From an uncultured Reyranella sp. (lineage in GTDB: Bacteria; Pseudomonadota; Alphaproteobacteria; Reyranellales; Reyranellaceae), in assembly GCF_945957355.1 (NCBI RefSeq), contig NZ_CAMFKM010000002.1:310001-374000 (forward strand): a stretch of DNA of 64,000 nucleotides, given 5' to 3'. Under the pieces are notes generated by a model that was not told the DNA's origin, did not search any database, and worked only from the letters and a program-made list of their open reading frames with translations. Positions 1-64,000 of the stretch are shown here, one piece after another. A program made the translations under genes and the position numbers. How positions within the stretch are numbered: the stretch's first letter is position 1; the number at the start of each line of letters is the position of its first letter.

Positions 1-587
1 GACAGTGCCAGCGCCGCGTAGCCGTTGGCTGCGGCGGCCCGTGCCAGCCCCACCATGTTGTGGGCGTGGCCCGCGAAACCGTGCAGCAGGATCAGCGCCG
101 GATAGGGCGGCTGGCCGGCCACCGGCTTGAAGAAATAGCCGCCCAGGCTGACGCCGTGGCCGGGTACGCGCACCTGTTCGGCATCGGGAACATCGGGCAG
201 GTCATCCCAGCGATGCATGACTTCGATGGGCACGCCATCGGGATCGCGGAAGCCCACCGAGTAGTAGCCGGGCGCGAGATAGTCGAGTTCCTGCGGCCGC
301 TGGATGATCTCCGCGCCGGCATCGCGCAGCTCGGCGAAGACCTGGTCGACCTGGCCGCGGCTTTCGGCCGAGACGGCAAGCCACAGCGCGCCCGGCCCGT
401 AGGAGATTCCGTCCTTGGCCTGGCGCATCACGAAATGGTCGTAGCCGCGCGACCACATCACCCGGTCGGGGCTGGTCCAGACACGATGGAAGCCCAGCAT
501 CGGCAGCCACAGGCGATGGAAGGCGACGGAGCGGGCGAGGTCGCTCACCTCGATGGCCGCACCGGCGAAGGAAGAACGCGGCCGCAT
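1..587 (-). CDS. VOC (glyoxalase-fold) domain fused to an alpha/beta hydrolase, 3' part cut off by the window edge
   Basis: The reading frame starts at an ATG at 587 and runs off the left edge after about 195 codons. The first ~125 residues look like a vicinal-oxygen-chelate domain: start IEVSDLARSVAFH, then GYYSVGFRDPDGVPIEVMH near the end, the usual closing strand with a metal-type Glu. From about residue 150 it becomes an alpha/beta hydrolase of the dienelactone-hydrolase kind, with ILLHGFAGHAHNMVGLARA forming the oxyanion-hole region. The catalytic Ser, Asp and His would lie beyond the edge. The ATG shares one base with the TGA of the upstream DinB-like gene (TGATG), so translation is probably coupled. 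The substrate is unknown. Reading an unusual fusion from one contiguous frame is firm; the function is not. Confidence 0.75.
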   Translation of the reverse strand, partial: MRPRSSFAGAAIEVSDLARSVAFHRLWLPMLGFHRVWTSPDRVMWSRGYDHFVMRQAKDGISYGPGALWLAVSAESRGQVDQVFAELRDAGAEIIQRPQELDYLAPGYYSVGFRDPDGVPIEVMHRWDDLPDVPDAEQVRVPGHGVSLGGYFFKPVAGQPPYPALILLHGFAGHAHNMVGLARAAAANGYAALAL

Positions 588-1141
588 CAGCTCGGCTCGA
601 GCCCCAGGGCCAGCAGCTCGTCGCGGCGCAGATCCTGTTCGCCCGCCAGGAAGAACTCGTCGAGCTGCGGAGGCTTCACCCTCGTGCCGGCCAGCATGGC
701 GTGGGCCTGCCCGCGATGATGCGTCTGGTGCTGGAACAGATGCTCCAGGATCGAGATGACGCTGGAGGGTGGCGGCGTGCGGTTGGGCCGTGGCAGCGAC
801 AGGCCCGCGGCCAGGCTCTCCTCGGTCTGGCGCTCGCAGAAGGCGAGCAGCCGCCGGTCGCTCGCGATCTGCGGCCCGTACAGCGCGGCGGCGTCGGGAT
901 AGTCGGGAATCGGGTCGTGATAGCGCTCAAGCACCGTCGGATCGCGGTGCAGCGCGTCGATGTAATAGAGGTCGACCCAGAGGATGTGATTGAGCGTGGC
1001 GCGCAGCGACGGGAAGAAGCTGGTGCGCGGCGCAGCGAACTCTTCCGGTGTCAGCGCCTTGCAGGCCGTCAGCAGCCGGTGGTTCGCCCAGATGTTGTTG
1101 CGGGCCATGGCGACGGCATGGCCTGGCAGCCCCGTCGCCAT
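587..1141 (-). CDS. DinB-family (DinB/YfiT-fold) putative metal-dependent protein
   Basis: This 184-residue four-helix-bundle protein has the COG2318-type DinB layout. It opens with ARNNIWANHRLL, has the first metal-type His in LNHILWVD, and has a second cluster in HQTHHRGQ. These three His positions usually bind a divalent metal. Family members act as thiol-dependent transferases or are uncharacterised; this is not DNA polymerase IV, which shares the name. It lies 20 bases after the aconitase stop on the same strand and overlaps the next gene by one base, so the three may form one transcript. The ATG at 1141 is chosen; the internal ATG at residue 12 is also possible. The substrate cannot be read. 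Confidence 0.8.
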   Translation of the reverse strand: MATGLPGHAVAMARNNIWANHRLLTACKALTPEEFAAPRTSFFPSLRATLNHILWVDLYYIDALHRDPTVLERYHDPIPDYPDAAALYGPQIASDRRLLAFCERQTEESLAAGLSLPRPNRTPPPSSVISILEHLFQHQTHHRGQAHAMLAGTRVKPPQLDEFFLAGEQDLRRDELLALGLEPS

Positions 1142-1161
1142 GGGTCCCGTGTCCGGCGGCG

Positions 1162-3849
<2,688 letters not shown>

Positions 3850-3961
3850 ATCTACACTCCTGGAAGGTCGGTTCTCTGCGGATGTGGGGCAAAATAGGGG
3901 CATGAACCTTCCCAGGCAATCGGCGGATGCGGCTTTGCGCCCGTTGTGTCAGATTGGACGC

Positions 3962-4975
3962 ATGCGACGTCAAATCGGTCACGTATTTGGGGTTCTTGCA
4001 GCGTTTCTGACCCTGACGGGCGAGGCGGTGGCGCAACGCAATGCGGTCGAGTCCTGGGATCCCAGCGCGCGTGACTTTTCGCCCGGCGGAGCCGCGGTGC
4101 CGCCACGGCCAGGTGCGCCAGGCGGAAGCGGCGGCGGCGCGACCCTCGAATCGCTGAACAAGATCCTCTCGGCGTCGCAGCTCTCGGCCTTCGACCGGTC
4201 CATCTACCTCAGCATCCGCGCCTTCCAGCTGAGCCGCCTGGGCCGCGAGGCCGACAGCCAGAAGGACATTGCCGAGATGGGCAAGGTCCTGCCGGGCGAC
4301 TGGCAGGTCGTGCTGTCGAGCACGATGCCGGGCCTGGCGGGTGGCGGCGACCGGGCGGCGGCGCTGCGCACGCTGGACAGCGCCCTGCAGCGCAAGCCGG
4401 GCGACCCGTCGCTCACGATCGCGCAGGCCCAGGTCTACATGCAGATCGCCGATTTCCAGCGCGCGCTCGGCCTGCTCGATGCCGCCCTGGCCGGCGCCCA
4501 GACGCCGGGCGAGCGGCGCTCGGCGCTGTTCTACCGCGGCCATGCGAATTTCAATCTCGGCAACTACGCCCAGGCGGCCGACGATTTCGACGCTTCGCTG
4601 GCGGGCCGGCCCAATTTCAAGTCGAAGCAGGCGCCGCTGCTGTGGCGCTACGCGGCGCAGATCCGCGCCCGGCGCGATGCCCGCACGGCCCTCGTGCGCG
4701 ACGTTGGCGCGGAAAGCCTGAACGAATGGCCCGGCCCGATCCTTCGCTTCCTGATGGGCAAGAGCACGGCCGGCGAGCTCGAGGTCGCCGCCGAGTCCGA
4801 TGACGGAGCCAAGCGCGCCAACGGCAAGTGCCCGGCCGCCTTCTTCATCGGCATGGACGCCGTTCGCCGCGGCGACAAGCAGCGCGCCCGCGAACAGTTC
4901 CAGCTCGCCCAGGCCCGCTGCCCCACCGTGTCGGAACTCAACTGGGCCGCCTCCAGTGAGTTGAAGCGGCTGTAG
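3962..4975 (+). CDS. Exported tetratricopeptide-repeat protein
   Basis: This predicted 337-residue periplasmic protein has a signal peptide (MRRQIGHVFGVLAAFLTLTG, cleavage probably after AVAQ). A Pro/Gly-rich linker follows, then helical TPR-like units. Examples are SLTIAQAQVYMQIADFQRAL and RSALFYRGHANFNLGNYAQA, which carry the small-residue pattern of TPR helices. Two Cys near the end (KCPAAFF and ARCPTVS) could form a disulphide. An ATG at 3902 would add 20 residues, but the start at 3962 gives a clean signal peptide. TPR proteins of this sort serve as scaffolds in envelope complexes. No partner is evident; the neighbours are aconitase (divergent) and a hydrolase (convergent, 3 bases away). 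Confidence 0.75.
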   Translation: MRRQIGHVFGVLAAFLTLTGEAVAQRNAVESWDPSARDFSPGGAAVPPRPGAPGGSGGGATLESLNKILSASQLSAFDRSIYLSIRAFQLSRLGREADSQKDIAEMGKVLPGDWQVVLSSTMPGLAGGGDRAAALRTLDSALQRKPGDPSLTIAQAQVYMQIADFQRALGLLDAALAGAQTPGERRSALFYRGHANFNLGNYAQAADDFDASLAGRPNFKSKQAPLLWRYAAQIRARRDARTALVRDVGAESLNEWPGPILRFLMGKSTAGELEVAAESDDGAKRANGKCPAAFFIGMDAVRRGDKQRAREQFQLAQARCPTVSELNWAASSELKRL

Positions 4976-4978
4976 CGA

Positions 4979-5773
4979 CTATCCCAGCAGCGCCAGCGGT
5001 GACACGAAGCGGGTGATCTCGGCCAGGACCTGGGCCGGCTGCTGCAGGTGCGGGCTGTGACCGCAATCCGGCACCAGCCGAGTCTCGCAATAGCCGTCGA
5101 CCTTGCCGGCGATGATGCCGAGCTGCAGCTCGGTGCCGTATTCGTCGTCCTCGCCCTGGATGGCCTGCACCGGCACGGTGACTCCCGGCAGCCGGCCGTT
5201 GGCGTCCATCGGCTCGAAGCCCGGCGCGACCCAGGCATCGGCCCAGAGATGGAAGGCGCCGTCGACATCGTCGTGATATTTCGCAAGCCTCTGCCGCAGG
5301 TCTCCCGAGGCGAAGGCCGCGCGGGCCGCTTGGATCGCCGCGACGCAGACCGGTTCGTTGATCGCGTGCGCGGCCAAGGTCACCACCGCGCGCAGCGGCT
5401 CCGGGTCGGCCGCGGCGTAGTTCAGGGCGATCGTGCCGCCGTCGCTATGGCCCACCAGTACGCAATCCTCGATGCCGAGGGCCGCCAGCAGGCGCGGCAG
5501 GACGAGGTCGGCCTCGATCTCCATGTAACGGGCGCCGGGATCGGAGGGCCAGGGGCTCGACCGGCCGTAGCCGGTGCGGTCGTAAACGATGCCGCTGCAG
5601 CGCGTGGCGTCGCAGAGCTTCTGGGGGAAGTCGCGCCACATCTCGATGCAGCCCAGCCCCTCGTGCAGGAAGACCAGCACCGTGCGGTCGAGCCCGTCGT
5701 CGTGCGCCGGCGTGAGGCGGCGCACGCGCAGGCGGCGGTCGCCGAGATTGATGAGTTCGTCCGCGGAGGGCAT
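4979..5773 (-). CDS. Alpha/beta hydrolase
   Basis: This 264-residue cytoplasmic hydrolase has a complete catalytic set. The oxyanion segment is VFLHEGLGCIEMWRDFP, the nucleophile elbow is GHSDGG (Ser near residue 109), the acid is probably in IQGEDDEYGT, and the His is in PDCGHSPHLQQP near the C-terminus. The middle DRTGYGRSSPWP resembles the epoxide-hydrolase or haloperoxidase branch. It lies 20 bases downstream of the second RND pump on the same strand, so it may be the last gene of the efflux operon. It converges with the TPR gene. The substrate, probably an ester or lactone, cannot be determined. Confidence 0.85.
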   Translation of the reverse strand: MPSADELINLGDRRLRVRRLTPAHDDGLDRTVLVFLHEGLGCIEMWRDFPQKLCDATRCSGIVYDRTGYGRSSPWPSDPGARYMEIEADLVLPRLLAALGIEDCVLVGHSDGGTIALNYAAADPEPLRAVVTLAAHAINEPVCVAAIQAARAAFASGDLRQRLAKYHDDVDGAFHLWADAWVAPGFEPMDANGRLPGVTVPVQAIQGEDDEYGTELQLGIIAGKVDGYCETRLVPDCGHSPHLQQPAQVLAEITRFVSPLALLG

Positions 5774-5793
5774 CGCCCTCTTTTCGGGGCGCC

Positions 5794-8700
5794 TCAGGCC
5801 GTGGTCAAGGCGGCGTCATGCGGCAAGGCGACCGCGGCCCGGCGGCGGGAGAAGATGGCGATCGCGGCCGGCAGGACGGTGAGGAAGAGGAAGGGCGCGA
5901 GCAGGGTGCCGCCGACCACGACGATGGCGAGGGGCCGCTGGACCTGGCTGCCGATGGCGGTCGAGAAGGCGGCGGGCAGCAGGCCGACGGCGGCGGCGAC
6001 GCAGGTCATCAGGACGGGGCGCATCTGCTGTTCGCAGGTCAGGCGCAACGCCTTCTCGCGCTCGATGCCCACGGCTATCAGCCGGTTGAAGCAGCTCACC
6101 AGCATGATGCCGTTCATGGCGGCGATGCCGAACAGGGCCACGAAGCCGATGGCGGCCGAGATGCTGAACGACATGTCGGCGCCCCACAGCGCAATGATGC
6201 CGCCCGACAGCGCCAGCGGCATGGCGGCGCCCGCCAGCAACGTATCGGTCAACGAGCCGAAGCTGAGATAGAGCAGCAGCAGGATCAGGCCGATGGCGAT
6301 CGGCACGGCGATGGCGAGGCGTGCGATGGCGCTCTCGAAGTTCACGAAGTCGCCGGCCCAGTCGAGCCGGTAGCCGCTCGGCAGCTTGACCTGCTCGGCC
6401 ACCTTCTGCTGCGCCTCCAGCACCGCGCCGCCGAGGTCCCGGCCGCGCACGCTGAATTTCACCGGGATGTAGCGCTCCTGCTGCTCGCGGTAGATGTAGA
6501 AGGCGCCGGTGGCGAGTTTCACGGTCGCCACTTCGCCCAGGGGCACCTGCACGACGCTGCCGCTGGGCCCGACCGTGCCGATCGCGATGCGGCGGATCGC
6601 ATCCATGTCCGTGCGATAGCGGGGTGCGAGGCGGACGAGCAGCGGGAAGTGGCGGTCACTGCCTTCCTCGAAGAGGTCGCCCGCGGCCTGGCCGCCCACC
6701 GCGGCCTGGATCGTCGCATTAATGTCGCCGGGCGAGAGGCCGTAACGCGCGGCCTTGGCGCGGTCGATGTCGATGCGGATGGTCGGCTGGCCGAGCAGAG
6801 GCGGCACCTGGATGTCGGTGATACCGGGCACGCCTTCCAGGACGCTGCGGATGTCGACGGCGATCTTGCGCAGCGTGGCGAGGTCGGGGCCCGAGATCTT
6901 GATCGCGTTCTCGGCGTCGATGCCGGATGCCGCTTCCTGGACGTTGTCCTGAATGTACTGCGAGAAAGCGAAGTTGACGCCGGGGAAAGCCTTGCGCAAC
7001 GCGTCACTCATCTCGTTGATGAGGTCGGGTTTTTCCAGCCCCTTGCGCCATTTGCTGGCGGGCTTCAGCGGCACGAAGAACTCGGCATTGGAGAATCCGT
7101 CGGGGTCGGTGCCGTCGTCGGGCCGCCCGTGCTGGGAGATCACCGTCTCGACCTCCGGGAAGCTCTTAACCAGCTTGCGCATGCGGTTCACATAGCCGTT
7201 GCCCTCGTCGAGCGAGACCGAGGGCGGCAGGGCCGCGCGCATCCAGATGTTGCCTTCCTCGAGCTTGGGCAGGAATTCGAGGCCCACGGTGCTGGCCGCG
7301 AGACCGGCCGCCACCAGAACCCCAAGACCCACAACGAGCGTGGCATGGCGCCAATCCAGCGCCAGGGCAAACACCCGGCGATAGGCCCTGCGCAAGGAGC
7401 GGACCAGGAATGTCTCGGTCTCCGAAACCTTCTCGGGCAACAGCAAGGCGGAGAGCGCCGGCGACACGGTGAAGGTCGCGATCAGGCCGCCGGCAAGCGC
7501 GTAGGCGTAGGTCTGCGCCATCGGCCCGAAGATGCGACCCTCGACGCCGGAGAGCGTGAACAGCGGCAGGAAGCCCGCGATGATGATGGTGGCCGCAAAG
7601 AAGATCGCCTTGGTGACCTCGCCCGAGGCTTCGTAGATGGTGAACAGTTTGCCGGTGAGACCCTCCGGTTCCTGCCGTACCGAACGCGAGGTTCCGCCAT
7701 GACTGGCCTCGGCAAGATGGCGGAAGATGTTCTCGACCATGATGACGGTGGCGTCGACGATGATGCCGAAGTCGATCGCACCCATCGACAGCAGGTTCGC
7801 GGAGTCACCGTTCATCACGATGATGACGACGGCGAACAGGAGCGCGAACGGGATGGTGGCGGACACGATCAGGGCCGATCGCAGGTCGCCGAGGAACAGC
7901 CACTGGATCAGGAAGATGAGGCCGACGCCCATCACCATGTTGTGCAGCACGGTATGGGTCGTCACCTCGACCAGGACGCTGCGGTCGTAGATGCGTTCGA
8001 TGCGCACGCCAGGCGGCAGCAGGTCGGAGCCGTTGATGCGTTCGATCTCGCGCTCGACGGCGCGCAGGGTCGGCATGGTCTCGGCGCCGCGGCGCATCAG
8101 CACGATGCCCTCGACGACGTCGTCGTCGTCGTCGTGGCCCGCGACGCCCAGCCGCGGCTCGTTGCCCACCGCGACGTCGGCGATGTCGCCCACCAGGATG
8201 GGCGAGCCGTCGCGCACGGTCAGCATGGTGCCGCGGATATCGTCCATCGACCGGATCTGGCCGACCGCGCGCACGACCGCCGACTGCGGCCCGAGATTGA
8301 CCGTATTGGCGCCGACATTGATGTTGGCGCTGTTCAACCCGTCGATCACCTGCTTCAGGGTGAGACCGTGCGCCTGCAGCCGGTCGAGATCGACGGTGAC
8401 GTCGAAGGTCTTGCTCTTGCCGCCCCATGTCGTGACGTCGATCACGCCGGGCACCGCCTTCAGCCGGCGTAGCAAAATCCAGTCCTGGATGGTCTTCAGG
8501 TCCATGACGCTGAAACCCTTCGGGCCGACCACGCGATAGCGGAAGATCTCGCCGATCGGGCTGGTCGGCGAGATGATGGGCTGCGCCCCATTGGGCAGCG
8601 GGCCGAGCTGCGCCAGCCGGTTGGTCACGAGCTGCGCGGCCTCGCGATAGGTGAGGTCGTAGGTGAACTGCACCTTCACATCGCTGAGGCCGGTCAGGGA

Positions 8701-8952
8701 AATGGAGCGGATCGACTTCACGTAGGGAAGTCCCGCCATCTGCACTTCCATCGGGACGGTGATGTAGCGCTCGATCTCCTCGGATGACTGGCCGGGATTC
8801 TGCGTCACGATGTCGACCAGCGGCGGCACCGGGTCGGGATAGGCTTCGATGTTGAGTCGCTTGTAGGCGAACAGGCCGCCGCAGATCATCAGGACGGCGA
8901 GAATTAAGACGAGAATGCGCTGACGTAGTGCAGCGCCGACGATTGCATGCAT
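5794..8952 (-). CDS. HME-type RND efflux pump, CzcA/CusA family (second copy)
   Basis: This is a full-length 1052-residue inner-membrane proton-driven pump with twelve membrane segments and two large periplasmic loops. The N-terminal RILVLILAVLMICGGLFAY and PGQSSEEIERYIT are classic for heavy-metal RND proteins. Around residues 390-404, IDFGIIVDATVIMVEN carries the two Asp and one Glu that mark the HME branch (Czc/Cnr type). It is about two-thirds to three-quarters identical by eye to the pump at 11631-14786, and it has no adaptor gene of its own. It follows the nucleotide cyclase by 71 bases. The substrate is inferred to be divalent metal such as Co, Zn, Cd or Ni; an organic substrate cannot be excluded. 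Confidence 0.9.
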   Translation of the reverse strand: MHAIVGAALRQRILVLILAVLMICGGLFAYKRLNIEAYPDPVPPLVDIVTQNPGQSSEEIERYITVPMEVQMAGLPYVKSIRSISLTGLSDVKVQFTYDLTYREAAQLVTNRLAQLGPLPNGAQPIISPTSPIGEIFRYRVVGPKGFSVMDLKTIQDWILLRRLKAVPGVIDVTTWGGKSKTFDVTVDLDRLQAHGLTLKQVIDGLNSANINVGANTVNLGPQSAVVRAVGQIRSMDDIRGTMLTVRDGSPILVGDIADVAVGNEPRLGVAGHDDDDDVVEGIVLMRRGAETMPTLRAVEREIERINGSDLLPPGVRIERIYDRSVLVEVTTHTVLHNMVMGVGLIFLIQWLFLGDLRSALIVSATIPFALLFAVVIIVMNGDSANLLSMGAIDFGIIVDATVIMVENIFRHLAEASHGGTSRSVRQEPEGLTGKLFTIYEASGEVTKAIFFAATIIIAGFLPLFTLSGVEGRIFGPMAQTYAYALAGGLIATFTVSPALSALLLPEKVSETETFLVRSLRRAYRRVFALALDWRHATLVVGLGVLVAAGLAASTVGLEFLPKLEEGNIWMRAALPPSVSLDEGNGYVNRMRKLVKSFPEVETVISQHGRPDDGTDPDGFSNAEFFVPLKPASKWRKGLEKPDLINEMSDALRKAFPGVNFAFSQYIQDNVQEAASGIDAENAIKISGPDLATLRKIAVDIRSVLEGVPGITDIQVPPLLGQPTIRIDIDRAKAARYGLSPGDINATIQAAVGGQAAGDLFEEGSDRHFPLLVRLAPRYRTDMDAIRRIAIGTVGPSGSVVQVPLGEVATVKLATGAFYIYREQQERYIPVKFSVRGRDLGGAVLEAQQKVAEQVKLPSGYRLDWAGDFVNFESAIARLAIAVPIAIGLILLLLYLSFGSLTDTLLAGAAMPLALSGGIIALWGADMSFSISAAIGFVALFGIAAMNGIMLVSCFNRLIAVGIEREKALRLTCEQQMRPVLMTCVAAAVGLLPAAFSTAIGSQVQRPLAIVVVGGTLLAPFLFLTVLPAAIAIFSRRRAAVALPHDAALTTA

Positions 8953-9023
8953 CCGCGGCCCTCATGGCGGGCCGATGACAGCTCGCCTCCCGTGGCAGCT
9001 AATACACAAGTCACGCAGGCACA

Positions 9024-10070
9024 CTAGCGTTGCGAGTACATCACAGATGCAACCTGCGCCTCGTCTGCACTTCGGGGCGCCGCCAGTCGCAATTCGCCGG
9101 ATATGCCCTGCACATCCTCGTCGATGAAATGGCGCCATCCGTCGAACGACATGCCGCTCCGCACGGCCTCGGTCAGGGTCTCCTCCGATACCAGTAGAGG
9201 GCAGCGATACTTCTTCGTCAGACGTTCGATGCGCGAGCACACGTTCACCGCATGGCCGACGGCGGAATATTCGAGCCTCTGCTCGTCGCCGATGGCGCCC
9301 ATGACGACCTCGCCATGATGGATGCCCACGCCGATCCGTACTGATGGCTCGCCATGGCGCGCACGCTCGACGTTCCAGCCATCGATCGCGGCGAGCAGCC
9401 GGAGGCCGCACCGGATGGCGGCGGCCGCGTCCTCGGGCGACGGGCGCAGGGCCCCGAACACCGCCAGCACGCCATCCCCGATGAACTTGTCGATGATTCC
9501 GCCCTCGGCCTCGACGATGCGCGAGACCACGGTGCGATACTCCTGGAGGAAGCCGAACAGGGCGTCGGGTTCCATCGTCTGCACCGACGCCGTGAAGTCG
9601 CGCATGTCGACGAACAGGATCGCGGCCTTGCTCCGCCGGCCCCGGGCGGCGCGCAACCCCTCGCGCGCCAGATGGTCGACGAGCTCGGCCGGCAGGTAGC
9701 GCGACAGGTTGAGGTTCTGCAGCCGTTCGCGGTCGAGGCTATGCCTCAGCCGGTCGGCCATCAGCGCGCAGGCGAGGAACACCGCGACGGTGCCGATGGC
9801 TTCGATGCCGTAGTAGGTGAACCGGGCGCTGACGAAAGCCGGCGGCGGGTTCGCGCCCATCATCCAGGCGAAAGCGATCGATGCCGCGGCAATGCCGACC
9901 CATCGGCCCGCGAACCACGACGCACCGAAGATGACCACGAGGTAGAGCGCCGTGAGCCGCAGGTCGCCGGTGACGATGTCGGCATAGCCCACCGCGGTCG
10001 ACGCGACGAGGGCCCCCACCAATATCGCCGCCTTGAACCCGGCGGCCGGCTGGCGCCGCTTCGTGGCCAT
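9024..10070 (-). CDS. Class III adenylate/guanylate cyclase with N-terminal membrane domain
   Basis: This protein of about 348 residues probably makes cAMP at the inner membrane. The first ~115 residues hold about four hydrophobic helices (AAILVGALVASTAVGYA, LYLVVIFGASWF, IEAIGTVAVFLACALMA). The C-terminal catalytic domain has metal-binding Asp in FVDMRDFT (near residue 152) and in FIGDGVLAVFG, plus the transition-state Asn and Arg in AVNVCSRIE. The Lys of IIDKFIGDG is the usual adenine-selecting Lys, and its partner position is Ser in EYSAVG, where the IIIb class usually has Thr. It lies between the outer-membrane factor and the second pump on the same strand, which is an unusual place for a cyclase. 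The start is taken as MATKRR; an ATG three codons earlier is possible. Confidence 0.88.
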   Translation of the reverse strand: MATKRRQPAAGFKAAILVGALVASTAVGYADIVTGDLRLTALYLVVIFGASWFAGRWVGIAAASIAFAWMMGANPPPAFVSARFTYYGIEAIGTVAVFLACALMADRLRHSLDRERLQNLNLSRYLPAELVDHLAREGLRAARGRRSKAAILFVDMRDFTASVQTMEPDALFGFLQEYRTVVSRIVEAEGGIIDKFIGDGVLAVFGALRPSPEDAAAAIRCGLRLLAAIDGWNVERARHGEPSVRIGVGIHHGEVVMGAIGDEQRLEYSAVGHAVNVCSRIERLTKKYRCPLLVSEETLTEAVRSGMSFDGWRHFIDEDVQGISGELRLAAPRSADEAQVASVMYSQR

Positions 10071-10098
10071 GCCCGGCACGGCACGTCCATCCGCCGTG

Positions 10099-11634
10099 TC
10101 AGCGCTGGGTGTTCGAGGAGATGGACCAGGGAGACGCCGGCGGCTTGCAGCGCGACCGGCCGTTGCCCGGCCCCGAACCGTCGCGGTTCCACCAGCCGCC
10201 GCCCAGTGCCTGGAACAGCGCGGCGGTGTTGGTGAGACGCGCGGCCTGCGCCTGAACCCGCGTAAGCAGCGTCTGCTGGTAGGTGAGCTCGGCGATCAGC
10301 ACGAAGACATAGGTCGTGTCGCCGAGTTCCAGGCGCTTTCGCGCGATGCTGAGGGCGGTGGCCGCCGCCCGTTCCGCCTCGACGGCCGACTTGAGCGCCA
10401 GCGCGTCGTATTCGAGCGCATTCAGCGTGTCGGCGACGTTGCGGAAGGCGGTCAGCACGATCGACTGGTACTGCGCGTCGGCCTGTTCCAACGCCGCGAC
10501 GGCGGACCGCTTCTTGGCCGCGAGCGCGCCGCCGTCGATCAGTGTCTGGATCGCGCTGGCGCCTGTGGTCGCGCCGGCAAGGCCCGGCATGAACAGGGTG
10601 CCGAGCGACAGGGCGCTGCTGTTGAGGCCGAAGCCCAGCGTCACCTGCGGAAGCTGGTTGGCGATGGCGACGCCGACCTGTGCGCTGGCGGCATGGAGGT
10701 TGGCCTCGGCGGCGCGCACGTCGGGCCGCTGCTCGACCAGCTGCGATGGCAGGGTGAGCGGCAGTTCGTGCGGCAGCTTGAGATCGGTGAGCTCGAAGCG
10801 CTCGGCAACCGGATTGCTGGGCAGGCTGCCGGTCAGCGTGGCCATCAGGTTGCGCTGCTGCGCCAGCGCCTTCTCAAGCGGCGGCAGCGTCGACTCGGCC
10901 TGCGCGAGTGCGGCCTGCTGGGTGGCGACGTCGGCGCCGGGAATCGCGCCGAGGCCCGACTGCTTGTTCAGGATGCCCAGCGTATCGCGCTGGACGGCGA
11001 TGATGCGCTTGGTGGCCTCGACCTGTCCGCGCAGCGACGCCTCGACGATCGCGGCCGCGACGACGTTGGATGCCAGCGAGAGATAGGTTCCTTCGAGCTG
11101 GAAGCACTGCGCCTCGGCCAGCGCTTCGAGCGATTCGATCTGGCGGCGATTGCCGCCCCAGAGATCGAGCGCATAGGTGAGCTGGAGACCGGCGACGAAC
11201 AGGCCGTAGATCGGCTGCTGGTCGGCCGTGGCCGATTGCAGGCTGGCGGGGGTCTGATTCTGGGTGGCGCTGAAGCTGCCCTGGAGTGTCGGGAACAGGG
11301 TGGCCCGTTGTGCGCGGGCATTCTGTTGGGCAACCCGCAGCCCGGCGACGGCGGCCTTCACGTCGGGGTTGGCGCGCAGCGACCGCTCGATCAGGTTGTT
11401 GAGCTGCGGCGACTGGAACACGCCCCACCACTGGCCGGGAATGTCCATGCTCTGCACGATGCGCTGTGCTTCGCCGCCGGGAATGCCGGCGGCGATCAGG
11501 TCGCTCTTCTGGTCGGGAACATAGGTCGCCGTCTTCGGCCCGTCCGGGGACGCGAAGTCCGGGCCGACCGTACAGCCGGCGAGGGCGCCCATCGCAAGGA
11601 GCGGCAGGACGGCAAGGAGGGAGCGTCGCATCAT
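10099..11634 (-). CDS. RND outer-membrane efflux lipoprotein (NodT/TolC-like)
   Basis: This 511-residue outer-membrane channel subunit starts with a lipoprotein signal, MMRRSLLAVLPLLAMGALAG followed by Cys, and continues TVGPDF as in NodT-type factors. The long helical repeats of the family are visible twice: NPDVKAAVAGLRVAQQNARA, and RPDVRAAEANLHAASAQVGV. Its start codon overlaps the stop of the upstream pump (ATGA, 11634-11631), so translation is coupled. The last ~30 residues (after GGGWWNRDG) are an unusual polar tail. It serves as the exit duct for one or both pumps in this locus, since no second outer-membrane gene is present. Confidence 0.93.
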   Translation of the reverse strand: MMRRSLLAVLPLLAMGALAGCTVGPDFASPDGPKTATYVPDQKSDLIAAGIPGGEAQRIVQSMDIPGQWWGVFQSPQLNNLIERSLRANPDVKAAVAGLRVAQQNARAQRATLFPTLQGSFSATQNQTPASLQSATADQQPIYGLFVAGLQLTYALDLWGGNRRQIESLEALAEAQCFQLEGTYLSLASNVVAAAIVEASLRGQVEATKRIIAVQRDTLGILNKQSGLGAIPGADVATQQAALAQAESTLPPLEKALAQQRNLMATLTGSLPSNPVAERFELTDLKLPHELPLTLPSQLVEQRPDVRAAEANLHAASAQVGVAIANQLPQVTLGFGLNSSALSLGTLFMPGLAGATTGASAIQTLIDGGALAAKKRSAVAALEQADAQYQSIVLTAFRNVADTLNALEYDALALKSAVEAERAAATALSIARKRLELGDTTYVFVLIAELTYQQTLLTRVQAQAARLTNTAALFQALGGGWWNRDGSGPGNGRSRCKPPASPWSISSNTQR

Positions 11635-14600
11635 GTCGTCTCCGCGACTGGATCGTGGACGTGGGCGGCCGGCACGGCCGAACGGCGGCGCGAGAACAGG
11701 CCGATGGTGGCCGGCAGGACGGTGAGGAAGAGGAAGGGCGCCAGCAGGGTGCCACCGACCACGACGATGGCGAGGGGCCGCTGGACCTGGCTGCCGATGG
11801 CGGTCGAGAAGGCGGCGGGCAGCAGGCCGACGGCGGCGGCAACGCAGGTCATCAGGACGGGGCGCATCTGCAGCGAACAGGTCTCGTAGAGCGCCATGTC
11901 GCGGTGGCGGCCATCGTCGATCAGCCTGTTGTAGCAGCTCAGCACCATGATGCCGTTCATGGCGGCGATGCCGAAGAGGGCAACGAAGCCGATGGCGGCC
12001 GAGATGCTGAACGGCATGTCCGTTACCCAGAGGCCCAGGATACCGCCCACCAGGGCCATCGGGATGGCGCTGGCGGCCAGCAGCGTGTCGCGGAACGAGC
12101 CGAAGCTCATGTAGAGCAGCAATCCAATCAGGCCGATGGCGATCGGCACGGCGACGGCCAGGCGCTGCAACGCGTTCTTCAGGTTGCCGAACTCGCCGAC
12201 CCACTCGATGCGGTAGCCTCCGGGAATCTTCACCTGCTCCGCGACGCGCTGCTGCGCCTCGATGATGGCGCTGCCGAGGTCACGGCCGCGCACGCTGAAC
12301 TTCACCGGGACGTAGCGTTCCTGCTGTTCGCGGTAGATGTAGTAGGCGCCGGAGACCAGCTCGACCTTGGCGATTTCGCTCAACGGCACCTGGGTCACGC
12401 CGTTCGCACCCTGGACGCCGATCTGGATGCGGTTGATCGCGTCTAGGTTCTCGCGGTAGCGCGACGCCAGGCGGACGACCATCGGGAAGTGGCGGTCGCT
12501 GCCGCTCTCATAGACGTCGCCCGCGGCCTGGCCGCCGATCGCCGCCTGCACGGTGGCGTTGATGTCACCCGGGGACAGGCCGTAGCGCGCGGCCTTGGCG
12601 CGGTCGATGTCGATGCGGATGGTCGGCTGGCCGAGCGAGGCCGAAACGGCGAGGTCGGTGATGCCGGGCACGGTGGCCAGCACCGCCTTGATCTCGTTGC
12701 CGAGCTTGGCCAGCGTTTCGAGGTCGTTGCCCGAGATCTTGACCGAGTTCTCGCCCTTCACGCCGGAAGCGGCTTCCTGGACGTTGTCCTGGATGTACTG
12801 CGAGAAGGTGAACTCGACGCCCGGGAAGGCCTTCTCGAGAGCGCCGTTGATCTCGGCGATGAGGGCTTCCTTGTCGAGGCCCTTGCGCCACTGGTCCATG
12901 GGCTTCAGCGGCACGAAGAACTCGGCGTTGAAGAAGCCGGTCGAATCGGTGCCGTCATCGGGCCGGCCGTGCTGGGAAATCACGGTCTCGGCCTCCGGGA
13001 AGCTCTTGATGAGCTTGCGCATGCGGTTGGCGTAGTCGTTGCCCGCCTCGAGCGAGATCGACGCCGGCATCACGGCGCGGATCCACATGTTGCCTTCCTC
13101 GAGCTTGGGTAGGAACTCGAGTCCGATCGACCCGCCGGCCAGCCCGGCCAGCACCAGCGCACCCATGCCTGCGGCGACCGTAGCGCGGCGGCTGGCCAGC
13201 GCCGCGTTGCGCAGCTTCTCGTAGGCGCGGCGCAGGATCCGCACGGCGCGGGTCTCGACATGGGCCATCTTGTCGGGCAGCAGCAGCGCGGCCAGTGCCG
13301 GCGACACGGTGAAGGTGGCGATCAGGCCGCCCAGCAGGGCATAGGCGTAGGTCCGCGCCATCGGCCCGAAGATGTGGCCTTCGACGCCGGAGAGCGTGAA
13401 CAGCGGCAGGAAGCCCGCGATGATGATGGTGGCCGAGAAGAAGATCGCCTGGGTGACTTCGGTCGAGGCATTGAAGATCGTCGCCAGCTTGCCGGTGAGG
13501 CCGTCCGGCGCTCGCCGCAGCGGACCTGTCCTGTGCTCGCCTTCCGACAGATGCCGGAAGATGTTCTCGACCATGATGACGGTGGCATCGACGATGATGC
13601 CGAAGTCGATCGCGCCCATCGACAGCAGGTTGGCCGACTCGCCGCTCAGCACCAGGACGACCACGGCGAACAGCAGGGCGAAGGGAATGGTGGCGGAGAC
13701 GATCAGCGCGCTGCGCAGGTCGCCCAGGAACAGCCACTGGATCAGGAAGATGAGGCAGACGCCCACCACCATGTTGTGCAGCACGGTGTGGGTGGTGATG
13801 TTGACGAGCGAGCTGCGGTCGTAGATGCGCTCGATGCGCACGCCGGGCGGCAGGATGTTGCTGTTGTTGATCCTCTCGACCTCGGCCAGCACGCCGCTCA
13901 GGGTCGGCATGGTCTCCGCGCCGCGCCGCATCAGCACGATGCCCTGCACGATGTCGTCGTCGTCGTTCTGGCCGGCGATGCCGAGCCGCGGCTGGTGGCC
14001 AACGGTGACATCCGCCACATCGGAGACCAGTACCGGCGCGCCGTCGCGCACGGTCAGCATGGTGTTGCGGATGTCGTCCATCGAGCGGATCTGTCCGACG
14101 CTTCGCACGATCGCCGACTGCGAGCCGATGTTCACGGTGTTGGCGCCGACATTGATGTTGGCGTTGTTCAGACCGTCGAGCACCTGCTTCAGGGTGAGGC
14201 CGTAGGCCAGCAGGCGGTCCAGATTGACCGTGATGTCGTATGTCTTGGTCATGCCGCCCCACCCGGTGACGTCGACGACGCCCGGGATCGCCTTCAGCCG
14301 GCGCTGCAGCACCCAGTCCTGCAGCGTCTTGAGGTCAGACACGGAATAGCCCGGCGGGCCGACGATGCGGTAGCGGAAGACCTCGCCGATCGGGCTGGTC
14401 GGCGACAGGGTGGGCTGCGCGCCGTTGGGCAGGGGGCCGAGCTGCGACAGGCGGTTGATCACCATCTGCGAGGCCTGCTGGTAGGTCACGTCGTAGGTGA
14501 ACTGGATCTTTACGTCGCTCAGGCCGAACAGGGACACCGACCGGATGGCCTGGATATAGGGCAGGCCCGCCATCTGGATCTCGATGGGGATCGTGATGTA

Positions 14601-14786
14601 GCGCTCGATCTCCTCCGACGACTGGCCAGGATTCTGGGTGATGATGTCGACCAGCGGCGGCACCGGGTCGGGATAGGCCTCGATATTGAGGCGGGCATAG
14701 GCGAACAGGCCGCCCACCGAGAGCACCAGGCTCAGGATGACGACGAGGATTCGCTGCTTGAGGGCGGCGGCGACGATGGACTTCAT
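11631..14786 (-). CDS. HME-type RND efflux pump, CzcA/CusA family (first copy)
   Basis: This 1051-residue inner-membrane pump is complete. It has the same HME marker as its paralogue, IDFGIIVDATVIMVEN near residues 390-404, and the conserved IRIDIDRAKAARYG docking-domain motif. It lies 48 bases after the membrane-fusion gene and overlaps the outer-membrane gene by four bases, giving a standard adaptor-pump-channel order. A stretch of 163 bases near the 3' end (11709-11871) matches the second pump at all but three positions. This is much closer than the flanking sequence and points to gene conversion. Divalent metal is the most likely substrate class. Confidence 0.93.
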   Translation of the reverse strand: MKSIVAAALKQRILVVILSLVLSVGGLFAYARLNIEAYPDPVPPLVDIITQNPGQSSEEIERYITIPIEIQMAGLPYIQAIRSVSLFGLSDVKIQFTYDVTYQQASQMVINRLSQLGPLPNGAQPTLSPTSPIGEVFRYRIVGPPGYSVSDLKTLQDWVLQRRLKAIPGVVDVTGWGGMTKTYDITVNLDRLLAYGLTLKQVLDGLNNANINVGANTVNIGSQSAIVRSVGQIRSMDDIRNTMLTVRDGAPVLVSDVADVTVGHQPRLGIAGQNDDDDIVQGIVLMRRGAETMPTLSGVLAEVERINNSNILPPGVRIERIYDRSSLVNITTHTVLHNMVVGVCLIFLIQWLFLGDLRSALIVSATIPFALLFAVVVLVLSGESANLLSMGAIDFGIIVDATVIMVENIFRHLSEGEHRTGPLRRAPDGLTGKLATIFNASTEVTQAIFFSATIIIAGFLPLFTLSGVEGHIFGPMARTYAYALLGGLIATFTVSPALAALLLPDKMAHVETRAVRILRRAYEKLRNAALASRRATVAAGMGALVLAGLAGGSIGLEFLPKLEEGNMWIRAVMPASISLEAGNDYANRMRKLIKSFPEAETVISQHGRPDDGTDSTGFFNAEFFVPLKPMDQWRKGLDKEALIAEINGALEKAFPGVEFTFSQYIQDNVQEAASGVKGENSVKISGNDLETLAKLGNEIKAVLATVPGITDLAVSASLGQPTIRIDIDRAKAARYGLSPGDINATVQAAIGGQAAGDVYESGSDRHFPMVVRLASRYRENLDAINRIQIGVQGANGVTQVPLSEIAKVELVSGAYYIYREQQERYVPVKFSVRGRDLGSAIIEAQQRVAEQVKIPGGYRIEWVGEFGNLKNALQRLAVAVPIAIGLIGLLLYMSFGSFRDTLLAASAIPMALVGGILGLWVTDMPFSISAAIGFVALFGIAAMNGIMVLSCYNRLIDDGRHRDMALYETCSLQMRPVLMTCVAAAVGLLPAAFSTAIGSQVQRPLAIVVVGGTLLAPFLFLTVLPATIGLFSRRRSAVPAAHVHDPVAETT

Positions 14787-14834
14787 GGCGCTAACGTCGT
14801 GTTGAGGAGAGGAGCCGCGACGGCGCGGCGGGCA

Positions 14835-16082
14835 TCAGTCGCGCTTGGCGGCGCGATCGATGAAAAGCGTGCCGCTGGTCACCACGTTCTCACCCACGGC
14901 CAGGCCCTTCTTGACCTCGACCATGCCGTTGGACGTCGTGCCGACCTCGATGGGGCGCGACACCACGGACTTGTCCTGCGGACGCGTCACCCAGACGCGG
15001 GCGTTGGCGCCTTCGTAGACGACGGCTTCCTGCGGCACCGCCGGGTTGGTCATCGGCTCGCCGGTGACGATGCGGAAACTGGCGAACATCTCGGGCATCA
15101 ACTCGCGGTCGGCGTTCACGATCTCGGCGCGAACCGGCAGGCGGCGGGTGTTGGGGTCGAGCGCCGGCGCGACATAGGCCAGCCTGGCGTTGAACGTGCG
15201 GCCGGGATGGGCCAGCACCGAAACCTCGACCGGGGCGCCGACCTTCATCTTGGGCGCGTCGGATTCGCGGACGTTGGCGACCAGCCAGACCTTCGAGAGG
15301 TCGCCGATGTTGAACACCGGATCGGTGGCGCCGGCGTTGATGTACTGGCCGAGCCCGACCTTGCGCTGGATCACGGTGCCAGCGATCGGCGCCGAGACGA
15401 TCGTTTCCGCGCCGATATGATCGACCTTCTCCAGTGCGTCGATTTCGGCGTCGGTGCGGCCGAGGATCCGCAGGCGGTTGCGCACGGCGGCCAGCGCGAT
15501 CTCCGAGGAGCGCAGGTCGCCCTGCGCTGCGACGAGGTCCGACTGGGCCTGTTCGAGGTCCTTCAGCGAACCGCCGCGGATCGAGAGCAGTTCCTTCTGG
15601 CGCTTTTCGAAATTCTGCGCGAGGGCGAGCTTGGAGCGCGCCTTCTCGACGGCTGCGACGGCGCTCACCAGGTCGTTCTGGCCCTGGACGAACTCGCTGG
15701 CCTCGATGGCGAACAGCGGCGCGCCGCGCTCGACATGGTCGCCCGGCTTGGCGATCAGGCGCGTGACGCGTCCCGAGTAAGGCGAGAAGACCGGCGTCGT
15801 GGTGTCCTCGTTGATGCCGATCTTGCCGTCGGTTGCGCGCTCGTCGCGGAAGGACATCGCCTCGACCGGAGCGAAGCGCAGGCCGGCCCACTGGGTCTCG
15901 CTCGGATGGAACGTGCCGTCGTTCTCGACCGCCGGCGCCGCGGGGCGCACCAGGGCGTTGGTCGGGCCGGTGTCGATGGTCCAGACCGCGACGAGCGCGA
16001 GGGCTGCGATGCCGGCGCCGGCGAACCACAGGCGGTGGCGGCGAAGGCGGGTGGCGGTTGAGATCTTGGGCGCGGTGCTCAT
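14835..16082 (-). CDS. RND membrane-fusion (periplasmic adaptor) protein, CusB/CzcB-like
   Basis: This 415-residue adaptor links pump and outer-membrane channel. One N-terminal membrane anchor (RLWFAGAGIAALALVAVWTI) follows a basic stretch. The lipoyl-like halves are seen in VFSPYSGRVTRLIAKPGDHVERG and, after the helical hairpin (residues ~130-200, rich in Ala, Gln and Lys), in IVSAPIAGTVIQRKVGLGQYI. A beta-barrel domain follows (KVWLVANVRESDAPKMKVGAPV). There is no His/Met-rich metal-binding extension, so metal specificity is not supported here. The start at 16082 is preferred over an earlier in-frame start because the protein then begins like the family. It is the first gene of the efflux operon, divergent from the response regulator. 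Confidence 0.92.
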   Translation of the reverse strand: MSTAPKISTATRLRRHRLWFAGAGIAALALVAVWTIDTGPTNALVRPAAPAVENDGTFHPSETQWAGLRFAPVEAMSFRDERATDGKIGINEDTTTPVFSPYSGRVTRLIAKPGDHVERGAPLFAIEASEFVQGQNDLVSAVAAVEKARSKLALAQNFEKRQKELLSIRGGSLKDLEQAQSDLVAAQGDLRSSEIALAAVRNRLRILGRTDAEIDALEKVDHIGAETIVSAPIAGTVIQRKVGLGQYINAGATDPVFNIGDLSKVWLVANVRESDAPKMKVGAPVEVSVLAHPGRTFNARLAYVAPALDPNTRRLPVRAEIVNADRELMPEMFASFRIVTGEPMTNPAVPQEAVVYEGANARVWVTRPQDKSVVSRPIEVGTTSNGMVEVKKGLAVGENVVTSGTLFIDRAAKRD

Positions 16083-16217
16083 GGCCGCAAAAACTAGTGG
16101 CTTCACATTACGTGCGCCTGAATTGACCTTCAGACGGCGATTCGCGGCACGCTGGCCGCGCCGGGGCCGTGCTAGGATCGATTCGATTGCGAACATGCTC
16201 AGGGAGGGAGGACACCC
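16083..16217. promoter_or_regulatory. Divergent control region between efflux operon and two-component genes
   Basis: These 135 bases must hold both promoters. A small inverted repeat, CTGAA-TTGACC-TTCAG at 16118-16133, lies near the middle and could be the response-regulator site or include a -35 element reading right. GGAGG lies six bases before the regulator ATG. The assignment is by position and symmetry only. Confidence 0.35.
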
Positions 16218-16901
16218 ATGAGAGTCCTTCTCGTCGAGGACAATGCCGAACTCGTCGCCTTGCTGGTCAAGGGCTTGGCGCGCAATGGTTTCTCGGCGGA
16301 TTCAGTGGGCAATGCCGGCGATGCCGCGCACTCCCTGGCCGCCATGCGTTACTCGGCCATCGTGCTCGATCTCGGCCTGCCCGATCAGGACGGGCTGTCG
16401 CTGTTGCGCAGCATCCGCGCGCGCGGCGATTCGACGCCGGTCCTCGTGCTGACGGCACGCGACGGGGTGAGCGACCGGGTCAACGGGCTCAGGGCCGGCG
16501 CCGACGACTATCTCGTGAAGCCGTTCGCCATGGAGGAGCTGGTGGCGCGCCTGCAGGCGTTGCTGCGCCGGCCCGGCAACCTGCTCGGCCGCCAGCTCAC
16601 CTTCGGCAACGTCTCGCTGGAGACGGAGGGGCGGCAGGTCTTTGTCGACGGCACGGTCCGCGTCTTTCCGGCACGCGAGACGGCCATCCTCGAAATCCTG
16701 CTGCGGCGTGGCGGTAACGTCGTGCCCAAGCGCCTGTTCGAGGACCAGCTCTTCGGCCTGTCGGGCGATGTCGGCTCGAACGCGGTCGAGGTCTATGTCC
16801 ACCGCCTGCGCAAGATGCTGCAGGATTGCGGTGCGACGGTGAAGATTCATACCGTCCGCGGGGTCGGCTATCTGCTGGCCGAGGAAAAGGCTGCCGCTTG
16901 A
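16218..16901 (+). CDS. OmpR-family response regulator
   Basis: This 227-residue DNA-binding regulator has a receiver domain (residues 1-115) with acidic pocket ED at 7-8, phospho-acceptor Asp51 in IVLDLGLP, Thr in VLTARD and Lys in YLVKPF. The C-terminal winged helix (about 125-222) ends with VEVYVHRLRKML and IHTVRGVGYLL, as in OmpR/PhoB proteins. It has a strong ribosome site, GGAGG. The kinase gene overlaps its stop, so the two are a cognate pair. It is divergent from the RND adaptor, so control of metal or drug efflux is the natural inference, as in CusRS or CzcRS. Confidence 0.95.
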   Translation: MRVLLVEDNAELVALLVKGLARNGFSADSVGNAGDAAHSLAAMRYSAIVLDLGLPDQDGLSLLRSIRARGDSTPVLVLTARDGVSDRVNGLRAGADDYLVKPFAMEELVARLQALLRRPGNLLGRQLTFGNVSLETEGRQVFVDGTVRVFPARETAILEILLRRGGNVVPKRLFEDQLFGLSGDVGSNAVEVYVHRLRKMLQDCGATVKIHTVRGVGYLLAEEKAAA

Positions 16902-18253
16902 GGCGTTTCCGCTCGATCATCTCGCGCGTCGTCGCGCTGCATGTCGTGGCGATCGGCGCCACGTCCATCCTGATGCCGCTGGCGCTCTACTGGCTGCTCA
17001 ACGAGGCCGCCAACAGCCTCCATCGCGATGCGCTGCGTAGCCAGGCCCTAACGATCGCGAGCTTCCTGCGCCCCACGCCCGATGGCGGGGGCGTTGCGTT
17101 GGATATCCCGCCGGAGGCGCAGCCTATCTATTCGGGCGACTACGCCCTCTATGCCTATGCCGTCCTTGATTCCAAGGGGAACGTCTTGTTCACCTCGCGT
17201 CCGGACGATGCGCCGCTTTCGGCGCCGGGCGATCCGATGACCAACGATTCCTTTACCCGGCATCGCAGCAAGGGCACCCTGCTCATCGGGGTCAACGTGC
17301 CGCGCCCCATCGGCGACCGCCTCTACTGGATCCAGGTCGGGCAGGACCTGGCGCACCGCGACGTGATCATCGACGATATCGTCGCCTCGTTCCTGCCGCG
17401 CGTCGCCTGGATCACCTTCCCGATCCTGCTGCTGCTTCTGCTGATCGACATCATGATCTTCCGGCGCGCGCTCGATCCGGTCCGCGCCGCCTCCGACACG
17501 GCGGCGTCGATCGGCCCGACCAGTACCGACGTCCGGCTTTCCGAGCAGTCGATGCCGGCGGAGATCGTGCCGCTCGTGCATGCGGTCAACCAGGCACTTG
17601 ACCGTCTGGAAGCGGGCTTCCAGGCACAGCGCGAATTCACCGCCGACATGGCGCACGAACTGCGGACGCCGCTCGCCATCATGCGCGCCCGCATCGATTC
17701 GATGGAGGACACGCCGCTGCGCCGGTCGCTGGAAACCGACATCGTCAACATGACGCGCACGGTGAACCAGGTCCTCGACATTGCCGAACTCGAGGCGTTC
17801 GTGGTGGACGGCAGCTCCCGGGCGGATCTGCAGAACGTCTGTGCCGATGCGGTGGCCTTCATGGCGCCGCTCGTCGTCGACAGCGACAAGACAATCGGCC
17901 TGACGGGCACCGAAGCGCCGGTGTGGGTGCATGGCCATCCGGAAGCGCTGTTTCGGGCGGTCCGCAATCTCATCGAGAATGCCATTCGCCACACGCCGGC
18001 CGGCGGGGCGATCGAGGTCGACGTCGCCACGGACGGGACGGTCCGGGTCCTGGACGAGGGCCCCGGGGTGCCGCAGGCCGAGCGCGAGACGATCTTCAAG
18101 CGCTTCTGGCGGCGCGACCGGGCGCGACCCGAGAGCCGCGGGCTGGGACTGGCCATCGTGACCCGCGTGGCCACCGCTCATGGCGGCACCATTTCGGTCG
18201 ACGACCGGCCCGGGGGAGGGGCGGTCTTCACGCTCCGCCTGCGTCCCGCCTGA
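16898..18253 (+). CDS. Sensor histidine kinase
   Basis: This 451-residue kinase probably starts at a TTG at 16898 that overlaps the regulator's stop (TTGA); no ATG fits as well. Helix 1 is about residues 8-35 (SRVVALHVVAIGATSILMPL). The sensor domain of about 120 residues is periplasmic, and helix 2 is near residues 160-185 (WITFPILLLLLLIDIMIF). The phospho-acceptor is His253 in MAHELRTPLAIM. The N box is RNLIENAIRHTP, with G boxes LDEGPGVP and GLGLAIV. The sensor region has the length seen in TctE/CusS-type kinases, and I see no clear metal-ligand cluster in it. It is predicted to phosphorylate the adjacent regulator. Confidence 0.92.
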   Translation: MRRFRSIISRVVALHVVAIGATSILMPLALYWLLNEAANSLHRDALRSQALTIASFLRPTPDGGGVALDIPPEAQPIYSGDYALYAYAVLDSKGNVLFTSRPDDAPLSAPGDPMTNDSFTRHRSKGTLLIGVNVPRPIGDRLYWIQVGQDLAHRDVIIDDIVASFLPRVAWITFPILLLLLLIDIMIFRRALDPVRAASDTAASIGPTSTDVRLSEQSMPAEIVPLVHAVNQALDRLEAGFQAQREFTADMAHELRTPLAIMRARIDSMEDTPLRRSLETDIVNMTRTVNQVLDIAELEAFVVDGSSRADLQNVCADAVAFMAPLVVDSDKTIGLTGTEAPVWVHGHPEALFRAVRNLIENAIRHTPAGGAIEVDVATDGTVRVLDEGPGVPQAERETIFKRFWRRDRARPESRGLGLAIVTRVATAHGGTISVDDRPGGGAVFTLRLRPA

Positions 18254-18303
18254 TCGGGGACGACGAGGGGGACCGCCCTCCTCCACGGGCCTATACTCCG
18301 CTC

Positions 18304-19383
18304 ATGGCGGAAGCAGAGATCCGCAAGATCATCCACGTCGACATGGACGCCTTCTACGCGTCCGTGGAGCAGCGCGACGATCCTTCGCTGCGCGGCCAGC
18401 CGGTCGCGGTCGGTGGTCGGCAGCGCGGCGTCGTGATGGCGGCGAGCTACGAGGCACGCAAGTTCGGCGTGCGCTCGGCCATGCCCTCGGTCACCGCCAA
18501 GCGCCTGTGTCCCGCGCTGCTGTTCGTGAAGCCGCGCTTCGACGTCTACAAGGAGGTGTCGCGCCAGATCCGCGAGATCTTCCTCGACTACACGCCGCTG
18601 GTCGAACCGCTGTCGCTCGACGAGGCCTATCTCGACGTCACGACCAACCTGAAGGGCATGCCGCTTGCCTCCGAAATCGCCCGCGAGATCCGGGCGCGCA
18701 TCCTGGAGCGCACGGGCCTCACCGCATCGGCCGGCATCTCCTACAACAAGTTCCTGGCCAAGCTCGCCTCCGACCATCGCAAGCCCAACGGCCAGACGGT
18801 GATTCCGCCGGAGAAGGGACCGGCGTTCGTCGAGGTGCTGCCGGTCGGCCGCTTCCACGGTGTCGGACCGAAGACGGCGGAGAAGATGAACCGGTTGGGC
18901 ATACATACCGGCGCCGACCTGAAGGCGCAGTCGCTGGAGTTCCTGCAGCAGTATTTCGGGCGTGCCGGCACCTACTATCACGCCATTGCGCGCGGCCACG
19001 ACGAGCGCAGGGTCGTGCCCAACCGGCCGCGCAAGTCGGTCGGCTCGGAAACGACTTTCATGGAGGATCTCGACCGGCCGGCCGCGGTGGAGGACGGCGT
19101 CGCCTCGGTGCTCGGCGATGTGTGGTCCTACTGCGAGCGCACCGGCATCGTCGGCCGCACGGTGACCGTGAAGATCAAGTATGCCGACTTCCGGATCGTG
19201 ACGAGGAGCCGCACGCTCGAAGAAAGTGTCGAAAGCCGCGAAGTCCTGGAACGTACGGCGCGCGAACTGGTGCGATCCGTCTTTCCCCTCGAGAAGAAAG
19301 TGCGGCTGCTCGGCGTCTCCCTCCATAACCTGCACCAGCGCGAAGAGCGCACCGTGCCGCCGCAGATGACGCTGGCCCTCTAG
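18304..19383 (+). CDS. dinB: DNA polymerase IV (Y-family translesion polymerase)
   Basis: This 359-residue low-fidelity polymerase starts MAEAEIRKIIHVDMDAFYAS, with the first catalytic Asp in HVDMDAFYASVE. The second acidic pair is in LSLDEAYLDVT. TASAGISYNKFLAKLASD and the helix-hairpin-helix VGRFHGVGPKTAEKMNRLGI follow. The little-finger domain occupies the last ~110 residues. The C-terminus ends VPPQMTLAL and has no obvious long clamp-binding peptide beyond that segment. The ATG at 18304 is chosen because the family begins here; a much longer frame upstream overlaps the kinase and is not real. The gene follows the kinase by 50 bases and is probably unrelated to it. Confidence 0.95.
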   Translation: MAEAEIRKIIHVDMDAFYASVEQRDDPSLRGQPVAVGGRQRGVVMAASYEARKFGVRSAMPSVTAKRLCPALLFVKPRFDVYKEVSRQIREIFLDYTPLVEPLSLDEAYLDVTTNLKGMPLASEIAREIRARILERTGLTASAGISYNKFLAKLASDHRKPNGQTVIPPEKGPAFVEVLPVGRFHGVGPKTAEKMNRLGIHTGADLKAQSLEFLQQYFGRAGTYYHAIARGHDERRVVPNRPRKSVGSETTFMEDLDRPAAVEDGVASVLGDVWSYCERTGIVGRTVTVKIKYADFRIVTRSRTLEESVESREVLERTARELVRSVFPLEKKVRLLGVSLHNLHQREERTVPPQMTLAL

Positions 19384-19393
19384 GAGCAACTCC

Positions 19394-20293
19394 ATGAACA
19401 TCTTCATGACCGGCGCGACCGGCTATATCGGCGGTACGATCGCACGCCGCCTGCTCGACGACGGTCACAGGGTGCGTGGTCTCGTCCGCGATACGGAGAA
19501 GGCCCGCAGGCTCGCCTCATTCGGCGTGGAGCCGGTGACGGGTAGCCTCGACGATGCTGCCATGCTGATGGTGGAAGCCCGGCGCGCCGATGCGGTGGTG
19601 AACACGGCCAACAGCGACCATCGCGGCGCCGTGGAGGCGCTCCTCGAGGGTCTCGCCGGATCGGACAAGCCGTTCATCCATACCAGCGGCTCCAGCATCG
19701 TGGCCGACGACGCCCACGGCGACTTCGCCTCGCAGAAGATCCACGACGAGGACACGCCGTTCGAGCCCATGCCGGGGAAGCAGTCGCGGGTCGCGATCGA
19801 CCGGACGATCCGCGACGCGAGCCGCGGCGGCGTGCGCTCCATCGTGGTCTGCCCGACCATGATCTACGGCAATGGTCTCGGCCTGGCGCGCGACAGCGCC
19901 CAGATCCCCGGTCTCGCAAGAAAGGCAAAGGCGACCGGCGTGGTGCACCATGTCGGCAAGGGCCTGAACATCTGGTCGAACGTCCATGTCGAGGACGTGG
20001 CAGACCTCTATCGCCTGGCGCTCGCCGGAGCGCCGGCGGGCTCCTTCTATTTCGCCGAGAACGGCGAGGCATCGTATCGCGATATCTGCGTGGCCATCGC
20101 GCGCCGCCTGAAGCTGGGCGAGCCGCAGGCCTGGCCGTTTGAAGACGCAGCGAAGGAACTCGGTGAGAACAGCGCGGCCTATACATTCGGTTCCAACAGC
20201 CGCGTCCGTGCGAGGCGCGCTCGTCGCGAGCTCGGCTGGCAGCCCAGGCATTCGTCCGCGACGGCCTGGATCGAGGCGGAACTGCCGCTTTAG
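19394..20293 (+). CDS. NAD(P)-dependent epimerase/dehydratase-like protein (extended SDR)
   Basis: This 299-residue Rossmann protein has the nucleotide site TGATGYIGGTIARRL at residues 6-20. The extended-SDR YxxxK is not obvious: after the HTSGSSIVADD segment the expected Tyr position is replaced by MPGKQSRVAIDR, so it may be an atypical or non-catalytic member. IWSNVHVEDVADLYRLAL matches the family. GGAG lies eight bases before the ATG, and it starts 10 bases after DNA polymerase IV. It ends four bases inside the convergent aldo/keto reductase. The substrate is unknown. Confidence 0.85.
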   Translation: MNIFMTGATGYIGGTIARRLLDDGHRVRGLVRDTEKARRLASFGVEPVTGSLDDAAMLMVEARRADAVVNTANSDHRGAVEALLEGLAGSDKPFIHTSGSSIVADDAHGDFASQKIHDEDTPFEPMPGKQSRVAIDRTIRDASRGGVRSIVVCPTMIYGNGLGLARDSAQIPGLARKAKATGVVHHVGKGLNIWSNVHVEDVADLYRLALAGAPAGSFYFAENGEASYRDICVAIARRLKLGEPQAWPFEDAAKELGENSAAYTFGSNSRVRARRARRELGWQPRHSSATAWIEAELPL

Positions 20294-21204
20294 ATGGCGA
20301 TCTCGCCGATCATCTTCTTGAGCAGCGCGGCGTCTGGATAGGCACCGAAGCCCGCCTGCGGATTGTCCTTCATGTGCTCGGGCTTGCTGGTGCCGGGGAT
20401 CACGCAAGTGACGGCCGGGTTCGCCAGCACGAACTTCAATAGAAGCTGCGGCCAGCTCGCGACGCCGATCTCGCCGGCCCAGTCGGGCAGCTTGCGGCTC
20501 ATGAGCTTGCGCAGGAGTCCGCCGCCGCCGAACGGCTGGTTCACGATCACCGCGATGCCGCGCTCGGCGGCCAGCGGCAGTAGCCTGCGTTCGACGGCGC
20601 GGTCGTCCAGCGCGTAGTTGATCTGCACGAAATCCCACTTCTCCGCACGCATCACGCTCTCCAGCTCGTCGTGGGCGCTCTGTGTGTAGTGGGTGATGCC
20701 GAGATAGCGGATGCGGCCGTCCGACTTCCAGGCGCGCAGGGTCGGCAGGTGGGCGCGCCAGTCGACGAGATTGTGGATCTGCATCAGGTCGATGCGATCG
20801 GTCTTGAGCAAGCGCATCGAGTTGCGCATCTGCACGACGCCGTTGTCGCGACCTGTCGTCCAGACCTTGGTGGCGATGAAGGCCGTGGCGCGCGCGTTGG
20901 CCGCGGCCAGCAGGTCTCCAACCACCGCCTCGGCCGAGCCGTACATCGGCGAGGTGTCGATCACCGAGCCGCCGGCCTCGAACAGGAGCCGCAGCACCTC
21001 CGCGAGCGGGGCGCGGTCCTCCGGCTTGCCGCCGGCATCGAAGGTGCGCCACGTGCCGACCCCGACGACCGGCAGCATCTCCCCGGAGGAGGGAATCCTG
21101 CGTTGATGCATGCGGACTCCCGACTGCGCGGCACCGTGGCCTGCAACGAGCAGGCCGGCACCGACGATACCCATAAGGCGTGAACGGGTGAGAGGGCGTG
21201 ACAT
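20290..21204 (-). CDS. Aldo/keto reductase with N-terminal export signal
   Basis: This protein of about 304 residues has an AKR barrel with Asp and Tyr in VIDTSPMYGSAE, Lys in FIATKVWTTGRDN and His in MQIHNLVDW, so the catalytic tetrad is complete. The unusual part is the N-terminus, MSRPLTRSRLMGIVGAGLLV followed by AGHGAAQ, which reads as a signal peptide. AKRs are normally cytosolic NADPH enzymes, so the exported form is odd. An upstream TTG would add seven residues without removing the signal. The 3' end overlaps the epimerase-like gene. The substrate is unknown. Confidence 0.85.
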   Translation of the reverse strand: MSRPLTRSRLMGIVGAGLLVAGHGAAQSGVRMHQRRIPSSGEMLPVVGVGTWRTFDAGGKPEDRAPLAEVLRLLFEAGGSVIDTSPMYGSAEAVVGDLLAAANARATAFIATKVWTTGRDNGVVQMRNSMRLLKTDRIDLMQIHNLVDWRAHLPTLRAWKSDGRIRYLGITHYTQSAHDELESVMRAEKWDFVQINYALDDRAVERRLLPLAAERGIAVIVNQPFGGGGLLRKLMSRKLPDWAGEIGVASWPQLLLKFVLANPAVTCVIPGTSKPEHMKDNPQAGFGAYPDAALLKKMIGEIAI

Positions 21205-21393
21205 TGGAGTGTCATTGTTCAGCAATGATCACCGCTGCACCAGCGGGGAAAGGCGTTGCCGCCATATTGATGCCGTACGCGAAGGTTCTCCTGTGACCGT
21301 CTGTTGTTTCGACACTTCCGGTCATTGTCTTCTCCCATGCCGACACCATCTCAGAGCGGATCGCAGACCACTCAGCCTGAAGGAGACCGCGCC

Positions 21394-21588
21394 ATGCCCG
21401 AGCCCTTCGTCGTCGAAATCTGGGGAAAGCCCGCCGGCGTCGTCCTCAAGGAAGGCAATGCGTTCCGTTTCCATGCCTTCGCCCGCCCCTTCTTCGAACT
21501 CGACGGTCACCAGTTCAACACGCCGGGTCAGGCAAGGCTCGCGGCGGCGAAGCTCCAGCCGCCGGGCGAAAGCGCGCGCGCGGAGTAG
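21394..21588 (+). CDS. Small conserved-looking hypothetical protein, 64 residues
   Basis: The frame begins MPEPFVVEIWGKPAGVV with GAAGGAG well placed before the ATG, and ends PPGESARAE. It is compact, with no signal or membrane segment. The alternating hydrophobic pattern in the first 20 residues and the clean ribosome site favour a real gene. It lies 68 bases before the CMD-family gene on the same strand. I do not recognise the family. Confidence 0.55.
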   Translation: MPEPFVVEIWGKPAGVVLKEGNAFRFHAFARPFFELDGHQFNTPGQARLAAAKLQPPGESARAE

Positions 21589-21656
21589 GTCCTTTCGCCT
21601 TGTCGGTCGCCGGACGGGACGCTAGTCCACATCACGACCGACAACGGAGGAAAGTG

Positions 21657-22214
21657 GTGATCAAGCGCAAGCAGCGTATTCCGATTCGCGACCTCTCGAC
21701 CATGAAGGCCGAGGATCGCGAGGCCATCGAGAAGAACGCGATGAACGGCCAGGTGTTCAACATCTTCAAGGTGATGGCCAATCACCCCGCGCTGACCAAG
21801 CGGTGGACGCCGTTCGCCGGCCACATCCTCTCCAAGCAGACGCTGCCGTTCCGCGACCGCGAGCTGCTGATCCTGCGGATCGGCTGGCTGAACCAGGCCG
21901 AGTACGAGTTCGCGCAGCACGAACTGATCGCCAAGAGGGGCGGCGTCAGCGATGCCGACATCGCCAACCTCAAGGAAGGGCCCAAGGCCAAGGGCTGGAA
22001 CGAGCACGAGGCGGCGCTGATGCAGCTCGCCGACGACCTGTTCGAGAACTCGGTCGCCTCCGACGAGACCTGGGCCACCCTGTCGAAGACCTATTCGACG
22101 GAGCAGCTCATGGACGCCGTGTTCACGGTGGGTCAGTACAATCTCGTCTCCTGGGCGCTCAACAGCTTCGGCGTGCCGCTCGACGACTTCCTGCCGGGCG
22201 CCCAGAAGAAGTAG
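21657..22214 (+). CDS. Carboxymuconolactone-decarboxylase-family protein lacking the CxxC motif
   Basis: This all-helical protein of about 185 residues has the CMD/AhpD core RELLILRIGWLNQAEYEFAQ followed by His. In AhpD-type members this region carries a redox CxxC, but here there is no Cys anywhere in the protein. It therefore belongs with the 4-CMD-like, non-peroxidase branch common in aromatic catabolism. The start is a GTG: GGAGG precedes tandem GTG codons at 21654 and 21657, and spacing favours the second. It converges with the SBP gene. No catabolic partners lie nearby, so the substrate is unknown. Confidence 0.85.
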   Translation: MIKRKQRIPIRDLSTMKAEDREAIEKNAMNGQVFNIFKVMANHPALTKRWTPFAGHILSKQTLPFRDRELLILRIGWLNQAEYEFAQHELIAKRGGVSDADIANLKEGPKAKGWNEHEAALMQLADDLFENSVASDETWATLSKTYSTEQLMDAVFTVGQYNLVSWALNSFGVPLDDFLPGAQKK

Positions 22215-22226
22215 GAACCGACGCCT

Positions 22227-23795
22227 TCAGCGCTTCGCCACCTCGACGTTCCAGAAGGCGATCGTCGAGGGCGGGCGGATCCAGCCCGTCGTGCGGGCGC
22301 TGACGGCCGAGGCGCTGTACCACTCGCCGAGCGGATAGTGCGTGCCGACCTGCAGGGCGCGTGCTTGGATCTCCTCGGCGATGGCCTTGCGCTTTGCCGC
22401 ATCGGGCTCCAGTGCGTAGGCGTCTCGCATCGCCTCGATCTCTGCATCGCACGACCAGCCGGCCGAGGCCTTGTCGCACGCCGAGTTCAGGAACAGCGAC
22501 GTGATCGGGTTCGCGACGTCGATCACGCCCGTGCTCGACAGGGTGATGTTCCAACCGCGATCCTCTGGCGGCTCCTTGCGCATGACCCTCGCGAGGTGCG
22601 TCTGCCAGTCGGCCGGGCGCATGTCGACCTTGAAGCCGACCCGTTCGAGCTGCGCCTTGGCGACGGGGCCGAGATTGGCGAGCGAGGCGAGGTCAGTGAC
22701 CTGCAGCAGCACGATCGGCCGTCCGTCGTAGCCCGCTTCCTTGAGCAGGGCCTTCGCCTTCTCGACATTGCCTTCGAGCAGGCCCGATGTGCCCTTGTCC
22801 GAGGCGAGCGGCGTGCCGCAGCCATAGTAGGTCTTGCACAGACGCCAGTATTTCGGATCGCCGACGGCGGCGTCGAGAAAGCCTTTCTGGTCGATCGCGT
22901 AACCCAGGGCGAGGCGCATCCGGGGATCGTTGAACGGGGGATGGAGCCAGTTCGGCCGCAAAGCATACTGTCCGGCGTAGGCGCCGCGCTGCACCTCGAT
23001 GCCGCGCTGCTTATCGACCAGAGGCAGCAGGTCATGCGCCACCGACTCGAGCGCATCGACCTCGCCGTTCTGCAGCGCGTTCACCGCCGTCTGCGGATCG
23101 GCGATCGACACCCATTCGACCCGATCCACCTTTGCCACCTTGCCGCCCGCGAAGTTGGCCGGCGGCTCGGTGCGCGGCACATAGTTCGGATTCTTCACGT
23201 AGACGACGCGGTCGCCGGGCCGCCATTCATCGGCCTTGAAGATGAAGGGGCCGGAGCCGGTCGGGTCTTTGAGCTGCTGCGTGGCCGGCGCTTCGGCGAC
23301 GCGCCTGGGCATCATGAAGGGCACGACCCCGGCAGGCTTGGCGAGCGAATCGATCACCAGGCCGTAAGGCCGGGCGAGTTCGAGGCGGATCGTCTTCGTG
23401 TCGGGCGCGGAGAGGTCCTTGATGTTGGCCATGAGCTTGAGGCCGACCGGGTCGCGGCTGCCCCAGCGCCTGAGCGAGGCGACGCAATCCTCGGCGGTCA
23501 CCGGCGCCCCGTCGTGCCACGTGAGGCCGTCGCGCAGGGTGAAGCTGTAGACCAGCCCGGCTGGATCGACGGTCCAGTTGCCCACCATCTGCGGCTGCGG
23601 CTTGAGATCGCCGTCGAGGCCGAACAGCGTATCGTAGACGAGATAGCCGTGCGTGCGGCTGATCTGCGCCGACGCCCAGATCGGATCGAGGATCTTGAGA
23701 TCGGAGTGCATGACGATCTTCAGTGTCGATTGCGCGACGGCCGGCATCGCGAGCGCGAGACCGGCGACGGCGCCCAGCAGGGCCTTGAAGTTCAT
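22227..23795 (-). CDS. Extracytoplasmic solute-binding protein, family 5 (peptide/opine class), no permeases nearby
   Basis: This 522-residue periplasmic binding protein has a signal peptide (MNFKALLGAVAGLALAMPAV, cut after VAQ). The family-5 pattern follows: YDTLFGLDGDLKPQPQMVGN, then FTLRDGLTWHDGAPVTAEDC near residue 95. It is the last gene of a leftward unit with the DUF2817 and FAD oxidoreductase genes (9-base gap). No family-5 permease or ATPase occurs in the window, so it either uses a transporter elsewhere or is an orphan. It is predicted to capture peptides or similar nitrogen compounds. Confidence 0.9.
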   Translation of the reverse strand: MNFKALLGAVAGLALAMPAVAQSTLKIVMHSDLKILDPIWASAQISRTHGYLVYDTLFGLDGDLKPQPQMVGNWTVDPAGLVYSFTLRDGLTWHDGAPVTAEDCVASLRRWGSRDPVGLKLMANIKDLSAPDTKTIRLELARPYGLVIDSLAKPAGVVPFMMPRRVAEAPATQQLKDPTGSGPFIFKADEWRPGDRVVYVKNPNYVPRTEPPANFAGGKVAKVDRVEWVSIADPQTAVNALQNGEVDALESVAHDLLPLVDKQRGIEVQRGAYAGQYALRPNWLHPPFNDPRMRLALGYAIDQKGFLDAAVGDPKYWRLCKTYYGCGTPLASDKGTSGLLEGNVEKAKALLKEAGYDGRPIVLLQVTDLASLANLGPVAKAQLERVGFKVDMRPADWQTHLARVMRKEPPEDRGWNITLSSTGVIDVANPITSLFLNSACDKASAGWSCDAEIEAMRDAYALEPDAAKRKAIAEEIQARALQVGTHYPLGEWYSASAVSARTTGWIRPPSTIAFWNVEVAKR

Positions 23796-23804
23796 GGTTC
23801 CTCC

Positions 23805-24884
23805 CTAGATTTGTTCGTTGATCAGCCCGTTGATCGTCTGCAGCGCCTGGGCCCGAAACTGGCCGAGGATCATGCCCTTCCAGTCGTCGGCATCGACGTA
23901 GAAGGCGTCTCGCACCGCCCGCCTGATGTCCTTCGTCAGAGGCGCCGGCGCGTCGGGATGGCCCGCCAGCCAGGCCTCGCCGCGCAGTGCGTGGCGCACC
24001 ACGGGATTGGGCACCGTGCCGTATTCGAGTGTCGTCGGCGTGATCGCCGCGCCGGGACATTCCTCCGGTGCACAGCCCGTGATGTGCCCGATCGTGCGCG
24101 GCGAAACCGATTCGGACGCCGTGCTGACGATCAGGTCGCTGCCCCACCAGGCTTTCGCGCGCCGCGTCGTTTCCTCGGAATGGCGCCCGAAGATCTTCTC
24201 CCCGTGGCCGTATGGCCCGAGCCCGGTATGGACGTCGATCCAGGCGATATGCCGTTTGTTCGTGCCATGAGTGCGCAGGATCGAGCGGATGGTGCCGTTG
24301 CTCCAGGCCGGCGCGGTGCCGCAGTAGAAAAGCCCGTCGGGATGCTTGTCCTGGCCGCTGGAAACACCGGGATTGCGTTGCCCGGCGAGGCGCCCCATGG
24401 CCTCGGTCAGGCGCTCCTCGTTGTCGGCGGAGGGCGGCCAGTGCGCCGGCACCAGCAGGTCGTGGATCTGCTCGTAGACCGGATTGTCGGGATAGGGTGC
24501 CGAGAAGTCGTTGAAGTTGCGGTTGAGGTCGATGTTGTCCTCGTTGGTCCGCTTCAGGTGCGAGAAACCGAAGGGATTGACCGCATGGATCATCAGCAGT
24601 GCGATGCCGCGATCGGTCGCGCGCTTCGAAAGCTCGTCGTTCAGGAGGGCCAGCTGGCAGGCCGAGCCGGAGAAGCCCTCCGGGCCGTGCGTACCCGAAC
24701 TCACGATGAACAGCTTCGTCGCGTCTGCTGGGCCCAGCAGCGCCGTGTCGGTGCCGATCTCCTCGCCCGCCGCGCCCTTCAGCGGATGGACGTGATGCTG
24801 GACGGCGGCACCGGCACCGCGTGCGGCTTCCAGGAAGCGCTGGCGGGCCTCACCGTAGGTGGCGGAGAAGAATGTGGCGCTCAT
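23805..24884 (-). CDS. DUF2817 / M14-like zinc peptidase-family protein
   Basis: This 359-residue protein belongs to the DUF2817 group of the carboxypeptidase (M14) clan. The metal-type motif is seen as SSGTHGPEGFSGSACQ (His and Glu, residues ~66-72). The later IDVHTGLGPYGHGE supplies another His, and NRNFNDF is the usual substrate-binding RNxxD-like segment. The start at 24884 overlaps the FAD gene stop (ATGA), so the two are coupled. It could hydrolyse an amide or peptide bond in the compound handled by its neighbours. The activity is not demonstrated for most of the family. Confidence 0.85.
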   Translation of the reverse strand: MSATFFSATYGEARQRFLEAARGAGAAVQHHVHPLKGAAGEEIGTDTALLGPADATKLFIVSSGTHGPEGFSGSACQLALLNDELSKRATDRGIALLMIHAVNPFGFSHLKRTNEDNIDLNRNFNDFSAPYPDNPVYEQIHDLLVPAHWPPSADNEERLTEAMGRLAGQRNPGVSSGQDKHPDGLFYCGTAPAWSNGTIRSILRTHGTNKRHIAWIDVHTGLGPYGHGEKIFGRHSEETTRRAKAWWGSDLIVSTASESVSPRTIGHITGCAPEECPGAAITPTTLEYGTVPNPVVRHALRGEAWLAGHPDAPAPLTKDIRRAVRDAFYVDADDWKGMILGQFRAQALQTINGLINEQI

Positions 24885-26206
24885 CTGACCTTCTCGTCGA
24901 TGTAGTCCAGGGTGCGGAAGGCGCCGCCGATCATCGGCAGGAACCAGGGCTTGCCGGAGTAGAGCGGAATGGACGGCAGCTCGGTTCCGGCGAAGGGAAC
25001 CTTGCCCTGCAGGCGCCCGGCAATCGATCGGCCCATCGCATTGCCGAGGAAAGGCATCATGGATACGCCCGAGCCGTTGCATCCCAGGACGAAGTGCAGC
25101 CCGTCGAGCTCGCCGGCATGCGGCAGCGCGTCGTAAGTAAAGGCGACGTTGCCCTGCCAGGTGTGGGTGATCTTGGTGTCCGCGAGCTGAGGCAGTCGCT
25201 CGACCAGCGCCCGGTGCAGGAGCTGGGCGCGCAGCTCGGCGTCGATCTCGGTGAAGCGGGCGCGGCCGCCGAAGATCACGCGCTTCCCGTCGGGCGAGAT
25301 GCGGTAGTAATGCAGCACACGACGCGTCTCTGAGAAGGTACGGCCCTTGGGGCAGATTTCGCGGATCAGGTCCGCGGGCAGTTCCTCGGTCGCGATGATG
25401 TGGCTGGCGATCGGCACCAGGCGCTTCTGCAATCGCGGCGTGACGCCCGATGTATAGCCGTTGGTCGCGACGACGACATGGCGCGCGCGGACCTCGCCCA
25501 TGCTGGTGGTGACCCGCCAGCCCTCGCCGTCGCGAGCAAGGCCGGTGGCCCGGCAGTGGCCGGCGAGGGTGACCGAATTGCGCCGGCGCACCGCCGCCAG
25601 CAGGCCGCCATAGAACAGGGCGGGATGCAGTTTGCCCGCCGTCTCGAAGACCATGCCGCCGTGGTAGAAATCGCTGCCGATCTCCTCGCGCTGCTCCTCG
25701 CGGGTGATCAGGCGGCAGTCGGTGGCGCCGCCGTCGCGAAGCTTGGCGAAGCGCGTGCGCAGGCCCTCATAGTGCGAGGCAGCGCAGGCGCCGAGGAAAC
25801 GGCCGCGCTGCTCGAGATGACAGTCGATCTTCTCCTGTTCGACCAGGTCGACCAGCGCGCGATAGGCGTCGATCGCCCAGCCCACCACCTCGCGCACCAG
25901 CTCTGGCGAATAGTCGAGCGTGCGGCCAGTGAAGCTCTTGCCGATCGACAGGCCGGCGCTGAGTGCGCCGCCGCTGCGTGTCGAGGCACCCGCGCCGAAT
26001 TCGTCGGCCTCCAGCACGACGCTCTGCACGCCGCCATCGGCCAGCGCGCGCGCCGTTGCGAGGCCCGCATAGCCGCCCCCCACGACCACCACGTCGGTCC
26101 GCGCGGGCAGCGACGGCGTCGTGATGCTCTGCGGCCGGAAGCCTTCCCACCAGTAGGGCTCGTCCTTGAAGTCGCTGGAGAAGATCGACTGGCTAATCGC
26201 AGGCAT
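24881..26206 (-). CDS. FAD-dependent amine/amino-acid oxidoreductase (DadA/PuuB-like), copy 1
   Basis: This protein of about 441 residues starts with SDFKDEPYWWEGFRPQ, typical of gamma-glutamylputrescine oxidase-like enzymes. The FAD site VVVVGGGYAGLATARALADG (near residue 40) and FGAGASTRSGG follow. VVVATNGYTSG and HTWQGNVAFTYDALPHAG are further DAO-family marks. It is paralogous along its full length to 36507-37838. It is the first gene of a leftward unit and divergent from LysR at 26305. The ATG at 26206 is preferred to a GTG four codons upstream. It is expected to oxidise a secondary or primary amine or a D- or N-substituted amino acid. Confidence 0.9.
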   Translation of the reverse strand: MPAISQSIFSSDFKDEPYWWEGFRPQSITTPSLPARTDVVVVGGGYAGLATARALADGGVQSVVLEADEFGAGASTRSGGALSAGLSIGKSFTGRTLDYSPELVREVVGWAIDAYRALVDLVEQEKIDCHLEQRGRFLGACAASHYEGLRTRFAKLRDGGATDCRLITREEQREEIGSDFYHGGMVFETAGKLHPALFYGGLLAAVRRRNSVTLAGHCRATGLARDGEGWRVTTSMGEVRARHVVVATNGYTSGVTPRLQKRLVPIASHIIATEELPADLIREICPKGRTFSETRRVLHYYRISPDGKRVIFGGRARFTEIDAELRAQLLHRALVERLPQLADTKITHTWQGNVAFTYDALPHAGELDGLHFVLGCNGSGVSMMPFLGNAMGRSIAGRLQGKVPFAGTELPSIPLYSGKPWFLPMIGGAFRTLDYIDEKVR

Positions 26207-26304
26207 GACGGGGCTCACACGCAGAAACGTTGACTGGAATGAGTAAGGGCTTGAGCAGCGAGAGGGTCAAAGTCATTGTCAGACGAAGTTAAGTCGTCGA
26301 GGTT

Positions 26305-27201
26305 ATGATGATCACGTCGCGTCAGCTCGAAGCCTTTCGCGCCATCATGGCGCACGGAACGGTGACCGCCGCGGCGGAGAGGCTGGGAGTCTCGCAGCCC
26401 GCGGTGAGCAAGATCCTGGCGGGACTGGAGCACGAGATCGGCTATCCGCTGTTCACCCGGATCAAGCGCCGGCTGGCGCCGACCAGCGAGGCCCGGCTTC
26501 TCGAACAGGAAGTGACCCGGCTCTATCACAGCCTGGAACGTGTGACGGAGGTGGCGCGCGAGATCCGCGAACGCCAGGTCGGCGACCTGCTGATCTACTC
26601 GACGCCGGCGCTCGGCCGCAGCGTCCTGCCGGACGTCATGGCCTCTTTCATGAAGCGCCACGCCAAGGCGCACATCGTCTTCCAGGTCCGCAGCTCGACC
26701 TACATCAACCAGAAGATGATCGACCAGCAGATCGACCTCGGCTTCTCGATGATGCCGTTCGAGCATCCCGCGATGGTCACGGAGGAGTTGAGCCGCGCGG
26801 CAGCGGTCTGCGTGCTGCCAGGCAACCATCGGCTGGCACGGCGCAAGGTGATCCGGGCCGCCGACCTGCGCGGCGAACGATTCCTGTCCTTCCCGCTCGA
26901 TGGCCGGATGCGCCATCTGATCGATGCCGCCTTCGAGCAGGAGAGGATCGAGCGGCAGCTGCAGATCGACGTCTACTCCTCGGCCGATGCCTGCGCGCTC
27001 GCCGCACGCGGCCTCGGCGTCTCGATCGTCGATCCGTTCACCGCCCGCGACTATCTCGGCGCCGGCGTTGCCGTCGTGCCGTTCGAGCCGCGCATCCGCT
27101 ATCTGTTCCGCGCCATGCGGCCGCGCCATCGCAAGCCCTCGCGGCTGGCCGACGCCTTCCTCGATGCCGTGAAGGCCCACATGAAGGCCAAGGGCTGGTA
27201 G
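26305..27201 (+). CDS. LysR-family transcriptional regulator
   Basis: This 298-residue regulator has the helix-turn-helix at residues ~6-65, with GTVTAAAERLGVSQPAVSKI and the LEHEIGYPLFTR wing. The effector domain follows, with IDLGFSMMPFEHPAM. It is divergent from the FAD oxidoreductase operon across about 98 bases, the standard LysR arrangement, and it converges with the permease at 27227. It therefore probably senses the substrate or a product of the amine-oxidation operon, and might also act on the two ABC operons. Two ATG codons are in tandem at 26305 and 26308; GAGG suits either. Confidence 0.93.
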   Translation: MMITSRQLEAFRAIMAHGTVTAAAERLGVSQPAVSKILAGLEHEIGYPLFTRIKRRLAPTSEARLLEQEVTRLYHSLERVTEVAREIRERQVGDLLIYSTPALGRSVLPDVMASFMKRHAKAHIVFQVRSSTYINQKMIDQQIDLGFSMMPFEHPAMVTEELSRAAAVCVLPGNHRLARRKVIRAADLRGERFLSFPLDGRMRHLIDAAFEQERIERQLQIDVYSSADACALAARGLGVSIVDPFTARDYLGAGVAVVPFEPRIRYLFRAMRPRHRKPSRLADAFLDAVKAHMKAKGW

Positions 27202-27226
27202 GCCCGAGCGAAGCTCGGGCCGAAAG

Positions 27227-28027
27227 CTAAGGCGGGTCATGGGCCACGAAGAACTCGAGGCCGATCAGCCGCTCCAGCAGCATGACCACCACCAGCGTTA
27301 CCACGACGGTCGCGGTCGAGATCGCCGCCAGAACCGGTGAGGCATTCTCCTGGATGAAGGCATAGATCTGGACCGGCAGGGTCGTGACCTGCGGTCCGGT
27401 GAGGAACATCGTGATCGTCACCTCGTCGAAGGAGATGATGAACGAGAAGAGCAGCGCGGTGACGAGGCCGGAGCGGGCGAGCGGCAGCGCGATGCCGAGG
27501 GCGATGCGGCGCTCGTCGGCCCCCAGAAGTGACGCCGCCTCGACGATCTCGCCGTCGATGCGCTGCAGGGCAACGACGATCGGCCGCCAGGCGAAGGGCA
27601 GGGTGCAGACGATGTGGGCGATGACGATGCCGGTGGCCGAGCCGAGATAGCCCGCCATCGCCAGCACGTTCACCAGGGCGACGCCTAGCGCGGCATGCGG
27701 GAAGAAGAGCGGCGACATGACCGCCAGCTCGAAGGCCGGCAGCCAGCGCGGCCGCAGGCGGTGGCAGGAATAGGCGCCCGCGAAGGCGATGGCGGTGACG
27801 ACCACGGACACCACCGCGGCAATGCCCAGGCTGGTGATGAAGGCCTCGATCCAGCGCGGATCGGTGGCGGCCTCGGCATACCAGCGCAGGCTGAGTTCGC
27901 CCGGCGGGAATCTGAGATACCCGGCGGCGGCGAACGAGGTGGCGCCGATCACGACGATCGGCAGCGGCAGGAACAGCAGCAGCGCGAACGACGCGGCGCG
28001 GCCCAGTCTCACGATCGGGGTGTTCAT
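27227..28027 (-). CDS. ABC transporter permease, PotC-like
   Basis: This 266-residue inner-membrane permease has about six helices. The ATPase-coupling EAA loop is VEAASLLGADERRIALGIAL. SFDEVTITMFLTGPQVTTLP is the signature of the spermidine/putrescine and iron permease class. Its ATG overlaps the stop of the next permease by four bases. It is the last gene of cassette A (binding protein, ATPase, amidase, two permeases). The substrate is a small cationic or amine compound by family analogy. Confidence 0.93.
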   Translation of the reverse strand: MNTPIVRLGRAASFALLLFLPLPIVVIGATSFAAAGYLRFPPGELSLRWYAEAATDPRWIEAFITSLGIAAVVSVVVTAIAFAGAYSCHRLRPRWLPAFELAVMSPLFFPHAALGVALVNVLAMAGYLGSATGIVIAHIVCTLPFAWRPIVVALQRIDGEIVEAASLLGADERRIALGIALPLARSGLVTALLFSFIISFDEVTITMFLTGPQVTTLPVQIYAFIQENASPVLAAISTATVVVTLVVVMLLERLIGLEFFVAHDPP

Positions 28028-28863
28028 CGGTCGGCCTTCGGCACCAGCGCCGCCTCGGCCGCGCGCAGCAGGGCGAGGCCCAGCCCGCTCAGCAGCAGCA
28101 GGCAGATCGCCCAGGCCGATGCCTTGCTCATGTTGAAGTTGTAGACGACCTCCTGATAGATCTGCGTGCCCGCCATCTTCTGGCGGATGCCGCCCAGCAG
28201 GATCGGCGTCACGATGGCGCCCATCGAGGTGAGGAAGGTGATGCTGAGCCCGGTGAAGACGCCGGGCAGGGAGAGCGGCAGCACCACGCGGCGCCAGGTC
28301 TCGAAGCCGCCGGCGCCCAGCGATTCGCTAGCTTCCTCCAGGCGGTTGTCGATCTGCAGCAGAACCGAGAGGGTGGCAATCACCGAGAAGGGCATCAGCA
28401 CGTGGGTGAGGCCGATCACCACGCCGAGATCGTTGAAGATCAGCGGCAGCGGCGACTGGATGACGCCCGCCCATTTCAGTGTTTCGTTGAGGAAGCCCTT
28501 GGGTCCCAGGATGACCAGCCAGCCATAGGTGCGGACCACGAGGCTGACCAGCCACGGCACGAGCACGATCACCAGCAGCAGGTTGCGCCAGCGCGGCAGT
28601 CGCCACAGCAGCCAGGCGATGGGATAGGCCAGCACCGCCGCGGCGACCGCCACGATGGCGGCGATCGACACGGTTCGCAGGAAGACGTCGTGATAATCGG
28701 CACGTTCGAGGATCTGCCTGAAATAGACCAGCGAGAAGCCGTCCTTGTTCCAGAAGGCGTGGAAGAGGAGCAGCGCCACCGAGCCCAGGAAGAGCGCGAG
28801 CACCAGCAGGGCGGGCAGCAGCAGCCAGCCCAGGCTTCGCGGGGCGGAGGTGGCGCCGCGCAT
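28024..28863 (-). CDS. ABC transporter permease, PotB-like
   Basis: This 279-residue inner-membrane permease starts with a long helix, SLGWLLLPALLVLALFLGSV. The EAA loop is EEASESLGAGGFETWRRVVL, and VPWLVSLVVRTYGWLVILG precedes it, as in PotB-type subunits. One base separates its start from the amidase stop. It pairs with the overlapping PotC-like subunit to form the heterodimeric channel of cassette A. Confidence 0.93.
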   Translation of the reverse strand: MRGATSAPRSLGWLLLPALLVLALFLGSVALLLFHAFWNKDGFSLVYFRQILERADYHDVFLRTVSIAAIVAVAAAVLAYPIAWLLWRLPRWRNLLLVIVLVPWLVSLVVRTYGWLVILGPKGFLNETLKWAGVIQSPLPLIFNDLGVVIGLTHVLMPFSVIATLSVLLQIDNRLEEASESLGAGGFETWRRVVLPLSLPGVFTGLSITFLTSMGAIVTPILLGGIRQKMAGTQIYQEVVYNFNMSKASAWAICLLLLSGLGLALLRAAEAALVPKADR

Positions 28864-28864
28864 C

Positions 28865-30310
28865 TCAGGCGCCGGCCGCGAAGCCCGGCGGGAATTCGGC
28901 CGAGGCGCCGGTCTCGGCGTCGAACGCCTCGGCGAGCCTGATGAGATGTGCCTCGCCGTACCACGGCGCCACGAACTGGAGGCCGATCGGCAGGCCGGCC
29001 TTCGAGTGCCCGAACGGGATCGAGATCGCCGGATGGCCGGTCATGTTGAACGGGATCGTGTAGGTGTACCAGGCGGCCCGCAGGTCGCCGAGCGGCTTGC
29101 CGTCGACCACCAGCGGCTCAAACTGGTTCTGGGTGGCGAGCGGCGCCGGCGTGGCGACGGTCGGCGTCAGCAGCAGGTCGCAGTCGGCGAACAGGCGCTG
29201 GACGGCCTTGAAGGCGGTGGTGCGATCGACCAGCGCGCGGCGCAGTTGCACCACGTCGACGGCATTGCCCTCGTCCAGCGTCTTCGCGAAGGACGGATCG
29301 AGATCGCCGCGCCGGTTCTTCAGGATGTCGGCGAAGCGTTCGATCTGGTTGGCGCGCAGGATGATGCGCGCGACATCAAGCTTCCAGTCGATCTCGCGAC
29401 CGTCCATCTCCTTGATCTTCGCGCCCTGCTTGTCGAGGAGGGCGAGCGCTGCATCGAGGCGGGCCTCGGTGTCGGGATCGAGGTAGCCGCCGGTCATGCG
29501 GCGGATCACGGTGATGCGCTTGCCGGCGATCGGATGCCCACCGGATTTGTCAGGCCAGGCGAAGGGTTCGCGACCGATGGCCAGGGTCCATGGGTCGTTG
29601 GGATGGCTGCCCGACATCGAGGCGAGGCCGGCGCCGAGATCGGTCGGATGGCGCGCCATCACGCCGAGATAGGTGAGCTGGCCGAACTGGTCCGGCGGCA
29701 CCTCGTGCGGCACGCGGCCCAGGGTCGCCTTCAGACCGTAGACGCCGCAGCAGGCCGCGGGAATGCGGCCCGAGCCCGCGCCGTCGGTCGACATGGCGAT
29801 CGGGCCGAGGCCCAGGGCCACCGAGACGGCGGCACCGCCGCTCGACCCGCCGCTCGTGTGCTCGCGATTCCACGGGTTGCGCGTGATCCCGTGCAGCGGG
29901 CTGTCGGTCAGCACCTTGTGCCCGAACTCCGGCGTCGTCGTCTTGGCGAACAGGACGGCATCGGCCGCGCGCCATTGGGCGATGGCCTCGGCATCCATCG
30001 ACGGCACGTTGTCCTTCATAGTGATCGAGGCGAAGGCCGTGCGCAGGCCCTTGGTCAGGATCAGGTCCTTGGCGGAGACGGGCACGCCGGCCAGCGCGCC
30101 GAAGGAGCCGCCGCCCTTGCGTCGCGCATCGAGCGCATCGGCGGCGGCGCGTGCCCCTTCGGCATCGAGCGTCGCGATCGGGTTGAAGGGCTCGGCCTTC
30201 TTCGTGCGCTCCAGCACGCCCTCGACGATGTCGCGCGCGGCGACCTTGCCGGACATGAAGGCTTTGACATGAGCTGCGACGGTGCGGCCGGCGAAATCCT
30301 GAGCAGGCAT
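28865..30310 (-). CDS. Amidase-signature family hydrolase inside an ABC operon
   Basis: This 481-residue amidase has the full Ser-cisSer-Lys triad: Lys in VPVSAKDLI, cis-Ser in SGGSSGGAA and Ser in the following TDGAGSGRIPAACC. The last is slightly unusual, since most members read DGGGSIR. The length and the C-terminal MTGHPAISIPFG match the family. The start at 30310 is chosen because family members begin this way; an earlier in-frame start overlaps the ATPase. It sits between the ATPase and the permease genes of cassette A with gaps of 10 and 1 bases. This suggests that it hydrolyses the imported compound or an amide derived from it. Confidence 0.92.
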   Translation of the reverse strand: MPAQDFAGRTVAAHVKAFMSGKVAARDIVEGVLERTKKAEPFNPIATLDAEGARAAADALDARRKGGGSFGALAGVPVSAKDLILTKGLRTAFASITMKDNVPSMDAEAIAQWRAADAVLFAKTTTPEFGHKVLTDSPLHGITRNPWNREHTSGGSSGGAAVSVALGLGPIAMSTDGAGSGRIPAACCGVYGLKATLGRVPHEVPPDQFGQLTYLGVMARHPTDLGAGLASMSGSHPNDPWTLAIGREPFAWPDKSGGHPIAGKRITVIRRMTGGYLDPDTEARLDAALALLDKQGAKIKEMDGREIDWKLDVARIILRANQIERFADILKNRRGDLDPSFAKTLDEGNAVDVVQLRRALVDRTTAFKAVQRLFADCDLLLTPTVATPAPLATQNQFEPLVVDGKPLGDLRAAWYTYTIPFNMTGHPAISIPFGHSKAGLPIGLQFVAPWYGEAHLIRLAEAFDAETGASAEFPPGFAAGA

Positions 30311-30320
30311 GATCGTTCTT

Positions 30321-31403
30321 TCAGGTTGAGGCGAAGAGCGTGAATGTGTCGTACGGGACCGAGAGGTGCGCCGTCTTTCCTTCGGCGAGTTCCGCAACGT
30401 GCGGCGTGTCGGCCATGGAGAGCGCCGTGAGGGGACCCAGCGGCGTGTCGAGCACGGCTTTCACGGTGGGGCCGAGACGATGCAGCGCCGATACGCGGCC
30501 TTCGAGCGACAGCGTGCCCGCTTGTGTCGTCAGCCGCACCGACTCGGGTCGGCAGGCGAGCTGGCAGGCGCGGCCGGCCGACGCGGCGCCGACGACGGCT
30601 GAGCGGGGAACGGAGATCGCCTGCCCCGCGACGGAGACCGAGACCGTTGTGGCATCAACCGCCTCGATGCGGCCGTCCAGCATGTTGATGTCTCCCACGA
30701 ACCGCGCGACGAAGGGCGAGGCGGGGCGGCGGTAGATCTCGCCCGGCGTGCCAACCTGCCGGACGTGCCCGCCCTCCATCACGACGATCGTATCGGAAAG
30801 CATCGTCGCCTCTTCCTGGTCGTGGGTGACGAACACGAAGGTCGTGGCGAGCTGACGCTGGATCGACTTGAGCTCGACCTGGAGCTGGCGGCGAAGCTGC
30901 AGGTCGAGCGCGCTCAGCGGCTCGTCGAGCAGCAGGATTGCCGGCTCCAGCGCCAGCGACCGCGCCAGCGCCACGCGTTGCTTCTGGCCGCCGGAGAGCT
31001 GGCCGATGCGCCGGCGCTCGAATCCGGCCAGGCCCACCAGGCCCAGGAACCGCGAGACGCGGGCCGCGATCTCGGAGGCAGCCGTGCCGCGGATCCGCAT
31101 GCCGTAGGCCACGTTCTCGAAGACGTCGAGATGCGGGAACAGAGCCAGGTTCTGGAACACCATGCCGAGCGGGCGACGCCGCGGCGGTACGCCCTGCATG
31201 GGCGCGCCGTCGATGGCGATGGTGCCGCGGCTCGGTTCGAGGAAGCCCGCGATCAGGCGCAGCAGGGTGGTCTTGCCGCATCCGGAGGGGCCGAGCAGGG
31301 TAACGAAGCTGCCACCCTCGATCGAAAGATTCACCTCGTGCAGCACCGTCGCGGTGCCGAACGCCTTGCCGACACCGTCGATCGAGATCGAACCCCGGCT
31401 CAC
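30321..31403 (-). CDS. ABC transporter ATPase, PotA-like
   Basis: This 360-residue ATPase has Walker A GPSGCGKTT, Q-loop MVFQNLALFPH, signature LSGGQKQR, Walker B ILLLDEPLSALD and switch His in FVTHDQEEA. A C-terminal TOBE domain (residues ~280-360) is present, as in the spermidine and iron class. The start is a GTG at 31403 overlapping the binding-protein stop (GTGA). It powers cassette A. Confidence 0.95.
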   Translation of the reverse strand: MSRGSISIDGVGKAFGTATVLHEVNLSIEGGSFVTLLGPSGCGKTTLLRLIAGFLEPSRGTIAIDGAPMQGVPPRRRPLGMVFQNLALFPHLDVFENVAYGMRIRGTAASEIAARVSRFLGLVGLAGFERRRIGQLSGGQKQRVALARSLALEPAILLLDEPLSALDLQLRRQLQVELKSIQRQLATTFVFVTHDQEEATMLSDTIVVMEGGHVRQVGTPGEIYRRPASPFVARFVGDINMLDGRIEAVDATTVSVSVAGQAISVPRSAVVGAASAGRACQLACRPESVRLTTQAGTLSLEGRVSALHRLGPTVKAVLDTPLGPLTALSMADTPHVAELAEGKTAHLSVPYDTFTLFAST

Positions 31404-32449
31404 TGCTTGACGCCGGACATCAGCTTCTCGGCGCGGTCGACCCGCGCCTCGTTGTGCTCGACGACGATGCGCCAGTCGGGCGAGTAGAGCGACTTCACGA
31501 TTTCGTCGTAGGGCTGGCCAAGCGTCTTCTGCAGATCCTCGGGCAGCTTGACCTTGGCGTTCATCGGCAGCCAGCCGTCGAGCAGGGCCGCGCGCAGCTG
31601 CGGCTCGGCGCCGGCGATGTAGTTCATCCAGACCAGCGACTTGTCCTGGTTCTTGGCGCCCTTCGGCACCACCACGACGTAGGGCAGCATCAGCGCACCC
31701 TCTTTGGGAATCACGATGCCGACATTGGCGGCGCCCTGGCGGCGCAGTGCCCAGACGCGCGACGCGTAAAACGGCACCGCGGCAACCTCGCCGCGCGTCA
31801 GCAGCGTGTTCATGTGAGCGAGCGAGGTGTAGGTCGCGAGCACGTTCGGCACGATCTTCTCGAGCAGCTTGAAGCCCGGATCGATGTCCTTCTCGCTGCC
31901 GCCCATCGCCTTGGCCATGATGACGGCGTCGTAGGGCGCGAGATAGACTGGCCGGGTCAGAGACAGCTTGCCCTTCCACTTCGGATCGGCGAGCCCCTGC
32001 CAGGAGGCGAAGTCCTGGGCCTTGGCGAGGTCGGTGTTGTAGGCGATCCCGTAGTAGGTGAAGTAGACCGGCAGTCCGACATGGCGGCCGGCCTTGTCCT
32101 TGGTCAGAAACTTCGGATCGACGTCGGAGATTCCCGGAAGCTGCTTGTCGTCGAAGCTTTCGATCAGGCCGGCATTGGACAGCGCGATCGCCTCGAAGTA
32201 GGTGACCAGCGCCAGGCTGTACTGTCCGGCGGCCGCGGGAGAGCGCAGCGCGCCGGCCGGGTTCGGCACCTCGACCATCTTGATGGTGGAGCCGTTGCCG
32301 GGGTTGAACTGCTTGATGAAGGCCTCGCGCCAGGTGTTGGCGCCGCCCCCGCCCCACACCGCCATGGTGAGCTCCTGGGCAGACGCGACACCCGTGCTCG
32401 CACAGGCCAGGACCGCGCTGCACATCAACGCCTTCAATCGGTTCATCAT
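31400..32449 (-). CDS. ABC solute-binding protein, spermidine/iron class (cassette A)
   Basis: This 349-residue periplasmic protein has a signal peptide (MMNRLKALMCSAVLACASTG, cut after ASA). It then reads ELTMAVWGGGGANTWREAF, typical of family-1 PotD/AfuA-like binding proteins. VYFTYYGIAYNTDLAKA and the hinge region follow. It is the first gene of the leftward cassette A and is divergent from the second binding protein at 32615. The ligand cannot be assigned from sequence. Confidence 0.92.
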   Translation of the reverse strand: MMNRLKALMCSAVLACASTGVASAQELTMAVWGGGGANTWREAFIKQFNPGNGSTIKMVEVPNPAGALRSPAAAGQYSLALVTYFEAIALSNAGLIESFDDKQLPGISDVDPKFLTKDKAGRHVGLPVYFTYYGIAYNTDLAKAQDFASWQGLADPKWKGKLSLTRPVYLAPYDAVIMAKAMGGSEKDIDPGFKLLEKIVPNVLATYTSLAHMNTLLTRGEVAAVPFYASRVWALRRQGAANVGIVIPKEGALMLPYVVVVPKGAKNQDKSLVWMNYIAGAEPQLRAALLDGWLPMNAKVKLPEDLQKTLGQPYDEIVKSLYSPDWRIVVEHNEARVDRAEKLMSGVKQ

Positions 32450-32614
32450 CGCTGGCCCCCACCGTTGTTGCTTGGCAGCGACGTTAGACGCCTCCTGCAG
32501 TAGTCGAGAAATTCATTCGTCCCGTCTGGTCATTCCAGAAGGTTATGGTGTTCGGTATTGCTCCATGCAGATGCCGCTTCTACAGTCCCGAGGGGATCAC
32601 GGAGGGGAAACGCC
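32450..32614. promoter_or_regulatory. Divergent promoter region of the two ABC cassettes
   Basis: These 165 bases separate the start codons of two binding proteins facing opposite ways. A short palindrome, TCTGG-TCATT-CCAGA at 32525-32539, is a candidate operator shared by both operons. GGAGGGG at 32601 is the ribosome site for the rightward gene. No clear -35/-10 pair can be assigned by eye. Confidence 0.35.
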
Positions 32615-33679
32615 ATGGACTTGAAGCGCCTGCATCGCCGCCACGCTCTCTCGCTGCTGGGAGGCGCCGCCGCGGTCGGCGCCGCCGGGCCCGCCTTCGC
32701 ACAGGCCGAGCCGGCGAAGCCCGCCCAACTCGTGGTCAACCATTCCGGTGGGTCGATGGGCTCGGCCATGCGCAAGGCCTTCTTCAACGGCTTCGAGAAG
32801 AAGTACGGGATCAAGGTCGTCGAGACGAGCCCGGTCGATTTCGGCAAGCTCCGCGCGATGGTCGATTCCGGCAACGTCGAGTGGGATCTGACCGAGATCG
32901 GCGGCCAGGATGCGATCCGCGCCGGCAAGGCCAATCTCCTGGAGAAGATCGACCCGAAGGTCGTCGACCGCTCCAAGTATCCGGCGACGGCGCAGAATCC
33001 CTACGTCTTCGCCTCGTCGGTCTATACGACCATCATCGGGTTCCGGAACGACGTGTTCAAGAACGGCAGTCAGCCCAAGAGCTGGGCCGACTGGTGGGAC
33101 GTGAAGAAGTTCCCGGGCGCGCGCTCCATGCGCAACCATCCGACCGACAATCTCGAATTCGCGCTGATCGCCGACGGGGTGCCGAAGGACAAGATCTATC
33201 CGATCGACTTCGACCGCGCCTTCAAGAAGCTCGACCAGATCAAGCCGCACATCACCGTCTGGTGGTCGACCGGCCAGCAGCCCGCCCAGCTGCTGCTCGA
33301 CAAGGAAGTGGTGCTGGCCACCGGCTGGAACGGCCGTTTCTACGACATCATCAAGAAGGGCGCGCCGGTCGGCATCGAATGGAACGAGGGAGCCCTGAAG
33401 CAGGGCAGCTTCGCCATCCCGCGCGGCGCCAAGAGCCCGTACTGGGCCAACAAGATGCTGGCCGAGCTCGCGATACCGCAGCAGCAGGCGGTCTATGCCT
33501 CGGAGCTCGGCTATCCCGGCCTCAACCTCGAATCGCTGAACTTCGTCGATCCGAAGGTGAAGCCGTTCCTGCCGACCGCCTATCTCGACCAGCAGTTCTG
33601 GGTGAGCGACCAGTGGTATGCCGAGAACGGCACCAAGGCGGCGGAACTGTGGAACGCCTGGATGCTGAAGAAGGGCTGA
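32615..33679 (+). CDS. ABC solute-binding protein, spermidine/iron class (cassette B)
   Basis: This 354-residue periplasmic protein has a twin-arginine-like leader (HRRHALSLLGGAAAVGAAG, cleavage near AFAQA), so it may be exported folded. The mature part contains KKYGIKVVETSPVDFGKLRA and SVYTTIIGFRNDVFKNG, typical of PotD-like proteins. The start at 32615 follows GGAGGGG. It is first in cassette B: binding protein, ATPase, two permeases and FAD oxidoreductase. It is only distantly similar to its divergent neighbour, so the two probably bind different ligands. Confidence 0.92.
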   Translation: MDLKRLHRRHALSLLGGAAAVGAAGPAFAQAEPAKPAQLVVNHSGGSMGSAMRKAFFNGFEKKYGIKVVETSPVDFGKLRAMVDSGNVEWDLTEIGGQDAIRAGKANLLEKIDPKVVDRSKYPATAQNPYVFASSVYTTIIGFRNDVFKNGSQPKSWADWWDVKKFPGARSMRNHPTDNLEFALIADGVPKDKIYPIDFDRAFKKLDQIKPHITVWWSTGQQPAQLLLDKEVVLATGWNGRFYDIIKKGAPVGIEWNEGALKQGSFAIPRGAKSPYWANKMLAELAIPQQQAVYASELGYPGLNLESLNFVDPKVKPFLPTAYLDQQFWVSDQWYAENGTKAAELWNAWMLKKG

Positions 33680-33685
33680 CCTCTC

Positions 33686-34732
33686 TTGAGTGCCAGCGGG
33701 GGATCGGCCGACCTTCTCATCGAGGGTGTGGCCAGACGTTTCGGAGAGGTGGTCGCGCTCGATCACGTCTCCCTGCAGGTGGCCCAGGGGGAGCTTCTGA
33801 CCATCCTGGGGCCCAGCGGCTCGGGGAAGACGACCCTGCTCAAGGTCGTTGCGGGCTTCGAGACGCCCGACGCCGGCCGCGTGACGGTGGGCGGCGCCGA
33901 CATCACCGCGCTGCCGCCGGCCCGGCGGGACATCGGCATGGTGTTCCAGAACTATGCCCTGTTCCCGCATCTCAGCGTCGCGGCCAACGTCGCCTTCCCG
34001 CTGGAGATGCGCAACGTCGCGAAGCCGGAGATCGAGCGGCGCGTCGCCGAGGCCCTGGCGATGGTCGAGCTCAAAGGTTACGAGGCGCGCCTGCCGCGGC
34101 AGCTTTCCGGCGGCCAGCAGCAGCGCGTGGCCCTCGCGCGCGCCATCGTGTTCAACCCGCGGCTCCTGCTGCTGGACGAGCCCTTCGGGGCGCTGGACCG
34201 CAAGCTCCGGGAGACGATGCAGCTCGAGGTGCGCCGCCTGCAGCGCCGTCTCGGCCTCACCACCATCTTCATCACCCACGACCAGGAGGAGGCGCTGGTC
34301 CTGTCCGACCGGATCGCGGTGATGAGCAGGGGCACGATCCAGCAGATTGCCACGACGACCGAGATCTACGAGCGGCCGGCCAACGATTTCGTCGCCGACT
34401 TCGTGGGCGAGAGCAACATCTTCCACGGGACGATGAGCGCGCCGGGCACGGTTACGCTCGACGGCGGCCGCGTCCTGCAGGTGCGCAGCGACAGGCCAGC
34501 CGGAAGCAAGGTCGGCGTGCTGATGCGCCCCGAGCGATTCGCCCCGTCGGGCGCCAACGCCTTCGCCGGCGAGGTGATCGAGTCGGTCTATCTCGGCACG
34601 TCGTTCAAGCTGCGCCTCGCCTGCGAGGGCGGCCTCGAGCTGCTGGTGCGCCAGCCCGCACGCGGCGCGCTGCCCGCCGCTGGCGCGCGCATGACCGTCG
34701 GCATCGAGCCTGAGTCGATCCATGTGTTCTGA
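33686..34732 (+). CDS. ABC transporter ATPase, PotA-like
   Basis: This 348-residue ATPase of cassette B shows Walker A GPSGSGKTT, Q-loop MVFQNYALFPH, signature LSGGQQQR, Walker B LLLLDEPFGALD and H-loop FITHDQEEA, followed by a TOBE domain. The start is a TTG at 33686, six bases after the binding-protein stop. There is no good ribosome site, so reinitiation is likely. A perfect inverted repeat follows its stop. Confidence 0.93.
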   Translation: MSASGGSADLLIEGVARRFGEVVALDHVSLQVAQGELLTILGPSGSGKTTLLKVVAGFETPDAGRVTVGGADITALPPARRDIGMVFQNYALFPHLSVAANVAFPLEMRNVAKPEIERRVAEALAMVELKGYEARLPRQLSGGQQQRVALARAIVFNPRLLLLDEPFGALDRKLRETMQLEVRRLQRRLGLTTIFITHDQEEALVLSDRIAVMSRGTIQQIATTTEIYERPANDFVADFVGESNIFHGTMSAPGTVTLDGGRVLQVRSDRPAGSKVGVLMRPERFAPSGANAFAGEVIESVYLGTSFKLRLACEGGLELLVRQPARGALPAAGARMTVGIEPESIHVF

Positions 34733-34739
34733 GTTCGGA

Positions 34740-34793
34740 GGAGCGCGCCACTCCAGTGGCACTCATGAGGGCGCCACTGGAGTGGCGCGCTCC
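34740..34793. repeat. Perfect 21-base inverted repeat with palindromic loop
   Basis: The left arm is 34740-34760 and the right arm 34773-34793; they match at all 21 positions. The 12-base loop contains the palindrome CTCATGAG. The hairpin lies entirely between the ATPase stop and the permease ATG at 34795, so it ends one base before that start codon. It is very G+C rich and has no U-tract, so it is not a simple terminator. It may be an extragenic palindrome, or it may reduce expression of the downstream permeases relative to the ATPase. Confidence 0.85.
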
Positions 34794-34794
34794 C

Positions 34795-35601
34795 ATGAAT
34801 AGGTCGATCCTCCCTGCGCTGCCGGCGCTGATCCTGCTCTTCGTGTTCTTCCTGTTCCCGGTCGTGCGCATGCTGGGCTTCAGCGTCGAGGGCGGGACGC
34901 TCGACTGGTACGCCAAGGCGCTGGGCGAGCAGCTCTATCTGCGGGTCTTCTGGAACACCTTCGAGATCGCGCTGCTGGTCACTCTCTTCTGCCTGCTGCT
35001 GGGCTATCCGCTGGGTTTCCTGATGGCGACGACCACACCCTTCTGGGCGACCGTGGGCTTCATCTTCGTCCTGTTGCCGCTCTGGACCTCGGTGCTGGTG
35101 CGCACCTATGCCTGGATGGTGCTGCTCGGCCGCAACGGCGTCTTCAATCGCACGCTGATGGAAGCGGGCATCATCAGCGATCCGATTCCAATGCTGCACA
35201 ATTTCACCGGCGTGCTGATCGGCATGGTGCATGTGCTGCTGCCCTACATGGTGCTGCCGATCTACGGCGCGGTGCGCAAGGTCGATCCCGCCATTCCCGC
35301 GGCGGCCGCGGGACTCGGCGCGTCGAGCTTCGCGATCTTCCGGCGCATCTACCTGCCGCTCACCCTGAACGGCATCTTCGCGGGCTCGGTGCTGGTGTTC
35401 GTGCTGTCGCTGGGCTTCTTCATCACCCCGGCGCTGCTGGGCGGCGGCCGGGTGATGATGATCGCCGTGCTGATCGAGCAGCAGGTGCGCGAGGCGCTGA
35501 ACTGGCCGTTTGCCGCGGCGCTGTCGGCGGTGCTTCTGGTCTTCACCTTCGCCGTCTATGCGCTGGCTCAGCGTTTCACGCGGACGGAGGTGGCCCGATG
35601 A
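34795..35601 (+). CDS. ABC transporter permease, PotB-like
   Basis: This 268-residue inner-membrane permease starts MNRSILPALPALILLFVFFL. TSVLVRTYAWMVLLGRNGVF is the typical PotB segment, and AAAAGLGASSFAIFRRIYLP is the coupling loop. An upstream in-frame GTG lies inside the hairpin and is not preferred. No conventional ribosome site is free of the hairpin. The last four bases overlap the next permease. Confidence 0.92.
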   Translation: MNRSILPALPALILLFVFFLFPVVRMLGFSVEGGTLDWYAKALGEQLYLRVFWNTFEIALLVTLFCLLLGYPLGFLMATTTPFWATVGFIFVLLPLWTSVLVRTYAWMVLLGRNGVFNRTLMEAGIISDPIPMLHNFTGVLIGMVHVLLPYMVLPIYGAVRKVDPAIPAAAAGLGASSFAIFRRIYLPLTLNGIFAGSVLVFVLSLGFFITPALLGGGRVMMIAVLIEQQVREALNWPFAAALSAVLLVFTFAVYALAQRFTRTEVAR

Positions 35602-36377
35602 GCCGCCGCCTGTTGGTCATCTCGTGCGGCCTGATCTACTTCTTCCTGATGCTGCCGCTGCTGGTGGTCTTCCCGATCTCGCTGTCGTCGGCGCCCTACA
35701 TGCAGTTCCCGCCGCCCGGCCTGTCGTGGCAGTGGTACGAGCGCTATCTCGACGATCCGCAATGGATCGATGCCACATGGCGCTCGCTCTATATCGGCAG
35801 CGCGACGGCGGTCTTCGCGCTGGCGCTGGGCGTGCCGCTGGCCTTCGCGCTGGTGCGCGGAAAATTCTTCGGCCGCATCCTGATCGACCGGCTGGCGCTC
35901 GCGCCCGTGATCGTGCCGACCATCATCCTGTCGGTGGCGGTCTATGGCCTGTTCGCGAAACTGAAACTGATCGGCACCTGGTACGGACTCGTCGTGGCGC
36001 ACACGGTGCTGGCGCTGCCCTTCGTCGTGCTGGTGATCGGGGCGGGGCTGCGCGACTTCGACCGCTCGCTGGAACAGGCCGCCGAGGGGCTGGGTGCTAG
36101 CCGTTGGCGTACCCTGGCGCGGGTCACGCTGCCGCTGCTGCGTCCCAGCCTCGTCTCGGCCGGGCTGCTCGCCTTCATCTCCTCGTTCGACGAAGTCGTC
36201 GTGGCGCTGTTCCTCGCCGGCGCCAACATGACGCTCCCGAAGAAGATGTTCGACAACATCATGATGGAGATCGACCCGACCATTGCCGCCGTCTCGGTGA
36301 TGCAGATCCTTCTGGTGTCGATCGTCCTGGTGCTGATCGGCCGCTTCGGCCGCGGCCTCAGGGATAGTGCGCGATGA
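35598..36377 (+). CDS. ABC transporter permease, PotC-like
   Basis: This 259-residue permease overlaps its upstream partner (ATGA). It has about six helices, the coupling loop EQAAEGLGASRWRTLARVTL and the SSFDEVVVALFLAGANMTLP signature. It forms the channel of cassette B with the PotB-like subunit. About 130 bases with palindromic repeats separate it from the FAD oxidoreductase. Confidence 0.92.
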   Translation: MSRRLLVISCGLIYFFLMLPLLVVFPISLSSAPYMQFPPPGLSWQWYERYLDDPQWIDATWRSLYIGSATAVFALALGVPLAFALVRGKFFGRILIDRLALAPVIVPTIILSVAVYGLFAKLKLIGTWYGLVVAHTVLALPFVVLVIGAGLRDFDRSLEQAAEGLGASRWRTLARVTLPLLRPSLVSAGLLAFISSFDEVVVALFLAGANMTLPKKMFDNIMMEIDPTIAAVSVMQILLVSIVLVLIGRFGRGLRDSAR

Positions 36378-36390
36378 GTGTGTTGCCAAC

Positions 36391-36491
36391 CCTTCGAGAC
36401 GGCCGCGAAGAGGCCTCCTCAGGGTGAGGTGGAAGTGTAGTGAAGTCCTCATCCTGAGGAGCGGTCCGAAGGACCGCGTCTCGAAGGATGG
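36391..36491. repeat. Dispersed palindromic repeat, two inverted units
   Basis: One unit at 36391-36429 begins CCTTCGAGACGG and ends CAGGGTGAGG. The second at 36447-36491 begins CCTCATCCTGAGGAGC, contains CGGTCCGAAGGACCG and ends CGTCTCGAAGGATGG. They are inverted copies of the same element. Related elements occur at 37859 and 42060. Confidence 0.8.
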
Positions 36492-36506
36492 GCCAAGGAG
36501 TAAGTG

Positions 36507-37838
36507 ATGGCCGACAGCGTCTTCCACAAGGATTTCAAGGCGACGCCCTGGTGGTGGGAGTGGTGGCATCCCTCCAACGAGCTGAGCCAGGACCCCCCGC
36601 TCAAGACCGACGTACTGGTGGTGGGCGCGGGCTATGGCGGACTGTCGACGGGACTCGAGCTGGCGCGCTCGGGCGTCGACGTGACCGTGCTGGAGCGCGG
36701 CGATTTCGGCGTCGGTGCCTCGACCCGCAACGGCGGCGGCGTGAGCGGCGGCACGACCATGGGCAAGGGCTTCTCCGGCAAGGGCGTCGGCGGCGATCCC
36801 GAGGCCTGGAAGAAGGTGATGGCGCGCATGCTGAGCGATGCCGCCGATTCATTGAGCCAGGTCGAGACGGTGATCCAGCGCGAGGGCATCGAATGCTTCT
36901 GGCGCATGAACGGCCGCTTCAGCGGCGCCTATACGCCCCGGCACTTCGCCGAACAGCAGGCCAAGGTCGCGACCTACAACGAGCAGGCGGCGCTCGGCAC
37001 CTACATGGTGCCGCGCGAGCGCCAGCGCGAGGAGATCGCCTCCGACTACTACTACGGCGGCATGGTCGTGGAGCGCACCGGCCAGCTCCACCCCGCGCTC
37101 TACTATGGCGGCCTGCTCAAGGCGGCGCACCGTGCCGGCGCGAAACTCTGCGCCAACTGCGATGCCGAGAAGATCGAGCGTAAGCCGGGTGGGTTCCGCG
37201 TGCTGACCAGCAAGGGCCCGATCGAGGCGCGCGAGGTGGTGATCGCCACCAACGGCTACACGACCGAGCTGACGCCGACGCTGCGGCGCAAGCTGGTGCC
37301 GGTCGCCAGCCACATCATCGCGACCGAGGAGCTGCCCGAGGACCTGGTGCAGAGCCTGATCCCAAAGAACCGCGTCGTCTCCGACACCAAACGGGTGCTC
37401 TGCTATTACCGCCAGTCGCCCGACAACAAGCGCGTGATCTTCGGCGGTCGCGCCCGCTTCACCCAGGTGACGCCCGAGGTCAGCGCGCCGGTGCTGCACG
37501 GCTACATGCTGGAGCGCTGGCCGCAGCTCAAGGGCGTGAAGGTGACCCATGCCTGGACCGGCAACGTGGCCTTCGCTTTCGACTTCCTGCCGCACATGGG
37601 CATGGAGCAGGGCATGCACTATCTGATGGCCTGCAACGGCTCGGGCGTCGCAATGATGTCCTATCTCGGCTACCAGACGGCGCGGAAGATCGCCGGCGGC
37701 TCGAACGCGCCGGTCAACGCCTTCGACGGCCAGGATTTCCCGACCGTCCCCTTCTACAACGGCAACCCCGAATGGGTTCTGCCCTTCGTCGGCGCCTGGT
37801 ATCGCACCCGCGACTGGTGGGACCGGGTGCGGGCGTAA
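36507..37838 (+). CDS. FAD-dependent amine/amino-acid oxidoreductase (DadA/PuuB-like), copy 2
   Basis: This 443-residue flavoenzyme has FAD site VLVVGAGYGGLSTGLELARSG and FGVGASTRNGGG. Later marks are VVIATNGYTTELTP and HAWTGNVAFAFDFLPHMG. It shares with copy 1 an N-terminal HKDFKATPWWWEWW-type leader and the segment SHIIATEELP, so the two are paralogues. AAGGAG lies six to seven bases before the ATG at 36507. As the last gene of cassette B it probably oxidises the amine imported by that transporter. Confidence 0.9.
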   Translation: MADSVFHKDFKATPWWWEWWHPSNELSQDPPLKTDVLVVGAGYGGLSTGLELARSGVDVTVLERGDFGVGASTRNGGGVSGGTTMGKGFSGKGVGGDPEAWKKVMARMLSDAADSLSQVETVIQREGIECFWRMNGRFSGAYTPRHFAEQQAKVATYNEQAALGTYMVPRERQREEIASDYYYGGMVVERTGQLHPALYYGGLLKAAHRAGAKLCANCDAEKIERKPGGFRVLTSKGPIEAREVVIATNGYTTELTPTLRRKLVPVASHIIATEELPEDLVQSLIPKNRVVSDTKRVLCYYRQSPDNKRVIFGGRARFTQVTPEVSAPVLHGYMLERWPQLKGVKVTHAWTGNVAFAFDFLPHMGMEQGMHYLMACNGSGVAMMSYLGYQTARKIAGGSNAPVNAFDGQDFPTVPFYNGNPEWVLPFVGAWYRTRDWWDRVRA

Positions 37839-37858
37839 GGCCGCTCAAACAAATATGG

Positions 37859-37991
37859 CCTCACCCTGAGGAGCACCGCGTAGCGGTGCGTCTCGAAGGG
37901 TCGGCACGAGCACCACGCCTGTTGCCCATCCTTCGAGACGGTCGTGGAGTTTACCCCGAGGTACTCGAGGGGCGACCTCCTCGGGATGAGG
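37859..37991. repeat. Dispersed palindromic repeat, paired units
   Basis: It begins CCTCACCCTGAGGAGC with an inner hairpin ACCGCGTAGCGGT, then CGTCTCGAAGGGT. A second, inverted half (CCTTCGAGACGG through GGGATGAGG) follows. Thirty-seven bases in the middle differ from the copy at 42060 at a single position. It fills the gap between the convergent FAD oxidoreductase and SBP genes and could act in transcription termination or mRNA protection. Confidence 0.8.
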
Positions 37992-38025
37992 CCAAGTGTT
38001 TGTGATGCTCTTGAAGTCCCGCTTT

Positions 38026-39627
38026 CTACTTCATCGTGATCGGCGAGAAGTCCTGGAACCAGTTCTGGGCCTGGATGAAGCCCGTGACCTTGGGTGACAG
38101 GGCGCGTGGCGCCACGTCATGCGTCACGAACAGGAACAGCGCGTCGTCGACGATCTTCTCGTGGACCTTCTTCAGCGCCTCGTCCTGCGCCTTCTGGTCG
38201 AAGGTCGTGCGCGCCTTCTCCAGCAGGGCGTCCATGCCCGGGTCCTGGTAGAAGCCCCAGTTGGTGCCGTTGGGCGCCACCAGCTTCGAATCGAGATGGC
38301 GGATGAAGGCGGTGAACGGGTCCTGGATGAAGTAACTGAAGTTCAGCGCGCTGGCGCCCTTGGCCTGATCCGACTTGGCGCCGGCCCGCCACAGGTTGAT
38401 CAGCGTGTTCCACTCGGCGACCTCGAATTCGATCTTGATGCCGACGTCCGCCAGGTTCTGCTGGATGTACTCGTTCATCGGCAGCGGCAGCATCTGGCCC
38501 GAGCCGGAGCTCGAGATCAGCACCTTCGCCGTCACCGGCTTGGCCTTGCTGAAGCCCGCCTCGGCCAGCAGCTTCTTCGCCGCCTCCGGATCGTACTTCA
38601 CGTCGAAGCTCGGATTGCCGAACCACTGGCTGCCCGGCGTGAGGAAGCCCTTGGCCGGGATCATCATGCCCTTCAGCAGCACCTTCAGCCCCTCGCGGTC
38701 GACGGCGAGGTTGGCCGCCTTGCGGACGCGGATGTCCTTCCACGGCGAGCCGTCGGCGAAGGAGAGGTGCCAGGTCCAGTTGTGAGGATAGGCGTTGCTG
38801 ATCAGCTTGAAGCCGGCCTTCTCCAGGCTGGGGATCGCGTCGGGCGAGGGCGCCTCGATCCAGTCGACCTGACCCGAACGCAGCGCCGCCGTGCGGGTCG
38901 CGGGCTCAGGGATCGGCAGCAGCACCATCTTGTCGAGCTTCGGTACGCGCGCCTTGTCCCAATAGTCCTTGTTCGGCGACAGCTCGGCGCGGGTCTGCGG
39001 CTGGAAGGCCGTCAGCTTCCACGGGCCGGTGCCCGACGGCGTCTGCGCGAACTTGTTCCAGTCCTTGCCGACCTTCTCCCACTGGGCCGGGCTCGACATC
39101 ATCACCCAGGAGATCTGGTAGGGCAGGAAGGCGTCGGGCGTCTTGGTCGTGATCTCGACCGTCCGGTCGTCGATCACCTTGTAGGAGGCGACGGCGGGAA
39201 TGCGCGAGCGGCCCTGCGCCGCCTGCTTGGGGTCGAACTGCGGCGCCTTCTCGTTCAGCAGCTTCTCGAGGTTCCAGACCACGGCGTCGGCCTTGAAGTC
39301 GCTGCCGTCGTGGAACTTCACGCCGTCGCGCAGGGTGAAGGTCCAGCGGGTCGGATCGGCCTCGTCGACCTTCCACGAGGTGGCGAGGCCCGGCACCAGC
39401 ACCGAGGCCTTGTCGGCCGAGGACAGGTCCCAATTGATCAGCCCGTCATAGAGCGTGTAGCCCATGAACCGCATGCCTTCGCCGCCCTGATCGGTCTGGC
39501 CGGTGGTCAGCGGAATGTCGGAGGCGGTCATGCCGATGCGCAGCGTGCCCTGCGCCAGAACCGGGGTCGCGGCCAGCGAGGCCAGCAGCGCGACGGTTCC
39601 CAGAACGGCTTTCTTGGCGAGAATCAT
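38026..39627 (-). CDS. Extracytoplasmic solute-binding protein, family 5, second copy without permeases
   Basis: This 533-residue periplasmic protein has a signal peptide (MILAKKAVLGTVALLASLAA, cut after LAQ). TFTLRDGVKFHDGSDFKADA is the family-5 signature, and the GMDALLEKARTTFD and ALFLFVTHDV segments near the end also match. It stands alone: no partner ATPase or permease is near, and the cassette B genes are of a different class. It is divergent from katG. The ligand may be a peptide or opine-like compound. Confidence 0.9.
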   Translation of the reverse strand: MILAKKAVLGTVALLASLAATPVLAQGTLRIGMTASDIPLTTGQTDQGGEGMRFMGYTLYDGLINWDLSSADKASVLVPGLATSWKVDEADPTRWTFTLRDGVKFHDGSDFKADAVVWNLEKLLNEKAPQFDPKQAAQGRSRIPAVASYKVIDDRTVEITTKTPDAFLPYQISWVMMSSPAQWEKVGKDWNKFAQTPSGTGPWKLTAFQPQTRAELSPNKDYWDKARVPKLDKMVLLPIPEPATRTAALRSGQVDWIEAPSPDAIPSLEKAGFKLISNAYPHNWTWHLSFADGSPWKDIRVRKAANLAVDREGLKVLLKGMMIPAKGFLTPGSQWFGNPSFDVKYDPEAAKKLLAEAGFSKAKPVTAKVLISSSGSGQMLPLPMNEYIQQNLADVGIKIEFEVAEWNTLINLWRAGAKSDQAKGASALNFSYFIQDPFTAFIRHLDSKLVAPNGTNWGFYQDPGMDALLEKARTTFDQKAQDEALKKVHEKIVDDALFLFVTHDVAPRALSPKVTGFIQAQNWFQDFSPITMK

Positions 39628-39753
39628 GACGAAGGTCCCTGTCTTCCTTGTGGTCGTTGCCGCCGCAGACGCGAGAACCATGCCAAAGGATAGGTGGCGC
39701 CCCCGTCCCACCCGTTCGAAACTCAAGTCCGTTCGACAAAGAACGTGACTTCT

Positions 39754-39774
39754 AATTTAGAATCGTTCTAAATT
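39754..39774. promoter_or_regulatory. Irr/Fur-type operator (ICE-box-like) upstream of katG
   Basis: A perfect palindrome, AATTTAGAA-TCG-TTCTAAATT, ends 33 bases before the katG ATG. The core TTTAGAA-N3-TTCTAAA agrees with what I recall of the iron-control-element consensus of the alphaproteobacterial Irr regulator, and is A+T rich against G+C-rich surroundings. The position suggests repression or activation of katG in response to haem or iron, or peroxide if a PerR-like protein binds. Confidence 0.7.
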
Positions 39775-39777
39775 TAG

Positions 39778-41991
<2,214 letters not shown>

Positions 41992-42011
41992 GCCGCGGTA
42001 CCTGAAAAGAG

Positions 42012-42047
42012 AAAGCCCGCCCGGTGAAAGCCGTGGCGGGCTTTTTG
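42012..42047 (+). terminator. Rho-independent terminator of katG
   Basis: AAAGCCCGCC pairs with GGCGGGCTTT around a short loop (CGG-TGAAAG-CCG inside) and is followed by a run of T. It starts about 20 bases after the katG stop. Confidence 0.9.
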
Positions 42048-42059
42048 CTTCAACAACGA

Positions 42060-42163
42060 CCTCACCCTGAGGAGCGCTTCGCAGGAGCGCGTCTCGAAGG
42101 GTGGGCACGAGCGCCACGCCTGTTGCCCATCCTTCGAGACGACGTGCTAGGCACGTCTCCTTG
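42060..42163. repeat. Dispersed palindromic repeat, third location
   Basis: It begins CCTCACCCTGAGGAGC with the inner arm GCGCTTCGCAGGAGCGC, then CGTCTCGAAGGGTGGG. The shared block that includes CACGCCTGTTGCCCATCC is followed by CCTTCGAGACGACG and the hairpin ACGTGCTAGGCACGT. It lies just after the katG terminator. Confidence 0.8.
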
Positions 42164-42433
42164 TATCAAGAGACGGCCGCGCCGACAGGGTTTTGAGAAG
42201 ATCCATTGTTTCCGCCCAAATTTCCTATTGGGTCGATCAAGCGAGCGGCGCGAAGCGATGTCGACAGATGTGCGGTCCGATTTATTGCTAATGACCAAGA
42301 GCCATCTGGATAAATCTAAATCTGGCTTATGATTTAGAGAAAGCACGGAACACTACTTTGTCTAGCTGCATGGCTTCTGCTGTACGACGATCTCAGCGAT
42401 TTCCCACCGACGTTCGAGGAACGGTGTATTCGC
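42164..42433. other. Gene-poor, relatively A+T-rich stretch
   Basis: I see no supported gene here. Base composition drops clearly against the neighbours (for example TAAATCTAAATCTGG near 42310), and there is no convincing codon bias or ribosome site. It could be a remnant of transferred DNA. Confidence 0.5.
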
Positions 42434-42541
42434 ATGGCTTTCGTTTTGATCGTGTCGGCGGCTATCGGCGCTATCGCGTTTTGGTTCGTCGACCGTCGAC
42501 TACGAGTCCGCAGCCTGCTTTCTGACGACGATATCCGCTGA
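42434..42541 (+). CDS. Possible 35-residue single-helix membrane peptide
   Basis: The frame reads MAFVLIVSAAIGAIAFWFVD and ends RSLLSDDDIR, a hydrophobic helix with a basic cytoplasmic flank and an acidic tail. That layout suits a small inner-membrane protein. An AGGA lies about 15 bases upstream, which is too far for a good site, and chance cannot be excluded. It stops two bases before the end of the convergent NTF2-like gene. Confidence 0.3.
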   Translation: MAFVLIVSAAIGAIAFWFVDRRLRVRSLLSDDDIR

Positions 42542-42543
42542 GG

Positions 42544-43005
42544 TTACGCCAACTGCGTCGCCTGACTCACCGCCAGCTCCCACCCGTCTTTCGCCGTCAC
42601 GTACACTGAGACCCAACGGACATCGTAGGTCTTCTGGTCGGCAACGTTCAGGATCGGGCTCGTGCCGGTGACGATCACGGTCGGGCCGGTGAAGACTCGG
42701 AAGACGAGGTCGGAGGCGGGGGCGGCTTCGATCATGGGCTCGCCGGCCATCGCGGCGGCGAGGCGGGCGTCCCTAGTTTCGAGTTTTCCGGTCTCGGTCG
42801 TGTGTGTGAAGCCGTCGGCGTAGAGTGCGCGCAGGGCGGCGAGGTCTTTGGCGCGTACGGCCTTCGCGAGTTTCGCGCGGAAGTCGGTGACTTCCTGGAT
42901 GAACTTCTTCGCTTCCGCCGAATCGGGCTGGCGCGGCGGATGGGCGAAGGCTTCGGAGGCAAGAGCGAGAAGCGGGAGTCCCGCGAGCAGGGTGCGTCTA
43001 CGCAT
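42544..43005 (-). CDS. Exported NTF2-like (DUF4440-type) protein
   Basis: This 153-residue protein has a leader, MRRRTLLAGLPLLALASEAF (Tat-like RRRTLLAG), followed by a cone-fold domain: VRAKDLAALRALYADGFTHT, then VSVYVTAKDGWELAVSQATQ. This is the SnoaL/DUF4440 pattern of small ligand-binding or isomerase-like proteins. It overlaps the end of cobT by eight bases on the same strand, so it is co-transcribed with it. A role in cobalamin synthesis is not indicated by the family. Confidence 0.75.
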   Translation of the reverse strand: MRRRTLLAGLPLLALASEAFAHPPRQPDSAEAKKFIQEVTDFRAKLAKAVRAKDLAALRALYADGFTHTTETGKLETRDARLAAAMAGEPMIEAAPASDLVFRVFTGPTVIVTGTSPILNVADQKTYDVRWVSVYVTAKDGWELAVSQATQLA

Positions 43006-44020
43006 CCTTCGAGGATACGCCGGCCTCCGCGAAGGTCGCCATGCCGTTGTGGCAGGCGGCGGCGGCCTTGAGCAGTGGCACGGCGAGCGCGGCGGCCGAG
43101 GCTTCGCCCAGGCGCATGTCGAGGTCGAACAGCGGGCGCAGGCCGAGTTCGGCGAGCAGGCGCGTGTGGCCGGGCTCGGCCGAGCGGTGCGCGACCAGGC
43201 AATGGTCGAGGGCGCGGCGGTCGACGGCGCGCAGCACCGCGGCGGCGGCGGTGCAGGCGAAGCCGTCGAGCAGCACCGGGATGCGGCCCATGCGGGCGGC
43301 CACGATGGCGCCGGTCAGGGCCGCGAATTCCTCGCCGCCGACCGCGGCCAGCAGTTCGAGCGGATCGCGGCGGGCGATCGCGTCCTTGTGGAAGGCCAGC
43401 GCCTCGTCGATCACCGCGACCTTGTGCGCCAGCGCCTTGCCGGAGACGCCGGTGCCGGGCCCGGCCCAGTCGGCGCCGCTGCCGCCAAAGAGTGCGGCGC
43501 AGAGCGTGGCGGCGGCCGTCGTATTGGCGATGCCCATTTCACCGAGGCACATCACGTCGATGCCGGGTTCGGCCGCCATCATGCCGTAGGCCATGGCGTT
43601 GGCCGCCCGCGTCTCGTCCATCGCCGGCCCTCGCGTGAAGTCGGCGGTGGGATGGTCGAGGTCGAGCTCGTAGATGCGCAGGTCGGCGTCGATCGCGGCG
43701 GCGAGCTGGTTGATGGCGGCGCCGCCGTTCAGGAAGTTCTTCACCATCTGCTGCGTGACTTCGGGCGGATAGGCCGAGACGCCGCGGGCGGCGACGCCAT
43801 GGGTGCCGGCGAAAACCGCGATGCGCGGCCGCTCGACCCGCGGCTGGGCGCGGCCCTGCCAGCAGGCCAGCCACTCCGCGATCTCCTCGAGCCGGCCGAG
43901 CGAGCCCGGCGGCTTGGTCAGTTCGGCCTGGCGGCGGACCACCTCGGTCTGGGCGGTGAGATCGGGTCCCGGCAGGTCGCGCAGGATCCGGCGCATTTCA
44001 TCGAAGGAGGCAGCCGACAT
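42998..44020 (-). CDS. cobT: Nicotinate-nucleotide-dimethylbenzimidazole phosphoribosyltransferase
   Basis: This 340-residue enzyme activates the lower ligand of cobalamin as alpha-ribazole phosphate (called CobU in Pseudomonas denitrificans). Family motifs are KPPGSLGRLEEIAEWLA near the N-terminus, FAGTHGVAARGVSAYP, and GEMGIANTTAAATLCAAL in the middle. The catalytic Glu is in DLDMRLGEASAA near the C-terminus. The start at 44020 is the first that fits the family length. It is divergent from cobS, with 54 bases between the start codons and no riboswitch visible there. Confidence 0.96.
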   Translation of the reverse strand: MSAASFDEMRRILRDLPGPDLTAQTEVVRRQAELTKPPGSLGRLEEIAEWLACWQGRAQPRVERPRIAVFAGTHGVAARGVSAYPPEVTQQMVKNFLNGGAAINQLAAAIDADLRIYELDLDHPTADFTRGPAMDETRAANAMAYGMMAAEPGIDVMCLGEMGIANTTAAATLCAALFGGSGADWAGPGTGVSGKALAHKVAVIDEALAFHKDAIARRDPLELLAAVGGEEFAALTGAIVAARMGRIPVLLDGFACTAAAAVLRAVDRRALDHCLVAHRSAEPGHTRLLAELGLRPLFDLDMRLGEASAAALAVPLLKAAAACHNGMATFAEAGVSSKDA

Positions 44021-44074
44021 TGTTTGTCCGGGGGCATTCTGGAAGGGGCCGGACCATCCTATATTCGGGGCACC

Positions 44075-44899
44075 ATGACCAGTCCCCACGAGCCCTCCTC
44101 TTCCTCCTTCGGCGGCGGCGCCCACCGCCCGGCGTCGTTCGACGAATGGCTGCAGGCCTTCAAGGAGCAGATGACGTTCTTCACCGGGCTGAAGCTCGAT
44201 GTCGGCCTGCCGCGCTGGCCACTGGCCGACGTCCTGCCGGTGCTGCCCTTCGTCGGCGCGGCGATCGGGCTGGCTTCCGGGCTGGTCTTCGCCATCGTGC
44301 GCGGCATCGCGGGGCCGGGCTGGCTGGCGGCCGTGCTGGCCGTCGGCGCCGCCGTGATCCTGACGCGCGCCCTGCACGAAGATGGATTGGCCGACACCGC
44401 CGACGGGCTGGGGCCGCATGCGCTGGAGCCGGCGCGGCGCCTCGAGATCATGCGCGACAGCCGCAACGGCACGTTCGGCGTGCTGGCGCTGGCGCTCACG
44501 GTGCTGATCAAGGTTGCCTGCCTCGCGCAGTTCGGCGCCGCCACCGGGCTGGTGGTGCTGATCTCGGCCCACGCGCTGTCGCGCGCCGTGCTCGCCTATC
44601 CGCTGCTGGCCTTCTCGCCCGTCCATGCCGACGGGCTGGGCGCGACCGTGGGCAAGCCGACCGACAACGATGTCTGGATCACCATCGGCATCGGCGCGGG
44701 GCTGGCGTTCCTGCTGATGCTCGGCAAGGGCCTGTTCGTCGCGATCCTGGCGCCGCTCGCCGTCCTCGCCTCCGCCTGGTTCGCCTCGCACTGGATCGCC
44801 AGGCGGCTCGGCGGCTACACCGGCGACACTTTGGGCGCCGTGCAGCAGAAGGCGGAGGTCGTCTTCCTCGTGGTGGCGGCGCTGTTCATCGGCGGCTAA
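44075..44899 (+). CDS. cobS: Adenosylcobinamide-GDP ribazoletransferase
   Basis: This 274-residue inner-membrane enzyme joins alpha-ribazole to adenosylcobinamide-GDP, the last step of cobalamin assembly (CobV in P. denitrificans). The signature HEDGLADTADGLG is near residue 108, after FTGLKLDVGLPRWP and several hydrophobic helices. A hydrophilic N-terminal extension rich in Ser precedes the domain. It opens a rightward unit with the phosphatase, methyltransferase and cobU genes. Confidence 0.95.
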   Translation: MTSPHEPSSSSFGGGAHRPASFDEWLQAFKEQMTFFTGLKLDVGLPRWPLADVLPVLPFVGAAIGLASGLVFAIVRGIAGPGWLAAVLAVGAAVILTRALHEDGLADTADGLGPHALEPARRLEIMRDSRNGTFGVLALALTVLIKVACLAQFGAATGLVVLISAHALSRAVLAYPLLAFSPVHADGLGATVGKPTDNDVWITIGIGAGLAFLLMLGKGLFVAILAPLAVLASAWFASHWIARRLGGYTGDTLGAVQQKAEVVFLVVAALFIGG

Positions 44900-44935
44900 G
44901 AAAGCCTCCGCGTAAGAGTCCAGCGGAGGAAGAGC

Positions 44936-45607
44936 ATGGCGACGGGCGCCAAGATCACGGGAGCGGTGACGCGGTGGTGGTGGGTGCGGCACGCGCCGGT
45001 GCCCAATCCGGAGCGCCGTTGCTACGGCCAGTCCGACATGGATTGCGACGTGAGCAACGAGGCGCTGTTCCGTCACCAGGCGAAGCTTCTGCCCAAGGGC
45101 GCGGTCTGGTACGCCTCCAACCTGCTGCGCGCACGCAAGACGGCCGAAACGCTCGCCAAGGCAGGGGCGGAGATGGACACGCTCAACATCGATCCCGACC
45201 TCGCCGAGCAGCATTTCGGCTCGTGGCAGGGACTGACCTATGTCGAGATCGCCGAGAACCACGCCAACAACCATCTGTTCTGGCTGGGGCCGCCGGAATT
45301 CCGGCCCGAGGGCGGCGAGAGCTTCGTCGACCTGCGCGAGCGCACGGTGCGCAGCATCGACCGGCTGACCGCCGAACACAAAGGCCGCGACATCGTGGCG
45401 ACGGCGCATGGCGGCACGATCCGCGCCGCGCTGGCGCATGCCTTCGACCTCCATCCCGAGGCGGCGGTGCGTTTCGAGATCGACAATGTCTCGATCACGC
45501 TCATCGAGCATTTCGAGCAGGCCGATCCCCAGCATGCCTGGCGCGTGGCCTTCGTGAACTACATGCCGCGCGAGATCGTGCTGGCCCATGCCGGCGGGCC
45601 TGCGTGA
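44936..45607 (+). CDS. Histidine phosphatase, probable alpha-ribazole phosphatase (CobC-like)
   Basis: This 223-residue phosphoglycerate-mutase-type phosphatase has catalytic RHA in WWWVRHAPVPNP. The Arg cluster is in SNLLRARKTAETL, Glu in AEQHFGSWQGLTY, and the second His in IVATAHGGTIRAALA. The placement directly after cobS points to removing the phosphate from alpha-ribazole-P or adenosylcobalamin-P. GGAGGAAGAGC lies just before the ATG. Its stop overlaps the next start (GTGA). Confidence 0.85.
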   Translation: MATGAKITGAVTRWWWVRHAPVPNPERRCYGQSDMDCDVSNEALFRHQAKLLPKGAVWYASNLLRARKTAETLAKAGAEMDTLNIDPDLAEQHFGSWQGLTYVEIAENHANNHLFWLGPPEFRPEGGESFVDLRERTVRSIDRLTAEHKGRDIVATAHGGTIRAALAHAFDLHPEAAVRFEIDNVSITLIEHFEQADPQHAWRVAFVNYMPREIVLAHAGGPA

Positions 45608-46458
45608 CGGCGGCCGCGAAGTCCACCGTCGAGCTGGCGGCCGAACAGGCGGCCCACTGGAACGGTGCGGGCGGGCAGAACTGGTTGAAGGCGCAGGCGC
45701 GGCTCGACCATCTGATGGCCGGGATCACCCGAGACGCGCTGGCGCTGGCGAACGCGCAGCCCGGTGAAAAGGCGATCGACGTGGGCTGCGGCCCCGGCAC
45801 CACGACGGCGGCGCTGGCGGCCTCGGTCGGACTCGCGGGTCACGTGCTGGGCGTCGACATTTCCCGGGTGCTGATCGACGCCGCCCTGACACGGCGGCTC
45901 TCCAACGCGACCTTCGTGGTGGCCGATGCCGGCGCGCATCCCTTCGAGCGGGCGTCCGCCGACCTGATCTTCTCGCGCTTCGGTGTCATGTTCTTCGCCG
46001 ATCCGGTCGCCGCCTTCACCAACCTACGGCGTGCCCTGAGGCCGTCGGGCCGGCTGGCCTTCGTCTGCTGGCGCAGCGCGCCGGAGAATCCCTGGAGCCT
46101 CGCGCCGGTGAAGGCGGCTGCGCCGTTTCTGACGCTGCCGCCACGGCCCGGTCCAGAGGATCCCGGCCAGTTCGCCTTCGGCGACCGTGCCCGGGTCGAG
46201 CGTATCCTGAAGGGGGCGGGCTTTACCGGCCTCGCGATCGAGCCGCTCGACGTCGAGATCTGGATGGGCCGCGACCCGGCCGATGTCGTGGTCAATGCCG
46301 GCCGCTTCGGCCCGCTGGCCCGGCCGCTGGCCGAGGCCGAGCCGGCGGCGGCCGCCCGGGCCAAGGCCGCCATCGTCGAGGCGCTGGCGCCGCACGCCAC
46401 GAAGGACGGCGTGTCGCTGCCGGGCGGCTGCTGGCTGGTGAGCGCCCGGCCCGGCTGA
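45604..46458 (+). CDS. SAM-dependent methyltransferase within the cobalamin cluster
   Basis: This 284-residue class I methyltransferase starts at a GTG (45604) overlapping the phosphatase stop. The SAM site is IDVGCGPGTTTAALAASVG near residue 60, with GVDISRVLIDAA after it and LIFSRFGVMFFADPVAAF as motif IV. It is not one of the recognised corrin-ring methylases (CbiE/T, CobA, CobM, CobJ), which have a different fold. The tight coupling to both neighbours is striking, yet its substrate cannot be assigned. It resembles UbiE/ArsM-like enzymes only in general. Confidence 0.85.
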   Translation: MTAAAKSTVELAAEQAAHWNGAGGQNWLKAQARLDHLMAGITRDALALANAQPGEKAIDVGCGPGTTTAALAASVGLAGHVLGVDISRVLIDAALTRRLSNATFVVADAGAHPFERASADLIFSRFGVMFFADPVAAFTNLRRALRPSGRLAFVCWRSAPENPWSLAPVKAAAPFLTLPPRPGPEDPGQFAFGDRARVERILKGAGFTGLAIEPLDVEIWMGRDPADVVVNAGRFGPLARPLAEAEPAAAARAKAAIVEALAPHATKDGVSLPGGCWLVSARPG

Positions 46459-47027
46459 TGGAACATATCTCGACCTTCCCGCTGCCGCCGGTGACGCTCG
46501 TCCTCGGCGGCGCGCGCTCGGGCAAGAGCACCCATGCCGAGCGCCTGGTGACGGGTACCCTGCATGGCGGGGCGCCACGGCCGGCGGTCTATATCGCCAC
46601 CGCCGAGCCGGGCGACGTCGAGATGGCGACCCGGATCATGGCCCACCGCACCCGCCGCGGCGCCGTCTGGACCACGATCGAGGAGCCGCTGAAGCTCGCC
46701 GAGGTGCTGGAGCAGGCGGCCAGCAGGGGCCAGCCGATGCTGGTCGACTGCCTCACCCTCTGGCTCTCGAACCTCATGCATGCCGGCGAGGACGTCGACC
46801 AGGCGACCGACGAGCTGGTGCGGTCACTCGATGATCACAACCAGCCGGTGGTGTTCGTGAGCAACGAAGTGGGCCTCGGCATCGTGCCCGAGACCCCGCT
46901 CGGCCGGACCTTCCGGGACGCGATGGGCCGGCTGAATATGCGCATTGCCGAGCGCGCCGACCGGGTGATCCTGATGGCAGCGGGCCTCCCCCTGACCATG
47001 AAGGACCGGCCGGCCCGGCCGCGCTGA
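46458..47027 (+). CDS. cobU: Bifunctional adenosylcobinamide kinase / guanylyltransferase
   Basis: This 189-residue enzyme (CobP in P. denitrificans) phosphorylates adenosylcobinamide and then transfers GMP. The P-loop GGARSGKSTHAERL is at residues ~17-30. RIMAHRTRRG contains the guanylylated His region, and VVFVSNEVGLGIVPETPLGR is diagnostic. Its ATG shares one base with the methyltransferase stop (TGATG). A few residues may be extra at the N-terminus. Confidence 0.96.
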   Translation: MEHISTFPLPPVTLVLGGARSGKSTHAERLVTGTLHGGAPRPAVYIATAEPGDVEMATRIMAHRTRRGAVWTTIEEPLKLAEVLEQAASRGQPMLVDCLTLWLSNLMHAGEDVDQATDELVRSLDDHNQPVVFVSNEVGLGIVPETPLGRTFRDAMGRLNMRIAERADRVILMAAGLPLTMKDRPARPR

Positions 47028-47122
47028 GGCTCCTCAACCCGGCGGCGAAACGTGGTATGGTTCGGCCGTTGTGACCATCCAGGCGCTCCCCGGCGTCGGT
47101 CGCCAGCCAAACGGAGCCATAA

Positions 47123-47809
47123 ATGAAGCTCGATCGCCGAACCGTCCTTTCGGGGGCTGCGGCCGCGTTCGCCGCGCCGTTCCTCGTGTCCCAGCCGGCC
47201 CGCGCCGATGCCAAGCGGCAGTCGCTGGTCGATTCCTGTCTCGCCACGGCCCGGAAAATCCTGGGCGGTCCCGACTTTCCCGATGCCGCCGGACAGATGG
47301 TCAATGCACGCGGCGTCCTGATCATTCCCGAACTCGTCCAGGGCGGGTTCATCTTCGGCGCCGCCGGCGGCCGCGGCGTGCTGTTGGGCCGGTCTTCGCC
47401 CAACAACTGGAGTTACCCGGCCTTCTACCTCATGGGCTCCGGCAGCGTCGGCCTGCAGGTTGGCGGCAAGGTCTCCGAGATCGTGTTCATCATCCGGACC
47501 GAGAAGGGTCTGCAGGCGGTCATCGACCACAAGTTCAAGTTCGGCGCGGAAGCGGGCGTGACCATGGTCGCGGTCGGCATCGGCCTGGAGGGCGCCTCGA
47601 CGGCGGCCGGCGGCGCCGACATCGTGGCCTTCGCCAACTCGCAGGGCCTGTTCGCCGGCGCCTCGATCGAGGGCTCCTACATCGACGCCGACAACGACTG
47701 GAACGCGCTCTACTACGGCGCCGGCGCGACCGCGAAGGGCGTCGTGCTGGATCGCCGCTACACCAATCCTGGCGCCGAACCGATCAGGCAGTATCTGTCG
47801 AAGTGGTAA
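47123..47809 (+). CDS. Tat-exported SYLF-domain (Ysc84/DUF500) lipid-binding-type protein
   Basis: This 228-residue protein has a classic twin-arginine leader, DRRTVLSGAAAAFAAPFLV, cleaved near ARA. The SYLF domain fills the rest: ARGVLIIPELVQGGFIFGAA, then GLQVGGKVSEIVFIIRTEKG and FANSQGLFAGASIEGSYIDA. SYLF proteins bind phosphoinositides in eukaryotes; bacterial members are periplasmic and of unclear role. GGAGCC lies just before the ATG. It is followed by a large palindromic repeat. Confidence 0.88.
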   Translation: MKLDRRTVLSGAAAAFAAPFLVSQPARADAKRQSLVDSCLATARKILGGPDFPDAAGQMVNARGVLIIPELVQGGFIFGAAGGRGVLLGRSSPNNWSYPAFYLMGSGSVGLQVGGKVSEIVFIIRTEKGLQAVIDHKFKFGAEAGVTMVAVGIGLEGASTAAGGADIVAFANSQGLFAGASIEGSYIDADNDWNALYYGAGATAKGVVLDRRYTNPGAEPIRQYLSKW

Positions 47810-47813
47810 CCCC

Positions 47814-47938
47814 GTCGTCTCGACCGTAGCCTCGCGCAGCGAGGCGGAGTGGAGAGACCTTCTCTCAACGAGTTGACGGCTTTTGGTGGAGAGAAGATCT
47901 CTCCACTCCGCGCCTTCGGCGCTCCGGTCGAGATGACG
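47814..47938. repeat. Large palindromic repeat between convergent genes
   Basis: GTCGTCTCGACCG at the left (47814-47826) pairs with CGGTCGAGATGAC at the right, with inner arms around GGAGTGGAGAGA and TCTCTCCACTCC and small side hairpins (CTCGCGCAGCGAG; GCGCCTTCGGCGC). It differs from the repeat family at 36391, 37859 and 42060. It sits between the SYLF gene and the CoA-transferase genes, so it may separate their transcripts. Confidence 0.8.
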
Positions 47939-47960
47939 GAGCTATTGTAGGGCTGGATCC

Positions 47961-48620
47961 CTACTCAACCTTCAATCCAGCCGTGATCGACAGCTTGGCC
48001 TTGGTCTTCGCCTTGACCTCGTCGACGGTGACGCCGTCGGCGAGTTCGATCAGCGTGACGCCGCCATTGCCCTTCTTGTCGACGGTGAAGACTCCCAGTT
48101 CGGAGATCACCATGTCGACCACGCGGCGGCCGGTCAGCGGCAGGGTGCATTCGGCGAGCAGCTTCGAGGCGCCGTCCTTGGAGACATGCTCCATGGTGAC
48201 GATCACGCGCTTCACGCCGGCGACCAGGTCCATGGCGCCGCCCATGCCCTTCACCATCTTGCCCGGGATCATCCAGTTGGCGAGGTCGCCGTTCTCCGCC
48301 ACTTCCATGGCGCCCAGGATGGAGAGGTCGATATGGCCGCCGCGGATCATCGCGAAGCTGTCGGCCGAGCTGAAATAGGACGTGCCCTTCACCTCGGTCA
48401 CGGTCTGCTTGCCGGCATTGATGATGTCGGCATCGACCTCGTTGTCGTAGGGGAAGGGGCCGACGCCCAGCATGCCGTTCTCGCTCTGCAGCGTGATGTC
48501 GACATCCTCGGGCACATAGTTCGACACCAGCGTCGGGATGCCGATGCCGAGGTTCACGTAGAAGCCGTCTTCCAGTTCCTTGGCGGCGCGTGCCGCCATC
48601 TGATCGCGGGTCCAGGCCAT
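47961..48620 (-). CDS. scoB: 3-oxoacid CoA-transferase, subunit B
   Basis: This 219-residue catalytic subunit has the CoA-thioester-forming Glu in [14 protein letters not shown] near residue 48. [17 protein letters not shown] precedes it, and [14 protein letters not shown] and [17 protein letters not shown] follow. The start at 48620 has GAGGAGAG before it. It works with subunit A to move CoA between succinyl-CoA and acetoacetate or a related oxoacid. Confidence 0.95.
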
Positions 48621-48630
48621 CGTTCTCTCC

Positions 48631-49332
48631 TCAAGCCTTGCGAATGGTGCGCTGTTCGATCTGCTTGTTGTAGGGCGCACCGCAGAAGATGCGCTTCACG
48701 AAGACCGCCGGTGTGTGGATGTGATCCGGATCGAGCTCGCCGACCGGCACCAGCTCCTCGACCTCGGCGACGCAGACCTTCGCGGCGGTCGCCATCATCG
48801 GATTGAAGTTCCGCGCGGCCTTCCGGTAGATCAGGTTTCCCGACGTGTCGCCCTTCCAGGCCTTGACCAGCGCGATGTCGCCGAACAGGCCGCGCTCCAT
48901 CACATATTCCTCGCCGTCGAAGACCTTGGTCTCCTTGCCCTCGGCCACCAGGGTGCCGACGCCGGTCTTGGTGTAAAAGGCCGGGATACCCGCGCCGCCG
49001 GCGCGGCAGCGCTCGGCCAGGGTGCCCTGCGGGTTGAACTCGAGCTCCAGCTTGCCCTCGAGGTAGAGCTTGGCGAAGGTCTTGTTCTCGCCCACGTAGG
49101 AGCTGATCATTTTCTTCACCTGCCCGGTCTCGAGCAGCAGGCCGAGGCCCGCGCCGTCGATGCCGGCGTTGTTCGAGACGCAGGTGAGGCCCTTCACGCC
49201 TGAGTCGCGGACCGCGCCGATCAGCCTCTCGGGAATGCCGACCAGGCCGAAGCCGCCGCACATCAGCATCAGATCGTCGCGCAGCAGGCCCTCGAGCGCC
49301 GACTTCGCATCCTTGTAGACCTTGTTCGCCAT
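48631..49332 (-). CDS. scoA: 3-oxoacid CoA-transferase, subunit A
   Basis: This 233-residue subunit has the CoA-binding glycine motif [16 protein letters not shown] near residue 23 and [35 protein letters not shown] is also typical. The start at 49332 is chosen because an upstream start would add 25 residues that do not fit the family. Subunit B follows after 10 bases. With the adjacent enoyl-CoA hydratase it suggests ketone-body or short acyl-CoA use. Confidence 0.95.
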
Positions 49333-49407
49333 CGCTGTGTTCCGTCCTCGCCTGCCCGTAGTCGCTGGGGGTCTCGGCATATGGAAGCCGTCGCACTGAC
49401 CTGTCAA

Positions 49408-50217
49408 TCAGTCGCGGATGCTGCGCTTTCCCGCGACGAATTCCCCCATCAGCCGGTGTCCATCGTCGCTCACGGCGAGGTCCATGAACAGCGTCCGTTC
49501 GTTGGCCAGCCCTTGTGACAGAGGCGTTTCAGCCGCCGACCGGACCAGCCGCTTGATGTGCGCCACCGCCCGCGGCGGCTGGGCGGCCAGGCGCCCGGCC
49601 AGGGTGAGCGCATGGTCCAGCACCGGCCCGTCGACTGCGGCATGAACCATGCCGAGGCTCGCCGCCTCGTCGGGCGACACGGTGCGGCCCAGCAGCGACA
49701 GTTCGAGGGCTCGCGCCTCGCCGACCAGGCGCGCGAGGCGCTGCGTGCCGCCGGCCCCGGCCAGGATGCCGATGTTGATCTCGGGCTGGCCGAGCCAATA
49801 GGGGCCGCGCTCGGCCAGGCGGATGTCGCAGGCCATGGCGAACTCGAAGCCGCCGCCCATCGCCGTGCCGTTGATCGCGGCGATCGCCGGCTTGGGCGCG
49901 GCTTCGAGGCGGGTCAGGATTTTGTGAAAGGCGCTTTCGGGCGAGGGCCGGTCGAGCGAGAAGGTTGCGCCCTTGGCACGCAGCTTCGCCGACAGCGCCA
50001 GCAATTCGGACACGTCATAGTGCTCGATGAATACGCCCTTCAGCGCGCCGGTGAAGACCAGCACCCGCACGGTGTCGTCGGCCAGCAGCCCGTCGACCGC
50101 CGCGTCGAGTTCGCCGACCATCGCGGCGTTCATGTAGCCCTTGGGCGGATTGTTGAAACGGACGACGGCGATTGTGGCGGCGCCGGCGTCACGCCGTTCG
50201 ATTTCGATCAGGGACAT
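49408..50217 (-). CDS. Enoyl-CoA hydratase/isomerase family protein
   Basis: This 269-residue crotonase-fold enzyme has the oxyanion hole in AAINGTAMGGGFEFAMACD. Catalytic Glu are in LGQPEINIGILAGAGGTQRL and in the following ALELSLLGRTVSPDEAASLG. Both Glu of true hydratases are therefore present. The expected first oxyanion segment is less usual (LKGVFIEHYDVSEL), so the exact acyl-CoA is uncertain. It lies between the DMT transporter (4-base gap) and the CoA-transferase genes. Confidence 0.9.
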   Translation of the reverse strand: MSLIEIERRDAGAATIAVVRFNNPPKGYMNAAMVGELDAAVDGLLADDTVRVLVFTGALKGVFIEHYDVSELLALSAKLRAKGATFSLDRPSPESAFHKILTRLEAAPKPAIAAINGTAMGGGFEFAMACDIRLAERGPYWLGQPEINIGILAGAGGTQRLARLVGEARALELSLLGRTVSPDEAASLGMVHAAVDGPVLDHALTLAGRLAAQPPRAVAHIKRLVRSAAETPLSQGLANERTLFMDLAVSDDGHRLMGEFVAGKRSIRD

Positions 50218-50221
50218 GGGC

Positions 50222-51112
50222 TCAATTGTTCCTGTCGAGGATCACGATGGCAATTCCCGCGATCACCAGCGCCGTGCCGATCGCCAGCGGCCAGGTGACG
50301 GGCTCGCCCACCAGCACGACCGAGCTGGCGATGGCGAGCAGCGGCACGCCCAGCATGCCGAGCGAGCCGGTGACCGGCGGCAGGGCGCGCGCGACCGAGA
50401 CGGCGGCCCAGGTCGCCGTCGGGCCGGCCAGTACGCCGAGATAGAGCAGGGACAGCCACAGCGACGGCTGCCGCGGGTCGAGATGGCCGGCGGGTTCGAG
50501 GACGAAGGCGAGGATCCAGAGCAGCACCGTGGCCACGCCCATCTGCCAGGGCAGCACGTCGAGCGGCGACATGCGCCAGGAGTGGCGGCGGGCATGCAGG
50601 ATGGCCAGCGCCCAGGTGAAGCCCGCAGCCAGCAGCCAGCCGTGGCCCAGCATTACCCGTCGGTCGCTCCAGTCGAAGCGCAGCGGATCGACCAGCACAA
50701 GGATGCCCGCGACCCCCAGCATGGCGCCGAGGAAGGCCCGGCTTCCGACTTTCTCGCCGACCATCCAGGAGAGGGGCACCATCCAGAGCATGGTCGTGTA
50801 GGCCAGAACGCCCGAACGGCCCGGTGGCACGATCTGCACGCCGAGATTGGCGAAGGCGAAGAAGCAGGTGAGTTGCAGCGCGCCGACCGACAGGATGATC
50901 GGCCAGTCGGCGCGGCCGGGCCAGGCGAGCCGCTTTAGCGCCGCCACCAGGACGAACGCCGTCGTCGCCGACAGGGTGGCGCGCGCCGCTGCCAGCCAGA
51001 TCGGCGTGCCGGCGCCCAGGCCGATCCGGATTACCGGCCAGGCCAGGCCGAACAGCACGACGACGAGGCCGAGCTGCAGCCACGCCACGCGCGAGGGCCG
51101 CGCGTCGCTCAT
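50222..51112 (-). CDS. DMT-superfamily (EamA) transporter
   Basis: This 296-residue membrane protein has about ten helices and two EamA repeats. The first is VAWLQLGLVVVLFGLAWPVI and onward to about residue 140. The second starts near 150 (LLAAGFTWALAILHARRHSW) and ends with LAIGTALVIAGIAIVIL. Family members export amino acids, drugs or metabolites. It lies between gltB and the hydratase on the same strand. Confidence 0.9.
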   Translation of the reverse strand: MSDARPSRVAWLQLGLVVVLFGLAWPVIRIGLGAGTPIWLAAARATLSATTAFVLVAALKRLAWPGRADWPIILSVGALQLTCFFAFANLGVQIVPPGRSGVLAYTTMLWMVPLSWMVGEKVGSRAFLGAMLGVAGILVLVDPLRFDWSDRRVMLGHGWLLAAGFTWALAILHARRHSWRMSPLDVLPWQMGVATVLLWILAFVLEPAGHLDPRQPSLWLSLLYLGVLAGPTATWAAVSVARALPPVTGSLGMLGVPLLAIASSVVLVGEPVTWPLAIGTALVIAGIAIVILDRNN

Positions 51113-51149
51113 GGAGGTTTCCTCCTGCCGTCTGCTCTTCGGGGCGCGA

Positions 51150-54100
51150 TTAAGCGCGCTTTTCCTGAGCGAGGCTAAGCGGCTGCGGCAGGCGCGTCAG
51201 CATTTCCTTTGGCACCACCTGCCAGAAGCGCTCGACCTCGCGGGTCCAGTCGTTCAGCAGGCGCGCGCCCAGCGGCGACTTGGTCTCGGCGACGTGTTCG
51301 ACCACCAGGGCCTTGAGCACGGACTCCCAGTGCGGATGGTCGATGCGCTGCCACGTCACCGTCTCGGGATTGACCTTCAGCTTGAAGGCATCTTCCGGGT
51401 CGTAGAGGAACGCCATGCCGCCGGTCATGCCGGCGCCGAAATTGACACCGACTGATCCCAGGATCACCGCCGTGCCGCCGGTCATGTACTCGCAGCCGTT
51501 CGAGCCCAACCCCTCGACCACGGCATCGGCGCCCGAGTTGCGCACGGCGAAGCGCTCGCCGGCGCGGCCCGACGCGAAGAGCTTGCCGGCCGTCGCACCG
51601 TACAGGACGGTATTGCCGATGATGGCGTTGGCCTCCGGCACGAGAGGGCTGGAGACGGTCGGCTTCACCACGATGGTGCCGCCGCTCAGGCCCTTGCCGA
51701 CATAGTCGTTGGCGTCGCCGAACACTTCGAGCTTCATGCCCTGCACGGCGAACGCGCCCAGCGACTGCCCGGCGGTGCCGCGCAGGAGGACCGTCACCGT
51801 GTCGGGCGGCAGGCCGGTCATGCCGTACTTGCGCGTGATCATGGCGGCCAGGCGCGTGCCGACGGCGCGATGGGTGTTCCGCACGCTGTACTGGAGCTGC
51901 ATCTTCTCGCGGTGCGTGAAGAGCGGCTGCACGTCGCGCAGCATCTGCGCGTCGAGCGTGTCGGGTACCTCGTTGCGGCCCTCGACCGTGCAGTGAACGA
52001 TCTCGCGACCGCCATCGGCCCGCGTCAGCAGCGGGTTGAGGTCGAGATCGTCGAGATGGCGCGCGCCGCGGCCGACCTGCTTCAGCAGGTCGGAGCGGCC
52101 GACGATCTCGAGCAGCGACCGATAGCCGAGCTGCGCCAGGATCTCGCGCACCTCCTCGGCGACGAAGCTGAACAGGTTGACCACCTTCTCCGGCGAACCC
52201 TCGAACTTCTCGCGCAGCTTCGGATCCTGGGTGCAGACGCCCACCGGACAGGTGTTGGAATGGCACTGCCGCACCATGATGCAGCCCATGGCGATCAGCG
52301 AGGCCGTGCCGAGCCCATACTCCTCGGCGCCCAGCATGGCGGCGATCACCACGTCGCGGCCGGTCTTGATGCCGCCGTCGGTGCGCAGCAGCACCTTCTC
52401 GCGCAGGCGGTTCAGGGTCAGCACCTGGTGCGCCTCCGACAGGCCCATCTCCCACGGGATGCCGGCATACTTGATGCTGGTCTGCGGCGAGGCACCGGTG
52501 CCGCCATTGTGGCCCGACACCAGGATCACGTCGGCCTTGGCCTTGGCGACGCCCGCCGCGATCGTACCGATGCCCGAGCGCGCGACCAGCTTCACGGTGA
52601 CGCGCGCCTCGGGATTGATCTGCTTCAGGTCGTAGATGAGCTGCGCCAGATCCTCGATCGAGTAGATGTCGTGGTGCGGCGGCGGGCTGATCAGGGTGAC
52701 GCCCGGCGTCGAGTGACGCAGCCGTGCGATCATCTCGGTGACCTTGAGGCCGGGAAGCTGGCCGCCTTCGCCGGGCTTGGCGCCCTGCGCCACCTTGATC
52801 TCGAGCTCGCGGCAGTTGTTCAGGTACTCGGCGGTGACGCCGAATCGGCCGGATGCGACCTGCTTGATGGCCGAGGAGGCGTTGTCGCCATTCGGCCGCG
52901 GCCGGTAGCGCGCGGCATCCTCGCCGCCTTCACCCGAGTCGGACTTGGCGCCGATGCGGTTCATGGCGATCGACAGCGTCTCGTGCGCCTCCGGGCCGAG
53001 AGCGCCGAGCGAAATGCCGGGCGCGACCAGCCGCTTGCGCAGTTCGGTGATCGACTCGACGTCGTCGAGCGCGACCGGCGCGCGGTCGGGCTTGAAATCC
53101 AGGAGGTCGCGCAGGTTGATCGGCGGCTGGCGGCGCACCGCCTCGCTGTACTTGCGGTACTTCGCATAGGACCCGGTGTTCACCGCGTCCTGCAGCATGT
53201 GGATCAGCGCGCCCTCGAAATTGTGCCGGTCGCCGCCGCGGCGCGCCTTGTAGAAGCCGCCGATCGGCAGCGCGATCACGTCCTCGTCGAAGGCGCGGGC
53301 ATGCTGTTCGGCGATCTCCTCCTGCACGCCGCGCAGTCCGATGCCGGAGATGCGCGAGGGCATGCCGGGGAAGAACTCGGCCACCAGCGAGCGCGACAGG
53401 CCGACCGCTTCGAAGTTGCAGCCGCCGCGATAGGACGACAGAACCGAGATGCCCATCTTGGACATCACCTTGAGAAGGCCCTCGTCCAGCGCCTTCTTGT
53501 AGTTGGCGAGGCACTGGCCGAGCGACAGCTTGCCGAACAGGCCGCGCGCATGACGGGCCGCGATCGTCTCCTCGGCGAGGTAGGGGTTCACCGTCGTCGC
53601 GCCGACGCCGATGATGACGGCGACATAGTGCACGTCGAGGCATTCGCCCGAGCGCACGTTCAGCGAGGTGAAGGTGCGCAGCGACTGGCGCACCAGGTAG
53701 GAGTGCACGGCGCCGGCCGCCAGGATCATCGGCAGCGCGGCCCGGTCCGGGCCGATATTGGCGTCGGTCAGCACGATGTGCAGGCAGCCGCTGCGGACGG
53801 CGTCCTCGGCCTCCTTGCAGATGCGCTCGAAGGACTGGCGCATCGCGTCGAGGCCACCTTTCGGATCGAAGGTGCAGTCGATACGGGCCACCGTGTCGCC
53901 CATGTACTTGCGCATCGCCTCGAACTCGGCGTTCAGCACGATCGGCGATTGCAGCGACAGCATCTCGCTCTGGTCGGGCGTCTCGTCGAGGATGTTGCCG
54001 AGATTGCCCAGCCGCGTGCGGATCGTCATCACGTTGCGCTCGCGCAAGCTGTCGATCGGCGGGTTCGTCACCTGGCTGAAGTTCTGACGGAAGTAGTGGT

Positions 54101-55694
54101 GCATGCCGCGATAGGTGTCGCTCAGCACCGCGAGCGGCGCGTCGTCGCCCATCGAGCCGACGGCTTCCTTGCCGTCCTCCACCATGGGATGGAGGATCGC
54201 CTCGAGATCCTCGATCGACCAGCCGGCCGCGAACTGCCGGCGGCGCAATTCGTCGGCGGGAAAATGCTCGGCGGCCGGCGCGTCCTGCCGGATCAGCGAA
54301 TCGAGCTCCACCGTGCGCTGCGTCCAGCTCGCATAGTCGTGCGTGGCGGCCAGCATGTCCTTCAGCTCGCGGTCCTTGTAGACCCTGGGCTGGTCCATAT
54401 CGACCGCCAGCATCTCGCCGGGACCGAGACGGCCCTTCTCGACGATCTTGGCCTCTTCCTGCGGCACCATTCCGGCCTCCGAGCCGGCAATCAGCAGGTT
54501 GTCGGACGTCATCACGTAGCGCATGGGCCGCAGCCCGTTGCGGTCGAGCCCGACCAGCGCCCACTTGCCGGCGACGGCGGCGATGGCGGCCGGCCCGTCC
54601 CACGGCTCCATGACGCCGTTCACGTAGTTGTACATGGCGCGATGCTCGGCCGGCACGTTGGGGTTCGTGGCCGAGGCTTCGGGAATCATCATCGTCTTGA
54701 CCATCGGCAGGTTGCGATGGCCGCGCACCAGCAGCTCGAACACGTTGTCGAGCGCCGACGAGTCGGACGCGCCGGGCTGCACGATCGGCTTCAGGTCCTC
54801 GATGAAGCGGCCGAAATTCTCGTGCTCGAGACGGGCCTCGTGGCTCTTCATCCAGTTGACGTTGCCCAGGATGGTGTTGATCTCGCCATTGTGGGCGAGG
54901 ACGCGGAAGGGCTGCGCCAGCTTCCATTGCGGGAAGGTGTTGGTCGAATAGCGCTGGTGGAAGATCGCGAAGCGCGAGACGAAGCGCTCGTCGAGCAGGT
55001 CGGGATAGAAGGCCGACAGATGCTCGGCGAGGAACATGCCCTTGTAGACGACCGAGCGGCAGGAGAGTGAGCAGACGTAGAACTCGGCGATGTTCTCGGC
55101 CAGCGCTGCCTTCTCCATGCGCCGGCGCAGGATGTAGAGCTGCTTTTCGAACTCGCGGTTGTCGAGCTTCGCGTCGCCGCGGCCGATCAGGATCTGCTCG
55201 ATCTCGGGCCGCGTCTCGTTGGCCTTGGCGCCGATGACGGAGATGTCGACCGGCACCTGGCGCCAGCCCAGGATCGTGTGGCCGAAGCGCAGGATCTCGG
55301 TCTCGACGATGGTGCGGCAGCGCTCCTGCGCGCCGAGGTCGGTGCGCGGCAGGAACACCATGCCGACCGCGATGCGGCCGACCTGAGGGACCTCGCCGCT
55401 CGAGTCGCGGACATATTCCTTGAAGAAGTCCTGCGGGATCTCGACGTGGAGGCCCGCGCCGTCGCCGGTCTTGCCGTCGGCGTCGACTGCGCCGCGGTGC
55501 CACACGGCCTTCAGCGCGTCGATGCCCGCCGCGACCACATCGCGGCGTCGCTTGCCGTCCAGCGCGACCACGAGCCCGACGCCGCAGGAATCGAGCTCCG
55601 CGGCAGGGTTGTAGCCATAGGCGGCGGTGAGCTTCTCGGTCCCACTCCTGTAGTCGCGGACGAACTGCTCGGCATCGAAGGGGCGTGTGGTCAT
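51150..55694 (-). CDS. gltB: Glutamate synthase (NADPH), large subunit
   Basis: This full-length 1514-residue enzyme converts glutamine and 2-oxoglutarate to two glutamates. The N-terminal nucleophile Cys37 is in AELDSCGVGLVVALDG, so a propeptide of about 36 residues is expected to be removed. The FMN/synthase domain contains GHNGGTGASPQTSIKYAG near residue 1070. The 3Fe-4S ligands are in CIMVRQCHSNTCPVGVC near 1135-1150. The C-terminal beta-helix (GXXGXXXG domain) is present. gltD is not adjacent: a tautomerase and a glutathione S-transferase intervene. AAGGA precedes the ATG. Confidence 0.97.
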   Translation of the reverse strand: MTTRPFDAEQFVRDYRSGTEKLTAAYGYNPAAELDSCGVGLVVALDGKRRRDVVAAGIDALKAVWHRGAVDADGKTGDGAGLHVEIPQDFFKEYVRDSSGEVPQVGRIAVGMVFLPRTDLGAQERCRTIVETEILRFGHTILGWRQVPVDISVIGAKANETRPEIEQILIGRGDAKLDNREFEKQLYILRRRMEKAALAENIAEFYVCSLSCRSVVYKGMFLAEHLSAFYPDLLDERFVSRFAIFHQRYSTNTFPQWKLAQPFRVLAHNGEINTILGNVNWMKSHEARLEHENFGRFIEDLKPIVQPGASDSSALDNVFELLVRGHRNLPMVKTMMIPEASATNPNVPAEHRAMYNYVNGVMEPWDGPAAIAAVAGKWALVGLDRNGLRPMRYVMTSDNLLIAGSEAGMVPQEEAKIVEKGRLGPGEMLAVDMDQPRVYKDRELKDMLAATHDYASWTQRTVELDSLIRQDAPAAEHFPADELRRRQFAAGWSIEDLEAILHPMVEDGKEAVGSMGDDAPLAVLSDTYRGMHHYFRQNFSQVTNPPIDSLRERNVMTIRTRLGNLGNILDETPDQSEMLSLQSPIVLNAEFEAMRKYMGDTVARIDCTFDPKGGLDAMRQSFERICKEAEDAVRSGCLHIVLTDANIGPDRAALPMILAAGAVHSYLVRQSLRTFTSLNVRSGECLDVHYVAVIIGVGATTVNPYLAEETIAARHARGLFGKLSLGQCLANYKKALDEGLLKVMSKMGISVLSSYRGGCNFEAVGLSRSLVAEFFPGMPSRISGIGLRGVQEEIAEQHARAFDEDVIALPIGGFYKARRGGDRHNFEGALIHMLQDAVNTGSYAKYRKYSEAVRRQPPINLRDLLDFKPDRAPVALDDVESITELRKRLVAPGISLGALGPEAHETLSIAMNRIGAKSDSGEGGEDAARYRPRPNGDNASSAIKQVASGRFGVTAEYLNNCRELEIKVAQGAKPGEGGQLPGLKVTEMIARLRHSTPGVTLISPPPHHDIYSIEDLAQLIYDLKQINPEARVTVKLVARSGIGTIAAGVAKAKADVILVSGHNGGTGASPQTSIKYAGIPWEMGLSEAHQVLTLNRLREKVLLRTDGGIKTGRDVVIAAMLGAEEYGLGTASLIAMGCIMVRQCHSNTCPVGVCTQDPKLREKFEGSPEKVVNLFSFVAEEVREILAQLGYRSLLEIVGRSDLLKQVGRGARHLDDLDLNPLLTRADGGREIVHCTVEGRNEVPDTLDAQMLRDVQPLFTHREKMQLQYSVRNTHRAVGTRLAAMITRKYGMTGLPPDTVTVLLRGTAGQSLGAFAVQGMKLEVFGDANDYVGKGLSGGTIVVKPTVSSPLVPEANAIIGNTVLYGATAGKLFASGRAGERFAVRNSGADAVVEGLGSNGCEYMTGGTAVILGSVGVNFGAGMTGGMAFLYDPEDAFKLKVNPETVTWQRIDHPHWESVLKALVVEHVAETKSPLGARLLNDWTREVERFWQVVPKEMLTRLPQPLSLAQEKRA

Positions 55695-55776
55695 GGGACT
55701 AATCCTTACCGTGGCTTCCCCCCTCCGGCTTTTCAGGGAGGGGGCAGGCAGCGCGACGGGTCTTTCGGTCAGAAGG

Positions 55777-55962
55777 TCATGTGTCGGAGAACAGCTTGCC
55801 GGCTTCGGCCCAGTTCTCTTTCTTGATGTCGGTCAGGATGATCTGCACGGCGTCGGGCGTGCAGCCCAGCGCGCGGCAGGTGCCCTCGGTCAGCTCCTTC
55901 GCCAGCGCGCGGCGCTGCTCGATGGTGCGGCCCTCGAACATCTGGACGTTGATCATCGGCAT
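55777..55962 (-). CDS. 4-oxalocrotonate tautomerase-family protein
   Basis: This 61-residue tautomerase begins MPMINVQMFEGRTIEQRRAL, so Pro becomes the N-terminal catalytic base after Met removal. The Arg near residue 12 is also conserved. It is short and forms oligomers in the family. It lies 19 bases after the GST stop and 82 bases before the gltB start, on the same strand. It may act on an oxo-acid, but no aromatic pathway is nearby. Confidence 0.85.
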   Translation of the reverse strand: MPMINVQMFEGRTIEQRRALAKELTEGTCRALGCTPDAVQIILTDIKKENWAEAGKLFSDT

Positions 55963-55980
55963 CTTCTTCTTCTCCCTTGG

Positions 55981-56592
55981 TCAGAACGTGTGATCGATCG
56001 CGACATGGCAGGGCTCTGCCTTCACGCGCGCCATCCAGGCGGTGATGTTCGGATAGCGCGACAGGTCGAACCCGCCCTCGTCGGCGACATGCGTGTAGGC
56101 ATAGAGCGCGATGTCGGCGAGGCCGTAGCGGTCGTCGACGAAGAAGGTGCGGGTCGCGAGATGCTTCTCCATCACGTCGAGGGCGGCGTAACCCTTCTTC
56201 ATGATGTCGGGCAGGTTGGCTTCCTGCTGCGGCGAGAGCTTGTCGAGGAAATGCTTCCAGAAGCGCGCCACGGCGATATAGGGCTCGTGGCTGTACTGCT
56301 CGAAGAACATCCATTGCAGCGTCTTCGCGCGCGCCAGCCGGTCGGTCGGCGCGAACGGCGTGCCTTCGGCGAGGTACCAGAGGATCGCGCCCGATTCGAA
56401 AAGGAACGTGCCGTCCTCCAGCTCGAGCGTCGGGATGCGGCCGTTCGGGTTCTTCGCCAGGAACTCCGGCGTGCGCGTCTCGCCCTTCAGGATGTCGCGC
56501 TCGATGCGTTCGAACGGCAGGCCGAGCTGCGACATCAGCAACCAGACCTTGTAGCCGTTGCCCGACCCGGTGAAGTCATAGACCTTCAGCAT
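55981..56592 (-). CDS. Glutathione S-transferase
   Basis: This 203-residue protein has a thioredoxin-like N-terminal domain, KVYDFTGSGNGYKVWLLMSQ, with the glutathione-binding ESGAILWYLAEGTPF near residues 65-80. The all-helical C-terminal domain contains DDRYGLADIALYAYTHVADE. The start lies three bases after the gltD stop, so it is in the glutamate-synthase unit. The catalytic residue is probably the Ser near residue 8 in GSGNGYKV. A physiological link to glutamate synthesis is unknown; glutathione itself uses glutamate. Confidence 0.9.
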   Translation of the reverse strand: MLKVYDFTGSGNGYKVWLLMSQLGLPFERIERDILKGETRTPEFLAKNPNGRIPTLELEDGTFLFESGAILWYLAEGTPFAPTDRLARAKTLQWMFFEQYSHEPYIAVARFWKHFLDKLSPQQEANLPDIMKKGYAALDVMEKHLATRTFFVDDRYGLADIALYAYTHVADEGGFDLSRYPNITAWMARVKAEPCHVAIDHTF

Positions 56593-56595
56593 CGT

Positions 56596-58038
56596 CTACT
56601 CCGCTGCGATCCGTGCGGCGGCCAGCGCCTTGCCCGCGAGATAGGTGTGGACGCGCTCGGCGGCGTCGCGGCCGTCGCGCACCGCCCACACGACCAGCGA
56701 AGCGCCGCGCACGATGTCGCCGGCGGCGAACACGCCGTCGAGGCTGGTCATCATGCTCTTCCAGTCGATCTTCAGCGTGTTCCAGCCGGTGACTCCGAGG
56801 TCAGGCGCGCTCATCGCCGCCGGCAGATCCTCGGGATCGAAGCCCAGCGCCTTCAGCACGAGATCGGCCTCGATGTTGACGTGGCTGTTGGGAATCTCCT
56901 GCGGCGTCTGGCGGCCCGAGGCGTCGGGCATGCCGAGATGGATGCGCACGGTGCGGACGTGGCTCACCGTCTCCTGGCCGAGGAACGCCTGTGGCGCGGC
57001 CAGCCACACGAACTCGACGCCTTCCTCCTCGGCGTGCTTCACCTCGCGCTGGGAGCCAGGCATGTTTGCGCGGTCGCGGCGATAGAGACACTTCACGGAC
57101 TTCGCGCCCTGGCGCACAGCCGTGCGCACGCAATCCATCGCGGTGTCGCCGCCGCCGATCACCACGACGTCCTTGCCCGCCGCATTCAGCATGCCCGATT
57201 CGAATTCCGGTACCGAGTCGCCCAGACCGTGACGGTTCGAGGCGGTGAGATAGTCGAGCGCCGGGGCGATGCCCGCGAGACCGACGCCGGGGGCGGCGAT
57301 GTCGCGTGCCTTGTAGACGCCGGTGGCGATGAGTACGGCGGCGTGGCGCGCGCGCAGCTCCTCGAGCGACACGTCGCGCCCGACGTCGCAGTTCAGGTGG
57401 AAGGAGACTTTCGAATCGCGCAGCAGCTTCTCGCGGCGTTGCACGATCTCCTTCTCGAGCTTGAAGTTCGGGATGCCGTAGATCAGCAGCCCGCCGACCC
57501 GGTCGTAGCGGTCGTAGACGGCGACCTGGTAGCCCTTGCGGCGAAGCTGCTCGGCCGCGGCGAGGCCCGCGGGGCCGGCGCCGACGATGCCGACGCTCTC
57601 GGGCCGCTCGCGCCGTGGCTGGATCGGCTTCACCCAGCCGCGCTGCCAGGCCGTGTCGGTTATGTACTTCTCGACCGAGCCGATCGTGACCGATTCGAAC
57701 CCCTTCTCGATGACGCAGTTGCCTTCGCAGAGCCGATCCTGCGGGCAGATGCGTCCGCAGATCTCCGGGAAATTGTTGGTCGCGGAGGAGAGTTCGTATG
57801 CCTCTTCGAGCCGGCCCTCGGCGGTGAGCTTCAGCCAGTCCGGGATGTTGTTGTGGAGCGGGCAATGGATCTGACAGAACGGCACGCCGCATTGCGAGCA
57901 ACGGGCGGCCTGTTCGGCGGCCTTGTCCCTGGCGAAGCCCTCATAGATCTCGTCGAAGTCGCGGCGCCGTTCGGCGGCCGGCCGCTTGTCGGGCATGGCT
58001 TGCGGCGTTCCGACGAACTTCAGCATCCTCTCGGCCAT
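56596..58038 (-). CDS. gltD: Glutamate synthase (NADPH), small subunit
   Basis: This 480-residue electron-input subunit has iron-sulphur motifs CSQCGVPFCQIHCP near 45-58 and CGRICPQDRLCEGNC near 92. The FAD site is VGIVGAGPAGLAAAEQLRRK near 148, and the NADPH site is VVVIGGGDTAMDCVRT near 282. GAGGAG six bases before the ATG at 58038 fixes the start; a TTG six codons upstream is not favoured. It heads the unit gltD-GST-tautomerase-gltB. Confidence 0.97.
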   Translation of the reverse strand: MAERMLKFVGTPQAMPDKRPAAERRRDFDEIYEGFARDKAAEQAARCSQCGVPFCQIHCPLHNNIPDWLKLTAEGRLEEAYELSSATNNFPEICGRICPQDRLCEGNCVIEKGFESVTIGSVEKYITDTAWQRGWVKPIQPRRERPESVGIVGAGPAGLAAAEQLRRKGYQVAVYDRYDRVGGLLIYGIPNFKLEKEIVQRREKLLRDSKVSFHLNCDVGRDVSLEELRARHAAVLIATGVYKARDIAAPGVGLAGIAPALDYLTASNRHGLGDSVPEFESGMLNAAGKDVVVIGGGDTAMDCVRTAVRQGAKSVKCLYRRDRANMPGSQREVKHAEEEGVEFVWLAAPQAFLGQETVSHVRTVRIHLGMPDASGRQTPQEIPNSHVNIEADLVLKALGFDPEDLPAAMSAPDLGVTGWNTLKIDWKSMMTSLDGVFAAGDIVRGASLVVWAVRDGRDAAERVHTYLAGKALAAARIAAE

Positions 58039-58133
58039 CCCCGGCTCCTCGGACAAATTGTGAAATTTTATTACGCAAGAAGCGCGCCGACCGCGCCTTC
58101 ACGCCATTGTTGGAGGCCTTAGACCATGTCTCT

Positions 58134-58169
58134 CGTCGATAGTCAACTATGTTGACCTAATTATCGACG
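58134..58169. promoter_or_regulatory. Nested inverted repeat upstream of gltD
   Basis: CGTCGATA and TATCGACG form outer arms of eight bases. Inside them GTCAAC-TAT-GTTGAC forms a second, perfect pair; five bases bulge on one side. It lies about 96-131 bases upstream of the gltD ATG. A regulator-binding site for nitrogen control is plausible. On the gltD strand TTGACT lies inside it and could be a -35 element. Confidence 0.45.
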
Positions 58170-58293
58170 GCCTTCACGCCTCCACCCATCATTCTCTCGT
58201 GGAGCGATTCGGTCAATCCTGAGATGATTCCATTATGGGACTAATTGCTTCAGGCAAGCATAAGAGCCGTCTGTGACGTCTTTGTTGGATCAG

Positions 58294-59247
58294 TCAGGCC
58301 GGGGCGTGGAGATTGTAGCGGCCGCCGATGCGGTAGCGGTCGAGGTACATCGGCAGGATGGCCTCGGCGGCCGTTGCCTCGATGCCGAGCGCCGCCAGGC
58401 CGGGGGCACCGGGGCGGGCGACATTGTCGGTCACCAGCAGGTCGACCTGGTCATGGGTCAGGGGCGGGACGGGCAGGAACTCGGAAAAGAACCCCGCGAT
58501 CCGCATCAGGCTGGCCGGGATGCCGACGATCCGCTTGTGGCGGTCGGTTTCGCGCAGCACGAGAGCGGCGATCTCGCGGTAGGTGTAGACGCGCGGACCA
58601 CCCAGTTCGAACACGGTCCTGGCCGTGTCGGGACGTTCCAGCACGGCCACCACGGCCGCGCCGAGATCGCCCACGAAAACCGGCTGGACCCTGGCCGACC
58701 CGTCGCCGACCACCGGCAGGAACGGCGCCTGCTTGGCGATCTGGCCCATGCGGTTGAACATCGCGTCCTCGGGCCCGAAGACCACGCTCGGGCGCAGGAT
58801 CGTGGCGTCCGGGAATCCCGCGACGATCGCATCCTCGGCGTCGACCTTGGAGCGGATGTACTTGTTCGTCGAATTGCGCTGGTCGGCGCCGATGCCGGAC
58901 ATATGTACCAGGCGCTGGACGCCTGCGGCCTTAGCGGCCTCGGCGATGGCCCGCGAACCCTCGACATGGACGGTCTGGTAACTCTGGCGGCCGCGCTGGA
59001 AGGCAATGCCGGAGGCATTGACCACCGCCTGGCTGCCGGCGACGGCGGCCTTCACCGACGCGGCGTTGCGCAGGTTGGTTCGCACCAGCGTGATCTGGCC
59101 GACATCGCCTGCGGTCTTGATCCGCTCCGCCAGCTCGATGCGCCGGCAGGCGATGCGAACCTGGTATCCCTCGTGCGCCAGCGCGCGCACGATGGCGCGG
59201 CCGACGAAGCCGCTGCCGCCAAAGACGGTGACCTGCTTGATGCTCAT
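58294..59247 (-). CDS. NDUFA9-like NAD(P)-binding protein (atypical SDR)
   Basis: This 317-residue protein has a Rossmann site, VTVFGGSGFVGRAIVRALAH. LVHMSGIGADQRNSTNKYIR and SKVDAEDAIVAG follow, as in the complex I 39-kDa subunit-like group of bacteria. VFELGGPRVYTYREIAALVL is also typical. Members assist in complex I or quinone metabolism, or reduce unknown substrates. The gene stands alone with 237 bases to gltD. Confidence 0.88.
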   Translation of the reverse strand: MSIKQVTVFGGSGFVGRAIVRALAHEGYQVRIACRRIELAERIKTAGDVGQITLVRTNLRNAASVKAAVAGSQAVVNASGIAFQRGRQSYQTVHVEGSRAIAEAAKAAGVQRLVHMSGIGADQRNSTNKYIRSKVDAEDAIVAGFPDATILRPSVVFGPEDAMFNRMGQIAKQAPFLPVVGDGSARVQPVFVGDLGAAVVAVLERPDTARTVFELGGPRVYTYREIAALVLRETDRHKRIVGIPASLMRIAGFFSEFLPVPPLTHDQVDLLVTDNVARPGAPGLAALGIEATAAEAILPMYLDRYRIGGRYNLHAPA

Positions 59248-59383
59248 GGATGCTGCCTATAGCCCAATGCCATGACGGTTCAAGGGGCGAAGCGCGCCCG
59301 CGCGCTGTCGCGCGAGTGTCTACACCGGTTGACATCGGCGCGACGCGGCCCTAACTCAGCGCCCGCACTAGACCGCATGCCGT

Positions 59384-59468
<85 letters not shown>

Positions 59469-59543
59469 TGCGGCTGGTTTCTCCTTTGAAGCCAGATATT
59501 CGAGCCGCATCCGCGGCCGTCGGCAGCAACGTCGCCGCCCGGA

Positions 59544-59804
59544 TCAACGCCGGATAAAAACAGCATAGACCATCAATATGGCGAAGCCTGCTGCGCCGCT
59601 TGCGGTTGCGTAGGCCAGGGTGATCGGAATTCGCCACTTGCGGTGCTTGTGGGCGAGAATGCGCAGATGTTCACGGCGGGTCATGCCGCCCGGGAAATCA
59701 TATTTGCCCGGGGGGTCCTCGATGTTGGCTGTCGCGCGCCGCCAACCCACAACGGCGCCCATGATGGCAAACAACGCAACGACCGCCAGTACCATGTAGT
59801 TCAT
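59544..59804 (-). CDS. Small two-helix inner-membrane protein, 86 residues
   Basis: It reads MNYMVLAVVALFAIMGAVVG, then a hydrophilic middle (PPGKYDFPGGMTRREHLRIL), then a second helix (LAYATASGAAGFAILMVYAV) ending FIRR. Both termini should lie on the same side. I do not recognise a family. It converges with the tRNA gene. Clear hydrophobic pattern and codon use favour a real gene. Confidence 0.55.
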   Translation of the reverse strand: MNYMVLAVVALFAIMGAVVGWRRATANIEDPPGKYDFPGGMTRREHLRILAHKHRKWRIPITLAYATASGAAGFAILMVYAVFIRR

Positions 59805-60079
59805 CGCATCTGTCTCTTGCCTCGGTCCGATGCCGACGATTCAGTATAGCCATTTCTTCTCGCACGGATCGATTACGGTCGCTGCGACAAAGCAGGCACT
59901 GAGGCCGATGGATCAAGTGTGTACCGCACGTCACCGTCAATCCCGGCAATATGGACGTCGCTTCCGGACTGGCGTACATACTGACCGCGTGCCGCATCTT
60001 CATGTGGAATATCAATAGTTTAGGCGCCGCCGGAGCATTTGCCTCCGGACGACGTGCTGGCCAGCTGGAGCATTTATAG
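59805..60079. other. Intergenic region without a supported gene
   Basis: Short frames here lack a ribosome site, a family match and the local codon bias. A weak hairpin, CCGGAG-N6-CTCCGG, is present near 60033. The nrnC promoter should lie in the last ~100 bases. Confidence 0.5.
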
Positions 60080-60703
60080 ATGGCGATCAGCCTTCACCGG
60101 GGCGACCTTCCCGCGGATCTCTCGTTCGGCTCCGTCGTCGCCATCGATACCGAGACCATGGGCCTCAACCCCCATCGCGACCGGCTTTGCCTCGTGCAGC
60201 TTTCGGCGGGCGACGGCAACGCCCATCTGGTCCAGATTCCGCGGGGAGCGCCGAAGGGCGCGGCCAAGGCGCCGCGGCTCGCCGCCCTGATCGCCGATCC
60301 CAAGGTGTTGAAGCTCTTTCATTTCGGCCGCTTCGACATCGCCGTGCTCGAGCATTCGCTCGGCGTTCGCTGCGAGCCGGTCTATTGCACCAAGATCGCG
60401 GCCAAGCTGGTGCGCACCTTCACCGACCGATTCGGGCTGAAGGAACTGTGCCGGGAGTTGTTGGGTGTCGATCTCTCCAAGCAGCAGCAGACCTCGGACT
60501 GGGGGGCCGATAGCCTGACCGATGAGCAGCTTGCCTACGCCGCTTCGGACGTTCTGCATTTGCACGCCCTCAAGGCCAAGCTCGACCTGCTTCTGGAACG
60601 CGAGGGGCGCCGTGAGCTGGCGGATGCCGCCTTCGCCTTTTTGCCCACCCGTGCACGGCTGGACATTGCGGGCTGGCCCGAGACGGATATTTTCGCACAT
60701 TGA
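60080..60703 (+). CDS. nrnC: RNase D-like 3'-5' exoribonuclease of the NrnC type
   Basis: This 207-residue DEDDy exonuclease has Asp and Glu in VAIDTETMGLNPHRDRLCLV, Asp in LFHFGRFDIAVLEHS, and Tyr and Asp in AYAASDVLHLHALKAKL. It lacks the HRDC domain of full RNase D, and its length and the NPHRDRLC segment match alphaproteobacterial NrnC. That enzyme degrades dinucleotides, so a nanoRNase role is likely. It lies 82 bases upstream of rpoN. Confidence 0.9.
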   Translation: MAISLHRGDLPADLSFGSVVAIDTETMGLNPHRDRLCLVQLSAGDGNAHLVQIPRGAPKGAAKAPRLAALIADPKVLKLFHFGRFDIAVLEHSLGVRCEPVYCTKIAAKLVRTFTDRFGLKELCRELLGVDLSKQQQTSDWGADSLTDEQLAYAASDVLHLHALKAKLDLLLEREGRRELADAAFAFLPTRARLDIAGWPETDIFAH

Positions 60704-60723
60704 AATATCGGCCGTGATGAATT

Positions 60724-60739
60724 TGGCACGGTTTTTGCT
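60724..60739 (+). promoter_or_regulatory. Sigma-54 (-24/-12) promoter upstream of rpoN
   Basis: TGGCACG-GTTT-TTGCT matches the sigma-54 consensus at every core base, with ten bases between the GG (60725-60726) and GC (60737-60738) dinucleotides. The start of transcription would be near 60750, about 36 bases before the rpoN ATG. An enhancer-binding-protein site is not visible nearby and could lie within nrnC. Confidence 0.75.
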
Positions 60740-60785
60740 GTAGTTTCCTCACGGGGAGGTCCGTAGACCTTCAGGGTGGGGTGCC

Positions 60786-62324
60786 ATGCGTATCGGTCCG
60801 AGTCTAATCCTCGCGTCACGCCAGACTTTGGCAATGACGCCGCAGCTCCAGCAGGCCATCAAGCTGCTGCAGTTCTCGCACCTCGAGCTTGCCGCTTTCA
60901 TTCAACAGGAACTGGAAAAGAATCCGCTGCTGGCCGAGGGCTCCTCGGACGAGGGCCCTTCGGTCGACCATGAAGGCCCCGCCATCGAGACGCCGCGCGA
61001 TACGGCCGAAGCGCTCTCGGCCGCCGCGCCGGCCCTTGCCGAAGCCGACGATCGCTGGACCCGTGAACATGCCGACCGTGGCGGCGACGCCGCCGCGAGC
61101 CGCGCCGGCCAGCGTGAGGATGCGCCCGAGGCGCTGGATTTCGTGGCCGAGCGTCCGCAATCGCTGGCCGTTCATGTGCTCGAGCAGATCGAGCTCATGT
61201 TCAAGGATCCGGCGGAGCGCCGTATCGCGCTGAAGATCGCGGAAGGCCTCGACGAGGCCGGTTACTGCCGCCTCGACGTCGCCGCCGTTGCCGAGGCCGT
61301 CGCCAGCGACATCGCACTCGTCGAAAAGATCTGGGCCCGGCTGCGTCAGATGGAGCCTGCCGGTCTGTTCTCCCGGACCGTCGCCGAGTGCCTTGCGGCG
61401 CAGCTCGTCGAACGCAATCGTCTCGATCCGGCGATGAAGGCGTTGCTCGAGAATCTCGATCTCGTCGCCGCCGGCGAACTCGGCCAGCTCCGCCGTCGCT
61501 GTGCCGTCGACGACGAGGATCTGCGTGACATGCTGGCCGAGCTCCGCACGCTCGACCCGCGACCGGGCCAGGCCTTCGAGTTCGAGCCGATCCAGCCGGT
61601 GCAGCCCGATCTCTATCTGACGCCGGCCAAGGATCCCGAGACCGGCGAGGATGGCTGGCACATCGAGCTCAACACCGACGCGCTGCCCAAGGTCCTGGTC
61701 GATCGTAACTATCACGCGACGTTGATGAAGGGCGCCCGCGCCAAGCCCGATCGCGACTTCGTCGCCGAGCGATTCCAGTCAGCCAACTGGCTGGTCAAGA
61801 CGCTGGAGCAGCGCGCCACCACGATCCTCAAGGTCGCGCGCGAGATCGTGCGCCAGCAGGACGGCTTCTTCCGCCACGGCGTCAGCGCGCTGAAGCCGCT
61901 GGTCCTGCGCGATATCGCCATCGCCACCGAGCTGCACGAGAGCACGGTGAGCCGTGTCACCTCGAACAAGTACATCAATACGCCGCGTGGCATCTTCGAA
62001 CTGAAGTACTTCTTCACCTCGGCACTGCCGGCGCGGACGCCCGGCGTCGTCGTCTCCTCGGAATCAGTGCGGTCGCGTATCCGCCTGCTCGTTGGCGGCG
62101 AGAACGCGCACCAGCCGCTCAGCGACGACCGTATCGTCGACCTGCTGAAGGGCGAGGGCATCGAAATCGCGCGTCGGACCGTGGCGAAGTATCGTGAGGC
62201 CATGCGCATACCGTCGTCGGCGGAGCGTCGTCGCCTGGGCCGGTTGGGCATGAGTCGCCAGATGCCCTCAGTTCTGCCGCATGCCGCCGCCGCCGCCCAG
62301 GCGATGAGCGGCTCGGCCGACTGA
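60786..62324 (+). CDS. rpoN: RNA polymerase sigma-54 factor
   Basis: This 512-residue sigma factor starts with the Gln/Leu-rich activator-responsive region, RQTLAMTPQLQQAIKLLQFS. An acidic linker follows, then the core-binding domain (residues ~130-310). The helix-turn-helix is near 385 (IATELHESTVSRVTSNKYIN). The RpoN box ARRTVAKYREAMRIPSS near 460 reads the -24 element. Usual alphaproteobacterial neighbours lptA, lptB and hpf are not beside it. Confidence 0.97.
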   Translation: MRIGPSLILASRQTLAMTPQLQQAIKLLQFSHLELAAFIQQELEKNPLLAEGSSDEGPSVDHEGPAIETPRDTAEALSAAAPALAEADDRWTREHADRGGDAAASRAGQREDAPEALDFVAERPQSLAVHVLEQIELMFKDPAERRIALKIAEGLDEAGYCRLDVAAVAEAVASDIALVEKIWARLRQMEPAGLFSRTVAECLAAQLVERNRLDPAMKALLENLDLVAAGELGQLRRRCAVDDEDLRDMLAELRTLDPRPGQAFEFEPIQPVQPDLYLTPAKDPETGEDGWHIELNTDALPKVLVDRNYHATLMKGARAKPDRDFVAERFQSANWLVKTLEQRATTILKVAREIVRQQDGFFRHGVSALKPLVLRDIAIATELHESTVSRVTSNKYINTPRGIFELKYFFTSALPARTPGVVVSSESVRSRIRLLVGGENAHQPLSDDRIVDLLKGEGIEIARRTVAKYREAMRIPSSAERRRLGRLGMSRQMPSVLPHAAAAAQAMSGSAD

Positions 62325-62453
62325 GGCGGGTCGCGCGGCGGGGCGCGGCGTGCCCGCGAACCATGGCTTGACCCGACCGGGGGACGCGCCTATAGGGGCG
62401 CACCCTTCGCAGGGGCGACCAAAGTTTGCGCTCGCTAACCCATTGGTGACATT

Positions 62454-62924
62454 GTGGAAATCGCCGATTTGCTGACCGGTCCGGACGCCGTTCTGGCCAG
62501 CGCCAAGGCGACCGGGAAGAAGGCGCTGCTGGCGGAACTCGCCAATCGTGCCGCCGGTCTTTTCAACATCGACGAACGCAAGCTGTTTGACCGCCTGCTC
62601 GAGAGGGAGCGCCTGGGATCGACCGGCATCGGCGGCGGCATCGCGATCCCGCACGGCCGGTTGTCGACCATGACGAAGCCGATGGGTGTCTTTGCGCGCA
62701 TGGCACATCCCGTCGATTTCGACGCGATCGACGAACGTCCCGTGGACATCGTGTTCCTGCTGGTCACGCCGGAGGGTGCCGGCGCCGATCATCTCAAGGC
62801 GTTGGCGCGCGTGTCACGCCTGCTGCGTGACCGCAGCCTCGTGGAGAAGCTGCGGGCGACGGAGAATGCCGAGGCGCTCTACGCGCTACTTGTCGAGACG
62901 GTGCAGGCACAGAGCGCTGCCTGA
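62454..62924 (+). CDS. ptsN: Nitrogen PTS EIIA component (PtsN)
   Basis: This 156-residue EIIA(Ntr) protein relays phosphate in the nitrogen phosphotransferase system and affects K+ and nitrogen control. The phospho-acceptor His67 is in GIGGGIAIPHGRLSTM, and VDIVFLLVTPEGAGADHLKA follows. The start is a GTG at 62454, 130 bases after rpoN. The gap is too short to hold hpf, which is usually found between these genes. Confidence 0.95.
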   Translation: MEIADLLTGPDAVLASAKATGKKALLAELANRAAGLFNIDERKLFDRLLERERLGSTGIGGGIAIPHGRLSTMTKPMGVFARMAHPVDFDAIDERPVDIVFLLVTPEGAGADHLKALARVSRLLRDRSLVEKLRATENAEALYALLVETVQAQSAA

Positions 62925-62960
62925 ACCGCCTCAGTCTTGAGCTTTCCCGGCCCGGCTTCC

Positions 62961-63188
62961 TCAGTGCACCAGCGCGGGCTCCAGCTCGTGCTGGCGGATC
63001 AGCGCCTGGGCGATCTCGATCGAGGGAGCCGATGCCATCGGCTTGCCGTCGGCCGAGAAGATGCCGACGGCGTGCGCGCCATCGGGAAGGCTGACGTCCT
63101 TTACATAGGCAATGTGCTCGGCACCGAGGCTGAGAAACGCTTCCTCGGCGAGAGGGGTAAACGTCACGACATTGTTTTCGTTTTGCAT
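62961..63188 (-). CDS. DUF1150-family small protein
   Basis: This 75-residue protein contains LGAEHIAYVKDVSLPDGAHA and IFSADGKPMASAPSIEIAQA, the DUF1150 pattern. In many alphaproteobacteria it lies directly beside hsp20, as here (34 bases downstream on the same strand). AAGGAGGTAGCC gives a very strong ribosome site. The role is unknown, probably in stress. Confidence 0.88.
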   Translation of the reverse strand: MQNENNVVTFTPLAEEAFLSLGAEHIAYVKDVSLPDGAHAVGIFSADGKPMASAPSIEIAQALIRQHELEPALVH

Positions 63189-63222
63189 GGCTACCTCCTT
63201 GGCAGCGTCAACGCACCCCGCC

Positions 63223-63684
63223 TCAACGGCTGCGATGTGCGGTGATATCGATCATATGGTCCGCGTCGCCGGCGGCATTGCCGGAGTCGATGCGGATGGT
63301 TCGAATGCGGGGCTCCAGTACCGGTCGCATCAGGTCGATCGACAACAGGCCGTTGTCGAGACGGGCTCCCGTCACCTCGATTCCGTCGGCAAGCATGAAG
63401 GCCCGCTGGAACTGGCGCGCGGCGATGCCGCGATGGAGGTAGACCCGGCTGCCATCCTCGGCCTGCTTGCCGCGGACGGTGAGCTGGTTCTCGACGAGTT
63501 CGATGGCGAGCTCCGCACTCGTGAAGCCGGCGACCGCCAGGGTGATGCGCAGCCCGTTCTCGCCAATCCGCTCGATATTGTAGGGCGGGTAACCCTCGGC
63601 GTTCTTGGCCAACCGGTCGAGCGTCCGTTCGAACTGGTCGAAGCCCAGCAACAAGGGTGAACTAAACATGGAAACGCGACTCAT
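63223..63684 (-). CDS. Small heat-shock protein (Hsp20/IbpA family)
   Basis: This 153-residue alpha-crystallin-domain chaperone starts MSRVSMFSSPLLLGFDQFER. PPYNIERIGENGLRITLAVA begins the domain, and GIAARQFQRAFMLADGIEV is the conserved inner part. The C-terminal anchor is PRIRTIRID. GGAGGGGGG precedes the ATG at 63684; an earlier in-frame start is rejected. It is co-transcribed with DUF1150. Confidence 0.93.
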   Translation of the reverse strand: MSRVSMFSSPLLLGFDQFERTLDRLAKNAEGYPPYNIERIGENGLRITLAVAGFTSAELAIELVENQLTVRGKQAEDGSRVYLHRGIAARQFQRAFMLADGIEVTGARLDNGLLSIDLMRPVLEPRIRTIRIDSGNAAGDADHMIDITAHRSR

Positions 63685-63745
63685 TCTGAACCCCCCTCCG
63701 TGGAGCGAGTGGCGGGGAATCCCTGAGGGCCTTCCCTTGGAATGA

Positions 63746-63773
63746 ATCTGGGATGCGGTCGTCGCCATTCAAG
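63746..63773 (-). promoter_or_regulatory. Candidate heat-shock (sigma-32) promoter of hsp20
   Basis: On the minus strand CTTGAA is followed 15 bases later by CCCAGAT, close to the sigma-32 pattern CTTGAA and CCCCAT. It ends about 60 bases before the hsp20 ATG. The -10 match is partial. Confidence 0.45.
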
Positions 63774-64000
63774 GGGCCGCCCACCCATCGCCAGAGGGCT
63801 CCGGCTGGGGTAAACTTGTCAAAATCCCTCCACCGCCCGGCTGCTCGAGACTCCCGGGCCAAAGAACGAAAAGATGACGTTGGTCGCTGACACAAGACGG
63901 CCCGGGGAACCTTTGGTTTCCGGCGCCCGGCCCATCCGTTCCGTTCCGACACGCCCCTCTGCCGCAGCAAAGGGAGAGCGTCGCGGCTTCGGCCGCTGGT
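63774..64000. other. Window-edge region without a supported gene
   Basis: No supported coding frame or RNA gene is visible here. The sequence is G+C rich with a weak hairpin (GGAACC-TTT-GGTTTCC near 63916). The rest of this intergenic region lies beyond the window. Confidence 0.45.

Follow-up and report, generated by a model that had tools for sequence, protein, structure and literature searches.

What controls katG, the catalase-peroxidase gene of an uncultured Reyranella sp., and what recognises the palindrome that lies directly ahead of it? The gene was examined in a stretch of 64,000 nucleotides (64 kb; hereafter the window). The first-pass annotation had taken the palindrome for an iron control element (ICE) bound by Irr, with katG answering to haem or iron status and not only to OxyR. 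The motif was followed through the window, the whole genome, the genus and the class Alphaproteobacteria.

The palindrome and the katG locus

The following features were used in the analysis.

38026-39627, minus strand: divergent ABC-transporter substrate-binding protein (SBP) gene, from SBP family matches that were all below cut-offs
39730-39745, no strand: second palindrome, CGTTC-GACAAA-GAACG, then TGAC; from the sequence, and shared by 11 of the 50 upstream regions of katG in the genus
39754-39774, no strand: perfect 9-3-9 palindrome, AATTTAGAA-TCG-TTCTAAATT; from the sequence, mismatch searches and the genus katG comparison
39756-39772, inside the 9-3-9 palindrome: core ICE/Irr box, TTTAGAA-TCG-TTCTAAA; exact motif match
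39808-41991, plus strand: katG, catalase-peroxidase HPI of 727 aa, the presumed controlled gene; TIGR00198 and NF011635 above cut-offs

The sequence AATTTAGAATCGTTCTAAATT consists of 9-bp arms about a 3-bp spacer. Its perfect symmetry, and the 33 bases between its last base and the katG ATG, were confirmed as first described, as was the naming of the gene, the product of which scored 1201.3 bits against TIGR00198 (cut-off 770.25). The core matched the ICE/Irr box consensus, which we take to be the interrupted palindrome TTTAGAA-N3-TTCTAAA. Allowing up to three mismatches, the 21-mer was found at a single place in the window (shuffle mean 0.00, 100 shuffles), and the core TTTAGAANNNTTCTAAA at one place compared with 0.09 expected.

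The second palindrome, just upstream of the Irr box, was seen in the katG upstream regions nearest to that of the window (L120-L129 and L171); it may hold a -35 region or the site of a second regulator. A consensus sigma-70 promoter was not found in 39600-39900, which was counted against the Irr reading. The likely ATG of the divergent SBP gene was 126 bp from the Irr-type palindrome, so control shared with katG is possible. An overlapping TTCTAA-T-TTAGAA (39750-39762) might have supplied a third half-site; the idea was abandoned, since the left half of this sequence varied among the nearest relatives.

The box, irr and katG in the genome and the genus

Exact copies of TTTAGAANNNTTCTAAA were located at two places in the 5.79-Mb genome, and the reversed pattern at none. 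With up to two mismatches there were 3 places versus 3 for the reversed control, and with up to three mismatches 8 versus 20; there being no excess once mismatches were allowed, which was counted against the Irr reading, the sequence by itself lends credence to the two exact sites and to no others. The six weak copies (one with two mismatches, five with three) were rejected, showing no excess over the reversed control and in some cases lying inside ORFs. The weak copy TTTCGAAAGTTTCGAAA, approximately 100 bp before an ORF resembling alcohol dehydrogenase by eye, was set aside, as its arms differ. The second exact copy, on contig C26, preceded a rubrerythrin gene by 81 bp, counted to its ATG, and came immediately after irr, which is read in the same direction as rubrerythrin and is divergent from fabA. 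Both exact boxes precede genes for peroxide-removing enzymes, not haem or iron-uptake genes. The expectation that further copies would precede haem and iron genes was therefore borne out in part: one additional exact copy exists, before rubrerythrin and behind irr, and none stands before a haem or iron-uptake gene of this genome.

Four Fur-family genes were detected in the genome, irr among them. The Irr protein (135 aa, L002:1544-1951) was scored with the two NCBIfam Irr models and exceeded the cut-offs of both NF045678 (198.7 bits, cut-off 150) and NF045677 (183.6 bits, cut-off 170), while PerR models fell far below their own cut-offs on it. The other three Fur-family proteins matched Fur or Zur models best, below cut-offs, and were far below the Irr cut-offs. 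The lack of any Irr or Fur-family regulator in the genome would have refuted the proposal; irr was found with two curated models, and the proposal was not refuted on this count. No match to the mbfA model was obtained in this genome. The search for oxyR, also called for at the outset, yielded a true OxyR gene (44% to E. coli), which is divergent from ahpC/ahpF rather than beside katG and lies about 180 kb away on the same contig. At L222:799-2367 and L223:1465-2379 (same genome) OxyR carried the motif GHCLRDQAL...C and was divergent from ahpC and ahpF; L223 also encodes another LysR protein resembling OxyR (40% to that of E. coli).

Among 61 genus genomes irr was detected in 56 (E <= 1e-25), including 41 of the 41 good-quality ones. 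The neighbourhood count was made from 59 loci representing 56 distinct genomes. In all 56 a box at up to two mismatches followed irr (24 exact, 25 with one mismatch, 7 with two), and in 54 rubrerythrin came directly after the irr-box on the same strand; in the other two (G067 and G009) there was no rubrerythrin behind the irr-box before the contig ended.

The katG gene was present in 53 of the 61 genomes, the named katG nearest to that of the window being the one from Reyranella sp. D4_Bin_3 (L018) at 87% identity. Fifty katG upstream regions were anchored on the protein; fragments lacking a 5' end did not enter the count, nor did the broken katG of G032. Within 200 bp upstream the box was found exactly in 6, at up to one mismatch in 32, up to two in 41 and up to three in 43, compared with shuffle expectations of 0.00 at up to two and 0.20 at up to three mismatches. 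Three second katG copies without an anchor (L169, L173 and L174) were placed by coordinates and had no box, for a total of 43 of 53 katG genes. The ten genes without it were counted against the Irr reading. The box is missing from every scored katG of G007, G071, G022, G062 and G013; the remaining genes without it are second copies, from G079, G020, G012 and G032. A second katG group, present in some genus genomes, 71-75% identical to KatG of the window and without an Irr box, was represented by L168, L169, L173 and L174. No OxyR-like match was found near box-less katG genes, with 1.5 kb upstream covered in L138, L142, L143 and L144 and shorter stretches in L153, L164 and L168.

In an alignment of 25 katG regions, picked from the box-bearing ones, the box stood out as the principal conserved segment, the DNA around it having diverged. 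The genus consensus around it was CTTG-box-CTA, with CTATAT in part of the alignment, and the flanking hexamers were spaced 15 bases apart by eye, which is short; flanks of this kind suggest that the box would lie over the core promoter. The flanks in the window were CTAA-box-TTTA, unlike this consensus.

Targets also changed between genomes. G016 had no katG match, and in it an exact box preceded a monofunctional catalase gene, approximately 64 bp from the probable start of that gene. G024 carried boxes at katG (one mismatch), irr-rubrerythrin (one mismatch) and ahpC-ahpD (exact). All genus targets found so far are peroxide scavengers.

Distribution in other bacteria

In a named collection of 80 katG loci from many phyla the box was present at up to two mismatches in four: two from Reyranella (L018 and L026, also counted in the genus set) and two from Alphaproteobacteria bins (L033, exact; L022, one mismatch). 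The remaining 76, mostly from other taxa, had no box at this threshold and were counted against the Irr reading. Ahead of the Mesorhizobium katG genes (L019 and L030), at 101-102 bp from where the match begins, stood a palindrome of another sequence, TCTGGAATCATTCCAGA, with variants in L020 and L021. It resembles TCTGGAATCATTCTAAA, found in the Reyranella katG upstream regions L127-L129, and may be a diverged Irr box or the site of another regulator.

The exact box was found in 43 of 289 alphaproteobacterial genomes, compared with 28 for the reversed control; among those of at least 3.0 Mb the figures were 26 and 3 (counted by hand from the survey table). Targets were tallied at 43 loci outside the genus, leaving out G000 and G016. 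Recognised genes adjoined 35 of these: rubrerythrin (16), Dps-like ferritin (9; 'Dps-like' is a reading of the Pfam ferritin-domain match), AhpC (5), Rrf2 (3), di-haem cytochrome c peroxidase (1) and SufB (1). Most recognised targets were peroxide scavengers. The other eight loci had no recognised target; among them, L236 had a weak Irr-like match at a distance of 333 bp from its box, and the box of L240 preceded a molybdopterin oxidoreductase gene.

Several single loci were recorded during the survey. In L243 a glutathione peroxidase gene and a Dps-like ferritin gene diverge from an intervening exact Irr-type box (at 1501), and in L239 (1501-1549), from a 1.4-Mb genome, two exact boxes 32 bases apart lie between an Irr-like gene and rubrerythrin. 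In three genomes (L119, L265 and L266) boxes were 66-87 bp before Rrf2-family genes, an arrangement by which Irr may control an Rrf2 regulator; control of rirA by Irr has been reported in Brucella (PMC10374146).

Irr was detected in 38 of the 43 box-bearing genomes compared with 144 of the 246 box-less ones (Fisher p = 7e-5, uncorrected for relatedness). The five box genomes without Irr at E <= 1e-25, all of 1.0-1.8 Mb, were counted against the Irr reading; two of them had plausible targets (G225, rubrerythrin; G138, SufB).

The mbfA gene was used as a positive control. Of 13 matches, the 6 over the family cut-off were taken and the 7 weaker ones left out. The motif, with 1-3 mismatches, was found 20-78 bp before the match start in four of the six, in each case as the sole such site in the locus of about 4 kb. 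At the other two there was no motif, which was counted against the Irr reading.

The regulator, its signal and the Irr regulon

The irr linkage, the conservation at genus katG genes and the motif at four of six mbfA genes together support the identification of an ICE/Irr-type motif well, and on these sequence comparisons the first-pass annotation was very probably right to name Irr. We conclude, with a probability of roughly 0.85, that the palindrome is an Irr operator through which Irr represses katG, with derepression of katG and rubrerythrin on haem-iron sufficiency or on peroxide. The motif, its rarity and conservation, the Irr gene, the co-targets and the match to mbfA upstream regions were computed; that Irr binds, that it represses and does not activate, and which signal it follows are parts that we infer. 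Irr, encoded elsewhere in the genome beside rubrerythrin and fabA, would bind the katG box and so block katG transcription. Its inactivation or loss, under haem-iron sufficiency or peroxide, would then derepress katG and rubrerythrin. Under such a scheme no haem catalase would be made while haem and iron are short, and both katG and rubrerythrin would be on when they are plentiful or when peroxide is present.

An accidental AT-rich palindrome, or a hairpin, terminator or RNA element, would be in keeping with the AT-rich composition of the site, and nothing else was found in favour of such an origin. It can be disregarded for practical purposes: the shuffles gave a mean of 0.00, conservation of the box in 43 of the 50 katG upstream regions contradicts chance, no terminator-like site was present in 39600-39900, and Rfam returned one sub-threshold match to a miRNA family (16.2 versus 51 bits). 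A less remote alternative is that the box serves another Fur-family regulator, one of the Fur-like proteins encoded on C1 or C5, and that its linkage to irr is incidental. Boxes for Fur, PerR and Irr are similar AT-rich palindromes, this genome has four Fur-family genes, and the five box genomes without detected Irr fit such a regulator, as does the ChIP finding of Fur at katG in Magnetospirillum gryphiswaldense (PMC3251581). Against it stand the physical linkage of box and irr in all 56 genus genomes, the box upstream of four of six mbfA genes, the enrichment of Irr among box-bearing genomes and the attribution of the TTCTAA half-site to Irr in rhizobia (PMC7540006), and we consider it improbable.

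A variant that agrees with the Irr operator concerns the signal. Irr may act mainly as a direct, PerR-like peroxide sensor, with iron or haem status secondary; the proposal is that H2O2 oxidises Fe2+ at a His/Asp site and the repressor is released. The N-terminal Cys-Pro haem regulatory motif is of the B. japonicum type and is missing in several other Irr proteins, and CxxC structural zinc pairs are usual in PerR. The 135-aa Irr has zero cysteines, hence no Cys-Pro haem motif, and no CxxC pairs; Leptospira PerRs have likewise been described without the CxxC zinc site (PMC8638967). Aligned with Bacillus PerR 2fe3, it showed His/Asp where the metal is bound; the ligand position that tells the families apart (alignments to 2fe3, 8j6w and 2w57) was occupied by Asp, not Glu, Asp being the residue described for PerR/Irr as opposed to the Glu of Fur/Zur/Mur (PMC8638967). 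These metal ligands, the missing Cys-Pro motif, the peroxide-scavenging targets in the genus and among most recognised targets in the class, and the reported degradation of B. japonicum Irr on exposure to H2O2 (PMC4902296) speak for peroxide sensing. The Asp, however, is also common to haem-responsive Irr proteins (PMC8638967) and therefore does not discriminate, and the HHH cluster, a haem-binding element of B. japonicum Irr (PMC4700492), is present here as HHHH, in the sequence GHHHHF. To judge from the residues, HHHH without Cys-Pro together with the PerR/Irr Asp would be compatible with haem and peroxide signals alike, and we place a mainly PerR-like mode of sensing a little short of an even chance.

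The Irr regulon, with its ICE, of rhizobia and Rhodobacter includes mbfA, ccpA, bfr and other genes. The Reyranella arrangement is like it in an operator with the TTCTAA half-site, an Irr-family protein, an operator near the start codon and the same motif at four of six mbfA genes of the class sample; it differs in that its own genome has its two sites at katG and rubrerythrin and no mbfA match. In S. meliloti mutation of the ICE half-site TTCTAA derepressed mbfA (PMC7540006). For R. sphaeroides, PMC3413700 describes two genes with predicted Irr boxes and tests of Irr on mbfA and ccpA; the catalase gene katE was up in the irr mutant yet, in that account, unbound by Irr, which was counted against the Irr reading. 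The same source describes Irr of the studied species as repressing under iron depletion and Bradyrhizobium Irr as undergoing haem-mediated degradation at high iron. M. gryphiswaldense, also an alphaproteobacterium, offers a parallel in that its katG answers to an iron regulator of the Fur family, as is predicted here. There Fur was on the promoter under high iron (PMC3251581), while in Reyranella the operator and its linkage favour Irr.

The PerR regulon of Bacillus and relatives includes genes for catalase, AhpC and Dps-type proteins, and the arms of the PerR box are TTATAAT. The present system resembles PerR in having a Fur-family protein, predicted to be a repressor, with His/Asp metal ligands and with catalase, AhpC and Dps-type genes as its probable targets; unlike PerR, its Irr has no CxxC zinc site, passes the Irr models and is far below the PerR cut-offs, and the operator arms are TTTAGAA. 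Irrs and PerRs are stated to regulate many common effectors, catalases and peroxidases (PMC8638967), so a link between Irr and defence against peroxide is in itself nothing new. No report of an Irr box at katG was found in the literature searched, including PMC3420878 and PMC5459824; Rodionov 2006 may list such targets.

The katG box gives the Irr regulon a new member, conserved across much of the genus, and does not amount to a new kind of system; it is very probably a real but fairly ordinary regulatory switch, the same site standing before other peroxide-removing genes in relatives. It adds a catalase target to the regulon in a lineage for which no work on Irr was found in the literature searched, and it suggests a way in which a bacterium bearing OxyR could, by means of Irr, couple its haem catalase to iron/haem or to peroxide. 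The broader pattern is the more promising lead: an Irr regulon in which most members would be peroxide scavengers. One speculative extension, which we would sooner doubt than accept, is that outside rhizobia Irr is the PerR of Alphaproteobacteria: it would sense peroxide itself and govern a core, perhaps ancestral, peroxide-defence regulon (rubrerythrin beside irr, AhpC-AhpD, Dps, cytochrome c peroxidase and, in Reyranella, katG or the strain's catalase), and the rhizobial haem/iron regulon would be a later extension. The class pattern of irr-box-rubrerythrin, AhpC, Dps-like ferritin and catalase offers a compact set of promoters bearing on whether Irr began as a peroxide regulator.

Follow-up and report, generated by a model that had tools for sequence, protein, structure and literature searches.

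Control of sigma-54-dependent genes is usually placed with their activators and not with the supply of sigma-54 itself. With respect to rpoN genes that answer to their own product, R. capsulatus nifU2-rpoN is described, in the passage of PMC6925177 that cites Cullen et al. 1994, as autoactivated, with two promoters, one weak and constitutive and the other dependent on NifA and RpoN. For the rpoN locus of the uncultured Reyranella sp. analysed here we propose a similar arrangement, with its own RpoN-dependent promoter, a weak basal supply and positive feedback at nitrogen shortage. The two differ, as far as that passage describes the R. capsulatus system, in that the RpoN promoter there lies before nifU2 and is NifA-activated, whereas in Reyranella it lies directly before rpoN and no NifA was found in the genome; furthermore, NtrC of R. 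capsulatus acts together with the housekeeping sigma factor, whereas Reyranella NtrC has the GAFTGA motif.

In Rhizobium etli and Mesorhizobium loti, prxS-rpoN2 has a NifA/RpoN promoter, and the R. etli operon is NifA-activated (PMC3538637). The Reyranella gene likewise stands behind a predicted RpoN promoter, but rpoN2 is a second, symbiosis-specific copy in an operon, whereas the Reyranella rpoN is the only copy and lies in an rnd-rpoN-ptsN neighbourhood. Rhizobium leguminosarum has a single, negatively autoregulated rpoN (PMC3538637), which resembles ours as a single rpoN answering to its own product, with the sign opposite to that proposed here; among the Rhizobium loci examined, none has a site scoring at least 13 of 15 within 250 bases upstream of rpoN. 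In addition, a computed survey of sigma-54 regulons (PMC12316311) predicts such a promoter upstream of rpoN in the alpha-, beta- and gammaproteobacteria as well as in other groups, so that a sigma-54 promoter before rpoN is not new as a principle. That is a class-level prediction, and the passage concerned is silent on the activator, the leader and the history in this lineage. Self-activated rpoN being already known, what is new here is the direct, conserved promoter together with the proposed NtrC-only circuit, the structured leader and the proposed origin by operon collapse.

The rpoN locus and its predicted promoter

Positions below refer to the window, which is the whole stretch of DNA analysed (64,000 nucleotides). 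The features of the locus are as follows.

60080..60703, plus strand: ORF for an rnd-like 3'-5' exonuclease of the ribonuclease D family, 207 aa; TIGR01388 E 4e-28, under the curated cut-off
60724..60738, plus strand: predicted sigma-54 (-24/-12) promoter TGGCACG-GTTT-TTGC; direct reading, TGGCA and TTGC invariant in 51/51 relatives
60750, plus strand: putative transcription start, 12 nt past the -12 C, as predicted from the geometry of known sigma-54 promoters
60755..60772, plus strand: leader stem-loop GGAGGTC-CGTA-GACCTTC, from about +6; 330/336 stem cells paired in 48 relatives
60774..60781, plus strand: Shine-Dalgarno-like GGGTGGGG; direct reading, G-rich stretch retained in relatives
60786..62324, plus strand: ORF for rpoN, sigma-54 factor, 512 aa; sole copy in the genome
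62454..62924, plus strand: ptsN-like PTS IIA-Ntr, 156 aa, 3' neighbour of rpoN; TIGR01419 135.5 bits, cut-off 138.7

The RpoN identity of the ORF at 60786-62324 is supported by NCBIfam NF004596 (597 bits, cut-off 499) and by TIGR02395 (397 bits, cut-off 277), and it is the 1 sigma-54 gene of a genome that is 99.88% complete. The rnd gene lies upstream in 48/51 rpoN loci, with a usual gap of 20 nt between rnd and the promoter. On the other side of rpoN, hpf is missing between rpoN and ptsN (62324-62454), the common order in other Proteobacteria being rpoN-hpf-ptsN. A simple, crude consensus scan of 59950-60900 returned no sigma-70-like promoter, and a crude scan of the same interval returned no terminator beyond chance. 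Since the gap between rnd and rpoN is short and has no terminator beyond chance, the rnd transcript probably reads through into rpoN and would be the source of its basal expression.

The original prediction placed TGGCACG-N4-TTGC, with exact spacing, 47 bases 5' of the rpoN ATG, and direct reading confirms this: TGGCACGGTTTTTGC occupies 60724-60738 on the plus strand, and the ATG at 60786 follows after 47 bases (60739-60785). The T at 60739 also agrees with TTGCW, so that this rpoN-proximal element satisfies the full consensus TGGCACG-N4-TTGCW (16/16), with the dinucleotides GG (60725-60726) and GC (60737-60738) spaced as GG-N10-GC. It is the 1 exact sigma-54 match on both strands of the 64 kb window, against 0.09 expected from shuffles; when 2 mismatches are allowed there are 24 matches versus 28 expected, indicating that the information lies only in the exact match and its place. 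Across the whole genome, the looser pattern TGGCAYG-N4-TTGC has 20 matches versus 5 for a reversed control pattern, and for this reason some of the other matches (those of glnK and its divergent neighbour) are real and others probably chance. Most of the remaining exact matches in the genome are located within ORFs and may have arisen by chance.

Conservation of the element among relatives

Starting from the rpoN genes of 60 family genomes, we scanned the stretch upstream and found the element in 51 genomes, 50 from the genus and one from a sister genus on the same branch (G004). The element scores 14 or 15 of 15 weighted points throughout this set, with L117 alone at 13. An alignment anchored on the element shows TGGCA and TTGC without variation, a sixth position that is C or T and a seventh that is nearly always G, while the spacer and both flanks are variable and the neighbouring columns near random. 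The distance from element to ATG is 43-49 bases in 51/51, and a short leader with a G-rich Shine-Dalgarno-like stretch lies between the element and rpoN in the relatives. An invariant core amid drifting flanks is what selection on a binding site would produce, and as far as sequence goes the element is real and conserved. The original prediction had named a search of related genomes as a check on the site, and loss of the GG and GC dinucleotides in close relatives as evidence against it; this search finds GG and GC kept in all 51, and the predicted sigma-54 promoter oriented into rpoN is thereby borne out as a sequence element. The original prediction also had the promoter depend on an enhancer-binding protein, but it did not mention the leader hairpin, the small number of activators or the probable age of the promoter, which are described below.

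The leader hairpin

With the start predicted at 60750, the leader reads CACGGGGAGGTCCGTAGACCTTCAGGGTGGGGTGCC-ATG and can form a hairpin directly 5' of the Shine-Dalgarno. The stem starts 13-18 nt past the -12 C in 48/51 relatives, and there are 39 distinct arm pairs among the 51. With the arms fixed at seven positions, standard pairs fill 330 of 336 cells (48 relatives), against a mean of 257 and a maximum of 280 paired cells when 3' arms are swapped between genomes, and pairing falls to 58% when one arm is slid by one base; the percentages are inflated by the choice of stems for their pairing, and the related sequences are non-independent. Up to four standard pair types occur per stem position (TA, GC, CG and TG at the second pair), the stem being kept by compensatory changes, and the 5' arm is mostly purines. 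The swap and slide controls and the constant location favour an RNA stem maintained by selection over a fixed DNA operator.

Helix-anchored counting was used in place of RNAalifold on a MAFFT leader alignment, in which a pairing of the 3' arm with the Shine-Dalgarno was weak, with misregistered arms and no compensatory changes. A switch between two leader folds is also unsupported, a genome's own Shine-Dalgarno pairing no better than swapped ones, and Rfam (cmscan, 58000-64000) returned only a tRNA, with no family match at the hairpin. The position of the hairpin near the 5' end suggests a role in message protection and/or in keeping or presenting the ribosome site. In the glnK leaders of most relatives we observe, by eye, a G-rich stem between promoter and Shine-Dalgarno, and glnK of the Reyranella genome has a promoter and leader of the same kind as rpoN; a G-rich leader stem may be common to NtrC-type messages of the group.

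Candidate activators

A search of the genome for the sigma-54 activator domain (Sigma54_activat) gave 3 matches, NtrC, NtrX and ClpB, the last at 26 bits. NtrC adjoins NtrB and has an intact loop ELFGHERGAFTGAV, with GAFTGA present. NtrX adjoins NtrY, its loop reads ELFGTDGDTEAEALRVSGAF without GAFTGA, and its Walker B is degenerate (LVLKEVAD). GAFTGA is the loop that contacts sigma-54, and since NtrX is without it, NtrC is the only competent activator in this genome. NtrX is also without GAFTGA in 11/11 further relatives with a readable loop, and the same is reported for NtrX of Caulobacter (PMC10274813). About 19 genomes of the genus, including this one, have the same three-match count, the matches being identified singly in this genome only. 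The element is retained in these genomes, so that NtrC is likely the activator there too; some other relatives carry additional activators. By elimination, the activator of the rpoN promoter is probably NtrC.

No conserved TGCAC-N7-GTGCA NtrC dyad was found upstream of rpoN, the best scores being those of shuffles; the motif searched is the general consensus, from which the NtrC motif of this lineage may differ. Looking for an enhancer footprint as synonymous constraint in the 3' part of rnd gave none, entropy rising towards the 3' end. A dyad CCGTGC-N8-GCACGG overlapping the -24 element occurs in few relatives and is not general.

With respect to glnK, a standard NtrC target, a palindrome TGCACA-N3-TGTGANCA lies about 205 bases before the ATG and about 140 bp upstream of the -24 in most relatives (L165-L191), within the signal-peptide codons of the divergent gene, and is a candidate NtrC site or a coding constraint. 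As an NtrC site it is unsafe, given those codons and its broken state in the Reyranella genome, and a matrix derived from it had no match near rpoN. Two predicted back-to-back sigma-54 promoters 45 bp apart lie between glnK and the divergent TorF-like gene (G000:C1:618503-618562; L146, L147), and this pair is kept in most relatives (L165-L193).

Origin of the arrangement

In another genus of the comparison (g5) the order is rnd-lptC-lptA-lptB-rpoN, by position and LptA-domain matches, and 4/4 genomes have, before lptC and 13-30 nt past the rnd stop, a sigma-54 site that scores 13-14/15; the chance of a score of at least 13 in 150 bases is about 0.01, and of a score of 14 about 0.0005. In the Reyranella genome, LpxC and any LptD_N-domain protein (LptA/LptD) are missing and nothing passes the curated cut-off for LptB, indicating that the lpt genes were not merely moved. 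The LptD_N domain is absent in 50/51 genus genomes, with the sole match at a short contig end. The lineage thus appears to be without lipopolysaccharide (LPS) synthesis and export, LpxC and LptB having been searched in this genome only.

G001, from a further genus that is also without the LptD_N domain, has rnd, a 13/15 site after 19 nt, and then rpoN. A maximum-likelihood RpoN tree places G001 with g5 and apart from the Reyranella genus (support 95/96, long branch), so that there may have been two separate losses of LPS export, both ending in the order rnd-promoter-rpoN. Since g5 and G001 have a sigma-54 site in the same place behind rnd, the promoter probably predates both the present arrangement and the loss of the LPS export genes. 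The RpoN branches of both lpt-lacking lineages are very long (0.79 changes per column for G001 and 0.81 for the genus with G004), as if RpoN had evolved fast after the change. In addition, loci of more distant Alphaproteobacteria (L029, L043, L045 and L063) have near-consensus sigma-54 sites of 12-13/15 59-121 bases past rnd, before the rpoN operon, and the promoter may be older than the family.

Proposed circuit and alternative explanations

The site and its conservation, the covariation of the hairpin, the single rpoN, the count of activators and the comparison of gene orders are direct results. From them we infer the activity of the element and its sign, NtrC as the activator, the read-through from rnd and the role of the hairpin, and we estimate a probability of about 0.72 that the element functions as a sigma-54 promoter for rpoN, with positive autoregulation via NtrC and basal read-through from rnd. 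Transcription initiated upstream of rnd would continue into rpoN and provide a low basal level of RpoN. Under nitrogen limitation, NtrC in its phosphorylated form would remodel the RpoN-polymerase waiting at 60724-60738, which would raise transcription of rpoN, and possibly of ptsN, and close a positive loop. The transcript would start near 60750, with the stem-loop almost at its 5' end, where the hairpin most likely protects the mRNA and/or holds the Shine-Dalgarno open. The promoter would once have stood behind rnd and before lptC-lptA-lptB-rpoN, and the loss of the LPS export genes would have put it directly on rpoN.

The sign of the loop is the point at which the nearest alternative departs from this. 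In negative autoregulation, as in R. leguminosarum (PMC3538637), an RpoN-polymerase closed complex at the site would block another promoter or a passing polymerase; this would conserve the element as well, and as no enhancer would be required, it agrees with none having been found. We nevertheless consider repression unlikely, because the simple consensus scan shows no sigma-70-like promoter overlapping the site, the rnd stop is only about 20 nt from it in close relatives, a matching promoter stands before lptC in g5, and the conserved hairpin is placed as it should be if the promoter set the 5' end of the transcript, which suggests that transcription starts here. With a competent NtrC present and no overlapping sigma-70 promoter found, activation is better supported than repression.

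The promoter might instead be active but answer wholly or partly to something besides NtrC, through NtrY/NtrX cross-talk or an unrecognised activator. The lack of an NtrC enhancer among our matches and the extra activators of some relatives speak for this, but we judge it improbable, since the 99.88% complete genome has no other activator, NtrX has no sigma-54 contact loop, and the site is retained in genomes with NtrC and NtrX only. A chance match or a functionless relic is the least credible explanation and a very improbable one: the 5 genome-wide matches of the reversed control do indicate that isolated exact matches can be chance, but nine positions are conserved in 51/51 genomes where neighbouring columns are near random, and we regard a chance origin of the element as already refuted by this conservation.

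Returning to positive autoregulation via NtrC, a stricter form of it is a minimal closed nitrogen switch, with one rpoN, one activator (NtrC), an rpoN promoter that needs both, an origin by operon collapse and a glnK-like leader hairpin that sets message life or translation. We put this forward as a tentative and rather doubtful proposal; if it is true, the minimal nitrogen loop could show bistability, with a memory carried from cell to cell. Furthermore, the supply of sigma-54 itself looks nitrogen-controlled across the whole genus, and many genus genomes, with what appears to be a single competent activator, would offer a natural and uncomplicated setting in which to ask if feedback through the sigma factor makes the response to nitrogen starvation sharper or gives it a memory. 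The locus would also provide a concrete route to such feedback, in which a pathway, here LPS export, is lost from an operon and an existing promoter is thereby brought onto a regulator.
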